Under the pieces are notes generated by a model that was not told the DNA's origin, did no database searches, and worked only from the letters and a program-made list of their open reading frames with translations. From contig NC_030383.2 of assembly GCF_001625215.2 (NCBI RefSeq), forward strand, positions 61,060,949-61,124,948: a stretch of DNA of 64,000 nt, read 5' to 3'. The position numbers and the translations under genes are program-made. Below, piece by piece: positions 1 to 64,000 of this stretch. Numbering within the stretch: position 1 is the first letter of the stretch; every line of letters starts with the position of its first letter. This DNA comes from Daucus carota subsp. sativus (Eukaryota > Streptophyta > Magnoliopsida > Apiales > Apiaceae).

Positions 1-627
1 AACACAAGTTCTTCTCCTAAGAACCCTTGTAGCTGCCTTACAATCCTCCCCTTTAGGCCCTTCTGACAAATAGGAATCACCACCCGTACTTTTCTTCAAT
101 TCATCAAAATCATTCATCTCCTCACCCCCAATCTTCCTCTTCTTCCCCCCTTCACTCAACTCACATTCCTCCCTTCCAGTATCATCAACACTACCATCTT
201 CCAAGTCACTGACAACGTCTCTACGTCCACTATCCTCAAACAAATCGATCCAAAACTCCCTTTTCCCACGCTCCACACCCGAACAACCTGGCACATAAAC
301 ATCCACATCATTATTCACCACTTCCCCCTTAAGACCACCTAATTCCTCCACCTCTTGGCCATCCAAACAAGCCTTGCATGCAGCTCGAACCGACAAATAC
401 TTCTTGTTCCCAACAGGAGACCAGTACCTAGGCTCTCTCTTCCCACACTCTCTGACCAAATGCCTTAAAGACCATCCTACAGCCACCAAATGCTGCTTAG
501 CTTTCAACACTAACTCCTTCATGTCTTTTCTTGTACCTCCTGATCCATCTGTGTTGTTGTAGTAATCAACAACAGCTTGAGGATTGAACAAGGGCTTGAT
601 GCTCTGAGTTTGATACTTGAAATCCAT
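1..627 (-). CDS. PHD-finger / IDM1-like protein, N-terminal part (runs off left edge)
   Basis: An uninterrupted reading frame of 209 codons runs from the ATG at 627-625 to the left edge without a stop, so this is the 5' part of a longer gene. Residues about 36-90 read as a small basic domain with the segments HLVAVGWSLRHLVRE and RYWSPVGNKKYLSVRAACKA. This resembles the N-terminal region of plant INCREASED DNA METHYLATION 1-like proteins, which carry PHD fingers and an acetyltransferase fold further on (family knowledge; those domains lie outside the window). After it comes an acidic, low-complexity stretch with a KKRK cluster, a likely nuclear signal. No intron is visible in this part. Family assignment is from remembered pattern only; another nuclear PHD-type protein is possible. 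Confidence 0.5.
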   Translation of the reverse strand, partial: MDFKYQTQSIKPLFNPQAVVDYYNNTDGSGGTRKDMKELVLKAKQHLVAVGWSLRHLVRECGKREPRYWSPVGNKKYLSVRAACKACLDGQEVEELGGLKGEVVNNDVDVYVPGCSGVERGKREFWIDLFEDSGRRDVVSDLEDGSVDDTGREECELSEGGKKRKIGGEEMNDFDELKKSTGGDSYLSEGPKGEDCKAATRVLRRRTCV

Positions 628-2274
628 GAAGTCTCCTGGAGTCTCCTGGTTGGATTCCTCAGAGTGATAACTATGAGACTAGAGTACAACCAAATTTTAT
701 ACTAGTTTTGATATTGCAAAGTTTTCATAATTTTATTTGTTTTCCGAAAAAAATGGGTAGTAACAGAAGTAAGCAGCTTATATATATTAGTATTAACTGT
801 GTTAATATGAATAAAATTTGGATATATCATGAGGAAAAAGGTAATAGTGAAAGAGCTTGGTAAGTTTTATCCTCTAGAGAGTTTAACATGTAATGCAATT
901 CTAAGACTGATCATAAATTGGCCAGTAGCGAGAAAACGAGAAATGGGTTAATCTCCTCGAGTGACAGTACTCTCCCCCCCTGGTTTTTTTTAGCTCGGGC
1001 AGCGGGCTTGACACACATTTCAAATATTCTATAAAATGTAAATTTATAAGTTATTTTAAATTTTTTAAGAACCAAAATTTAATATGCAAATATTTATATA
1101 GAAAGAAAATTTTCAAAAGTAATTTATAAAATTATATTTTATATACGTCTTGAAATGTAAAAACATGAGTTTAGAATTTTGAAACCAGAAGCTGGAATTC
1201 AAAAATGCAGCTTCTTTTGATTTTTTTTAGTCATTTGCATTTTGTTATGAAGCTTTTAAATTTTTAATGTGTAATAAATTTTATTTGTTAATAAAACTTC
1301 TTCTATTATAACAATATTTTTTTTTCTAATTTATAAATTTGAATTACCAAATACCTTATAAATATAATTATCAAAACACATTTAGTAACTTATAAATCAA
1401 ATTCACTTGTCAGTCTCTCAAGTCTACAACTAAATTGAGCTCAACATAGTCTTGGATTTTTCAACAAAGCTTCTCACGATCACTTTGTACACAAAGTTAC
1501 ACTTCTCCATCTTCCAAGGCACTTAAATAACCTAGCAGATTACTTCTCTAAAGGAGCTAAGAGAGGAAAAATGATGGCAGCTTGGTGTGAGCAATAAAGA
1601 AGCCTTACAAAGATGGATCAAGAGTGCCTAGCCAGTAGCCACCCAATTAGGATTAAGAGTTCAGTGTAAAAATATATGGTGCTTTAACTAGTTTTATTGC
1701 AGCATCAAATCAAAGCTTCCAGGTCAACTATAAGGACCAATGCATGTAGCTCAAAATCTTCCATCATGAGGTTTCTGGTGCAACAATAGTTAACAAGGCA
1801 AGTATGGCATTTGAAGATGCATATAGAAGCTAGCAGTATAAGTATTAGGTTTTCTACCACTGTAGTTACACCATTCTCTTGTTGGAGTTTGGTTGTTAAT
1901 AAAAGTCTGGCTTTTCAAAAAGAAAAAAGAAAACAAAGCTTCTAGCCATTTGCAGAGCCAGCTGAAATTTTCGTGGGCCAAGAAAAATACCCGAAATTTG
2001 TTTATATACCATGCTAAAAAACCCACTGTAAATCATGTGGGGCACTAAACAAACCAGAGATTTTTTAATATCCAATGGTAACTTCTTGACAAAAAAAAAC
2101 GAAACAGCAAGATGGTAAACTTACAAAAGTGTATAGCATTGTCAAATAGTAATTATAATGTTTTACATCACTGAAAACTGGACTCCCTCATTTGATCTCT
2201 ATCCATTTGTAGCATGACAGGAAGGTACCACTCTACCTCTGCATTTCAGCAAGTCGATAATTTTTCACGTTATT
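628..2274. other. Intergenic region between the IDM1-like gene and PPAN
   Basis: AT-rich sequence with no supported gene. It holds the promoter and leader of the leftward IDM1-like gene (from 628 upward), the 3' flank of PPAN (below 2275) and a possible LINE tail near 1508-1597. The open frame at 1790-2026 on the minus strand has no recognisable protein pattern. Confidence 0.5.
1508..1597 (+). mobile_element. Possible LINE RNase H tail (fossil)
   Basis: The 30 codons here, ending in TAA, read HLPRHLNNLADYFSKGAKRG and then a short tryptophan-containing tail. This resembles the extreme C-terminus of the RNase H domain of plant LINEs, where a P-R-x-x-N-x-x-A-D-x-x-(S/A)-K motif is usual. No reverse transcriptase frame was recognised upstream, so at most a short 3' remnant is present. 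A chance match is possible. Confidence 0.3.
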
Positions 2275-2832
2275 TCAGTTATTCAGGTTCTCCTCATCTT
2301 CCTCGCTTTCACTATGTTCTTCCTCCATATCCTCATCGCTTCCAATATGTTCTTCTTCAGTGTCCTGAGTTTTACTCCCTTTACTGTTTTCTGAAAGGAG
2401 AAAAAACAAATTAGAGAACCATTGGTGTGTAATGATAAGCTATAGACTACGAGAACTAAAAAAAACTACACGAATATGGACTACAATTTCCAAAATGCAA
2501 ATGAAGGCTTATGAATTGTGAATGGGCATAAAGGTATGTGTGGCTCAAGAATATAATAAAAGGTTCCTGCCATTTCAAAAAATAAGAACAATATTTACTT
2601 GGTTGCAGATGCAGATTCTGCATACCCACACAGAAGAGAGGAGCCTAAGGTCTTAAGTCGATTTATCATGCTGATGTAAATACGAGATACAACCACCACC
2701 GGCCATAAATACATGAACTTCATACTTTCATGAGACATCAACCATCATCACAGATCACCGCTTCTAAGCGAAATATATTTACAAAGTTATTAACAATGAC
2801 CGTTGATTCCAGCAATTTTATGAGTTATGATA

Positions 2833-2864
<32 letters not shown>

Positions 2865-5213
2865 AAAAAAACACAGGAACTCCTGCTACTATTGGAAACT
2901 CAAATGCCTATTGACGTCTAATCAAGCCTTAAAAAGTGGAACATTAAATTATTCTTTAGTTTTGCAAGACTAGAACTAAAGAATAATTGTTTTAGAAGAC
3001 TATAAATAAAGAAAGGAATGCCATAACCTTAAATTATTTTATTTTGCTTTAGAACTACACAGTGAGATGTCAAGAGCGAAAATTATCGTACCGTATTCAC
3101 TGAACATGACGCCACCAGAGCACAACCCTTCCTCGATTTTTATAAGTTGCAAAGACATTCTAGGCCCCAACTCCTGAAGCTTAACAGCACTTTTGTTAGT
3201 AGACCGGTTAACTCTGCCTAAATCACTTGGCAGACTCACATGTGCTGCTTCATCGTCTGCTTCACTTTCAGATCCATAGCCAGCTCTTCACAGAGAGACG
3301 AAGGAACATAACAAATAAAAAAGAATGAATCAACAACGAATCTACAGTTAAAAATTATTCATTTCTTTTGCCGATCATAAACTTAATTTTCTATAATAAC
3401 AACGATATGACAGGGAGACTTTATAGCATCCTCAATTTATAGACTGAAAGATATTTGAATTTTACTAATTCAGAACTGCATGATTCATACGTATACGTAC
3501 AAGGTAAAATGTCCTCAAATACGAATCTCATGCATATGTGTGTGTGTTTAAGTAAAGAGAGAGAGGGAGAGATCATACTTTGTCACAAAATCACTCACGT
3601 CCTGAAGATCCCTGAGATCAGGAACCTGATGGTTCTGCACAAATTTTCTGATTCTACGTGAGACACCAACCGGCTGTAATCTGATTGAAAAATGCCGAAA
3701 ATCAATAAGCTTTGTATCCTTGTTGTAATTAAGTAACACTATCCTCTGACAGGAAGAAAGCTTGACCTGCAATTGAACGTGAAATATGAGAAAACCATTA
3801 CTCAGCAAAATAGCAACCTGGTTATAATGGTAATTCTTCGCTCACAGTGTTTATATCAATGGCTGGAAATATATTCTGAAACACTGTAGTAATGAGGCTC
3901 AGATGTCGCTCTTCTTTGCCAAATCCAGAAAGCACAATCTGCCACATCATCAAAAAGGTTCAAACAAACATAGTACATTATGAGCAGAATCTACAAGTTC
4001 TAGCTTTCTTAGTGGTCAGCAATATGGGATATAAAGATGAGAATCAAGTTTGGCTACGTGAACTGGATTGATAAAGATGTGGTACACAAGCAAAAAAATA
4101 TTACATTAGTGTGTCTCTTGATATATTTATACAAGCATGTGCAATTTAAATCTGCATGAATATAACTGCATGTTCCTTATAAGTTGGACAAAAGTACCAG
4201 TGGTGAATTTGCGAACAGATCTTTAGGACATCTTGGACGCAACTGGGATCGAGCAACATCAATAGCCAACGAATATTCATGTATCTTGAATGTAAGTGTT
4301 GGGCCTTGTGGCGTCTTAGCTACCCTCAAGTAGGGTGCAGTTGCAGTTTTTGATAACATAAGAAAGTGTGTAACCCCCATTGGTCCTGCAACGTTCAGGA
4401 AGTCTTTGAGATTATTACGCTTCTTCTCCTGCAATTCGTGAATTTAATTAGAATGATCTAATTATCTTGTTTTAATCAGATATACATTAGAAGTAACATA
4501 AAATAGATGTTAAATTGTTTGATAAGTTACTTAAAAGAATCCTAAAGATCATATCCAGCACTTGGCAGTTGGCAAGAATATCAAATAACTGAAGTGTGAA
4601 AGAATGTGAGAAGCAGCCAAGCCAGAAGTGATTAATTAAAAAAGTAAAAGTCTTCAATTTATTATGAGTGATGTACAGTTGCAAATCTAGAGATATGCAG
4701 ACTCTCAGCTAATCACTTGTCACTTACTCACAAATCACGATCTTCATATTAGAAGCATTTACCAAGTAGGACTATGCAAGAGATGCAAACATGTACATAT
4801 ATGGAAGCACAAGTTCACAAAGTTGCATGAATAAATTAACCTGCTTCCCATTAATTATCTAATTAGTACAAATTAAGGTTACATGAATAAATTTACCTTA
4901 AGCTTAAGTGCTGTGTACGGAAGCATAAGTTTTCTCAAGTCTGCCTGCAACTGTTTAAGTGAACCAGGCAACTTCCCTCTTGAAAAAACAAAGCTCCGCG
5001 GTATCCTGTCTCCAGTAATATGATCGACATTCTGCTGCTGTTGTTTCTTTACAACAGGCTTGACAAAAGGAACTCTCTTTTTCTGTTGCATTTCAAACAA
5101 TTACAAATAATAACATTACACTCTGTAGGTCTGATACCTAACATCGACATACAAAAACAGAAAATAGATAAGTAACTGTTATAACAACTGCTTACATTCC
5201 GAAATCTTGGCAT
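2275..5213 (-). CDS. PPAN: Peter Pan-like Brix-domain ribosome biogenesis factor (SSF1/PPAN)
   Basis: Seven coding exons join cleanly on the minus strand: 5213-5196, 5082-4897, 4428-4198, 3938-3846, 3766-3579, 3285-3092 and 2390-2275, all with GT-AG introns, giving 341 residues. The product starts MPRFRN and contains the Brix-domain signatures SFVFSRGKLPGSLKQL, LRKLMLPYTALKLK, GPMGVTHFLML, RPRCPKDLF, CQRIVLLNYNKD and RIRKFVQNHQVPDL. It ends in an acidic Glu/Asp/Ser tail, as family members do. PPAN/SSF1 proteins act in the nucleolus in 27S pre-rRNA processing and 60S assembly (family knowledge). Length is close to the Arabidopsis protein as I remember it. The start is fixed by the conserved short first exon. 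Intron 6 holds a long C21A17 tract (plus-strand reading). Confidence 0.95.
2834..2871. repeat. C21-A17 homopolymer pair in PPAN intron 6
   Basis: Twenty-one consecutive C (2834-2854) are followed directly by seventeen A (2855-2871) on the plus strand. In the PPAN pre-mRNA this reads U17 then G21. The run lies between exons 6 and 7 of PPAN. Exact lengths are uncertain, because homopolymers are prone to sequencing error. Confidence 0.9.
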
Positions 5214-5283
5214 AGCCTTAGAATAGCTTCCCAATACCCTTCGCAGCTATGCACTTGTGACTCGTTGCTTTAACAATCAAACT

Positions 5284-6064
5284 GCACATACATTTGTATT
5301 CAATTACATAAAACTTCAATCTACAGTTTTTAACCGACTACTCTCTTGCAGCAATTTCTCTCACACACATGCTAGAGTTTTGAAAAATAAATCTCAGCAC
5401 ACGACTTCGTACTGACATAACAAACAGTTCAAGAACTCCTTAAAAGATTATTAACCAAAAATCCACTCTTCAAGTATCAACCAACCACTCTTTTACATCA
5501 ATTTCTCTTAAGCTTCTGCTCGAAAGTTTCAATTTTTTTTTAACCACATAACTTCCTAACAACAAAAACTGCTCAATAATCATCATTAAAAAAAATCTCA
5601 AAATAACTCTCACAGGACTTTCATCAAACACTAAACACCATTAATCATGATATTGCTTCAGACCCGTCAAATTCTCAAAAAACAACAATCTGGGTCATCT
5701 TTATTTCACCTACTAACCATCAATGACCCCTTAAACAGACCTATTTTCAACATATAAAATAAATCATCACATAAAATGAGCTTTGTATTGCTCAAACACA
5801 GTTCGATACAGCCAAAATTAACACACACAGACACACTAAAGAAACAAATAGTTTGTTACCTGAGTTGTCTGAGCTATGTATGGTGGAGTGAACGCAGCTG
5901 TGGGTGTGTGCGCGCGTTTTGAAGGTGTTTTAGTGTGTGTTGATTAAACCCTGTTTTTACTCGTTATCAGGGTTTTGCAAGAATTATTGGGCTTGAGATA
6001 TATGCAAAAGTTTAGGTGGGCTGAGAATGAAGGCCCTAATTATGATTCTGATTTTCCAGGCCCA
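5284..6064 (-). promoter_or_regulatory. PPAN promoter and spliced 5' leader
   Basis: On the minus strand a 5'-UTR intron is predicted: donor CTCAG|GTAAC with the exon ending at 5860, and an acceptor GTGCAG near 5283. Upstream, the plus strand shows three site II motifs (TGGGCY): TGGGCT at 5988-5993, TGGGCT at 6017-6022, and GGCCCA (reverse TGGGCC) at 6059-6064. Two AAACCCTG motifs resembling telo-boxes lie near 5946-5980, one on each strand. Site II plus telo-box promoters are typical of plant ribosomal and ribosome-biogenesis genes (established knowledge), which fits PPAN. The TSS is not known. Confidence 0.55.
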
Positions 6065-6344
6065 AAAATATAGTATGAATTATTATGACATGCCCGTCCT
6101 ACATAGTTATTTTCATATAAATTATATAAAGAAAAGGAGAATTACAATTTACATGTCCATTTTGGGGAAAAAATTATTTCAAATTAGTTGTCCACTTCAA
6201 CTTTCAATGCAAAATCATATTTCCAAAATTATTTCTACTCCACATATCTCTTATTTATATTTTCTGGATCAACCTCATACCACATGTTATGATCATTTAA
6301 TGCAATTGATTTGTAAACAACTACTTTTCTTAAACTGTGATTTT

Positions 6345-6412
6345 TTTAAAGTAGACATGTAATTTGAAACGGAAGGAGTATATGTCATGGTAATTTGGAA
6401 CGGAGGGAGTAT
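6345..6412. mobile_element. Stowaway-like terminal sequences, two in tandem
   Basis: Read on the minus strand, 6412 downward gives TACTCCCTCCGTTCCAAATT and, about 35 bp on, TACTCCTTCCGTTTCAAATT. Both match the CTCCCTCCGT end of Stowaway (Tc1/mariner) MITEs, next to TA dinucleotides. A degenerate partner (AATTTACATGTCC near 6145) may be the other end, but the left boundary is not clear. Confidence 0.45.
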
Positions 6413-9012
6413 ATTTCCTGGAATTTGAATATATAAAATAATAATAATTCTATAAGCTGAAAATATATTAGTTTATAAAAAAAATATTAATCATCCTTTT
6501 TTCTTATTAAGTATTTAACTATATCAAATTATTTAGTTATATATGATAATTAATATGTCATAAATACTTTCAAAAAAAATATGTCATAGATACTTTCAAA
6601 AAAAATGTCATAGATTATATATCCGCTTTTAAGTTATTACAAAAAATATTGCATCTTTCTTATTTTTAATTTTTTATTAAATTAAATTTTAGATTTTCAA
6701 ATTTCCGAAAAAGAAGACGAACTTTTAACTTTTATAAGTGAACAATTATATATCAATTTTTGATTGATTTTCAAAAATTAATTTCTAATACAAGTAATAA
6801 TCAAGACTTGGGTCCGTCCGAACAACGATAAATTAGCGATTAATCCCGATTAATCGGTCAATTCACAGAAGAGGAGCTAAACAGGATTAATCTTTTAATC
6901 CCTCGTCTTTGTTTATCAAACAATCTTCCACCAAGGAGTACGGTGACCAGGCGATATTGCTACATGATTATTGATTGATGTTTTAACATATTTTTTTTTA
7001 GCTTTTTGTTTTTATAAACATTTGTTGTGTGTATTTACGCCACAACGAAGGTACGCTTTCTTAAACTTTTGAAAATTTACTTTAATATTGATTTTGTTGG
7101 GTTATAAGTATTATGTGTAAACATGAATATTGATACTCTTGAATTCATGTATCTGCTACTTGTTATTTTTTCGATATCATTTTTTTATGAATAGTTTAAG
7201 ATTAGTATTGTAGTTGTTTTGATTATTTGTTATAGCCTTTTGGAGCCTATATTTTATTCGATTTTCTTGGTTAAAAGTTTAAGTTTCTTGTACTCTAACT
7301 CTTGCTAGTTCACACCTTAAGATCATTATTCTGATTTGATTAATATATGATTGGTTTTGTGATCACTTGTTGTTTCTTTTCATCTAATTTCTCCAATGCA
7401 ATGTGTGAATTTTGTCAATGTTGATTCATTGGGATAGTTCATGTATGTTCCAATTCTAAATTTTTTTTGTCTTTTTGATTTTTCTAGAAGATGAGATAGT
7501 TTGTGGGATTTAGTTAATCTTATTTTGTATATTACGTGCATGATATTGATATGTTGTCTTTTTTCAAATTTATTTCGAGCTACAAGTTTATTTGTGTTTC
7601 TGAGCTTGTAAGGGTTAGAGTTTGTATATCGTTATTGTTGGTGACAATCACGAGTTTATGGTGCTTCAATGTCGGTTATGATGAGATGATACTATCACTT
7701 AATGTGATTTTGAAATAAAATCTTTTTGAATAATTCTCTTGCATGATTTAAGGTTTGTTTTGTAAAAAATTGGTGCCAACTTTTATTTTATTTAACTGGC
7801 TTTAATAGTAGTTAATGATTACTTAGTTTTGGCTATATTAAATCGCTAGTTGACTTGCTCGATTGGTGTTGATTTTTGAATTTTATTTGACTTGCTTGAT
7901 TGGTGCTGATTTTTGAATTTTGTTTTGTTTCTCGAGTAATTGCTAATAAATATATGCTCTTAATGTTTATTCCTCATTGATTAGACTTTAATGCAATCCA
8001 TTAACTGAAAACTGATGTATATTTATTTACAGTCTTAATTAGTGGCCTTTATTTGTACCATTTATGGGTGGCCGGTGTTAGGAAGAGGGCTTACCAGGAT
8101 CATATTCTAACTTACCCCCTCACTCGAAAGCCCATTTATGGGTCGAGAGTGGATCACGGGCGCCCATCTTTTTTGGGACATAAACTTGCCTTCGTGTCCT
8201 TAATAAATTCTGAGAATATTGGGGGTCACAGGGAGTCGAACTCGAGTCTCCCGCGAGCCTAAGCTCTGATATGATGGTGTAGATTCTTGGCCTGATAACG
8301 GCAATTTGGTGTCATTTTGTTGGCTTGCTTATTATATTTATTTTGTTACTTAAAATTTCAGATTTTTTTTGAAGTTTAGAGTTTTATATTTTAACTTTTT
8401 TTAATACTTTTATTATTAATTATATTCCTAGTAATTAATTATCTTGTTATATATCTAGCCAAAGGGTCCCCCTTTGGTTAGATATATATTTTCTATTTTC
8501 TTTCTTATATTATCTTCTTTTTTGTCGTATTATTTTATATTTATCATTTCATTCACTTTCACCATCTTTTGATAAACTATATTGATTTTAATTATTAAAT
8601 TTATTATTATTATTTTCTTGTTATTAATGAATCGTATTTGTTTCAGGTAGCGTGGTCTTACAAGTTGGGACATTTTCTTTTCGGACATTTAGATCTTATT
8701 GTCTAAACTTCCAGAGACATTTTCATGTCTTTAGGTTAGATGATAAGCTTTTTTGAATGAAAGAAACTCTTCGGAGTATTGGCGTATTTCAATACGAGCA
8801 AGTGTATTTTCTGTAAAAAAAAAAAAAATCCCGATTAATCGACTAACTTCGAAAATAATGATTTCTGGTAGTCAGAAAAACAAGGGAGCCCGGAACTCCA
8901 CTCTAGTAATTATTTTGAGTAATAAAATTATAAGAAGTGACTGAGGGCGGGTATGCTCTTGTTAAACAGAACTTGTGTCATGCTCTATGTCTGAGTCTTA
9001 TATTACACATCA
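6413..9012. other. Intergenic region upstream of the PPR gene
   Basis: AT-rich, with no supported gene. It contains GATTAATC-rich patches (6825-6905 and 8829-8842, same orientation, sharing ATCCCGATTAATCG), a 37-bp tandem duplication at 7850-7923, a 27-bp tandem duplication near 6552-6612 and a TRIM-like fossil at 8045-8278. The GATTAATC patches resemble the arrays inside the hAT elements described below, but no ends or target duplication were found. Confidence 0.4.
8045..8278 (-). mobile_element. TRIM-like LTR element fossil (or tRNA-derived SINE)
   Basis: On the minus strand the segment starts with ATATCAGAGC, close to the primer-binding TGGTATCAGAGC seen after many plant LTRs. It later holds TTAGAATATGATCCTGGTAAG, shared with the fossil near 31700-31875. 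It is short and has no coding capacity. A GAGTTCGACTCC motif resembling a Pol III B box is also present, so a SINE origin is the main alternative. It is a broken fragment. Confidence 0.4.
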
Positions 9013-10413
9013 ATGAATCCATCCTCAAATTTACACAAGACTGTAACAACCATTCTCAATTTCTTGCAAAACTGCAAAACCTCCACTCAACTCAATCAAA
9101 TCCAAGCTCAACTCATCCTACAAAACCTTTCTTCAAACACCAACATTGCTCCCCATTTTATCACCACTTGTCAATCTTTAGGCCTTTTAGACACAGCCCT
9201 TCAATTTTACACCCACCTAGAAAAACCCCATGTGTTCATTTGTAACACACTTATTCAAACATTTTGTCGCCATAAATTACATAAAGATTCGATCTTTTTG
9301 TATACCCATATGAATAAGAATTCTATTTGGCCTAATAAGTATACTTTTCCTTTTGTTCTTAAGTCTTTTGCTGATGTTAGGGACATTGTTAGAGGGAGTT
9401 GTGTGCATTGTCAGGTTGTGAAGATGGGTTATGATTGTGATGTTTATGTGATGAATTCGTTGTTGAATTTGTATGGTTCTTGTGGGGATATGGTGTTGTG
9501 TGAGAGGGTGTTTGATGAAATGCCTGAGAGAGATGTTGTTTCGTGGACTGCGATGATAAGTGGGTATAGGGAGGCTAGGAGATTTGATGATGCATTGGTT
9601 GCTTTTGAGCAAATGCAGTATGCTGGTGTGGTGCCGAATCGGGTGACTATGGTGAATGCTTTGAGTGCTTGTGCTAGTTTTGGGGCTATTGAGATGGGGG
9701 TGTGGATACATGATTTTATTAGGAGGAATGAGTGGGAGTTGGATGTGAAGTTGGGTACTTGCTTGGTTGATATGTATGGGAAATGTGGGAAAGTTCAGGA
9801 GGGTTTAACGGTTTTCGAGAGCATGGCGGAGAAAAATGTGTTTACCTGGAATGCATTGTTGAAGGGGTTTGCTCTTGCGGAGAGTGGACAGCAAGCAGTT
9901 TGGTGGTTTTGTAGGATGCAAGAAACTGGCATAAAACCAGACGTGATAACATTGATATCAGTGCTTTGTGCATGTGTGCATTCAGGGCTGGAGCAGTTGG
10001 GCAAATGTATATTTTCATCGATTATAGTTGGAAAATATGAATTTTCGCCCAACGTTAAACATTACGCTTGTATGATTGATCTTCTAGCACGTTCAGGGTC
10101 TTTGGAACATGCTTTGAAGGTCATGGAAGCCCTGCCCATTGAGCCAACTGTTAGTATGTGGGGTGCATTCTTGGCTGGCTGTAGAACTCATGGTAGAGTA
10201 GAATTAAGTGAGCTTGCTGCTTGGAAACTTGTGGAGTTAGCACCAGATAATAGTGCTTATTACATCATGTTGTCTAATATATATGCAGAGACGTCGAGAT
10301 GGAGTGATGTCGAGAAAGTGCGGATGTTGATGAAAGAAAGGGGGCTCCAAAAGGACTTGGGTTCTAGCTCCCTTGAACTTGACCCCCAGCTAGTACAAGA
10401 TTTATTAGCATAA
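9013..10413 (+). CDS. PLS-class pentatricopeptide repeat protein with E domain
   Basis: A single-exon frame of 466 codons. The N-terminal region is followed by a chain of PPR motifs with the usual landmarks, for example DVYVMNSLLNLYGSCGDM, ERDVVSWTAMISGY, PNRVTMVNALSACA, DMYGKCGKVQEGLTVFESM, KNVFTWNALLKGFA and KPDVITLISVLCACVHSG. After residue about 345 an E-type tail follows (PTVSMWGAFLAGCRTHG, AYYIMLSNIYAETSRW). No DYW deaminase domain is present, so it is an E-class protein rather than a DYW one. Such proteins act in mitochondria or plastids in RNA editing or processing (family knowledge); the organelle and target cannot be told here. Absence of introns is normal for the family. The start is the first ATG in frame; the N-terminus would have to serve as a targeting peptide. 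Confidence 0.93.
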   Translation: MNPSSNLHKTVTTILNFLQNCKTSTQLNQIQAQLILQNLSSNTNIAPHFITTCQSLGLLDTALQFYTHLEKPHVFICNTLIQTFCRHKLHKDSIFLYTHMNKNSIWPNKYTFPFVLKSFADVRDIVRGSCVHCQVVKMGYDCDVYVMNSLLNLYGSCGDMVLCERVFDEMPERDVVSWTAMISGYREARRFDDALVAFEQMQYAGVVPNRVTMVNALSACASFGAIEMGVWIHDFIRRNEWELDVKLGTCLVDMYGKCGKVQEGLTVFESMAEKNVFTWNALLKGFALAESGQQAVWWFCRMQETGIKPDVITLISVLCACVHSGLEQLGKCIFSSIIVGKYEFSPNVKHYACMIDLLARSGSLEHALKVMEALPIEPTVSMWGAFLAGCRTHGRVELSELAAWKLVELAPDNSAYYIMLSNIYAETSRWSDVEKVRMLMKERGLQKDLGSSSLELDPQLVQDLLA

Positions 10414-11705
10414 CATGTACCATTTGCCGCTCAAAAGACTGCTATGCCTATATATAATTGCAACACAGCATTAGACAGGATAGGATGAAATCTCATTTAG
10501 CAAGCAGTTTGTACCAGTTCTGGTTCAGAAGCAATATAGAGCCTGTTTGGCAACGCTTAAAGTCGGCGGTTTAAACTGTTTCTGATTTTAAACTAAAAAT
10601 TGTTTGTTCGAGGCAGAAACGGATTTAAAGTCAGAAATAAACTAAAAATTGACTTAAAAGATAAAAGTTATAGGTCATTAATAAAGAGACATTTTTATCA
10701 CAATAAATTATGTTGCGTCATGCCGTAATTCACAATTTTAAACTTGGCCAAACGGACTTATAATTTTGTTTGACAAGTCATTATGGCCAAGCGGGCTCAT
10801 AATTGTGTTCGAATGTGGTTAAATGTTTGAAGAAGCTGGCGCTTTTGTTCTAGTCACTGGCGTATAAATCAAGAATTACAATATTCAATTCTGCAGACTT
10901 CCAAAAAGTTCCTTATACAAACACAAACTGCTTGCAGGCTGCAGCATCAAGGGGAAAAAACGCCACGTCGCAGTAACAGGGTTCTGCATACAGACAAGAG
11001 AAACAACCCTAGGAAGTGAAATGATGGGAGAATGAGAAAAGAGAAAAGAAACTACTCTTGAGAACAATGATCCAACGATAGCTCATTGTTCACATCACCA
11101 GGACCCTTCAGTTATGCTTCTGGCGGCAACATGTTATTGGGTGGTGATTCCGCTTATGGAGTTAAATCAACACGGAGGCATTGTGCCTCAATGTCAAGGC
11201 ACCATGTACCTGATATGTCAAGGCGCCATGTACCAATCAGGCATATTCAATCGTTCATATACAAAGTAAATGTTGCTTTCCCCAGATTCATTAGACTTCA
11301 TCAATAAACAATGCAAGACATCAACCATTTAAACACGTTGAGAAACTTGGGCAAAATCTGGTACCAAATGTACATGCTAATCTAATGTCAAGTTTAATGG
11401 TCTATTCTTTTTACGCATCCATGTGAACTTTACAACTGTAAGAGCAACAATATTCATGCATGAAAAATAAACTTGTTTCGGAAAACATAAAATGCAACAC
11501 AAATCTTCTTACTGAAGCAACAACTTGATCTTCTTACATCTGCTCGTCACAATTATTTTTTATTTAATTCTTTTTTCTGATTACAACAGTTAACTTACAT
11601 ATACAGCACTATTTACACCTATTTACAGCAAATTCATAGATAAAATTTTTATCTATGATTGTCTAAAGTCTTGCAATAACACAATACAAACATCATATGC
11701 ATCCT
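10414..11705. other. Convergent intergenic region between PPR and ATG18a-like genes
   Basis: Holds both 3' UTRs, a 260-bp MITE at 10539-10798 and a 24-bp tandem duplication (TGTCAAGGCRCCATGTACC) at 11189-11236. A short frame around 11120-11250 has balanced base use but no recognisable product. I see no gene. Confidence 0.45.
10539..10798. mobile_element. TTTGG-ended MITE (hAT or Harbinger type)
   Basis: The left end GAGCCTGTTTGGC and the right end, read on the other strand, GAGCCCGCTTGGC form imperfect terminal inverted repeats. ATA lies on both flanks and could be a 3-bp duplication. There is no coding capacity. Superfamily is not settled, since the duplication is too short to be decisive. 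Confidence 0.55.
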
Positions 11706-13750
11706 TCAGAAAGCTTCTTCGGGCTTCAGAAAGTTGTGATATTCCAGTTGAGTCATCTCGCCATTGGTTGCTGGATCAAACTTGCAGCGGTAGAAACTGC
11801 ATAAATTTGTATCAATTGTGAAAAGATTTTCAAGGGACATGGAGTACATAACTAAAAGAAGTTTGATTTTATCCATATATAATTGTAGATGTGAGAGCTC
11901 TCAGGGGTCGTTTGGTTCGACGAGTGGTATGGGGTTGGAATGAGGAATCGGGTTGAGCTGGTATGGGTTTGAGGTCCATATTTGATATCATGTGTTTGGT
12001 TGGTGTTGGAATCAATATATACAATTTTTTTGTAAAAAATAAGTTATTAATTTATATTAACTAAAAATATTAATAAAATTACTATTGTTATATATTTTTG
12101 CATTATAGATTTAATTTTGTATTAAACATTAATATTTCATTACTTAAACAGAGACAAAAAAATAAAAAATGAATGCATCTGATACCTACATCTCATACCC
12201 ACCTCCCCACTTGGGTATCAAAAACCCATACCTTGGGGGTTTAAGGTATGGGTTTGAGATTTTATTTTCTCCAACCAAACATCAAGTATGGGTTTGGAAT
12301 GGACAAAACGCATACCTGATTCCACATACCCATGAACCAAACGACCTGTCAGAGCACTATACAAATATGATGTGAGACCATCAAAGTGTGCTGTGTGCAT
12401 TATATATGCTCGTAGTTGTGAAGTCTCACCAAAGGAATAGCATTTTATTTTTTATTATTATTATTTATTTATTTGGAGGGGGGAGGGGGGGGGGGGCATA
12501 TTAACAAAAAAGTAGAGCAGTAGAAGATGATATTTTACCACAATGGAACGTAGGAACAATGTAACCAACTCACCTTCCATCCAAACCAAGAATGACAACC
12601 GTATTCTTTTGGTGACCAAATGCAACAATGTACTGAGAACCCTCAATCAATCGAAATTGAGCCACTGACCACTCTGAGTTGAAGTACTTGGGCAATACTC
12701 CTATAAAATTAAATAGTTCTTAGTCATTAACTTAATGGAGACACATGAAACAGCCATGTCCTTTCAAAATTTATTTTTCATTTTATACCATTGATGATGC
12801 GCTACAGATCTTAAAAAATTCTAGAAAATAACGGAACATGAGTTTGAATGATAACTTCAGAGAGTAATAAATGAGATGATAACAAGGCAAAAACTTCAAA
12901 ATGACAATTATCAACCAATGGCTTCATAATTTTATAAATCCGGGATGATTCGACCATATTTACAACTACTAACCTATACTAATTCTAATCCTCATAAAAC
13001 CCAAATTAACTTGATTTACAACTCCGAGTAAAATATAGCTATTTAAATATTTATTTCAGAATACTATGGAAAATAATATAATCAAACTAATAAACAAATT
13101 CAATTAATCTTGAATCTGAATAATCATACAAAATATATACTTATTTAATTGATTCCATGATCTTCCTAAATTGCAACTCAACATATGACATGACTTACAT
13201 AAGCAAGACAATTATATTTGGCATTTTGCCATTTTGGCTTGCATAATTGATTTTTTTATTGACTTCAAAACTTAACAAACCACCACTTATATAGCATAAA
13301 TGGTCTCCACAACTTCATTAGCATCATCGATGCACCCATTAACAGTAGCTACGAGAAAAACTATATAACACCAATAATGAAGTTGCATCCTATATAATCT
13401 TAGATCAGCATACAGAATGTGTGGACATCCAAATGTCCTCAGCAGGAGGAAAGTCAACTACACAGTGCAACATCATCACATGAAGCACTGTTGCATAGTC
13501 GATCTAAACATGTATATTAATCACTCTCATGCTGTGAATTTTATCCCAATTCTTCCACTAACTACTATAACGTCGTCAGTAGACCCGGCAAATTTTCACA
13601 CGACACGAATACACGACACGAAAACGACACGAAAATTTAGTGTTTGTGTTTGCATTTTGAGTACACGACACGAAATACATGACTGAGAAGTCGTGTCGGT
13701 TTTGTGTTTACCCTTCGGGTACACGACACGACACGAGGTACACGAAATAA

Positions 13751-13824
<74 letters not shown>

Positions 13825-16800
13825 TTCAGATTAAGAGTTGGTCGCAGACAAATTCAAAGTTTCCCAATTATCCTTTATTTTATGTAACTTTGCTTATGTT
13901 TAAGCCTGAATTTGGACAATATTTGTAAAATATTAATATTTCGTGTACTAATTCGTTACCAGTTTCGTGTATTTTTTCGTGTATATTTCGTGTTTTCGTG
14001 TTTTCATGTACTATTTCGTATCGTGTCGTTTTCGTGTACATGAAAAAATTCGTGTACTACAGTTCGTGTCGTTTTTACCTGTTTCTAAATCGTGTCGTGT
14101 TCGTGTTTACAATCGTGTACACGAATTGAATTCGTGTCGTGTTCGTGTATACCCACCAGATACACGAAACACGAAAGTACACGACACGTTTATACATGAC
14201 ACGAACGATTTGCCAGGTCTAGTCGTCAGTATACCAATTAACACCAAGCAAAGTTGGGCAGTTGAGAAAAGTGCTCAAGTCTTGTAGGCAACAACCATCC
14301 CTGAAGGGTAGGGGGTTAATTTATCCAAGTTGGCCAGAACTTGAATGGAACTCGTTTTTAAAATTGAGCTTGGATAAAAAAATTCGCTCCATAAGAAAGG
14401 CGAGTTGATCAGAGATCCATACAAAGGGAAATCAGTTTTAATCTTAAGATCATATTTGACACACTTGGGCTTGACAATCCATGTACGGAAGGAATCAAGT
14501 TAGGAACAGACAGCAATTTGAACTACTTCGTCAGCATTATGACAAACTTTCATTTAGCCGTCCATCCAATTATAAGAGCAAACCAAGGCATATTACTTTA
14601 GATATAAAACTGGATACTTGTCCCTTCCTGCTACATAGTACAATTTGCGGCCACCTGTCGTGGTGAAAGTGATGTGGAATGTAAACATATGGTGCGTAGA
14701 TGGAGTATAAGCTATGGGTAAACCAAGAAGTTAATATTAAGTTTTAGATTGATTTAATCCAAAAAAAAAATAAAAAAATTACTCCCTCCACCCCCTTTTA
14801 CATGTACATCTTGAGTAAATCATGCATCTTAAAAAAAATGTTAGTTGAGTTATTTATTTCCTTATATACTCCTAATAATTACAGTGAACTAGATTAAGTT
14901 GTGTGTGTGTGTATTAGTCAAATACTGGAAATAGTAGTCCAAAGGTATATCTTGGAAAAAATTTAAGAAGTTGTATCGAAAAGAGAAAAGGACAAGTGTT
15001 TTGGGACATTTTTTTTTCCTGATAAATACTTAAATAAATGTAGAAGGGGACAGAGGGAGTATCGGTCTCCCATGTGAAGCTTAATTCTCCAAGCTGTTTC
15101 CGGACTCTAAAAAAGTAGTTTTGTAGGCAGAAATTAAGGAAAGTCGTCGTGGGAAGTTATTTTTAGCTGAAAAAACTGCATTCAGGGTAACGAAAACTAA
15201 AGAAGCTCTGAGAACTGCGACTCAAGCTGAGACGAATTTTTAACCCAACTTGAGCTAACTTTTATTGATGAGGCAGGCTTAAAAATAGGGATGACAGTTT
15301 TACCCGACCCGATGGATACCCGACCCGTTCCGATCCGATTGGGTCTACCCGAACCCGATTTTTTTGGATTTGGATCCGGATCTGGATCTTATTTTTGGAC
15401 CCGAAAAAGTTTGGATCTGGATCTGGATCTCAGGTATCCCGACCCGAGACCCGACCCGAAACCCGATTTAAACCCAATCCGAACCCGAAACCCGATAAAA
15501 CCCGATACAAAATATTATACATGTATATACATACATACATACATACATATATGTTAAATGTAAAGTATATATATTGAAATATTATGAATTATTAGGTATG
15601 AATCTTAACATTTTACTTAATTTTATATTTGCAATATAAAATTTATATTTATTATATCAATATTTTATTTTTCTCAATTATTGTGCATTAAAAAATCTAA
15701 ATACAATAAAAATAATAAAATATAAATGATAAGTTGAATGATTGTATACAATTGAGTTAACATGTTTCACGTGTTTATTGTAATAAATGAAGCCTGTAAT
15801 TCCCTTTTTTATATTTCTAAAGTTAAAAAAAAATCCATAATCACATTTTTTATAGATTTATAATTTTTAATTTTTAATTTGTATTTAATTTTATTTATTA
15901 AAATACCCGAATTAGACCCGAACCCGAACCGAAATCCGAAAAAACCCGACGGATTGGGTCTGGATCTTCATTTTTCAGACCCGAACCCGAACCCGAACCG
16001 ACCCGAAATATAATGGACCGGGTCTGGATCTCAAGAAACCCGACCCGATCCGACCCGTTGCCATCCCTACTTAAAAACCTGTACATGCCAAGACAGTGTT
16101 GAATGTTAATGTCAACTTGCGACGGGCCCAACAATACTCAAGTTTCTTTTCAGTTTCACAAAAGGTCGAGGCAAAACTCAGCCAGCTACTTGATCAGTGT
16201 CTAGTCTAGTAATTTATTTAAAGTTAGCTGGTCCAAAAATATTCACTATATCTACTTTCAAACCTAACTCAAACATTGTTCAACACTATTGCTTATCTTA
16301 AACTATTATTTCTGTAAAACAAGTATATTTCTACTGTTCACAATTAACAAAATATATACAAAATCAAGCCAAGTTCAAAGCAATCCGAGTTCCAGGGAAA
16401 GCACAAGAACTTAACAAACTCAAAACTTATTCAAGCATGGATCACTTACAAGTATGAGCCCAGAGAGTATGCATGAGAAAAACTCAAGTCAAACTGTGAG
16501 TGGGCTAGCTCATATTACAGGCCCCACTGATATCTTAAAAAAATGTCACATTTATAATGTCATTTTCTTCATTCTCACATAACAACCAACATCTTTACTC
16601 CCACCAACATAGTCTATTGTTATTTGTATATTTCTAATTTCTTTCTATTCATTCCATCCATTTCAAAATAAAGCACTAGGACTTTAGACAGATGCTAAAA
16701 TGTGAAACAATCATCTGACATGTTCTACTTAATAAATCTGTAAGCCAATACTAACACATGCCCTATACTTAACATTAATATTCGTACTGTGAGTTGTCGA

Positions 16801-19073
16801 AAGTGTCTTTAAACTTTTAACTTATTACCCAATTCCCTATTAAAAACTAAAAAACCTCCAAATGTAACAATTATACAACTTCCTTTTAACTAAGTAAATA
16901 GATAGTCATGGTACATAAACTGGCGAAGGAACTTTTGGAGAACTAATCAGGCACCCCTTTTCCCTCCTTAACTCGCTTATTTTAATTGTCTGTATTAAAT
17001 ATACTTAGTCCTACAGTGAAATAATCATTGTGTATTTTAGTATATCAGTCATGTACATTAGCTTTATGAGAGTGGTACGTTAACATATAAGTACAGATAT
17101 ACAATCAACAGACTTATCCTTTCAACTGGGTCTGACGTCTCTTATTTTTTAAACATTTTAATAATAGCATGGATTCACTGATGAGCAAAAATAATGTGAT
17201 CAGTGCTACGGAAGGATATTATGGTGATCTAATAGACCATGATTTATAAGAATTAATTCAAGCAATATGAAAAAATGGCAAGCTGCAGCTAAGAATGGAA
17301 TTACTAAAAGATAAAATAAAAGCAGAATAAAGGCAGGGCACACCAAAGTTTAAGAAGACGCCAAACCTTTGATGAAAGATAAAGGCGAGCCAGGCGAAGT
17401 AACGGCAAGTTTGGGATTAATATTGTTGTCCAGGTTATCAGTCCCTTCATTAACTGAATTGGTTTTCAGGCTGAAAACGTGTACAGTACCCTTGTCACTT
17501 GACACTGCCAACCATTGTGCCGTTGAGGAGAATGCCAAACTATATATCTCTGCTCTATCTACTCCCCTTCTTACCTATTGTTAATAAACCACTCAATAAG
17601 TGTGCATACAAATTTTATGTACAACATCAAGTAAAACTACATGTGATCAGTAAGCTTTCTTTAGATAAATAAAAAATGCATTTCAACTATTAAAGGAAAG
17701 TGAACTTATGAAAGTCCAATAATACGCGTAAACTGACTAAAATTACTCTCCTCCAACATATATAGTAATAACATCCCTATGCCTCAGAAAGTGAAAAAAG
17801 ACAGCTAGATTATTATGCAAGCATGTGGATGTTAGCAGCTCACTACATCCTGTTTTAGAAAATATATAGAAGCTACAAGAATTATGATTAAGAATAACCC
17901 ATATAATTTTCTACGGGGTAACTCTGTAGATCAGAAAAGCCCCAATTTTATACAGCCATTGAAAAAATTGTAATAAAAAATATTCTCCCATGGCTTATTG
18001 CTTTCTATCAAAACTTGCATTCTTAAATTTTTCATTCAATGCTTTTATATAAGTAGATAAACTATGTACACTTGAATCAGTCATCTCATTTGTTGGCAAA
18101 AAAATATATCTACAAGGAGCTTTAATCCTTGTGAACTTTTTACAGGATCAGTATCCTAAAGTCTCTGCAACTAGCAAAATAGCAGTTCGTGTTTATACAA
18201 TTCAATCCATACTACTAAACATATAAGTTCCAGGTCCTACATAAACTAGCCTAATAACCACAATGCCAAGAAAATTACCTCTTGCAACAAAGTCCCGTCA
18301 TAAGTGTTGAAAATTCTAACCAACGTCCCCTTCGTACTCGCAGTAGCAAGCAACGTCCCATCCTGTGAAAGCTTCAAACAGGCAATCCTCGAATCATGCG
18401 CCATCACAAACTTAGTCCTCTTCGTCAAATAATGCTCAACTCTCACCTCCCCTTTCCTCAACCCGAAACAAACCATCACAAACGAACCACTCCCCTGCGA
18501 GACCTCACACAACCCCTTCGGATTCTCAAACGTCTCAATCTGATGCAACAGCTTCAAATCCGCGAAATTATACACCAACACCTTCTTCTCAAGCACCACC
18601 ACTATACTATCTCTCCGAAGCCTCACTCCGCGCACTTCAGACCTAAATGTTAATTCTCCGATACACCGGCTCTGGTGATCGTCCCAAATCATGACCTTGT
18701 TGATTGGATACTGAGGATCAGCTCCCCCGCCAACGAGCGCCAGTATGTTACACCTAAACAGCATCTCCACGATGCCGATACCGCCTCCGGTATCAAAATC
18801 TCTTCGAAAAAGCTCTCGAAATGGATCGCAGTTGTAGATACGAAAGCCACGGTCCGTGCCGCTGGAGAAACAGCCGTAATCTTGATTGAACGTGACGTGG
18901 AGGAGATTCGGGGGAGAGAGATTGTCGGAATTGGTGGAATTAGGGTTTGGAATGTCGAGGACGTCGCTTGGGGGAGTCTGTGGAGTGGAATTAGGGTTAG
19001 GGTTTGAAATTGGGGGAGATTCGATGCCGTCGGGTTGGGGGGTGGGCCAGGGGGATGGGGAGAGAGTAGTCAT
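11706..19073 (-). CDS. ATG18A: ATG18a-like PROPPIN, autophagy PI3P-binding WD40 protein
   Basis: Four exons on the minus strand: 19073-18279, 17574-17367, 12700-12574 and 11796-11706, GT-AG introns, total 406 residues. After a Pro/Ser/Asn-rich head, the seven-bladed propeller shows [78 protein letters not shown] and [16 protein letters not shown]. The phosphoinositide-binding (F/L)RRG loop appears as VRRG at 266-269, right at the exon 1/2 junction. The C-terminal [14 protein letters not shown] is typical of plant ATG18a. The protein binds PI3P on autophagic membranes with ATG2 (family knowledge). Intron 2 is 4,666 bp and holds two hAT-type elements and a Stowaway; intron 3 (777 bp) holds another hAT-like MITE. 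Confidence 0.95.
11902..12350. mobile_element. hAT-like MITE in ATG18a intron 3
   Basis: The ends CAGGGGTCGTTTGGTT and, on the other strand, GACAGGTCGTTTGGTT are near-identical over the last 12 bases. They are flanked by AGAGCTCT (11894-11901) and AGAGCACT (12351-12358), an 8-bp duplication with one mismatch, as expected for hAT. The interior is rich in 'TATGGGTTTG' and its complement. No coding capacity; 449 bp. Confidence 0.75.
12475..12496. repeat. G-rich run in ATG18a intron 3
   Basis: The run reads GG-A-G6-A-G12 on the plus strand. It lies on the non-transcribed side for ATG18a, so the intron RNA carries the C-rich complement. Confidence 0.85.
13580..14221. mobile_element. hAT non-autonomous element, CACGACACG type
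   Basis: The left end TAGACCCGGCAAA and the right end TTTGCCAGGTCTA are inverted repeats. The flanks GTCGTCAG (13572-13579) and GTCGTCAG (14222-14229) are a perfect 8-bp duplication, diagnostic of hAT. Inside each end lie degenerate arrays of CACGACACGAA, in opposite orientation on the two sides, with an (AT)n tract of about 64 bp in the middle. Apparent open frames here are by-products of the repeats. 642 bp, in ATG18a intron 2. Confidence 0.93.
13754..13818. repeat. (AT)n microsatellite
   Basis: About 32 uninterrupted AT units inside the CACGACACG-type hAT element, in ATG18a intron 2. Confidence 0.95.
14782..15059. mobile_element. Stowaway MITE
   Basis: The ends are CTCCCTCCACCCCCTTTTAC and, on the other strand, CTCCCTCTGTCCCCTTCTAC. 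TA target duplications sit at 14780-14781 and 15060-15061. 278 bp, no coding capacity, in ATG18a intron 2. Tc1/mariner family of non-autonomous elements. Confidence 0.92.
15286..16069. mobile_element. hAT non-autonomous element, ACCCGACCCG type
   Basis: The left end TAGGGATGACA and the right end (other strand) TAGGGATGGCA are inverted repeats. The flanks are a perfect 8-bp duplication CTTAAAAA (15278-15285 and 16070-16077). Arrays of ACCCGACCCG and GGATCTGGATCT units run inward from both ends in opposite orientation around an AT-rich core. 784 bp, in ATG18a intron 2. The Gly-Ser and Asp-Pro rich open frames here are repeat artefacts. Confidence 0.94.
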
Positions 19074-19250
19074 GGAGAGAGATTGGGAGAAATTAGGGAG
19101 AGATTGATCGAGAGAGATAGAATGAAGAAGAGGAAGAAGATGAGTGTCTTGTTGGGGTGTTTTTGTGACAGTTTTGCCCTTGGGGACTGAGTATGGTAGG
19201 TGATGTTATTGTCCTTATCTAGAAGGTTACTTCATTCAAAACTAACCACA

Positions 19251-19658
19251 TAGGGCTGTAATTCGAGCCGAGCCGGGCGAGTTTCGAGCCGAGCCTAATT
19301 CGAGCCAACTTTAATCGAGCTGAGCCGAGCCGGCTCGATTAACTAATCGAGCCTAAATCTTTGCCCGAACTCGACTCGGTTAATTTCACGAGTCGAGTCG
19401 AGCCGGCTCGTTTAGCTAAACGAGCCGGTTTTAACGAGCCGAGCGAGCCAGCTCGTATAATTTTACACTTAATCGAGCCCAAACCTCTACCCGAACTCGG
19501 CTCGTTTAATTTCACGAGTCGAGCCGGCTCGTTTAATTAAACGAGCCGAAACTTTTACCCGAACTCGACTCGTTTAACGAGTCGAGCCGAGCCGAGCCCA
19601 CTTAAACGAGTTCGAGCCGGGCGAGCTCGCGAGCCGCCCGACTCGAATTACAGCCCTA
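19251..19658. mobile_element. hAT non-autonomous element, CGAGCCGAGC type
   Basis: The ends TAGGGCTGTAATTCGAG match on both strands. The perfect 8-bp duplication is TAACCACA (19243-19250 and 19659-19666). The interior is almost wholly made of CGAGCCGAGC and its complement, with GGCTCG/CGAGCC palindromes. 408 bp. It lies 178 bp upstream of the ATG18a start codon, so it is within or next to that core promoter. Confidence 0.94.
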
Positions 19659-19711
19659 TAACCACATCAAAGATTCTCATGGTTTGAGTTCTGGATTTAT
19701 CCTTTTCCTAA

Positions 19712-20077
19712 GACCATCTCCAACGGTACTCCTAAATCATTTCTTAAAAAATAATATAAAATGTGACTCTTAGTAAGTTAATACATCGGAAAACGTGAGA
19801 ACTCCAATGCTACTCTTTATAGTTAGCTCCTAACTCACATTTTATATTTATTTTATATAAATGGGAGAAAAAAGTTAACTAAAAGAGAGAGAAGATTGGA
19901 ATGAAAATAATATTATATTGACTTAAGAGCTACTTAGATCTCTTTAAAAAAAAGGAGAGAGAGAGTAGGCTCCTAAATTTTTAAAGAGTATCTAGGAGCC
20001 CATTGGAGCACTAGATTTTGATTTGCTCCTAAAATTTGGACTTAGGAGTTTGTTTAGAGAGTCCATTGGAGTTGCTC
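19712..20077. mobile_element. Tourist-like (PIF/Harbinger) MITE
   Basis: The ends are GACCATCTCCAACGG and, on the other strand, GAGCAACTCCAATGG. TAA sits on both flanks (19709-19711 and 20078-20080), the usual 3-bp Harbinger duplication. 366 bp without coding capacity. Confidence 0.75.
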
Positions 20078-20433
20078 TAACCTTTGGACAGAATGGATGT
20101 AGAATATAATGAATTTTATATTCTAAAATAATGTTGATCAAAGGAAGTGTACATAATTTTCATTCATTCAATGATTCTGATCTTATTATTTTAACGATAA
20201 CTCTAACACAACAAGTACTTTTTTCTTTGAACTTTTTTTTAAAAAAAAATAAGTAACTTGCTAAATGCAAAATATATGTCCCATACTTCACTCTTTTTAA
20301 AATAACAAAATTATGTGGTTAAAAAAACTAAAAAAAATAATGAAGTTAAAATTTAATAAAGAATATAAGTTTATCAAATATAAATATATATTATCTTTAA
20401 CAAGAACCTTGTCTCACTCAAGAATATTATATA

Positions 20434-20710
20434 CTTCCTCCTTTCCATTTTAATAGTCCACTTTGCACAAATCACACATATTAAGAAATAATAATTATGA
20501 TAGTTGTTATCATGGTCATGCATTGGTTATACAAAAACACTGCTAAGTTTTTATTCATTTTGTTAAAACTCAACATAATTTACATTATAAATCATTAAAT
20601 TTGTGTAGGCTAATAAATGTTAGCATTGAAATTTGTATAAACTGGTATTGGACAAAGAAGAAGAACAATAATTTGGAAAAAAATTTCTTAACAAAATGGG
20701 AAGGAGGGAG
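20434..20710. mobile_element. Stowaway-like MITE
   Basis: The ends are CTTCCTCCTTTCCATTTT and, on the other strand, CTCCCTCCTTCCCATTTT. The left flank is TA; the right flank is TG, presumably a mutated TA. Its 277 bp is nearly the same length as the Stowaway at 14782-15059. Confidence 0.8.
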
Positions 20711-21315
20711 TGTTGTTGTAATATAATATTAAAGTATTTTATAATTTTATCAAGGTGATTTTTTTAAAATCACAAATCAACTAACATATGATGAGGTCCA
20801 ATATTCAAATCGCAACTTGGTCGAATATTGAAACTGCAACCGCATCACATTATCATAAAAATGACGTAAATTATACCACTTTTTTGTGGTGCAATTTATG
20901 CGGTTTAAAAGTAAGTATTTTAATTGAGATTATGAATTAAATTTAAATATATGATAATTACAATATTTTAAGTATGATCTATATTACATTTATAACTTTG
21001 AAATTTTTACAGTTACTACAAAAGATATAAACAAAAATTTAAATATAATAACAATGACCACTAAGAGACGCATATTCAAAATTAGTTATGATAAAGAAAT
21101 GCCATATCTATTTTCCTAAAAATCCCAAAAAAAAATTATGTCCTTGAAATATCTGTATATATTATTTGATGGGCTTTCCATCGGCCTTCACTTGCCGAAA
21201 GTCTCACTATTTTCTTCTTTTATTTCTCTTAATTCAATATTTTTCAAGTTTATCTAGACTTTGTTTAATCTCTCTTTGCAAGAGTTTTTTTTTTATGTTG
21301 TTATAATGACCGAGA

Positions 21316-22741
21316 TTTAGGGCTGCAAAATGATCCGGGTGATATCAGATACCCTCTACTCAAGTATCAGATCACATTATTATAAGGTTGTCTATATTTG
21401 AGTCCAGAATCATATTATTCGGATATAAACCGGTCCATGACATTTGGGGTCTGTATCTAGACCGAATATGAACTAGTATCGTAATTTTTATTTCATAACC
21501 CAGTAACTTATGATCCACCGAACATGATCGCTAAAATTAAATATTGTTTTTCTTTCTATCATTCAAATAATAATTATTTAGTCTAAATAAACATAATACT
21601 GTAATAATATAATAATTGTAAATTAAAACTTATAATTATATGTATGTATATATAATTTATTTAATATATATAAAGATGATATGCATTAACACGGTTAGTA
21701 ATTGTATTTTATGAAGATTTAAACATTATATAATATTAAATTTTGGGAATTTAGCATGTATACTACTTTTTGACATATTTATTGCAAAAATATTATTCAC
21801 TTTAAATCATTGCATATATACTGTTTTGTTTGAAAAAACATTCAGACATTTGCATTTATACGTTACTTAGACTTGGTGATCAGAAGCAACACCCTCTTAT
21901 GACCTCACCTCGACTTGAAAATCGTTCGGCCCAAACTCCACTTCGACTTCTGATCCTTTTATTTCTGCAAGCAGGGAGGCGACGGCAAAGTCATCTCCTG
22001 CATTCACCCTCTCTCCATCAAATCACCTCTTTATCATCAATTCATACGCAGATCCATGCGATTCGACGACGATCAGGGAAAAGTCGGAGTTGATGGTGGA
22101 GCTCCGAGCGATTGAGGCCGATGCGACGTTGACGGAGAAGCAAAAGGCCGAGGAGACGAGCTTTTGAAAGGTTAAATCATTTTTAACTGTTTTTAATTGG
22201 TTGTTTTTAGTTCATTTCATGATTGATTTTTAATTGATTTGGATGTTACTTTTGTAATATTAGTATTGTCCCCGCATGGGGTATTCATTTTCACCATTTA
22301 CAACTTATTATGCAAATAACTATAATTTTTAACAGTTTTTTTCAAAGTTACATATGTGGTTGTTAGTAGTTGCAGATATGGTTGCAAATGCAACCTCCGT
22401 ATTTTTGCAAATATTTTTTGAGAGATAATATTTTTGCAATTTCTTTCAAAAACTGACAGTATTTTTGCAAAATTTCTTTTAGACTTGGGTATTTATGAAA
22501 CAAGGCCCTAAATTTTTTTAAAATGATGATTATTTATTTGCAAATGTAATGAGTTGAAAATATAATCTATATATGAGTTCGAATCGAATATGAAACATGG
22601 ATCATATCTGTGTATTCGGGTAGGATCATATTATGAAAAACAATGTGAGACATAATCTAAACGGATATATGAGTGCTCATATATGCTACCATATTTTATT
22701 CAGGTATATTTTTTCGCCAAATTTGGATCATTCCCATAATG
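21316..22741. mobile_element. Degraded hAT-like element with an exon-like insert
   Basis: The left side begins TTAGGGCTGCAAAATGATCC, a usual hAT-type end. Read on the other strand, the right side gives GGGAATGATCCAAATTTGG, sharing AATGATCC but lacking part of the terminus. Both sides hold repeats such as GGATAT and ATCATAT. No target duplication could be found, so boundaries are approximate. The middle (about 21900-22165) is much richer in G and C. Confidence 0.4.
21900..22165 (+). pseudogene. Exon-like GC-rich fragment, possibly captured
   Basis: This segment is far richer in GC than its surroundings. It contains a frame with the charged helical stretch LRAIEADATLTEKQKAEE near 22101-22154. 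A GAAAG|GTTAAAT junction at about 22168 looks like a splice donor. No start-to-stop gene of useful size is present, and I do not recognise the product. Capture of a host exon by the surrounding element is an inference. Confidence 0.3.
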
Positions 22742-23712
22742 GATATAAGACATTTATCATATTTTCGAGTTAGATATAAGCTGGGACAACAGATAGTCCG
22801 GATCTACCAGGATTATAAATTTGCGAGATTTTCATGATGCTGGTTAAGTGACAGAGATTTTTATGGTGATGTAATTACGGTCGAGTGCTCCATTAACTAT
22901 TTTTGTTAGTTTCGAAATGTAAAGGATTGAATAGGACACTAAAAAAAGAAAGCGCAAAGAAATGGTTAGGATAAAGAAAGTATTTGAGTAAATTTAAAGG
23001 TCATGGTTTAAAATTTAAACTGTTATTTAATTTTGAATCAGAAAAATAATTGGCAGCAATTTTTAGATAATTTATTCTATTTAAATCTTTTTAAAATTTA
23101 GATATTTCTTTTTGTCAGCTAAAAAATATTAAAATTGAAACTTCTAAAAATAGAATAAGCCTTTATATTATATTATTATAATTAATATTAAATTAATAAA
23201 TTATTTAAATTTATGCTTGTTAGACTAAATCACTTTTATTTATGAATTTATTTTAAACCCGTTTTGCTCTCACAATATACACAAAAAAATGACATCATAT
23301 TTGTGGGCCTAGTCAGCACAAATGGGCCTCCACTAAAAAAAGTTCTCCTAAAAAATAATGCTGGTGGACCATACAACATGTAGCTTGCACGACACAACCC
23401 GCAACCCAAAACATCAAAATATTTATATTTATATTTTCCCTAAAAAGAACAAAACATTCAATTTAGCGCACACATTTTAATTATTAACCCACTCAAATTT
23501 GTTTCCTATTATTCAATTACTCCTTCCCCTCGTTTCCATGCCTTTTTAATAACTTAAAACTTATTTTAAGATTTTATACAATATAATTATATTATTTATG
23601 ATAAAAAAATTTGGTTTTGAATAAGATCTAAAAATAAATTTATATTAAAATATTTATTATAATTTTATTTCATAAGAATTATAGAATTATAGAAATTCCC
23701 TCTAAAACAAAA

Positions 23713-23884
23713 TCCCGCGCAAAAATTAAATTAAGTTTTCATTTCTCTCCGTTTTCCCATAAATAACAAGCCCAGTTTCCGAGATATATACACACAAGCC
23801 CTCTGTATGTATACACTGTAATCCCGCCTATACTTACAAGCTCCCTGTATCTATAATCTCAATTAGGGCATTTCAGAGCTGAAT
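23713..23884 (+). promoter_or_regulatory. WEE1 promoter and leader
   Basis: TCCCGCGC at 23713-23720 and ATCCCGCC near 23821 resemble E2F sites with one mismatch. A GATATATACAC TATA-like box lies near 23782-23792, about 95 bp before the ATG. E2F control would suit a cell-cycle gene, but this is inference only. Confidence 0.35.
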
Positions 23885-24247
23885 ATGCCGAGAAAATCGT
23901 TGAAACGCACCAAAACAAATACGAATGTGAAGAAAGAGGCGAAGAAGACGAAATCAGGGGAGAATAAGGGCTCATTGGCGGCGCATTTGTCGATGCAATT
24001 GGGGCAGGTGTCGTTGATGGTGCGGAATCAGCAGTCGCCGGCGTTTGGTTTGGCGAATAGTTCGCGGTTTCAGGCGATGATTGATGAGGAGGCGGAGGGA
24101 GGGGAGAGGGGAGGGGTGGAGGTGGAGGCGATTGGGTTTGGGTTTGGGGTTGAGGGGAGGGATGAGAAGGAGTTTATACTGAGTCAGGATTTTTTCTGGT
24201 ATGGTTTGGGTTAAAGTTTTGATTTTGTAATGTTTAGCTGGTTTAGT

Positions 24248-24279
<32 letters not shown>

Positions 24280-26966
24280 TACTTATAGTCTTGTTTTTGA
24301 AATGCTTTAGCTGAGAGAGAGAGAGAGAGAGGGAGGGAGGGAGAGACTTAAAATCTTGATTTTGAAATGCTTTAGCTGATTAGAGAGAGAGATGTGAGAT
24401 GCTTAAAGTTTTGATTTTGAAAATTTTGAGCTGATTTGGCGAGTGTTTGTGTGTGTGTGTGAGAGATGATACTTACAGTTCTGATTTTGAATTGTTTTAG
24501 CTGATAGCTGACTGTGAATGCATGTGTGTAATTTAGTGATTGTATGAGATGGAGATGCTTGAAGTTTTAATGTTGTAATGTCTTAGCTGATTCAGTGAAT
24601 CTGTGTTTTTTTGTGTTTTGATGATTGCTTTTGTTTTGTATTTGATGCAGTACGCCAGATTACATTACCCCGACTGAGGCGCATATTCCGATTAATTTGG
24701 ATTGTAATAAGGTAAGACTTGACTGAGATGAGATTTATGTTTTTAATTCTGGAGGTGATATAAGCGTGTGTTGATTTTGCTTAATTTGTTTGCAGGAAAA
24801 TGAATGTCCGAAATCACCAGAGAAAATAAAGACCGGTAAAGCTATGAAACAGAGACAGGGTAAGATTTGAATATAGGTTATCATGAGGTTTTGAAATTGT
24901 AACTCTATTTCCGGTATCATTGTTATGCTAAAGTTAATCTATCAAGCAATTTCACTAATTTAGGACTGAGGTTATTTTTGCTATGAAATCGCTCTTTAAT
25001 ATTTGGACATCACAATAAACCAATTATTGGGAAATGCTGTTCAAGCATATATATGTAAAATGGAGGTTATAATTTATTTTAAAGTGATTCTGTGAATTAT
25101 CTGCTTAGAATTTGGTTAATGATCGAAACACAGCTGCACTGTAAGTCAATCACATATCCATGGCAAAATAAAGCCATTGATTGCTATTACTCTATTCTGC
25201 TGAGACTTTTGATTTTTGAATATACCTTTGGAATGTTTTATCATATAGGTTAAATAAATTACTGAATTTTCAGAGCAAAATTTTATACAGAAAAGCGAAG
25301 TAGCTTACATTGATAGACCTTATTAGCCCAATTCAAATTACCAATGACCGAATTGGTACCCCATCTCTATTTGTGGACCTTGAAAACCCTTGTGAATTTT
25401 TGAAGCATCCTTAAAGATTTAATAAACAAGTTGATGTTTCTGATAATTACACAAGCGAACCTACCCCATCATCCTTGTCTTGTCACTACTAGGCTCATTT
25501 TGATCGCCACTATCGTGTTTTCTTAAACCTTCTGATCTTCTTGCATATATATTATCATCACTTGTATTTTCATTATACTATTTCAGGCTTTTACATGCAA
25601 TTATTACTACATATGCCTAATGGTGTCAAATTAAATTTGCAGATGGAACAAACATGATTGGATCTGGCTTTTCTTTTAATCAACCAGCATTGGAAGTTGC
25701 AGATGATTTACCTGTGGTTCATGATAGCAGAACAGTACAACCAATAAGTACTGATTCACAAAGGAACCACAGTTATGTGTCACAGTCTGCAGTGGCGTTA
25801 CGTTGTCGAGTGATGCCTCCCCCTTGCATGAAGAATCCTTATCTTATGGATGATTCAGGTGTTGATATAGACCCATTCGGCAGTAGCAGATCTAAGTGTG
25901 AAGGTATACTAATTTTATCGTTTCTTTTACGGTTATTGTTATTGAAGGTGAAATTGGTATTATTATGAGATAATATAAGTTTTAATTCATTATTGAGGAA
26001 GGTAGAATCCGAAAGATGATACCAAGATGTATGTAAATCAATTATGTAGTCTCTACCCCTTAATTTTTGGTCAATTTTCTGATCATGTTATTTTATGCAA
26101 ACATTCAGGTCTTTTTCCTTCATCCATCAGCGGTGATGGCCTTTCACGCTACCGCACAGATTTTCATGAGATAGAGGTGAATTTTTGTGTAATTTGTACA
26201 TATTCAGGGATCTGTTGTTTAATGATGGTTTTGACGATTCCATTACACTTCAGCAAATTGGTAATGGAAACTTTAGTCGAGTATTCAAAGCTTTGAAGAG
26301 AATCGATGGTTGCATGTATGCAGTTAAACATAGCACGAGACAACTACATCTAGACATGGAAAGGTAACGCCACAAAGCTTGACAATTAAGGATTTATGGA
26401 AGTTATTTGTTTGCATTATGTAAGTAACTTGCTAATGGAATCATTGCAGGCGTAAAGCTTTGATGGAAGTTCAAGCCCTGGCTGCTTTAGGTTTGCATCT
26501 TACTCTACTTTGTCGTCCCATATCTCCTACTTATAGTCATCATATGGTACTATCCTAACCATTACTCTTTTGCAGGATCACATGAAAACATTGTTGGGTA
26601 TTATACCTCATGGTTTGAGAATGAAAAGCTCTATATTCAGTTGGAACTTTGTGAGCGTAGCCTAGCTATCAATGGAAAATCTAAATTATACACGGAGGGA
26701 GAGGTCTTAGAAGCAATGCACCAGGTTAACCTTAATCCTGAAATTTAGATCGGAACTTTGGAAGTGAACAGTGACTCATGATTACATTAAAATTTGTAAT
26801 TGTAATATGGCCACTATCTAGATAGTGATCCAATGTCATTTGCCTTTTGTTTATCGTAATAGCATTAGATTTTGACTGTCGTTCATATAGGGACACATGC
26901 AGTTCTAATATATGCAAGTAACATTTAGCACTTCAGAGATTCTTTTGCACTTAATGAAATAAATCA

Positions 26967-27014
<48 letters not shown>

Positions 27015-28130
27015 TTGGGTGTCATCTTATTTGTTGGAAAAAATAATTTTGATTACCTCGACAAGTTTGTATAATACTAACCATCTGTGGTGGACTGGGG
27101 GAGAAAAAGCTGTCAGTTTATAGGATGAATATGCTCAAAGTGAAAGCATGACTCTTTTATTGAAAAGCATGCTAGCAGGCGATGCACATTTTGGACATCC
27201 CACCTTTCCTATGTTGTAGATTCTAGTTTTGCATGTGCTTAATTGCTTATGATTAATGTTGATTTTGTACAGATAGCCAAGGCATTGCGATATATACATG
27301 AGAGAGGGGTTGCCCACTTAGATGTGAAGCCCGAAAATATTTATGTCAAAAATGGCCTATATAAACTTGGTGATTTTGGATGTGCAACTCTTTTGGACGC
27401 GAGCCTGCCAATTGAAGAAGGGGATGCACGTTATATGCCCCAAGAAATTCTGAATGAGAATTATGATCACCTTGATAAGGTGGACATCTTTTCGCTAGGA
27501 GCTACTATATATGAGCTTGTTAAGGGGTCAACCTTGCCAGAGTCTGGTCCTCATTTTCTCCATCTAAGGGAAGGAAAACTGCCACTTCTTCCTGGCCATA
27601 GTGTACAATTTCAAAGTTTACTCAAGGTAAATCCAGTATTTCTTTTTTTACATTAACCAAGCCTGTTTGAACTTTCAATTATCTACACTGTTTATGTTCA
27701 CTAACTGATATATTATGTAATGAACAAAACTTTGATATGCGGAAAATTAAATCAGCCCAAACACTTGGTTTAAAATGAGAAAAAAAATAATATAAGGTTC
27801 TTTTCCTGGAAAGAGGTAGTATTTAGTTAGACACCTATCTGGCGATTACGAACCCAATAAAAGTTTGGTGATACTTTTGACTATATTTCCATCTGTTTCA
27901 TAGTGATAGTGGTGGGCACTGGGCAATGCAGTATATCTGCAGTTGTCTGTTACTGAAATTTTAGTACAAAAGTAATCCCATTGGCACTTGCAATCTTATT
28001 GTGCACTTTTTCCATTTTGTCAATAATTCAGGCTATGATGGACCCAGATCCAATGCGGCGACCTTCTGCTAAGGAAGTAGTGGAAAACCAACTTTTTGAT
28101 CGAATCCTCAGAAATACAAAAACCAAGTAA
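23885..28130 (+). CDS. WEE1: WEE1 protein kinase, cell-cycle inhibitor
   Basis: Ten exons: 23885-24198, 24651-24711, 24796-24859, 25643-25903, 26109-26176, 26254-26363, 26450-26490, 26576-26724, 27273-27626 and 28032-28130. All introns are GT-AG; total 506 residues, close to Arabidopsis WEE1. The N-terminal half is low-complexity and basic. The kinase domain begins near residue 250: glycine loop IGNGNFSRV (258-266), ATP lysine in YAVK (K281), catalytic HLDVKPEN (D373) and metal-binding GDFGC (D390). The Wee1-type stretch EGDARYMPQEIL (405-416) replaces the usual APE region. WEE1 phosphorylates CDKs on the inhibitory tyrosine and acts in the DNA-damage checkpoint in plants (family knowledge). 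Intron 1 holds a degenerate minisatellite and intron 8 a (TAA)n tract. Confidence 0.96.
24212..24605. repeat. Degenerate minisatellite in WEE1 intron 1
   Basis: About six copies of a unit containing 'TTTTGAAATGCTTTAGCTGA' plus a GA-rich spacer; the TTTAGCTG cores start near 24233, 24306, 24371, 24427, 24497 and 24582. Spacing is 56-85 bp, mostly because the (GA)n parts differ in length. The array starts within about 14 bp of the exon 1 donor. Confidence 0.8.
26968..27010. repeat. (TAA)n microsatellite
   Basis: About 14 TAA/AAT units in WEE1 intron 8. Confidence 0.9.
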
Positions 28131-29512
28131 GGCCATTTTCTTGATGAACATATTTTAGGACTAGGGAAATGGAGTTGAACGGCTATATATGCTCATTAGC
28201 CAAGTTTGATCCTTGATAGCAGCAAGAAGACAATGGCTTTGTAATGCTTTCTTGGTTAGTATAATGTAATTATTATCTTCAGAGTGTATTGCACCATAAT
28301 TTTGCTCGAGTTACATGGTGCATATTTGTAAAAAGACAACCATCCTGGAGAACTGTTCAGTAATGTATTGTGCTGATAGCAGACTGCCAGTAAAATTAAT
28401 GCAGAGCTAATGCACTTCCTCAAGTCTCTGATCTTATATGAATAGAGTACATCATATATTTTTCAAGTCTTACCAATTTATGTTAAAATACAAGTCTCTT
28501 GCCTAATACTATGGCACTATTTTATAATTTTCCTAGATCTGAATTTTAATATACTGACAGCATCATGTGCTTTCCTTTTAATTACTGGATTCATCTTAGT
28601 GTTTGATGGACTTTTGTCCTGATGCAATTGCTAGAGGAATGTCATTCCTAGTTGATACTCCCCTTTATATATGATATAGCGTAGAAAGTCGTTATCAGGA
28701 ATGCTATATTGTTTACTGTCGAATGCAAAATAAATGAGTTCCAAAGGCTAGGGATTAGTTTAGTCTAATGAGTTTTGTTTTGATATTGACAGTTTGTTTT
28801 AACATATGTTCTGTCTTGCATCTGGTTATGTTCTTCATTAAAATATTTCATCAGTCTTCTTCCCCAGTGAAATACCAGTACAAGTTCTCTATGATTGGAT
28901 CATTCTAAAGTTTATCATATATTTCTCAATTTCATCGAGTATCCTATTCGATTATGTATAGAAATGTTTCTTTCATTGTTCCGATCTTTTAGAAGTTCTC
29001 GCTGAGAAGAAACTGCCTCAAATGGCAGCTATATGGCTGAAGAAGCATTTTGCTTTGATTCTATAACGCTGAATTCATTAAAATACCAAAGCACTCAGAT
29101 GTTTCTGTTCTTTTGCAATACATTTTTTAAGTAGTGGTCCTGAGAACAACATCAAGCCCCTACTAGAACTTCATAGATGAGATCAGATGCTTTAAAAAAG
29201 CATAGATATGTAGTATGTGTATGTACAGTTTATGCATTATAGGAGTTGGAGTTAGAATCTGAAAGAAAGCTGGGAAGACAGATATATAAATATTATTTCA
29301 TATGCATTGAAACTCTAGAATAAGAAAGAATTCTCCAAAGTTGCTGAGTCTTTTTCATGAATAGAGTGTCTGAATCCACTATCAGGTGAAGTAAATTAGT
29401 TTAATACTACCCAGTTGTTAATGGGATCCTCAAGATTATCCATTCATTCTCTCTTCCTAATCTAACTAGGCTAGGTGATCTGGTCACAGCTTGCCATAAG
29501 TATTGTGAAGAC

Positions 29513-30241
29513 TAGGGGTGAGCAAAAATTCTCCAGACCGACCGAAACCGGCCGATCCAATCCGTCCAAACCGAATTTAACGGTTTAATAACGGTTTGGT
29601 TTGGTTATGGTTTCAAATTTTAAAAACCGAATTATTTCGGATTGGTTTCGGTTTTTACCTCCAAACCGACCGATAAATCCGAACCGAACCGAATGTGTAG
29701 ATTTAAACATTAATATACATGTACTAATAATGTATTACTAACAATAAAATTATAATCTACAAAAAAAAATGTAAAATCTTAAACATATAAAAGGTATCCT
29801 AGTAAAGATTTTCTTTAAAAATATTATTTATTCTATTTTATGATATTAATTTTGATGTATGTATTATGTTTCCATTCTTTTTATTTATATTTTTATAAAA
29901 GTATACGAATCACATTTTTTTTATTTTATTCCGTCTCTTTTATTTATAAATCTAATGTATTGTTGTATCCTCTTTAAATATGATTAAATAGAAAATATAA
30001 ATTGAATTTTTCATTCCTTTTTTTCAAGTTAAAATTTAATTATGTTGCTAACTTTGTTTTAAATTTAAAAAACGGTTTAAACCGAAACCAAACCAAACCG
30101 AACCGTTTTAAACGGATTGGTTTGGTTTGGAATTTAAACATAATAGTTTGGTTTTGGATTAAGATTTTGAAAAACCGATTATTTCGGTTTGGTTTAGTTT
30201 AGACCCTCCAAACCGTCCAAACCGCCCGATGCTCACCCCTA
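29513..30241. mobile_element. hAT non-autonomous element, AAACCGAACCG type
   Basis: The left end TAGGGGTGAGCA and the same sequence on the other strand at the right end are perfect inverted repeats. The flanks GTGAAGAC (29505-29512 and 30242-30249) are a perfect 8-bp duplication. Arrays of AAACCGAACCG and GGTTTGGTTT units lie just inside both ends in opposite orientation around an AT-rich core. 729 bp, no coding capacity. Confidence 0.95.
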
Positions 30242-30816
30242 GTGAAGACTATGAACCCGTTTGATTGAGTTTATAGTTGTGACTTATGAATTAAAGTGAC
30301 TTAATTTGATAAGTTGAGATTTTAAAATGTTTGTTTGATTTATTAGTGACTTCAAGTCAGTTTCTGACTTATTACATAAATAATCACTTTTCAGCTAAAA
30401 CTTGAAATATTATATCGTATGCGGAAGGATCATGATCCCTCGTCAATTAAATACTCACGCTCTCGTATCTCCACCGAGTTATGACTCTCTGCCCCTGATG
30501 ATTGTAGGGCAGGGTAAGTGCTAAGAATGTCACCATCAGAAATGTCAAACATGTAAAAATATCTGTTCAGCAGCCACCATGGTCCCTATAGTTGGCAATA
30601 AATCACCATCGAAATATTTATATATTCGATGTTACTGGTTAGATTTAAGACATGAACCATTACGGCTTATCCTGTTATTCATGATGTTCTTTCATCAGAG
30701 TTTAAACTTCAGTTTCAATACATTATAAGAACAAAGAGCTCAAAGACCAACTTAATATATGACCTTAGAGGGTTGGTCGGTTCTGATCTTCATTACTAAT
30801 CTGGAATCAACTGCGG

Positions 30817-30977
30817 GTTAAAATTTGTATTGACATACAAATTAATGAAACCAACATATAGGTTGATCGGGTTAATATTTGCATTATACACGAAATAATG
30901 AAACCAATCATTATGTTGGCCGGATTAAAATTTGCATTATGATACGAATTAATGAAACCAACCAATAGGAGGATAGA
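30817..30977. repeat. Tandem array, period 53-54 bp, three copies
   Basis: Each copy contains TTAAAATTTGCATT and then AATTAATGAAACCAA. The AATGAAACCA core starts at 30844, 30897 and 30951. The copies have diverged by a few substitutions and small indels. Confidence 0.85.
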
Positions 30978-31199
30978 ATCAAAATCGATTAACTATAACA
31001 GTATATTTTAGGTTAGTTATAATGATCATAGTATTTCCGATCTCTCTGTCCATCAACGCCATTATAAAAATCGAATACTTTTTTATTCACGTGATCACCT
31101 CACCTAGTGTCATATTCACAATAAACGGCATAAACCAACAATTATTTTGTGATCGACTATTTACGACCTGAAATCGGTTAGATATGTTTGACGACCGTT

Positions 31200-31345
31200 G
31201 TGATTAAGGAACTCAAATCACGTAATTGGCTCACAATGATATAACCATTGCATCAAAAGCGACCATATTCGTAATGACTATTGCGGATCATCACATGTCA
31301 TTCACAATCATTTTTGGTCGTTTATGAACTGTTTTTCTTGTAGTT
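31200..31345. mobile_element. Solitary CACTA (En/Spm-type) terminus
   Basis: Read on the minus strand from about 31344, the sequence starts ACTACAAGAAAAACAGTTC, matching the CACTACAAGAAAA end of plant CACTA elements with the first base lost. Subterminal GCGACCAT and CGACCAAAAATG motifs follow. The opposite terminus was not found in the window, so this is a truncated remnant. Confidence 0.55.
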
Positions 31346-31467
31346 CTATTTTGACAGCTGCCTTCATATTTGTTGTGGCACTAATTGCTTCCTCTGCCAT
31401 GATCAATATTAGAGGGATTTACATATGGGAAATATGGCCATGTTAGGGAATTAGCAGTTAGTTGTTC

Positions 31468-31545
31468 GCGGATTAAATTAGATGTTTTGAATAGCGGATT
31501 AAAATAAATTTTTTGACTAGCGGATTGAATTGACGGTTTCTTATA
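31468..31545. repeat. 26-bp tandem array, three copies
   Basis: GCGGATT starts at 31468, 31494 and 31520, an exact 26-bp period, with TTTTGA between. The left flank TTAGCAGTTAGTTG and AACCGCTAACC near 31600 may be the ends of a small element that contains it. Confidence 0.75.
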
Positions 31546-31689
31546 AAATTGTCTGGTAAAATAACTGTTTGATGAGCTTTTTGTAACACATACCCAAACC
31601 GCTAACCAAATTGAAATGGTCAAACTTTAAAACACCCTAAATCTCTAAATTTATCCCAAACCTCTAACTTTAAACAGGGCCATGGTATC

Positions 31690-31875
31690 CAGAGCAATCT
31701 ACTTTCCAATTCTATACTACAATGCTGGTTAGAGGAGAAAAGCATAGCTGCTTACCAGGATCATTATTCTAACATTTCCCGAGCCTGAGTTTTGATACCA
31801 TATTAAGTGACCAATTCACCCACAACCTCAAGATGTTAGGACTTATCAGGATCATATATTATTCTAACAGTTTAC
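31690..31875 (-). mobile_element. TRIM-like LTR element fossil
   Basis: Read on the minus strand, TGTTAGAATAATATATGATC near 31870 recurs as TGTTAGAATAATGATCCTGG near 31775. A TATGGTATC primer-binding-like motif lies between the two. This pattern (short direct repeats around a primer-binding site, no coding region) fits a terminal-repeat retrotransposon in miniature. It is a broken remnant. Confidence 0.5.
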
Positions 31876-32135
31876 TATATATTTTGTCTTCCACTTTCTT
31901 CTTTTGCTAACTTCATTCATATTTAGTTGAGTAATCCCGACCTTCAATTTGTTCTGCAGTTATTATCAGTAATGTAATAGTACTCTAGATCTTGCATCAA
32001 AAAGAGTAGCATTAAGACAACAATTAGTACTATGAAGTTGCTGCAGGTGATATGAGTTGACATGCAAATTATGACATGGTCATGCATATTATATACACAG
32101 TTGAAAGGATGCTTCCCCATTTCTAATTCCTCCTG

Positions 32136-32183
32136 CACACACACACACACATGTGTGTGTGTGTGAGCGCGCGCGCACATGTG
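32136..32183. repeat. (CA)n(TG)n plus (GC)n tract
   Basis: About eight CA units are followed by about seven TG units, making a palindrome of 30 bp, then a GCGCGCGC run and ACATGTG. It is alternating purine-pyrimidine throughout. Confidence 0.9.
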
Positions 32184-32577
32184 TCGGCAAGCTCTCACAA
32201 GCAGGCAGGTGTAGGCCACAGCTTAACTCAGGTTAATTAACTTTCAAAACTGCTTAAACTAAATTATTAACACTAACTATGACCAACTTGGATGGGGGAC
32301 CATTTGATAAACATTGTTAAGTCTTTTGTTTTTATTTTATTAGGGTTTTGGCATCCTTGATTACATAAGTAAAGTAACCTAACTTGTACTATTAAGCTAA
32401 ATTGCCTGCCACTGTCTCCTATTGAGGATGCTCATGGCCTCATGGTGCATATGTAAATAACATACACATGATCTCTGTTTTTATGAATATAATTGCCTAA
32501 TTTTTGGTTTAGGAGGGTGATTAATCGATACAACGTGTCTGTGTTTAAGAGGGTAAACATCTTTTTTCTATAAATAA

Positions 32578-33012
32578 ATGGAGAATAATAGAGTGGTTAA
32601 GTACAATTTTGCTGCAGCAGGTGCTAGTACTACTGACGCGTCAGGAGATCATCAAGACGATACAAAGGAGCAAGATCGGTTGCTGCCAATAGCTAATGTG
32701 GGCCGCATCATGAAGCAGATCCTACCAAGTAACGCGAAAATATCAAAAGAAGGGAAAGAGACTATGCAAGAATGTGTATCTGAGTTTATTAGCTTTGTGA
32801 CTAGTGAAGCATCTGACAAGTGTCACAAGGAGAAGAGGAAGACGGTTAATGGCGACGATATCTGCTGGGCTCTTGGGAGTCTAGGGTTTGATGATTATGC
32901 CGAGCCACTAAAGAGGTATTTGTGTAGATTTAGGGAATTTGAAGTAGAGAAAGCAAATCACCATAAGGCCAGCAATAGAAATGAAGAAACTGAAGAATTA
33001 AGGTTTAATTGA
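32578..33012 (+). CDS. NF-YB transcription factor subunit (non-LEC1 type, NF-YB5-like)
   Basis: A single-exon frame of 144 codons. The histone-fold core spans about residues 32-122: [58 protein letters not shown] and [19 protein letters not shown]. It pairs with NF-YC and NF-YA to bind CCAAT boxes (family knowledge). At the position where LEC1-type proteins have a critical aspartate there is Lys57, so it is a non-LEC1 form. The [17 protein letters not shown] block and the short tails recall Arabidopsis NF-YB5 and NF-YB4. A TATAAATAA motif abuts the start codon (32569-32577), too close to act as the TATA box for this ATG. Confidence 0.93.
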
Positions 33013-36000
33013 AGACTGATTGAAGAATATTTTTCCTAATTAAGCTATGTATGTTTAAAGGGCTGTTGAGATCTCTGAAGGTTCATTAATCAAATTTATG
33101 GACAAGATCGAGTAGAAGCTCCGTTTATCAGGTACTGTTATAATGATTTGCTACGATGCCATGAGAGAATAAAAAATGATCTGTATAGCTAGTTAGCTAG
33201 GTCTCTTGGATTTGGCTTTGGGCCGGTATCTTTGAGTGCAGGCTTAAGAACAAAACCGTTCTTAATTCCTAACTGAATTAGTCTTTGATCTTCAATTCAC
33301 TACCCTTGGAAGGGTGCAGGCGATGTTAAATCTGTCTAATTTGCTTATTGACTTGGTTTTGGGCAAAAAATAAGAAGCTTTAGTTTTCTGTGAGTACCAG
33401 GCAGCCTTTGTTATTGCCCTAATTTGCTTGCCTTCTCCTATATTGTTTTTGTGATGGTTAATTCAAGCTTATATATAGACTTCGTAATTGTCTTTAAGAA
33501 CTATCAGACAGCTGAATTGTTTTAGATGCTCGGAGGGTCAATGTGCCTCTTCCTGGTTCAATGTGATAATATATAAACTCCACACACTGGCTATTCTACA
33601 TTATTCTGCAGTTGCCTTGTTATATCCGAACTCATGTTGCTCGTTATTAGCTAGATAAAACTCGAATGATGCAAAATTCTAGCTTATAATTATAAGCTAA
33701 AACTGAAGACATCACCTTCAGTACTGAGTACCCTTTGGTATACACAATAACATATGCTTTACTATCAATTTCTTAAGTTATATATACTCATATACACCCA
33801 CACGCGTGTCGATGTTACTGTTTAATATCAATTTCATCAATCTTCCTTGATGTAACAGTACATGCATCATGCATGCATTCAGCACAGTATCTGCAGAAAC
33901 CATCCGGTTCAGTTTCACTTCTTGTTGTCTAATCATAAACGTCGAACAATTAAGTATTTAATTATAATCCCTAGCTACTAGTTTGCCTAATGTCCCTAAT
34001 TAATTATATGTGATATGCCACATCTTGGAGACATCAATCTGCAGAAAAAGCAGCAAGGATATTGATTCGAAATGTGTAGAAGAGTCAACATTATGCTTGC
34101 AAAGTTGCGAAACGTACAATGTAAATGCTTATAAAATGGATGTTTGTAAGGTTGTCTTTAATTTAAACCCATGGAGTAGAGACAGGACCACAAGATGAAT
34201 ATTAGTAGCTAGGCTCCCAGAAATGCTTGGTTTATTGTGATCTAAACTCTCCTTAAGCTTTCTGTATCATGCTAGCTAGATAACTACTTTATATAATCAA
34301 TTCATAAGATTGATAAATGGGAGCATCTTCCAACTACTGAGGAGGAGGAGGATCACATGCATGGAGTCTAGGTCACTGCACTGTTTTATCAGTATACATT
34401 AAAATGAAAGGTTTTTTTTTTTTTTTTTTAATGTGATAGAGTAATTCTAATCTTGCTACATGAGCTTAATTAAAGAAAATAAGGGTTAAGGAGCAAATTA
34501 TAACACTTGCATCATTGCATGTGTTTGGATTGAGAGCATATACCCTCTCATGTTTATAAATGGACTAATAAGTCCACAAAGATTTCAATAACGGTGAAAA
34601 ACCCTCCTTTCATGAAACTCACAATGCAGATATTTTTCCGATTAAAAAATTCTCGAGCCGGATTGATTCATTGTTAATCCAAAATTAACCTAAAAAACAT
34701 GGGTCAGCTTCGGTAAAAATTCGGGTTACTAGAAACAGATTCAAGTTACTCGAAATTCGGATTATATGGACCAAGATTGTATTGAATATTTTGATTTATT
34801 AAATTTTTGGACCTGATTTGAGTTTTTTAAAATTGATAATATCTGCAAATTTCCCGATAAGTATAAAAAATGGCTTTGTAATGTAGATTATATTTACAAA
34901 CCGACTCTGGTACAATTTAGCTTTTTGTAACCATGATTAATGCTATTTTGTCTTCCTTAAAAAATAAAATTCAATTAAAATCATTAACAACCCATGATTT
35001 TGTTGCATCTCTAGGATACAATATATTTCATTTTTCAGCAAAAGACAATCATAGATATCATAGATATATATAAAAATGGAGTCACCGATATCTCAAGAAA
35101 TAAAAGATGAATATTATAGAGTTCAATATTTTTTATAAAACAAGAGGAGGAATATCAAAATGTGAAAAGTACATATAAAAAGAAATACCAGGAGAACAAC
35201 TAAAAGTGATAAAATATAAACAAAATTTTATGTATTCGTGGACCATGGTCATGGAAGCCTAGTGATGGTTTTATTTTTTGGGAGCCGTCTTATACTTTTA
35301 ATTTATCCATGCGGTGAAATATGATATCCAACTATCCTTACAGCGAGACATATATACATATTTATAATTTTAAATAAGAATGCACAAACATACATTATTT
35401 TTTATATGATATGATTGTATATTAGTTGATACTCACCTATTATATTACTTAGAATTAGTATTGTTTTGGAAAACCTCAATCTCTTTCAAAGCTCACAAAA
35501 GAAAACATTCAAGTCTTCGTAAAAAAAAAGAAAGAAAACATTAGTCGTACAAATTCTACCCCCTTCTTATATTGGGCTTAGTTTCTTTTTCTTTCTTTTT
35601 TGTAGTTTAAACTTGAGGCCCAACCCATTATCTAAAAGAAGATGGTGAGTGGTGACACATAAAACAAGAATAGGCTAAAACAATTTGAATCTCTATCTTG
35701 CGTCATGCGGCCCATTTAGGATCTCTGTACTTACTATTGTATTATGAATGGTAAATTAGAAATGAGTTTGCCACATTAATTCATCACTTATTCACTTCAA
35801 TATATCTCATATCTGCCAACTTTTATCCATATGAGATGTTGAAATCCTACGGATCAACCCACATTTAATTCTAATATAAATTAGCTATAATATATATAAT
35901 ATACAATATTGAGACACTAATCAAAATTATAATCTCAATAAGACATCTTTACAACTATATTCATTAATTCAAGAAAACTTAATTAATTATTATACAATAA

Positions 36001-36409
36001 GGATTTAATCAATTTGACATCTATATTTTCCACACCAATATCTAGTCATGGTTCATTAAGGAGGTCGGTACATATATTATTTCAAAACAAATTCTCTCAC
36101 ATACATCTTTTTAATATTAAAAACAATTTATGAATATAAATATTTTTCGAAAACTTCTGATCAATTCTCGATTCTCGCTCACTCGAGATTAACTAAAATT
36201 AATCAAAATTTTAAACTCATATTCTAATACATAGCAACATATCATAATCAACTTAATCTAATCTCACTAAATTCAATAAAAAATCTATTTTTTCTTAAAA
36301 AAAAATAAGAAAATGCGAAGAATGTAGCAAGAATGATTTGTAAGCAAACATAAAAATTAAAAATTTTTGTAAGTAGTATAAATCTAAGTAAACCCAACCA
36401 AAGCACTAA
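33013..36409. other. Intergenic region between NF-YB and the SANT-like gene
   Basis: AT-rich, with a T18 run near 34411-34429. The 62-codon frame at 34010-34198 has no recognisable pattern. I see no gene or clear element. Confidence 0.5.
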
Positions 36410-37823
36410 TCTTTTGTTGTTTGTTCTTCTCTTCCTATGTACTGCGACACAACTTCTTTACTTATTGTCTCCCCGTCTCTCTCTCAAGTCCTCAACTTTG
36501 AAGGTACACACACATAAACACACACACGCACTCTTCTACCTGCACACATCTATGTTGTCTTTGTTTAACATGTGTGTTTTTGTTGGTACCCTTTAATTTG
36601 TTTGCTTTAAATGTCTTGTTTTCGGGTTCATAATCTTTGAGTTGACAGTGTGTGAATTGATATAATCTGTCTGTGTAGACCCTTTGATTCTTGAACATGG
36701 GTGTCGAATGTTGATGTAGATTGCTTGTGTGTAATCCGTGTTTGTGCTTGTGGAGGTTTGTGTACGTTGTGTTTGTGTAATGTTAGGACATGTGACTTGG
36801 TTGTAATGATTTAGTACATGGGGGTGAATTAGGGAGTGAGGGTTGTGTGAGTGGATTGTGTTGGAGGTTTTTGTTTGGTTTGTTGGGGGTATTAGGTGGC
36901 GGTGTGGTGTTTCGAGTGTTAGTGAAGTTGATTTGCCTTTTGTTCGGTTTGATTGTTGGTTGGAATTTGGAATGTGGGTTGGTTTTGGATGTGTGGTTTT
37001 AGGTTTAAATTTTGGATCTTGATGATGGAGTCGAGAAGTTTGGTTTTTTATGTTTCCGATGTTGTGCAAGCAAGTTACATGATTGTTTTGTTGTCATTGT
37101 AATTCCTTATATTCTTTTGGTAATCATTATATATGAAATGGTGGAATATGTTGGAAATGATGTTCATTGTTTTACAGTATGTTGCTAAGATATATGAATG
37201 TGGCTACTAGGTGCGCCAATACTTCAAGTACTAATAATACTACACCAACTAGACAAAGAAAAGAAACCGAGTAATGAAGACTCTTGCTGTTAAGAACTTC
37301 CTGAGAATTTGAGTCGAGGAACCCATAATATTGTAAGGCTAAGCAAACTACAAAGATCAGAATTTGCGTACTACTTTTTGTTAATGATGGACGAGATTAT
37401 CTGAAGGGATGGAGTTAGGTTCGACAATTCCTGGAGAATTAGACTGATCTGGTTGTGTTTCTGAGTCTCTGACAGTACACAACACAATATCATATAAGGT
37501 CCAATTGTTACTGTTTGGCCTCAACATATTCTTTCAGTCAGATATGTGTATATGAAAGTAAGTGGTGAACATTTTAACATAGCAAGTGCTTTAGAAACTT
37601 AAGCTTGCACTTGGATCAACAAATCCTGGTACGATATAAAGTTCATGTCACTTGCACTGGTAACATTAAAGGAGAACAGAGAACAACAACCCAAAACCTT
37701 GTAGTACCGGACTGATTCAATATAAATTTCGCAGTTGCTTTACATATATTATTTCATGAATATTTAAATTGGTTTGAATTGATAATCAACATATTCTCAT
37801 GTTTGGCAGGTGGAATTAACTAG
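36377..37823 (+). promoter_or_regulatory. Promoter, spliced leader and uORF of the SANT-like gene
   Basis: TATAAAT at 36377-36383 is followed by a C/T-rich leader exon ending at 36503 (TTTGAAG|GTACAC). The next acceptor GGCAG is at 37805-37809. Within the spliced leader an ATG at 36437 opens a frame of 26 codons that crosses the junction and stops at TAG 37821-37823, the base before the main ATG. Splice sites and frame are seen; transcription start and splicing are predicted. Confidence 0.5.
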
Positions 37824-40800
37824 ATGGAGGATAACATGGAAGACATTGTGGAAAATTCTCTTGAGTCGCTTAGTTCTGGATATTCTTCTGATAATAATGA
37901 AAACTCCAGGGATCCAGAAACTCATCCCCGAGTTGGAGATGAATACCAGGCAGAAATTCCAGAACTGATGATGGAAGATGGCTTGCAAGATTTGGGGAGA
38001 CAAACTGATTCTTTAAATTGTTGGTCTGTGGGATTACCTGTATCAATAATGTGGGTATATGATGATGGCGAAAGTACTGAATCTGAAGCCATGACGTCTC
38101 GTCGTAATCGTGAATGTTTAACCGATATATATGGGTTAACAGCAATAGAAAGAAGTCACGAGAATGAAATCTCTTCATATGATGAAGACGCAAAACCAAA
38201 AGTTGACCCTCACGGAGGTATTGTTCCCAGCTATCTGAAAGAAACAAGGCAAATAATGCCTCAAATTCAACCTGAAGTTGGTGCTAGTAGAACAGATGTA
38301 AACTCGTGTTTACCACTAAAAAAGGAAACTGACTTGGATTATGGGAAAAAGGGTGGTCGCTTTCTTCCTGGTTTGGCATCTAATGCTTTGCAGGGCATTG
38401 AATATGATAGTTTTCTTCTTGGTCTTTATATATTTGGCAAGAATCTTCGTCTTGTCAAACAATTTGTTGGGAGTAGAAAGATGGGAGATATACTCTCAAA
38501 CTACTATGGAAAATTTTACCGGACAGCTGAATACCTTAGATGGCAACAATCTCGGAAGATGAAAACCAGACGATGTGTTCAAGGTGAAAAGATTTTTACA
38601 GGATGGAGGCTGCATGAACTGCTATCACGGATGTTTTCTCATGTGTCCGAAGAAAGCAAAAGGTCATTAATTGAGGTACTTGTGCATAAAGTTCTCTACT
38701 ATTCAGAGTTTTGATCTATTATTTTGTAGATGTGCTCGTGTCTTCATAGTTTTGTCCCGTATCATTTGAATTTACTGAGTGCAGTATCTTTTTGCATTGT
38801 AGTCTTGTTAACTAGTCCATGCATAACCATATGATTTTCAGTACTAAAGGCATGCCAATTACTTGGCAGGAACTCATTTTGATTGTATAACTTGACTATC
38901 AAAACACATGTTTATCTTTATACAGGCTTTTGTTTTTTTGAAGTATTCTATTCTTGCAGGTGTTTTCACTGTGCATTTGTACTTCAGAATTATACATAAT
39001 TGACTCCCATGTATAATCTTTGACCGTAACACCCGCCAGCAGCTAGTTTTACATCACAAATGTAAAATTTTACTTTATATTTTAACAACTTCCTTCCAAG
39101 ATTTGATGCGGATAGCATCTGCTTTTCCGTGGGTTGCCCTTTAGTTGAGTTTGGGTTTTTCATTCTTCATCAAGTATATAAGATTTTGGACTTAAAAGAC
39201 TTTTTATACAATTTAAAAATGTGTCAGATGGCAGGGGTGGGGATTCATTGGCACAAAAAGAGTGCATTGCTCTCTTTTTTTGAACTCTTGAGGGATCTGT
39301 AGAGGTGGGTGGACTGATATGCATCATAGTCACTCTTGACTACTTGAGCATTGTACAGAGCCTGTACCTACTCCCTGATACATTATTTGTTTTGGCACTT
39401 ATCTTCGAAGATAAAGAATAGGTTTTAGGAGTATTTGTGGGCTGTTTCTTCTTGCTTATGATTTTTCCTTTTAACTTGGTTGTAAAGAGTACACCTTTTA
39501 GCTATATCTGTAATGTGCAAAATGTCTCCTCTGTTGCCCACATTCTGAATTTAAATGCTGTTAATAAGTTTTAAATTTATTAGGCTGCATTTTTCATCTG
39601 ATTATGCTTCAGAAGTTTTAATCATGATAAAATGGCATACTTCTCTTGCACCTCCACTTGCCTTCACATTTTTCATTCTATTCTCTTTTTCTATCCATTC
39701 CAACTAAAAAGGTATAACCATTAGTTTCTGAATCTTACAGAATGAGACTAAATATAAAGTTGTAAATTGAAATGGAGAAAGAATGAGTATCCGTGCATAT
39801 ATGATGAAGAATAGTTTAAATTTTATTTGATCCCTTCCTCACCCCGTTCCTGCCAATAAAAAACAACCTTAATGAATGGTGGCAGCTGCAGTGAAATTGA
39901 AAGTATGAAGGCAGTGCAGTTGGCATCTAGGTGTTGCTTGATGAGCACTTGATTTTGACTGCAAGTTATTTGGTCTACCTAGATATTAGTACAAAGTGAT
40001 GCATAATAATATTTGGTAGTACTGAAACTTGAGAGTTCTTTACTTCTTCATTTTTTCCTTTTCTCCTCTATTTACTATTAATTAAAGTCATTTCATGTAG
40101 TTTCTGCACTTTAAGTAGTTGACAAGTACAAGTAGATAGTTGGTACGAGGTTGTGCGGCAACATCTGCACTCTGCCCACAAACACCTCCCAGCTCCATGC
40201 TGACGAGTCAGCCTTGCATCGTGGGACAACATTGACTGGTCCGCCCTGCCTTGGGCTCGTCGGGGAAGTGGTTCCAGCTCCCAACCAGCCCTGCGCAATG
40301 CCTCACAGGTGTGGCAGCCCTCGCAGGCACTTCCTTTAAACTAGAACCGAACCCCATATCAAACATTTAAGCCCACAACCAGCAAACGTCCCCTAAATAT
40401 TTATCCTGTTAAATAGTTCCCGAAAGATCATTTTAATCCTTCTGTGTTCATTATACATAATACTTGGATGTAATTTCTTATGAACAGTCCTTGATGTGAT
40501 TTTATCATTTTAAAGAGCAAGTGTAAGGCAGTTAACTACACACTTTAGAAGCAATACTTATCAGATTTATTTAGGATATTTTTAGCATTTTGTCGAAAGA
40601 TGGATGTGAAGAAAAGAGCAGAAAAGCTGATGTACATGCGTGGGTTAGTTTATATACAGGTCTCCTTTTTCACCAAATATTTTTAGGTTTTATTATTGAC
40701 TCAGAACTTCGAACAAAGTTTTTGGGAAGGCTTATCTCATCTTTATAGTATGTCTTATTGTGGTAAACTTCAATATGTCTTCTTTCGTTATATCTTGCAG

Positions 40801-42348
40801 GTCTCAAATAGATTCAGAGAGGAAAAGATTTCATTGGAGGATTATGTGTTCGCAATCAAGGATTTGGTTGGTGTGGCTGTGCTTGTAGAAGCAGTATCTA
40901 TTGGCAAAGGGAAGCAAGATCTAACTGGAACAGCCACCGATCCTTCAAGATCCTCTCAAGTATCACACCCTCGACCTGAAGTACCTAGTGGACAAGCATG
41001 CTCTTCCCTTACAAAAGGTGAAATCATTAAGTTTCTAACTGGGGTTCGACTGAGCAAAGCTAAAGCTGGTGATCTGTTCTGGGAAGCAGTTTGGCCACGC
41101 CTGTTAGCAAGAGGTTGGCACTCTGAACAGCCTGAGGATCAGGTCTATACAGGTTCAAATAATTCTTTGGTTTTTCTTGTACCCGGTGTCAAGAAATTTT
41201 CAAGAAGAAAACTCTTAAGAGGGAGTCACTATTTTGACTCTGTTACTGATGTCTTGAACAAAGTCGCAGCAGAACCTGTGCATCTTGAACTTGAATCTGA
41301 AACAGAGAATATGATTCAAGTCAAGGAAGAAGACAAGGAGGATTTCGGGTCAGAGCCTGACGTGGCACCAACCAAGCGACGTCGTTGTTATCTCCAACCA
41401 GTTAAATCAAAAAGTAACCAGGAACGAATGAAGTTTACCATTGTCGATACCAGTTTGCTTTCTGCCGGAAAACAAGGTAAAGTAACAGAACTGAGAGATT
41501 TACCTGCTGACGCAATGAATTTGTTGACTCAAGCTTCTGTTTCACGTGATACTGAACGAGATAATCCAGTAGAGTACCAGAATGATACAGAAGCGAATTG
41601 TACTCGAAAGCATATGGACAATGTAGTTGAAATTGGGGCATTAAGTGACTCAAAGGAACATGTAATCAGCAATGCAACTAATCATATGCCAGGAAGTCCA
41701 GATGCCAGTAATGCATCTCTGAAAAATCACGACAAGATGATGAAGTTTCACTTCAGTCGGAAGAGAAAATCTGAAAAATCAAGTAACAGCGAGTCTGACA
41801 AAGACCTAACTGCATGTAAGCAGGATGTGTCAATAAATGGTGCTAACACAATAGAGGAAAACACCAAGCTAGATGGAGCTAACTCACGTTCTGTGTCAAA
41901 GTCATCAAGTAGATGTGTTGTCAAGAAATTCCGGTCCAGCTCACCTCGAAATGTACCTGTCAGTTCAAACCCAGTGGAAAATGGTGAAGAGATGGTTTCG
42001 GATATATGTATGGATAAAGAACCGTCGTTGGAAAATCAGTCCCAGATGTTGATAGACCTGAACCTCCCTCATATACCTCGAGCTTCTGGTGCTGATGACC
42101 CTGTGCATATAAATAACAATTCGTCGACCATTAGACCCTCACTTTTGTCTGAAACAAGTAATAAAGCTGAGTTGAATCCCTTTGCAAAGGAGATTGGAAC
42201 TGAGGAACAGCCTGGAATAACTAGTCGAAGACAGAGTACAAGAAACCGGCCATTGACCACAAAAGCACTGGAAGCTTTTGCTTTTGAGTTTAGCATTCCA
42301 AAGAAGAAGAGAAGGGGTGAGGATACAGTGCCTAAAAGACGATCCTAG
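37824..42348 (+). CDS. SANT-like nuclear protein, arginine-glutamic acid dipeptide repeat family (At2g47820-like)
   Basis: Two coding exons, 37824-38675 and 40801-42348, join in frame (GT-AG, intron 2,125 bp) for 799 residues. After an acidic, serine-rich head, residues about 195-240 form a SANT/Myb-like domain: SFLLGLYIFGKNLRLVKQFV then MGDILSNYYGKFYRTAEYLRW. Further conserved blocks are the IGKGKQDLTG segment, LTGVRLSKAKAGDLFWEAVW, PRLLARGWHSEQPEDQVY and GSHYFDSVTDVLNKVA. The last third is low-complexity with basic clusters (RKRKSEKSS, PKKKRR), presumably nuclear signals. An acidic IDLNLP motif near residue 700 resembles an EAR-type DLN repression motif. The name comes from remembered Arabidopsis relatives; the biochemical role is not established to my knowledge, though chromatin repression is plausible. 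Confidence 0.85.
40140..40345. other. GC-rich island within the SANT-like gene intron
   Basis: Roughly 200 bp of clearly GC-rich sequence stands alone in an AT-rich intron with abrupt edges. It has no splice sites in a frame that would join the gene, and no recognised protein. It may be a fragment of an LTR or another inserted element; no terminal repeats were found. Confidence 0.4.
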
Positions 42349-43446
42349 GTCCACTTACCTAGGAAAAAATCGCTGTTAATCACAACCTGATGAAAGAGCT
42401 GAAGACTTACTAATCACTCGTGGAAAAGCTGTTGGGGAGATCAATTTGGTGAATCGGTTTCCATAATAAGCTGAGAGAAATATCAAGCAGGTAGTCTGTT
42501 AAATGCGAATTTTTGAACTTGTTTTTTATAGCCTTTGTAACATTAATATTATAAAGATATTTGTTTTTGTGTGCGCGCGCAAATATGCGCGAAACTGTTG
42601 TAGGAAAATCATAAGAGATTAAACATGTAATACTTAAATTAGTTGTTACTTGGTGTCTTGATGCTCAGAGATCAATGTTTTGTAAGATTTATTCTTGCAA
42701 TAAAATTTGACATGTTTTAAAAAGCTTTTGAAAAGCCCCTCCAGAGGATTGTGCTTAGTTAGTCCTTGTGGTTTTGGGTATTGGTAAGTATAGATTGGGA
42801 AAAAGCCCATAGTATTTTGCTTAACTTTTGCCTTTCTAATTTAGGACCATAGGTCTAAATGGGCTGTTAATTGTTCCTAAAGGGCATGTCAAGAATATGA
42901 TTATGATCAGACCATATCTTAGTTTGATATTTTGATTTTGTTTATGGTTCGAAAATTTGGAATTTATTAGTTAGTTTGAATAACATACAATAAACAGGTG
43001 AGATTTTCTTAAGATTGCTTCCGCTCATTTTATTTAAGACACCAGAAGTCAAGTTTCATTCAGATTAATCGATCATTATTAAACTGACTATAATTTCTTC
43101 TTATCCACGAGGATCTCACTAGAGCGCCTTTTACTTGTAATAGATCAGAATTATTCTCAATGAGTTCATAAGAAATGTTTTAAATCAAAATTTAAGACAT
43201 GATGAAAATATTATTAACACCATCGACCAGAGGCTATGCGAGAGAGAGTAAAGGGAGAGATCAGTAACAGATGGATAATTTAGATGTGTTACTTCTTCAG
43301 TTCTTCTAGTCTCTGTTTACTTTCATTTTCTTTAAAAAGGAAATATTAGAGAATCTCACTTTGGTTGGAAATAATTTCATATATTATGATTTAGATTTTA
43401 TTATAGTTAAAAAAATATATTTAGAAATATATAATATTTTTTTTGA

Positions 43447-43654
43447 GAAAAGGAAGATTTTAACTGAATCCTTTTTATGATGGAACAAGAAAATAAATAA
43501 ATTTTCATTTTGTTCACAAATTAATTTTAAGTGCGAGATCATGAGATTTAGAAAAAGAAGATTTTAACTGAATTCTTTTTATAACGGAACAAGAAAATAA
43601 ATAAAATTTTACTTTGTTCACCAATTAATTTTATCTGCGAGATCATGAGATATC
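43447..43654. repeat. 104-bp tandem duplication
   Basis: Two adjacent copies begin GAAAAGGAAGATTTTAACTG and GAAAAAGAAGATTTTAACTG and end with GCGAGATCATGAGAT. They differ at a handful of positions. Confidence 0.9.
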
Positions 43655-43746
43655 TCCGGTCTTCTTCTACACTGAGGATCAAATCTAATCACAAGTAATG
43701 ACCCACTTAAGAAAAAATCAAAAGTGATTAAGCTCACGAGAATATG

Positions 43747-43991
43747 GGGCCGTTTGGGTGAGCTTAAAATAAGTGCTTATTGCTTAAAATAAATAAGTGG
43801 AGTAGAAGTTAAAAGCAAGATAAGACTTATAAGTGATTAAAGTGTTTGGGAAATAAGTAGAAGTCCTGAAACAAAAGCTAGCATTCCTAGCTTTTTATAA
43901 GTGCTTCTTGACTTTTTACACAAACGGTACGAATAAGTGCTTCTAACTTATAAGCCGAGAAGTCCGGCTTAAAATGGGTTGCCAAACACCC
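43747..43991. mobile_element. TTTGG-ended MITE, copy 1
   Basis: The left end GGGCCGTTTGGGTGAGCTT and the right end (other strand) GGGTGTTTGGCAACCC are imperfect inverted repeats. Near the right end it shares CACAAACGGTACGAATAAG and CTTATAAGC with the element at 47272-47640. No coding capacity; a hAT or Harbinger origin is not settled. Confidence 0.65.
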
Positions 43992-45578
43992 ACTATATTT
44001 GCTCTTCCTAATTACACTATTCATAGCAAACATGACAACTATATATAGGAAACGAGAGAGATTTCAAACCATAATTTTCCTTGAAACATTTTTTAATGGC
44101 ACTTAATCCGTCCAAATCAACAAAAAATATAATGAAAGGAAACATGTTTTGTCCTTACGAAAACATCATATTCATGGGATATATGAATTTACAATTATTA
44201 TATATTGAATGAATGAACAAGATGGCGCGGCCGTCTTATGTGTTGTATTTTCCCTAGCTTTCTATGTTAATGTCATTTACCATTTGGCTTCACCAACTTC
44301 CATGTATCTGTATTGGTGCTAGGTCGTGATAAATGTTTGATATGGTTATTCTTTCATAGTTTTTATTAAAAAAATTTCAAAAAGTTTTTATTATTAAGCG
44401 ATGAAAACTCGTAAAGCTATAGGTATCAACTATCCATTTATAGGTTGTTGAATTGTGTGTTGGTGTTTGGTTGGGAAGAATTAAATTGAATGATTAAAAA
44501 TAAATGAAAATAATAAAAATAACGAGTAATTTTGGAAAAAATTAATTCATTTTTGTAAAACTGTTCCTCAAGCAAAGCAGTGGATAAGTCATAATATAAA
44601 ATTGATATGATAAAATTTGAGAAAAATTGAATGGAACAAAAAATGGAACATATTTTTTGAAAATCGCCATGTCGCGTATAGTATATGATACGAGGAACAA
44701 TCTCGAAATGAGTAAGAATTAAATTTAGAATCTGAAATGATAAGAGATAAATTCCTAACGAGAATTATCTTCATAGTGCTCATGATTGTACAGTATGAAA
44801 TTATCATATATTTATCACATTTCTAAAGTTATTTTTCACCTGAAAATTCACAGTTTTGAGTCGTAACAAGATTTTGATTTTCAAAATAATAATTCCCCGT
44901 TATTATAATTTTTCATACATCTTAACATGTTGTAATCTATATAAGTCAGTAATTCAAGTAAGAACCATTTATTTGTAAGAAAATTGAGAACAATTTTATT
45001 CTATATTTTTCAAAGAGTATAGAATAATTATTTTACAATTATTTTATGTCTTTAATATCATGTTATTTTATAGCATAAAATTCACACCCAATTTGAGCTA
45101 TATATTCTTTCTTGACAAATTTACCGTCACTGAATCAAGAAAAAATAATCTGAATCAATATAATTTAATTAATTAAACTCAACACGCGCATATTATATTA
45201 TACAGACTTATATCAGAATACGTCTGCAATTAATTATTACAAATTACAATGTTAATGTTGACGTTTGTCCATCAAAAACATCGACATTCATCGATGGAAA
45301 CGAAGCAAGAAACGGTCCCCTGTTCATATAGCTTGTGACAGTGAAAGAGCATCCCGATGAAATTATGAAATTACACTAGCTGAATTATTAATTTTTTAAT
45401 TTAATTGACTGGAATTTTAGATTTTAGCCTATGTTCAGATATTCTGATCTCTGTCTTCTTCTTGTTTCTCATTTTAGTAGTTTATTAGCTTGTGAAAGCT
45501 AAGACTTGAGAATTACATATGAAACTTCCTATGGAGCTTCCTGTGGGACCTATGTTTGATTAAAATTATTACACCTAT

Positions 45579-45657
45579 GACCTACTTCAAAATGTTGAGA
45601 AAATTCTTGATAAGAATGACCTACTCCAAAATGTTGAGAATTTTTTTGATAAGAATG
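45579..45657. repeat. 39-bp tandem duplication
   Basis: GACCTACTTCAAAATGTTGA and GACCTACTCCAAAATGTTGA start 39 bp apart, each followed by TTGATAAGAATG. Confidence 0.85.
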
Positions 45658-47049
45658 GTTGTAAAAATAGGGATTGGAGTTAATCGGTTGATCTACTGAT
45701 TAAGAATTTACAAGAGATTTATTGAAATTTTTTGGATAAATTGAGAAATTTTAGTCAAATCGAAGAATTCTTTTGTAAGAATTAATCGAAGAATATTTAA
45801 TAAATCATGGATTTCTAAAACATTATTTTCAACATAACAAAAGTACATTTTTTAATAAACATAATAAAAGTAAAAATTTAATAAATGAATAATTTCCTGA
45901 TTTCACAGATACTTTAATTATCACGACTAATTATTATAAATTTCACTTATATGTAATGGAAAATGCTGGATATTTCAATATTTGTCCCTAATCTTCTTTT
46001 CTTAAATACTAGTTGTCAATATTTGATTGTTTCCACTCACATTATCATGTACGCACATAAATTATTTAATTAAAATTAAATATGTGTCTACCACATTTCG
46101 AAAAAAAATGAAATAAAATTTGAAATAAGTACCGTTACTCGTGCATAAATCGGACCAAGCACTCGATACCCGATACAAAAACGAAAGTAATTCACCTGAG
46201 ACTTGTTGATAAACTGATTTCAAGATAGTCTTGACTCTTCTTGACCATCTATTCTTCTTCTTAAATCTGCACAATAAAGCCAAAAGGAAATATAAATTTG
46301 ATATGCAAACCCTACTTTAATCCTTACACTTGGAGGAAGAGGCTTGATTAATCATAAACTGATAAGCACTTGCTATGCAATCAGTTTGAAAAGTTAAAAC
46401 ACAATATACAATTGAGACATGAGATTAAGTTAACTAAAAGACATCATATGTGTCGTCATTAAGAACATAAACACGATTAGTTATCATGGCTGATACGTAA
46501 ATCCAATGCGTGCAAGGTTCGTACTAAATTTAGAAAAGACCAGCAAAGTGGTAAGTGACTGACTGATTGGTCGGATTGGCCAGCCACATTAATTATGATA
46601 ATTCTATGTTCTAAAAGTCGGTGATTAATCACGGTTAATCATCTATTAATCTCTGTTCCGTAGCTCGCCGAACTGATTAAATATATGATTATTCTATTAT
46701 TCATCTGATTAATCACCGATCAATTTAATTATTCATCGATTCATCTGATTAAAATCGTATATGCTGAACATGTTGCAGGAGGATTATAATCCACTTGTTA
46801 TGTAGAGCAAAATTTGAATATTTGATTCATCTTTGTAAACAAGTAAGGTAGCACGAAGCATTTTTAGTTGCGGAAAGTGACGATATACTAAATAGCCAAA
46901 GGGGGTACTAGGAAGACATGAAGAGTTCGGCTACATTTAACTTATAGCTAGCAACATTGTGTAAGAAAATTGATTCGGATATTTACGACGAAGTTGTAGC
47001 AAATAATTCCATCACAAATAATTTAGTAAAAAATGATAACTTAATTCTT

Positions 47050-47262
47050 TTTATTAGATCGAGAACTGAAATAGCAAAATTTCAAAAACGGAACCAATAT
47101 CAATACTGTTTCAAGTAAAAAGTCGAGACAAAATCGAATCAAAATCAAAATTACAAAAAAGAGAACTAAATTAGAACTAAATTGTAAAAAACCGAACCGA
47201 TTCAAAGTTTAGTTTAATTCGATTTTGGATTCCGAATTGGGAAACGCTCACTTCTGTTATAA
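47050..47262. mobile_element. Degraded hAT end, AAACCGAACC type
   Basis: The segment contains AAAACCGAACCGATTC and ends GAAACGCTCACTTCTG, which resembles the TGCTCACCCCTA end of the hAT element at 29513-30241. The left end and the target duplication were not found. Confidence 0.35.
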
Positions 47263-47271
47263 TTCTTTTAT

Positions 47272-47640
47272 CAATCGTTTGGCATAACTTAAAAAAGTGT
47301 TTATTATTTGTAAACGAGAAGTTAATTACAAATGAGAAGTAATTTTTATTTTATGTGTGTGGATAATTTTTTTGGTGTTTACAACTTATTGAGTATAAAA
47401 ACTATTAATATAATAATATATTATTAGAAACTATCTTTTAAAATGGTCCTCTCTATATTTGTAAAATCAAATTTAAAAAATAAAATTAAATCACTAAAAA
47501 AAGTTAAGATTTTCAATTTCTCATATTCTGATTTATATAAAATCATCGATCGATTATAAAAACATTACACAAACAGTACGAATAAGCTGATTCTGACTTA
47601 TAAGCTTAAAATTGGGTTTATAGTCACATCCAAACACCCC
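47272..47640. mobile_element. TTTGG-ended MITE, copy 2
   Basis: The left end ATCGTTTGGCATAACTTA and the right end (other strand) GGGGTGTTTGGATGTGAC are imperfect inverted repeats. CACAAACAGTACGAATAAGC near 47569 matches copy 1 at 43747-43991. The middle has diverged and is longer. Confidence 0.55.
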
Positions 47641-48660
47641 ATATATAATAAATTAATGGATTTATAACTTTTTGAAATATAAAAAATAAAATCAAGTCGG
47701 TGGAATCATGTTTTTTCCCTTAGGTAGCCAGTACTGACAAGCGTCGAATGAAAGTGAAGAGGAAGTACTATAATTTATGGTTCATGAGAAACCAAAGAAA
47801 AATAAATATATGGGAAATCATTGAAATGACAAAACTCATGTTTGTGAAGGTCAGCATTGTGTCTGACAGTCAGCAGAAACAAAGTCTATTTAGTGGTGCA
47901 TAACTGCATATATAGCAAAGAAAACAGGGTTCATAGTTTTGTATTTCCTCATTTTAATTTGACTATTTTGGAAAAGTGGTCTTTTTTGTAATTATCAAGA
48001 TGATCCTTATTAGAAAAAGAGGAAAGAAAAAGTGATGGAAAGGGACTGCTTGTACTATGGCAACATGAAAATCAAAGCTATGTAATTATTTAATTATGTA
48101 AACCAATTATTTTAATTAACTGTTGTAGTTCATGGTAATAAGAATTTTTGAGATAATAATTACTTTGTGCATACCTTTTTAGTTCACTGCTGATCTAAAT
48201 TTCACTGTATCTGTACTCTTTTAGACTTTCTACAATTATAATATAATATCTTATCTTCACCTGCTAATTAACTTTTAATCTATCATATAATATTAGAATA
48301 CACATTACATCTATGATGTATTTTTGTTCAATAAAATCCAGAACCTGAAATAATGTGTTGGAAAATAATAGATTTCTCAAAATTCTGATTTTTTTTCTTA
48401 AATCTAGTAATTGATAATATATGATTGGTTCTACTCGTACTAATAATTATCTGTACATCATGTAATTTGGGAAAAAGATTATGAATATAATTTGGGTTGC
48501 ATATAATATGTATGTTGGCTATTCAATACATTATTTTTAATGTTTTAGGATGATGTGAATAGGGGAGTTGTTGATGAAGGCCAAGCATATGTTAGAATCA
48601 AATACTCCAAAGCAAACAAAACAATTAGGCATTTCCCTGTCAAGTGTTGATATATATATT

Positions 48661-48952
48661 TATATAAGCCAAAGAATACCAAACTTCTCATATCTTGTTT
48701 TGCCAGCAACCAAAGAAACTACTAATAAACTCTCTCTTCTCTCTATATATCTCCAGAAATAAAGGAGATTTCCCTGCTTTTGTCTTCCTAGACTCTCAGC
48801 AGATTCCTGATTTCATGTTTACCAAAAAACAAGACCCTCCTTTTAGCCAAGATTTCACCAAAAACAAGATTGACAGACTAATTTGAAGTGTACTAAAAAG
48901 ACATCACTTATTGTGCAACTATATATATTTATCAGTTTATTCTGAGTTTGTC
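48661..48952 (+). promoter_or_regulatory. IDD gene promoter, leader and uORF
   Basis: TATATAA at 48661-48667 is followed by a CTCTCTT-rich patch and a leader of roughly 260 nt. One ATG in this leader, at 48815, opens a 23-codon frame ending at TGA 48884-48886, 66 nt before the main ATG. The start site is inferred from the TATA position. Confidence 0.45.
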
Positions 48953-51452
48953 ATGTCAAATATAACAGGTGAAGAAGGCAGCTTCTCTTCTGGCAACACT
49001 GGTGAAGAAGTTCAGCAGCTTCATCACGGAAAACAGCAGCAGCAGCAGTTCCATGGCAGCCTTCCTTCTGATTCCTCACCTTCTCTTCCAGCTGCTAAGA
49101 AGAAAAGAAATCTTCCAGGAACTCCAGGTACATACATTATTCTCGAGTTTAATTATACTGTTCAATCGCTTGTCAAGGACCAGACCCCGACCCTGTACAT
49201 ATTATATGCATGGTACTACATCAGTTTTTTTTAAAATTTATTTGATTGGTTTTAAACTCCATATTAAATTTTTTGATGCAATATATAATATCATTGATAA
49301 TATTGTAAAGGGTCAATTATTGGTTGGAAAGAACACAATAATTGTTCAAGACTGTGCACAAATTTTACTTTTCTGATCATCTGTTTTGGCTGTATTTTGT
49401 TGATCTCTAGTTCTTTTTATTCCATTAGTTAATCCTCTGAGGTTAGCGTTAATGATGTTATAATTATGTGTTTATATGTGCTTAAATTAGATCCGACGGC
49501 TGAAGTTGTTGCTCTGTCTCCTACTACACTAATGGCAACCAACAGATTTGTCTGTGAAATTTGTAACAAGGGTTTCCAGAGAGATCAGAACTTGCAGTTG
49601 CACCGCAGAGGTCACAATCTTCCCTGGAAGCTGAGGCAGAGAACGAGCACCGAGGTGAGGAAACGAGTTTATATATGCCCGGAGCCAAGCTGTGTCCACC
49701 ATAATCCTGCAAGAGCATTAGGTGACCTTACTGGAATCAAGAAACATTATAGTCGAAAACACGGAGAAAAGAAATGGAAATGTGACAAATGTTCGAAGAA
49801 ATATGCTGTGCAATCAGACTGGAAGGCTCATCAAAAGACTTGTGGCACCAGGGAGTATAAATGTGACTGTGGCACTATTTTCTCCAGGTATGAATATGAT
49901 ACAATTTTTTCTATTATTGCATGGCGTTTATGAATCGGGTATGATTATAGATTAGATTGTGGATCGGGTTGTTGAGAAACAGTCCATCTAAAATCTTAAG
50001 ATATCAAAGGAAGGTCTCTAATGGATCTCTCTCCACCAGACCAGAGCTCTGATACCATGTTGAGAATCCGTTCATCTAAAATTTTAAGGTGTTAGAAGAA
50101 AGGATTAAATGGATCTTATGATATATTATTAGAACCTGTAAGGGTAATTATAAGATTTTCAAATATAGAATGATATGGTGGTGGAACATGACCATGACCG
50201 ACAAATTGATATACTTTTTGATTAATTTCCTCTATCACGTCAACACGGGTTGCATATACTAACAAAGACAAAAGAAAAAGAGAGATGTGATTTTATAGTC
50301 TAATGGCACCAGCAACAATCACTTACTCTTAGGTCAAAGAGTGCATGTCTCACTGTCTGTATCTGTTAATCATAGTTAATTGGTAGCTTAACATGGTATC
50401 GGATTTAAAAAGTGTTGAAAGTGTTGGGTGGTTTGTGCAGGAGAGATAGCTTTATAACTCACAGAGCATTCTGTGATGCACTGGCTGAAGAGAACAGCAA
50501 AGTGAACCAAGGACTAATGAATAGTATGGGGTCAAATTTACAAGCTCAGATGCCTCATGAGCTCCTCTCATCAATGCCTAATAGCACTTCCATGGCAATG
50601 ACTGAATTCAACAACAATTATGACAACAAAAGCCCAATGAAGTCACTCCCCTCGGACCTCGTGGCGTTTAAGCCCATGAACATGGCTGGTGGTATGTTCT
50701 CCACCAGCTCAGGAACACTTTTTGGTGGTCAGAGAAACAATGCACCTTCCTCTTCATCTGGGCTTCAGCTCAGCTCAAATAGTCCTGCTAGCTTCAATGG
50801 ACAGGGCCAGGTTTCCGGGACAGCCCACATGTCTGCAACAGCATTGTTGCAGAAGGCGGCCCAAATGGGGGCAACTGCAAGTAATAGCATAAACTCTCCT
50901 ATGATGCAGAAGAGTTTTGTTAGTAGCATGGCAGGTCCAATGATGCAAAGCCCTGGTAATAATTCTTATGAGAATTTTCAGACACAGCCTGATCAGACAA
51001 CTATGGTTGGAATCACTCCTGGAGGAGCATATGGAAATGCACAAATGTTGCAAAAGGGCCCACAAGAAGTGGCCCAGATGTTCGGGTCCGGGCCCGCTAA
51101 TTCGCCGACAATGAGTGACATGGGAATGTTTAGTGACATGCTTATGGGCAATGACCAACAAAATCATGCAGGATTCATTAAAAACACGGGCAATCAAGAC
51201 AATGACGGGACAATGGGCTGGAACACGACAGGCCCGTCAAGATTCGGAGGACTAGGCGGGCCTGCCGGAGTAGCACCACCGGGAGGTGGCAGCGGCGGCA
51301 ATGACATGTTGACGGTAGATTTCTTGGGGATTGGAGGAGGGTCAAGGCCACCAAATGTGCATGAGCAACAACAAAGAATGCAAATGGCAAATCCTTTTCA
51401 ACAACTATCACATGCAGAATCAGACATGGAAAAGCCCATTTGGGATGTTTAA
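48953..51452 (+). CDS. INDETERMINATE-domain C2H2 zinc finger transcription factor (IDD4/IDD5-like)
   Basis: Three exons, 48953-49127, 49491-49887 and 50441-51452, GT-AG introns, 527 residues. A KKKRNLPG nuclear signal precedes the ID domain. The fingers are ZF1 FVCEICNKGFQRDQNLQLH (about 78-97), then YICPEPSCVHHNPARALGDL with its paired histidines, WKCDKCSKKYAVQSDW, and YKCDCGTIFSRRDSFITHR, which spans the exon 2/3 junction. The C-terminal half is Met/Asn/Ser/Gly-rich with the family motifs MSATALLQKAAQMGA and LTVDFLGIGG. IDD proteins bind DNA and interact with GRAS proteins such as SHR, SCR and DELLAs (family knowledge). Subgroup placement (RAVEN/IMPERIAL EAGLE side) rests on the C-terminal motifs. 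Intron 2 holds a TRIM-like fossil. The start is the first ATG in frame with the exon. Confidence 0.94.
49975..50165 (-). mobile_element. TRIM-like LTR element fossil in IDD intron 2
   Basis: On the minus strand an LTR-like end (TTTTAGATGAACGGATTCTC then AACA) is followed at once by the primer-binding motif TGGTATCAGAGC, complementary to initiator tRNA-Met. About 65 bp on, a second copy of the same end follows (TTTTAGATGGACTGTTTCTC then AACA). Short direct repeats around a primer-binding site with almost no interior fit a TRIM. It is a partial, broken copy. Confidence 0.6.
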
Positions 51453-52225
51453 GGATAACCCATCCATTTCATTTTGGGCTTACTTCAGCCCAAACTTGAT
51501 TTTTACCACAGGGCTTAAATTGAGTGGGCCGAATGAGCTTTTGAAATAGAGCCATGCTCTTGAGCTAGTTGTTATTAGTTCTAATCTTGAATAACAGAAG
51601 CCTGTTTAGGCTAATTAGGGCAATAACAAAGGTGACGCCTTGTTTATTAAAACTGCATTGCCCGATAGCATTACCTAATTTAAAACTTATGTATTGCTCT
51701 CTCTTTCTTTTTTCTAAGCTATTGCTCTTTTTTGTCCCTATGCATTATATTACCCTTGCAATGAAATCCCGTCAGGTACCGATTAAATTAAACACCGTCC
51801 TTTTTTTAATTGTTCCGCAAAATCAAAAAATAATAAGTTTATCGATCACATTCCGATTAAGTTTCAAAATTATTTTATTCATTTATTAGTTACATTGTGA
51901 TTTAATTAAAGATATTTTATTTATCAAAAAATATTTGACAAATCTTGAATCCACAGGTCAATCAATTAGTTCGGCCTCTTAATTTTTGCAATCATATTTA
52001 CTGATTAATTTAATTGTTTTTTCAAAAACCTGAATTATATTTGAAATTCTGAATTTAAACAAATAACTTGTTTGAAAATATATATTTGAATTTTATTTCA
52101 AATCTAAAGCATTCAAATATATTTTTTTAGGAGGATTCCAAATCCAAATAAAATGCACGTTTCATCGAACTTGCACCAAGGTGATAATTAAATTCCCTCC
52201 AAACCCATCTTCATATCTCTAATCA
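51453..52225. other. IDD 3' flank
   Basis: The IDD 3' UTR and AT-rich spacer; nothing else recognised. Confidence 0.5.
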
Positions 52226-52344
52226 TGGGCCTGCTGGCCCAGTACCTAAAACAAAGCCCATGGGCATTTCAGTAATTCAGTCAACAAATCTTATACAAAC
52301 CCTAAAACGATATCCAGGGCAATCCCTCTGTGCGTATATATAAA
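52226..52344 (+). promoter_or_regulatory. Site II / telo-box / TATA promoter of the snoRNA gene
   Basis: TGGGCC at 52226-52231, GGCCCA at 52236-52241, AGCCCA at 52255-52260, a perfect telo-box AAACCCTAA at 52297-52305 and TATATATAAA at 52335-52344 lie in order over 120 bp. This set is known from plant snoRNA and ribosomal-protein gene promoters. Nothing coding follows it, only the C/D-box sequence below. Confidence 0.75.
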
Positions 52345-52427
52345 CACACACATCGCCCTTTAAGCAATCAACAATTTTCTCTGTGTTTTCAAATATTGTT
52401 AAGTTTTCGATTTTAATTAATTTCTAC

Positions 52428-52526
52428 GAGGCTGTGATGATGAAAAACCTACCTATTTTCTGAGGGGATTTCATTCTCCCCATTCTCTGATTGAGAAATC
52501 TTTACCAATGGATCCTTCTGAGCCTC
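52428..52526 (+). ncRNA. C/D box snoRNA candidate
   Basis: A 99-nt unit: terminal stem GAGGC (52428-52432), C box GTGATGA (52434-52440), D' box CTGA (52460-52463), C'-like TGATTGA (52488-52494), D box CTGA (52518-52521) and the matching stem GCCTC (52522-52526). The order, spacing and 5-bp stem are those of a standard box C/D RNA, which would guide 2'-O-methylation through the sequence just upstream of D or D'. Candidate guides are CCTACCTATTTT (before D') and TACCAATGGATCCTT (before D); I could not assign an rRNA target from memory. The start lies about 85 bp after the TATA box, so it would be cut from a short Pol II precursor. Confidence 0.68.
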
Positions 52527-54479
52527 TTCTCTTTTTCGCACTTGTAATTTTTTTTTTTGTTTTGTGATTTTTATGCCGATTCGCATGAGAATTGGCTGAT
52601 TACGAGGAACGGATATTTTGCGAAACTAACTTTTAGATTAGATTGTGAAAAGTTCGTTTCTCGTGTCGGACAGTTCTACGGTGAATTATTATTCTTGATA
52701 GTATGAAAGAAGCTGTTGGGGTGAGGATTGATTATACGGAATATACATGTCGATTTAAAAAACAGACTACAATTATCTGACCAATGGCTTCTTTTCTTTT
52801 GTTCTTTTTCAATGTGTTTGCATGAATCTGGTTTTGCTGTATTGTTTTTTAGCATTGGTGTTTTGTTAAAATATTTTCCTGGGATTTTAATTTATGTTTT
52901 TTTTTTTTTTTTTGTGATTTAAGCGTTGAGAAATGATTACTTATGATTATTAGAAGTTTACAAAATTCTGATGATGTATTTAATTTTCGTTATACTATTG
53001 GATGTTTTTAGGGTCAGAGATGTATTCAAGCACTTCAAGTTGATCGAGTTGGTTTTGTGCCACATTCAGTACAGTTTACATCACAACGAAATAGTTTGGT
53101 TTTTGGAATTAGATATATGAGAAACTCTTTGGAAGAAATTGAATAAAACAGGTGTAAGTATTGAAAACAAATTGCAGAGCAAACTTATTTTAATATTTAA
53201 AATGAACTAGATGTATAAAATTTAAGGGGTAGTTGATTCAGGGTTAATGAGCTGATTAATTGAAATTGAAATCGTAAATATATATGTCGTAAATATATAT
53301 GTTTTGTTTGGATTAGTATATTTTTTTTTACTAATGCGGCTTATATTACCTTACAATTTGAGTATCTGTTATAAGATATTCTCGAGATGAGTTAGAGTCG
53401 AACTCAGGAACCGGTCATAGAAGATTATAGAATGAGAATTTTATTCCATTTTATGGTTAATCATTCCTTTTCTGGGATTCATTTTCATACTCTTTATTTT
53501 TATAATTCTTGTTCCCATTTCCATCGGTTACCCATCATTTTAATACTTATTTTTTATTGTGTTCATGTATATAATTCAGAAAAACTGTTAAAAGAAAATG
53601 CATTGTGTGCGTGGCGAACATAGTTACTTTTTTTTAAAGTGTGTAAAAGGACAAAATGTGATATTAAAAAATTAATTTAAATCAATCTTGTTTTATTAAT
53701 CTGAATTATATGCCTATAAAATTGATATAATGTTTGTAATATATGATAAAAATGAAATTGGAGTTTAATTAATAAATTATGAAGCTTTTTTGTCAGTTTT
53801 TAAAAGTACACAATGTGAAAAAAAATGAAATTGGAGAGTATTTGTTAGTTCTTTAGAGCTAGACAAAGTGAAAAAAATAAAATTGGAGTTTATATAGTAA
53901 AATTTAGAGTTTATTTATCATTTTTATATGACCATGTTGTTTTAATTGTCACCTGAAGCAAACAAAAACAATATTTATGTCAGAAAATGGATTATCAGAG
54001 TAGAAGTGTCAAGCATCAACTGTGCAATCAAAGTTTAACTTTGTTTAGATATGCTTGATGCCCTTCTAAAATCATACATACCAGCACAAGTTTTGGCTTG
54101 ATTTTTAATTAAAAGAATCACTTCATAATTACAAAATACAGCAAAAGGTATAAATTTCAAATTGTGAAAAATAGGAACAATGTAAATCCAATTGCAATAG
54201 TCAGCCTTGGGGATTACAAATTGCTTCAGATGATATGATAGTTCCAACTCCAATTGCAAAAATACAAAAAATTACTTGCTTCTGGTGCTTGCTTGAGAAT
54301 CCTCGACAGTAAAGGACTAAAGGGGTCAAGTAATTGCTGAAATTCTATATAATTTGGTCCCATATAGCACAATACAATTTTAAGTGCTCCTATTTGTCAA
54401 AAAAAAAAAAAAAAGCTGATTGCTATGTATAAACCTATTGGCTATTCGTACTAAAACCATGTTGTTCCTCCTGATTATA
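52527..54479. other. Intergenic region between snoRNA and MTP genes
   Basis: AT-rich with several T-runs. An AAAGAAGC/GCTTCTTT inverted repeat at about 52707-52797 is noted, but no second snoRNA could be supported. No open frame shows a known pattern. Confidence 0.45.
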
Positions 54480-57400
54480 TCATACATTGCGGCTCTCGAT
54501 TATAGCACTACCAAGCTGTAGCTGGAAGCAGACCTGTACAGCATCCGACACTGCCGGCTTAATGTGCCCCTGTGCATCTTTTGCCAATTTTATCGCATCT
54601 CTGACGATAAATATTGAAAGATGAGGCAAACAAAATAGATTGGAGCAGAAGAAAGTTGATAATTTGAGTTCTACCTAATTAATACATCTGGGGGCATAGA
54701 TACTTCCACTTGAAGTAAAGTCTTGCCTTGCAGAATGTGAGACGTTATGCGCTCAACAACCATTTGCTGGAGAGGGAAAACCAGAAACTTTTCAACAAAG
54801 ATTCAGGGATATATTTTGCTAGAGTGAAAAAACAATAACCTTACAAAGTTTAATATGATTACATGGTAGTTGGGACAATGCAAGTACTTTACATTGCATA
54901 ATAGAGGAAAATAGGAGGCTAGGCTACTGGGGAGAGGAAAGGGATTGACCATCTATACTCTTTCCTATTACCAGGACAATCAAATCTCCATCAGGACTTA
55001 ACGGTGACATAATTGCCAAATTGCACAGAACTATAATACTTTCTAGTTTTTAAGGAAAAATAGTTTGTTGAAGGTTGAAGCAGGGTTTTAAAACGGTCAA
55101 CACTCCAAACATATTAATCACATTTACTGTAAAAATTAAAAGCGAGAATTTAAAGTGATCACCTTTTAAGATGCAATGAGAAGAGTATTAATCGTTTAAG
55201 GCTCCCTTCCACTAAATAAACTAATTGGAATGGAAAAGTGCGTCATTTACCAAAGAAAACTAGATGCAGGCAAAAGGGTCTCAAGGCGCCACCTTGACAA
55301 AATTTATATAGAAAAATTAACAAAAATCAAACTGAGGTACCATTACTTATATTCTCCTGTTCCATGTGAAATAACTAGGTTTGTTTTCAGATATAAATCA
55401 TGCATTCTGAAAAGCATATAGCATCAATAATTCACACATTATATTAGACTGAACTATTTATGGTGAACAGTGGGAACATATTATCAAAAAAGTCTAACTT
55501 GCCTTAACAAATTTTAGTACATACAAAACAATTTATGAGGAAGTTTAGAGATAATAGAAAGATGTACCTCTGCATATTTTGCTGCTAACAATCCATAGAT
55601 GATGTCTTCAATATCTTTATCATTGGAAGATACATTACTCTTTGAATGATAGGCTCCCTTCATATCACTTTGCTGGTCTTTTACATCGAGTGTAATGTTT
55701 GAAAGCCAAGGCTCTAGATAAATATCCAAAAGATAAAAGATATGCTGACCAGAGTAATAATATCGAGTACACAACTGAAGTAATTCTACATATATAGACC
55801 TCCTCCTTCAACACAACGGAAACTAAATGCTTCACTTAGGTTAGTTCAACTGCAGAAATTATTTCTCAAGTTGCCCAGAATGGCCTGTTTGGAAACATGG
55901 ATTTCATTTGAAACTACGTATTTAATCAAATGACATGTTTGGATAAACAAAAGAATTGCGATGTGATTGCGTTTGAAAATCAAGAGACTCATACTAGTAT
56001 AAAGTTAAGAATTTATATGACAACTCAAATCATGTCATTTAAAATCCATCATTTGAAATAAGTTGCATGTTCCCAAAAACAATCTTACATTAAATGGATA
56101 TAAAAAAAAATTGTAGTTTCCATAAGAATTTAAATTGGTGAAAGTTATATACCGGTTTATAGAGAATTAATATGAATTAACTGCCCGCAAAGTTCCCCCA
56201 TTTAGAAAACAGATCAACTTCATAGTCGAAAGTGAAAGTAATTTTTTTTAAAAAAAATATTCCTATTTAATTGCAGTAGCAAATCATGTCAGAGTTCAGT
56301 GTGTAGAACTCTTAGAATAAGAAAAGAACCAATCAGAAAACAATAAAAGTAAACATACCCGATGAAGAACTTGTATTCGCGGAATTCCTAAAAAGGAAAA
56401 AAAAATGCAATTGTAAAAAATGCCCTGATGTTGGACAAGGGATAAGCCATACCTATGTGAATGAAAACTTCAGCAACTTCAGGATGAGACTCTAGAATCG
56501 CACGGCGAACATTTTCCTCAATCTCATGTGCAGCACTAACGCTCGAGAATGGATCAACCTACAAGGTAAGAGCAACCGCTGTATGATTGAAAAACGATAC
56601 CACATATATGCATAAAATCAAATGTGATGTTTGGTTACATCAAGAATGAATTATATTACATCAGAACAACCTCAATATTTACATCAAGATGCAGTGATGA
56701 ACCAGCTCTTCTTCCCCTTAAATGATTGCATCCCTGTTCATATAAGACCATATAGCAAACAGTAAATCATAAATAGTTAAATCCTGTAAACTCAAATCGA
56801 CTCGTAAATTACCAAGTCCTACAGTGGAAACCTCATTCACAGTGCAGGAGAATATGGCATGTAAATTTCAGTTATGTTGCAACAGAGTAGTAATATGATG
56901 CAAATGATCATAATAATTTGTGAAACGTGCAAGAAAAACTGAAAAAGAAACGACTTCTTTCCTAGTTAAGAGGGGTTAAAATGACTCGCCTTTACTTCCT
57001 CAACTTGTTTAATTGTTTGCCTATAAGGATCCAAAAGTTGCGCTGGGACTGCAGCATCCACCAGTTCCAATACACTAAAATCCAGATTCAGATAGAGACA
57101 GGTCAATTACTTCTATTCTGATCAAACTTAATAACCATTCTTTTTCAAGACAGTAGGAGTCATATCAAACAGCTAAAATAAACGGCCAAGAAGAACTACT
57201 CAAAGGACATAACTGGTGTGGCTACACAAATGTGCCAATACGAACTACGTTTATTTTTGAAGTGACTGTAAAATGTTAATCAAATAGAAATGACCTTATA
57301 ACGTAAAAATGATAAATTCAGAGGAATCTAATGTACTCATTAGGCTATCAAGATATATCAAACTTGAAGACTCACGTTTAATTAAAAAGTATTGGTCTAC

Positions 57401-60400
57401 CATTCTAAAAAATGGATAGGAAGAGAAGAGAAAAGATAAAGAGTAACACAGACAACCAATACCTCGCATAACCAGTTTCCAGTCCAGCTTTTAGGATCAT
57501 GCCTGAGACAACAAGTCCAGCAAGAGGATCCAGGAACTTCACCCCAATAATTGATCCTCCTGATGCAAGTGAATAAGCCTTTATCAGACAGGACCCAATT
57601 TTTAACCACAATAGGTGGCTTACTGAAGGGGAAAGGCTAGAGGAGCGAAAATGCTATATGTAATATAAATTTTACATGGGTTACAGTGTTACACCACCAA
57701 CCCTAAATATAAAAGGAGAAATCAAACAGTAAATACACTAGCAGATAATGGGAAGTTCTCGTCCAAGTATTTAAATAATAGTCGGATCAACTGCTGTCAT
57801 TTCCCATGTTTAATTCTATCTATATACACAATTCTTCACAGTTAAATCTACCGCGATACACTCAATACACCCAAACTATCTTGATGCGTATTTCCTTATC
57901 TTCTAAATTGTTTATATTTTCCAATTTTTTACAGCTGCACTCATTTTGTTACTATGATTTAAACCGTGAAAGATACACATTACTATATGGATATTAGTGT
58001 AAGATTTGGTAACATATAGTACATTTAAGAACTCTTATCAATAATGCAAACAGATGTTGGTCAGATCTATCAACGTATCATAACACTCAAACTGTCACTA
58101 ATGCTGTGCTTGTCTCATATAAAAAATAGAACACATATTCTATAGATTATCTGGCAACATACAAGGATGAAGGTCATTACCAACCCCAATGAGAGCAACT
58201 ATGGATGATACAGCATCTGCACGATGATGCCAAGCATTTGCTTTCATCAACCCACTACCTGACTTTTCCCCTGCTCTCTTCGTTATCCAGTATAGCCTAG
58301 AGTCAAAGGAAACAATATACTTGTGAATTAAATACAAGCTGGAAATAAGAGGATGAGAGACCACATATAAATTACATGACCTTTAACAAGATGGAAGATA
58401 GAGGATAAGGACAACTATTGTCACACCAAAACTTACAAATACGACAATCAAAATAATAAAATCAAAGGTTTGTTTGACCGATACCCTTCTTTAACTGAAA
58501 TTGATACTATCATTGTACTTAAGGCTAACACAGGGTGACTCATGTCAATTCCATGATGATGTCCACCAGAACTATGGCTCTGCATGTGTGGATAAGCCGA
58601 CGGATCAATTATTTGTGGTGCTGCTACTAACAGTCCCTGCAGATTAAAGATAACAAAATATGATTAACTAGACTAAAAAAAAAAAAGATAAGCAAAGAGG
58701 AGTAAATTTCCATTTTTTTTATTTTTCTAACATGTATTTTAGAGGGAAGGGAAAATTTCAGGGCAAAAAAGATCTATACCGCTAAAATATCAACTGCATG
58801 CCATGCAATAGCTCCACCAGTTGCCAAGAGCACACTAGAAATTCCAAGTGCTCCTAATGATTCGAATTTTCCATGGCCTGTAAGATAATAAGCAAAAGAA
58901 AATATAAGAGCAATCACACTACAATGAGCAAGCTATTACAACATATATTGAACTTTAGAGAAGTTCCCATAGGAAAGCAAATCATTATAAAATATGACCT
59001 AAAAGGCAGCTGGTATTAACATTACGAGTCAGACCCTAAACATGCTCACTTCTGTCGAGACCTAAAATCAACTGATTTACGTTTATCAAAAAAACAACAA
59101 AACATGTTCAAACATAAAACACATTAAGAGCACACCAAATTGTGTTAATGGATTAGTAGCTAAAAAGATTCATAGTTGGTAATACATACTTAAATATAAT
59201 CACGATCCAAACTCTTTAAATCATAAAGCGTGATTTACTTCAAGCATGCACTTCATTTACATTTGTGTGTGCACTCGCACACGAGTAAAAAAGAATAATT
59301 CCTATTAACATGAACAAAGAATATAACTACAGGAATGCCAAGAGTAGTAGAATGTAGGTACAGATCAAAAGCGACCATATGGGTGTTCTTTGTCCTTGGG
59401 AACCATTGCAGCTTTATATGACAGCAAAGCAACACCGCTAAGAACCTGCAAACAGAGAAGATAAACATTCACCAAAGGCGATCTTAGTGTAGCAGAAAAT
59501 ATAATATCAATATATAAGAGGCCCATTTTCATACACTAGATTGCATGATAAATATATTGCAATCTGATAAAACTATTAAATTGCTAGTAACAATGAGGAA
59601 GCATATACACTGAAGTTGAACACTATAAGGAAACAGTAAAAATTTAGAAACTCCATTGTGAATGAAATGAATCAATTTTGACTTTGTTAATTTGCGCTAT
59701 CAACATTTTCTCACTAAATATTACATGCATTATATTCCTTATTTAGCATCTAGTACCTACACCAGTATCCAATTTTGGATCCATACCCAAAAATCCTACT
59801 AATACTTTTTAAACTAAAATTTGGACACTTAAATCCACACTCGTGTCAGAACTCGTCTCTAGTTGCTGGATAAATTTATAAGGAAAAGGTAATAATTGCT
59901 GTCAGCATTTGAAAAACACATTTAACATCTTCCGTGTACTTGTGAAGTTCATCACTAAAAAACCGCAATCCCAATTAAACCTAGTTGACTTAACAGATTG
60001 TTTATCTGTATATGCTTTCCCAACGTTTTATATAATATCCACTGCAACAAAAATTCTTCTATAACATTATAAGAGCAAATGTCAGTAGACTTCCTCGCAA
60101 AAATTACATAACTAACAAATCTCTATGTAACCAAATTTATTCTGCTTATTACATTTATTTAAGTTAAAATACATTGTACTTAATATTAAAACCTATTCGT
60201 CGAGGTTCTGCTACCTAAAAAGACTTAATGAGATGGTGATTACCACATAAAAATAGCAGCATTGGAAATAATTGCAGTTCTTGCAGCTCAGCGGCTTAAA
60301 TAAACATAATGCCAAGGCTTAAATTACAAGTATTCAGTAATTTCATCGAGGTAAAAATACACAACACCGTCATTTCTCGAGATAATCATTTCAACGACTA

Positions 60401-60809
60401 CTGATGTCAACATTACATTATCAACTAAATTAATCATATTAAAACCGAGAAAACTAATTTATCGAGTTCCAAAAGAAGCAATTACCACATCAGACAGAGA
60501 ATGAGCTGCATCAGCGATAATCGCGGTACTCCCAGAGACATAACCGGTCAATGCTTTACCGGCAGCTAATCCGATATCAGCGGCGAGTCCGAGCCGGAAA
60601 ATCTTCTCGCCTTCCTCCGATCGGCGCCGGTGATCGTGGTGAGAGTGACCGCCGTGCCATCTCTTGGGAAGCGTGAAATTAGGGTTCGGAGAGGGAGAGA
60701 GTGAGTGATTGTGTAATGGAGGTTGAATTATAGAGATGAGATGATGTGTGTAATTGCTTGGGGGTGAATTGTAGGGCTTGAGATGTGTGAGTAGTCTTGT
60801 GAGTTTCAT
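54480..60809 (-). CDS. Cation diffusion facilitator, metal tolerance protein C4-like (MTPC4/MTP7)
   Basis: Twelve exons on the minus strand: 60809-60486, 59445-59376, 58877-58780, 58636-58485, 58296-58181, 57559-57463, 57074-56990, 56733-56671, 56558-56453, 55713-55568, 54766-54675 and 54600-54480. They give 489 residues. The head holds HGGHSHHDHRRR, then the membrane region begins with RLGLAADIGLAAGKALTGY. The metal site appears as DAAHSLSDV, and the second as NAWHHRADAVSS. Also seen are DKEHPYGHGKFESLGALGIS, FLDPLAGLVVSGM and the cytosolic ferredoxin-like domain (GRRAGSSLHLDVNIEVDPFS, HPEVAEVFIHI). CDF proteins export divalent metals such as Zn2+ or Mn2+ against protons (family knowledge); the N-terminus may be an organelle-targeting segment. 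All introns are GT-AG except 56734-56989, which appears to be GC-AG. Confidence 0.92.
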
Positions 60810-62086
60810 TTCGGAGAGAGAGCGAGAGATTGAGAGAGAGAGATTGCGAGAGAGATAGTGTGGAATGTTAGAGATGAAAGTGGCATGAAAAGGCAGGGGG
60901 AATCTGGTACTGAGCTGCCATGTTAAGCAACTATTCTTTGTTTATTTTTTACAATTTTTGGATTTGAACAATTATAAATAGCATGGTCCATCACACACGT
61001 AAGCGGTTTTTTTGGGGATAGACAATAATTTCAATTTTTTACTAAAATATAATGAATTATCATATTTTTCACAGAAAGAATCACTTATTCTGGAAATTTT
61101 ATCATTCGACAACTTTTTTTAAAAAAAATTATTCATTTTAAGATTTTTTATCAACTAATAATTTTTTATGAATGTTATTTATAATTGATTATTGTGACCA
61201 TCGCCGTCCAGATAGTGTTGAGCTAGATAGAAACTTATAATTCTAGAAGAGTGCGAGAATGAGTATATCAAAGGATTTGGAAAAAATGATCAGATGAAAA
61301 TCAAGTTCTCATTTCATATCACAAAATCCAAACACCAACACATGAGTTTGAGGTTTCGATTTCTGTCAACATGACTCGTTAACCACGAACTTAACGGCTC
61401 TAAATAAAATGTCTTGTAATGGTCATTTCTGTCACTAACCTTGGCATTTCTTCCGGAAAAGCAATATCCATAACTAGATAAAGCTGATCAAGGTAAGTTT
61501 GTTCCTTCTGCATTGAGTTCTTGTGAATACAATTTAGCCAGAACTCAGCCGCATCTTCTACGAACATTATGATCCTTCAACAGGATAAACAATTTAGCCA
61601 GAACTCTGCCGCATTCCTGCAATCGTTATGATCCTTTAACAGGATGAACTTGCAGCAAAGCCTCATCTCAATTTTCACCTCAGCATCACATTTTAGCTAT
61701 GACCGTAAAGCACAACTAAGACATGACTGGCATAGCTAGTACATGACTGTATAAACATAGCAATGCAATGATTATGTAACTGTTTATCTCCCAAGTTTTA
61801 TCAGGGTTATGAGCTTCAACATGGAGGAGGTTTTAGCTTTGTAATACAAAATTTCAGTGTCATTTTGCAATAAATGTAAGAAGTAAATTATACACAGCCC
61901 AAGCGTAAATTTTGAAGATAAGTGGAATCTTGTTTGCGCACAATATCAGGACATGAAAATGTAATTACTTAAATGTGGAAAATGTAAAACAAAACAAGAC
62001 AAGAATAACTGATTATCTTTTAAAATCATTCAACAAAAATACCTCGCGCCTTCACCAAAGACTAGGAAGTCGAATAAATTGTTACT
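60810..62086. other. Intergenic region between the MTP and RLP genes
   Basis: Next to the MTP start, a GA-rich stretch (60813-60860; CT-rich in the transcript) is probably MTP leader. A 60-bp tandem duplication occupies 61530-61648. The rest is the RLP 3' flank. No gene is seen. Confidence 0.5.
61530..61648. repeat. 60-bp tandem duplication
   Basis: CAATTTAGCCAGAACTC begins at 61530 and again at 61590; each copy also contains GCCGCAT and ATGATCCTT(C/T)AACAGGAT. It lies about 440 bp downstream of the RLP stop codon. Confidence 0.9.
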
Positions 62087-64000
62087 TCATCTATAGTTAG
62101 TTCTGAAAATAGTTATTTCATCCATAGTAACTTCTGATTCCAAGTTACGCGTGTAACTCCTCCTTGTCAGTACTTCCGCTACCTTCAAAATTAACCATGG
62201 GTGCCTTTTGCTTATATTGGTTCCCAGAACATAACCAATTACTAGACCAGTTCCAATTCCTGTTAATATAAATGCCCAATCAGATACATTAAGAGACTCG
62301 TCAGAATCATTGACATCTTCATTGTCAGGTTCAGGTGACTTTGCAGAAGCACATTTCTTAGATAACGGAAGACCACATAGTCCCAGATTTCCGATGTAAG
62401 AATCCTTCTCAAATGTCCTAAATTGCGGCCCTTGTGGTATGGGGCCACTCAGAGTGTTGTAAGATACATTGAAGAATGAAAGGAAGTTTAGTTCTGCTGC
62501 TATTTGGTGTGGGATGGCTCCGGACAGCTTGTTCACTGAAAGGTCCAACGACTCGAGCTGCCTTAGGCTCCCTAGGGATGGAGGAATTGGACCCGTAAGC
62601 TCATTGTTTGCGAGGTTGAGCATCTGAACCTGCTTTAGGCTTCCAAGAGAATCTGGAATCTTCCCTGTGAATCTGTTACTTGAGAAATCAATGGCACATA
62701 GAACATTCACATGCTTTGCGTACTCTGCTGTCACACCTTTGTTCCTAAGTGTAAGTGAGCTCGAATACGTGTCAGTCCAGTGATGTTTCCCTGATTGAAA
62801 TTCTGTTCTAGTGTATGCGTATAGCTCCATGTCTGAAGGCAAAAATTTCATAGCACTCCAGTTCTTGATATATTCCAGAGGCAAATCACCAGAAAACGAG
62901 TTCTGAGAGACATCAATAATCTGTAACATTGGAAACGGTGAACCAATTCCAGGACTCGAAGCAGTTGCCCCCCAAAATCTGTTGGCATGCAAAATTAGAA
63001 CTTGCAGCTGAGGAAGAGTCCCCAACCAAGAAGGAAAAGTATCTTCCAACTTGTTATCTCCTAGATCCAAAATACGGAGCATTCTACAATTTGACAAAGA
63101 TCGCGGTAGTTGACCTTCTAACCTGTTCTGGCTCAAGTCCATCACTCTCAAGTCGCATTTTTCTGAGTATGATTGAGGAATCATACCAGAAAAATTGTTG
63201 CCTCCCACATTAAACACAGACAAAGAATTACCCAAACACGAAGGAATCGGTCCAGTCATGTTATTATTGAACAAGTGCAGTATTTTAAGAGATCTGAGAC
63301 CACACATCTTGCTTGGAATTTCTCCAGTCAGTTTGTTGTTCGCGACATAGTAAGCCATTATAGTTGTTGGTGGAACTGGAAGATTCCCCTTTAGCATATT
63401 ATCTTTAATGTCTATAACTCTTAGACTAGTACCTGGAAGAACAGATAAGTTCTGTCCCATGCCTGTCAGGAAGTTACGAAAAAGGTATATTTCCACCAAA
63501 CTATCACTCGCGTTCCATAACCAAGCTGGAACCTGGCCATGAATACTGTTTCCTGTCAGCGATAGCGTCTCCAATTTATCCTGGAATTTCAGAAAATAAG
63601 GGATCTCTTTTAGATTACAAGAATCCAGTTCTAGTCCTGTAAAGTGTGAAAGAGTGGAGTTTATCAGATGGTTGGTAAGCAAGGATATGTTGTTTTGTGA
63701 TAGACTGAGAAATGTAAGCTTTTCGAGGCTCAGAAAGACGTCTGCCTCCACTATACCGCTAAAGTTATTCTTCTTCAGATTAAGATTATCTAGGTTGATG
63801 AGTTGAGAGAATGAACTTGATATTGAGCCTGTCAGTTGGTTATCGAACAGGCTCAAATTGATCAACTCAGTCATGTTAAATAACTGGAATGGGATTTCAC
63901 CGGTGAAATGGTTCATTTGAAGGTGAAGAGTAGTAAGTTTGGTCAGATTTGCAAGAGATGATGGGATTTCGCCATATAGATTGGTATACATAAGGTACAA
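62087..64000 (-). CDS. Leucine-rich repeat receptor-like protein, C-terminal part (runs off right edge)
   Basis: An open frame of 637 residues runs in from the right edge to TGA at 62089-62087; the true start lies outside. About twenty extracellular LRRs of the plant type (LxxLxLxxNxLxGxIP) are visible, for example LDLSVNKLSGAIPHQIAAEL. A non-LRR island (about residues 380-425, with a tyrosine-rich segment) comes before the last repeats, as in Cf/Ve-type receptor-like proteins. The GPQFRTFEKDSYIGNLGLCG cap, a short acidic spacer, the membrane span WAFILTGIGTGLVIGYVLGT and a short cytosolic tail complete it. There is no kinase domain, so it is an RLP, not an RLK. Such proteins act at the plasma membrane in immunity or development with SOBIR1-type partners (family knowledge). 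The ligand is unknown. Confidence 0.92.
   Translation of the reverse strand: MYLMYTNLYGEIPSSLANLTKLTTLHLQMNHFTGEIPFQLFNMTELINLSLFDNQLTGSISSSFSQLINLDNLNLKKNNFSGIVEADVFLSLEKLTFLSLSQNNISLLTNHLINSTLSHFTGLELDSCNLKEIPYFLKFQDKLETLSLTGNSIHGQVPAWLWNASDSLVEIYLFRNFLTGMGQNLSVLPGTSLRVIDIKDNMLKGNLPVPPTTIMAYYVANNKLTGEIPSKMCGLRSLKILHLFNNNMTGPIPSCLGNSLSVFNVGGNNFSGMIPQSYSEKCDLRVMDLSQNRLEGQLPRSLSNCRMLRILDLGDNKLEDTFPSWLGTLPQLQVLILHANRFWGATASSPGIGSPFPMLQIIDVSQNSFSGDLPLEYIKNWSAMKFLPSDMELYAYTRTEFQSGKHHWTDTYSSSLTLRNKGVTAEYAKHVNVLCAIDFSSNRFTGKIPDSLGSLKQVQMLNLANNELTGPIPPSLGSLRQLESLDLSVNKLSGAIPHQIAAELNFLSFFNVSYNTLSGPIPQGPQFRTFEKDSYIGNLGLCGLPLSKKCASAKSPEPDNEDVNDSDESLNVSDWAFILTGIGTGLVIGYVLGTNISKRHPWLILKVAEVLTRRSYTRNLESEVTMDEITIFRTNYR

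Follow-up and report, generated by a model that had tools for sequence, protein, structure and literature searches.

A probable two-snoRNA unit in carrot, with a snoR41-family RNA followed by a snoZ155 candidate

Setting and promoter of the locus

The locus belongs to a stretch of 64,000 nucleotides of Daucus carota subsp. sativus (NCBI assembly GCF_001625215.2, contig NC_030383.2, positions 61,060,949-61,124,948, forward strand), which is called the window in the following and provides the position numbers used here. It carries a group of promoter motifs, a box C/D snoRNA of the snoR41 family, a predicted foldback and a snoZ155 candidate, in this order and all on the plus strand; the two snoRNAs are the only matches to Rfam at gathering thresholds in the whole 64-kb window. 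As far as the listed open frames show, the unit is intergenic. Its upstream neighbour is a plus-strand frame ending at 51452 with a match to BIRD-IDD zinc-finger proteins, and the first listed frame of at least 110 amino acids downstream (60459-60941) lies on the minus strand and matches cation-efflux proteins, as judged from Pfam searches with 10 of the 23 listed frames of the window. The unit itself lies outside the coding frames found, in agreement with the original prediction that no protein gene follows. ARAGORN, run in its bacterial setting, detected no tRNA in the window, and a tRNA-snoRNA gene was dropped from consideration for this reason. A plasmid search with 52200-52900 as query gave zero matches.

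Exact motif searches recovered all promoter elements named in the original prediction at their places on the plus strand, i.e. three site II motifs (TGGGCC at 52226-52231, GGCCCA at 52236-52241 and AGCCCA at 52255-52260), a perfect telo-box (AAACCCTA, 52297-52304) and a TATA box (TATATATAAA, 52335-52344). The telo-box and site II motifs lie within 1 kb and upstream of the TATA box, which corresponds to the TeloSII promoter of plant snoRNA genes as defined in PMC4660826, the source of the site II (TGGGCY) and telo-box definitions used here, and bears out the promoter type that had been assigned. According to PMC3022908, 37 of the 40 Arabidopsis snoRNA loci that are not intronic have telo-boxes upstream. 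When 300 sequences of 64 kb were simulated with a first-order Markov model of the window (dinucleotide transitions), none had AAACCCTA, in either orientation, with three site II motifs no more than 100 bp away, which indicates that the combination exceeds chance. The window has 18 telo-box positions when three permutations and both strands are counted; within 150 bp, 15 of these have one site II motif at most, and only the three overlapping positions at 52297-52299 have three. A minus-strand open frame that matches PROPPIN/WD40-like proteins (18249-19205) contains a cluster of five reverse telo-box positions (18940-18998) and a single site II motif at 19043. Transcription from the promoter described here would start at around 52365-52370. 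Its position upstream of the snoRNA was predicted correctly, whereas the distance of 85 bp given for it has to be changed to 83 bases, counted from the end of the TATA box to the start of the C/D unit.

The snoR41Y gene and its predicted rRNA targets

Box C/D snoRNAs are stable RNAs bound to fibrillarin, NOP56/58 and 15.5K. The unit at 52428-52526 (about 99 nt, plus strand) has the complete layout of this class that had been recognized originally, consisting of box C (GTGATGA, 52434-52440), box D' (CTGA, 52460-52463), a C'-like element (TGATTGA, 52488-52494) and box D (CTGA, 52518-52521), closed by a terminal stem of GAGGC (52428-52432) and GCCTC (52522-52526). It is recognized by the snoR41 model of Rfam (RF00205) at 52425-52528, scoring 60.8 bits (gathering score 40) with an E value of 6.1e-09 for the window. 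The alignment extends over positions 1-97 of the 97 positions of the model and includes box C, the D' guide and its box, C', the D guide and box D, so that the boxes and the terminal stem can be regarded as features of the family; this bears on the question, raised with the original prediction, of whether they are conserved in related species. The layout alone is weak evidence: a scan for a strict box C, a box D and a stem of at least five pairs found one unit in the window, where 40 simulated sequences contained 0.525 on average, and the unit folds only mildly better than shuffled versions of itself (z -1.67, with 12 of 200 shuffles as good). What raises the unit above chance is the match to RF00205 together with the two rRNA duplexes described below, rather than its layout or fold.

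The carrot RNA shares with the family the arrangement of boxes, both guides, the terminal stem, the size and the bases at the D+5 positions. It differs from the consensus by 12 inserted nucleotides (eight between D' and C' and four between C' and the D guide) and by the deletion of four nucleotides before the D' guide and one at the 3' end; these changes fall mostly into spacers, and a functional difference is not expected from them. A scan of 51900-53700 with E values of up to 5 produced six Rfam matches, which included, apart from snoR41 and snoZ155, snoR11 and snoR126, both overlapping snoR41, as well as mir-268 (52690-52815) and STnc100; these four score far below gathering and were rejected.

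Aligning the guides with rRNA, a check suggested along with the original prediction, yielded a duplex for each of them. The D guide (52505-52517) forms 12 Watson-Crick base pairs and one G-U pair with 18S rRNA and places an A at D+5, the base expected for A545 of Arabidopsis 18S rRNA; the D' guide (52448-52458) forms 11 bp with LSU rRNA and places a U at D+5, the base expected for U1067 of Arabidopsis 25S rRNA. Both guides are complementary to the regions expected for snoR41, with the expected bases in register. A match of the observed length was reached by none of 400 shuffles of the D guide and, in the two rRNA pieces, by five of 400 shuffles of the D' guide; because of these five, the D' match is the weaker one when taken without its D+5 register and the Rfam consensus. 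Neither rRNA piece is from carrot, and the sites are equated with the Arabidopsis positions by the D+5 base rather than by mapping the Arabidopsis numbers onto the pieces. The rRNA queries that retrieved the pieces included the target stretches, which means that this search was not a blind one, and the rRNA nature of both pieces was then confirmed by Rfam (1657.4 bits to RF01960 for the 1764-base 18S record and 419.9 bits to RF02543 for the 592-nt LSU fragment). The 18S record is filed as Acinetobacter baumannii plasmid pVB7036_2 (1-1764) and is apparently a contaminant; the LSU fragment represents positions 3004-3595 of a contig from a Mangrovicoccus ximenensis assembly, apparently a contaminant or chimera. 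Short rRNA queries found no eukaryotic rRNA in viral contigs, and a plasmid search with the LSU fragment as query gave zero matches.

An Arabidopsis RiboMeth-seq study lists SnoR41Y as guide of both 18S A545 and 25S U1067 (PMC8053127); the assignment was made from the sequence according to the D+5 rule, and the portion of the text considered here reports no SnoR41Y mutant. Tomato and tobacco are listed with both methylations, Am544 and Um1068, in PMC11542601, whose text counts Um1067 as 'Arabidopsis-specific', yet whose table row has entries for these two species. Taken together, 52428-52526 very probably represents a plant snoR41Y methylation-guide gene, i.e. a further plant copy of a guide already known, and the original assignment as a C/D snoRNA gene is upheld by the family match.

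The snoZ155 candidate and the foldback

The second Rfam match, at 52714-52786 on the plus strand, starts 187 bases past snoR41Y and belongs to snoZ155 (RF00326). Its score of 47.7 bits lies 4.7 bits above the gathering score of 43 and thus passes the cut-off of the family. The 14-nt guide (52763-52776) and the box D following it (52777-52780), which was located by motif search and C/D scan, are identical to the consensus, and the positions of the terminal stem are aligned. In contrast, box C (52721-52727) reads GTGAGGA and deviates by one substitution from the canonical GTGATGA, and the candidate measures 73 nt compared to 81 in the model. Its fold is no better than that of shuffled sequences (z 0.89, with 165 of 200 as good). 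The candidate may be either functional or a recently decaying copy. The guide has a best Watson-Crick match of 6 bp in the rRNA pieces, which comprise 18S rRNA and only the 592-nt part of the LSU rRNA, and queries for the 5' region of 25S rRNA had no match. The guide may be complementary to the 25S stretch around U144, which we do not claim as its target. U144 is assigned to SnoR36 in PMC8053127, and snoZ155 appears in the literature consulted, as far as its text was available, as a table entry only. A relaxed scan of 52301-54300 found no C/D units other than snoR41 and snoZ155. Neither the snoZ155 match nor the foldback between the two RNAs had been part of the original prediction.

This foldback (52578-52687, plus strand) comprises 110 nt with 44 predicted pairs and a loop of 8 nt, and since 88 of its 110 nucleotides are paired, it shows the near-continuous arm pairing of a plant miRNA precursor. 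Its minimum free energy (MFE) amounts to -45.1 kcal/mol on the sense strand vs. -16.3 on the antisense strand. With ends chosen by hand, it reaches a z value of -8.1 and ranks fourth among 1599 plus-strand stretches of 110 nt, namely 1598 taken at steps of 40 and the hand-delimited foldback itself; the fixed-step stretch at 52561 has a z value of -7.0, and a 150-nt stretch that was tested first one of -3.9. If 90-nt stretches of the two strands are simply ordered by energy, the site comes only 76th out of 8522. Very stable foldbacks, among them those of lowest energy in the window, are clustered on both strands at 19300-19650. The contrast between the strands was compared for 17 stretches (the 25 of lowest z minus eight overlapping neighbours), of which one at 7401 is equally strong in relative terms (-27.8 vs. 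-6.9) and three more (15321, 22361 and 45561) show a milder contrast. The stem spans 52 columns with 11 G-U pairs and no A-C mismatch, a count which leans toward a maintained RNA stem rather than a young inverted duplication, with the reservation that the sense strand was the one for which the fold was optimised; the p value of 0.001 obtained for this asymmetry is biased for the same reason. Folding of 52365-52900 as a single piece preserves the inner stem of the foldback but rearranges its outer pairs as well as the snoR41 terminal stem. An H/ACA RNA was judged against by eye from the lack of a large internal pocket in the stem, and a mobile element is disfavoured as far as the window is concerned, which contains no second copy, only chance-level matches of 17-23 nt.

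Proposed expression of the unit and alternative readings

The best explanation of the computed elements (family match, boxes and stem, both guide duplexes and the D+5 bases in them, promoter motifs and predicted foldback) is a plant gene that RNA polymerase II would transcribe from a telo-box/site II/TATA promoter, with snoR41Y and then probably a snoZ155-family RNA on the transcript. We are fairly confident that the two form such a unit, with snoR41Y first and snoZ155 second, their co-transcription being suggested by their relative position. The snoRNA gene described originally would be retained as a gene, but probably not as a lone one, in view of the snoZ155 match on the same strand. RNase III would most likely enter at the foldback, after which exonucleases would shorten both snoRNAs as far as their terminal stems. 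Fibrillarin and the other C/D proteins would join snoR41Y, which would guide 2'-O-methylation at the carrot counterparts of A545 in 18S rRNA (D guide) and of U1067 in 25S rRNA (D' guide). We infer these events for carrot throughout, from transcription and co-transcription to cleavage, protein binding and methylation. Precedents are available for such a scheme: polycistronic precursors are described as standard in plants, with RNase III usually excising the individual snoRNAs (PMC5122169), an RNase III initiates the processing of polycistronic pre-snoRNAs (PMC4660826, section 7), RNase III of fission yeast cuts a hairpin in a precursor that contains at least two non-coding RNAs (PMC12508059), and an Arabidopsis transcript with two snoRNAs has a TeloSII-type promoter (PMC9175010).

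The arrangement may also be read as a single-RNA snoR41Y gene, the snoZ155 match being a non-functional relic and the foldback unrelated to processing. Such a reading would account for the altered box C, the narrow margin above gathering and the unremarkable fold of the candidate, and single intergenic telo-box snoRNA genes are known from Arabidopsis, where the PMC3022908 table row 'Intergenic orphan snoRNAs 23 21 17 1' may be cited if 'orphan' is taken as single, the row being considered here apart from its column heads. We nevertheless consider it rather unlikely, since a relic should have drifted in the guide and box D as well, which are both identical to the Rfam consensus, and since the candidate lies on the same strand at such a short distance.

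An extended version of the two-snoRNA unit would be a three-part transcript of snoR41Y, foldback and snoZ155, in which the foldback either yields a product of its own (a miRNA) or serves as a dedicated RNase III site setting the order of processing, and in which snoZ155 works with a non-canonical box C; taken as a whole, this appears unlikely. For the predicted role of the foldback as RNase III entry site, taken by itself, the chances seem evenly balanced. The site is plausible in this role, and a miRNA precursor is the less likely assignment. A snoRNA-miRNA gene resembling sno-miR775 and sno-miR779, two Arabidopsis genes with the same promoter type (PMC4660826), would leave the foldback without a function as processing site, and the long, near-continuous stem with its low energy and z value (for hand-chosen ends) would suit it. 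The sno-miR779 gene, with snoR128, snoR129 and miR779, shares with the carrot locus the telo-box/site II/TATA promoter and the combination of two C/D snoRNAs and a foldback on one presumed transcript, but its miRNA follows the two snoRNAs, whereas the carrot foldback is placed between them. No Rfam match overlaps the foldback, either at gathering thresholds in the window or with E values of up to 5 in 51900-53700, and three 14-nt stretches of its arms, searched as RNA and DNA letters, had no match in the main texts of the literature covered, which reported no small RNA from it; together with the maintained character of the stem suggested by its G-U pairs, this makes a miRNA precursor quite improbable. 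Finally, the suggestion of an orphan or lineage-specific C/D snoRNA, made originally on the sole basis that the guides could not be matched to rRNA, is ruled out by the RF00205 match and the pairing of both guides with rRNA at the expected D+5 bases.

The promoter type, the clustering and the function proposed here are standard for plants, and the sole features that merit further attention are the foldback and the substitution in box C of snoZ155. As to the presumed targets, the 18S A545 site also occurs in animals and fungi (human A590 and yeast A541, given as Am590 and Am541 in PMC11542601), whereas the table row for 25S U1067 in the same source has entries for Arabidopsis, tomato and tobacco only. 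The foldback, being far more stable on the sense strand, would offer a concrete place to study how plants cut precursors containing two snoRNAs.
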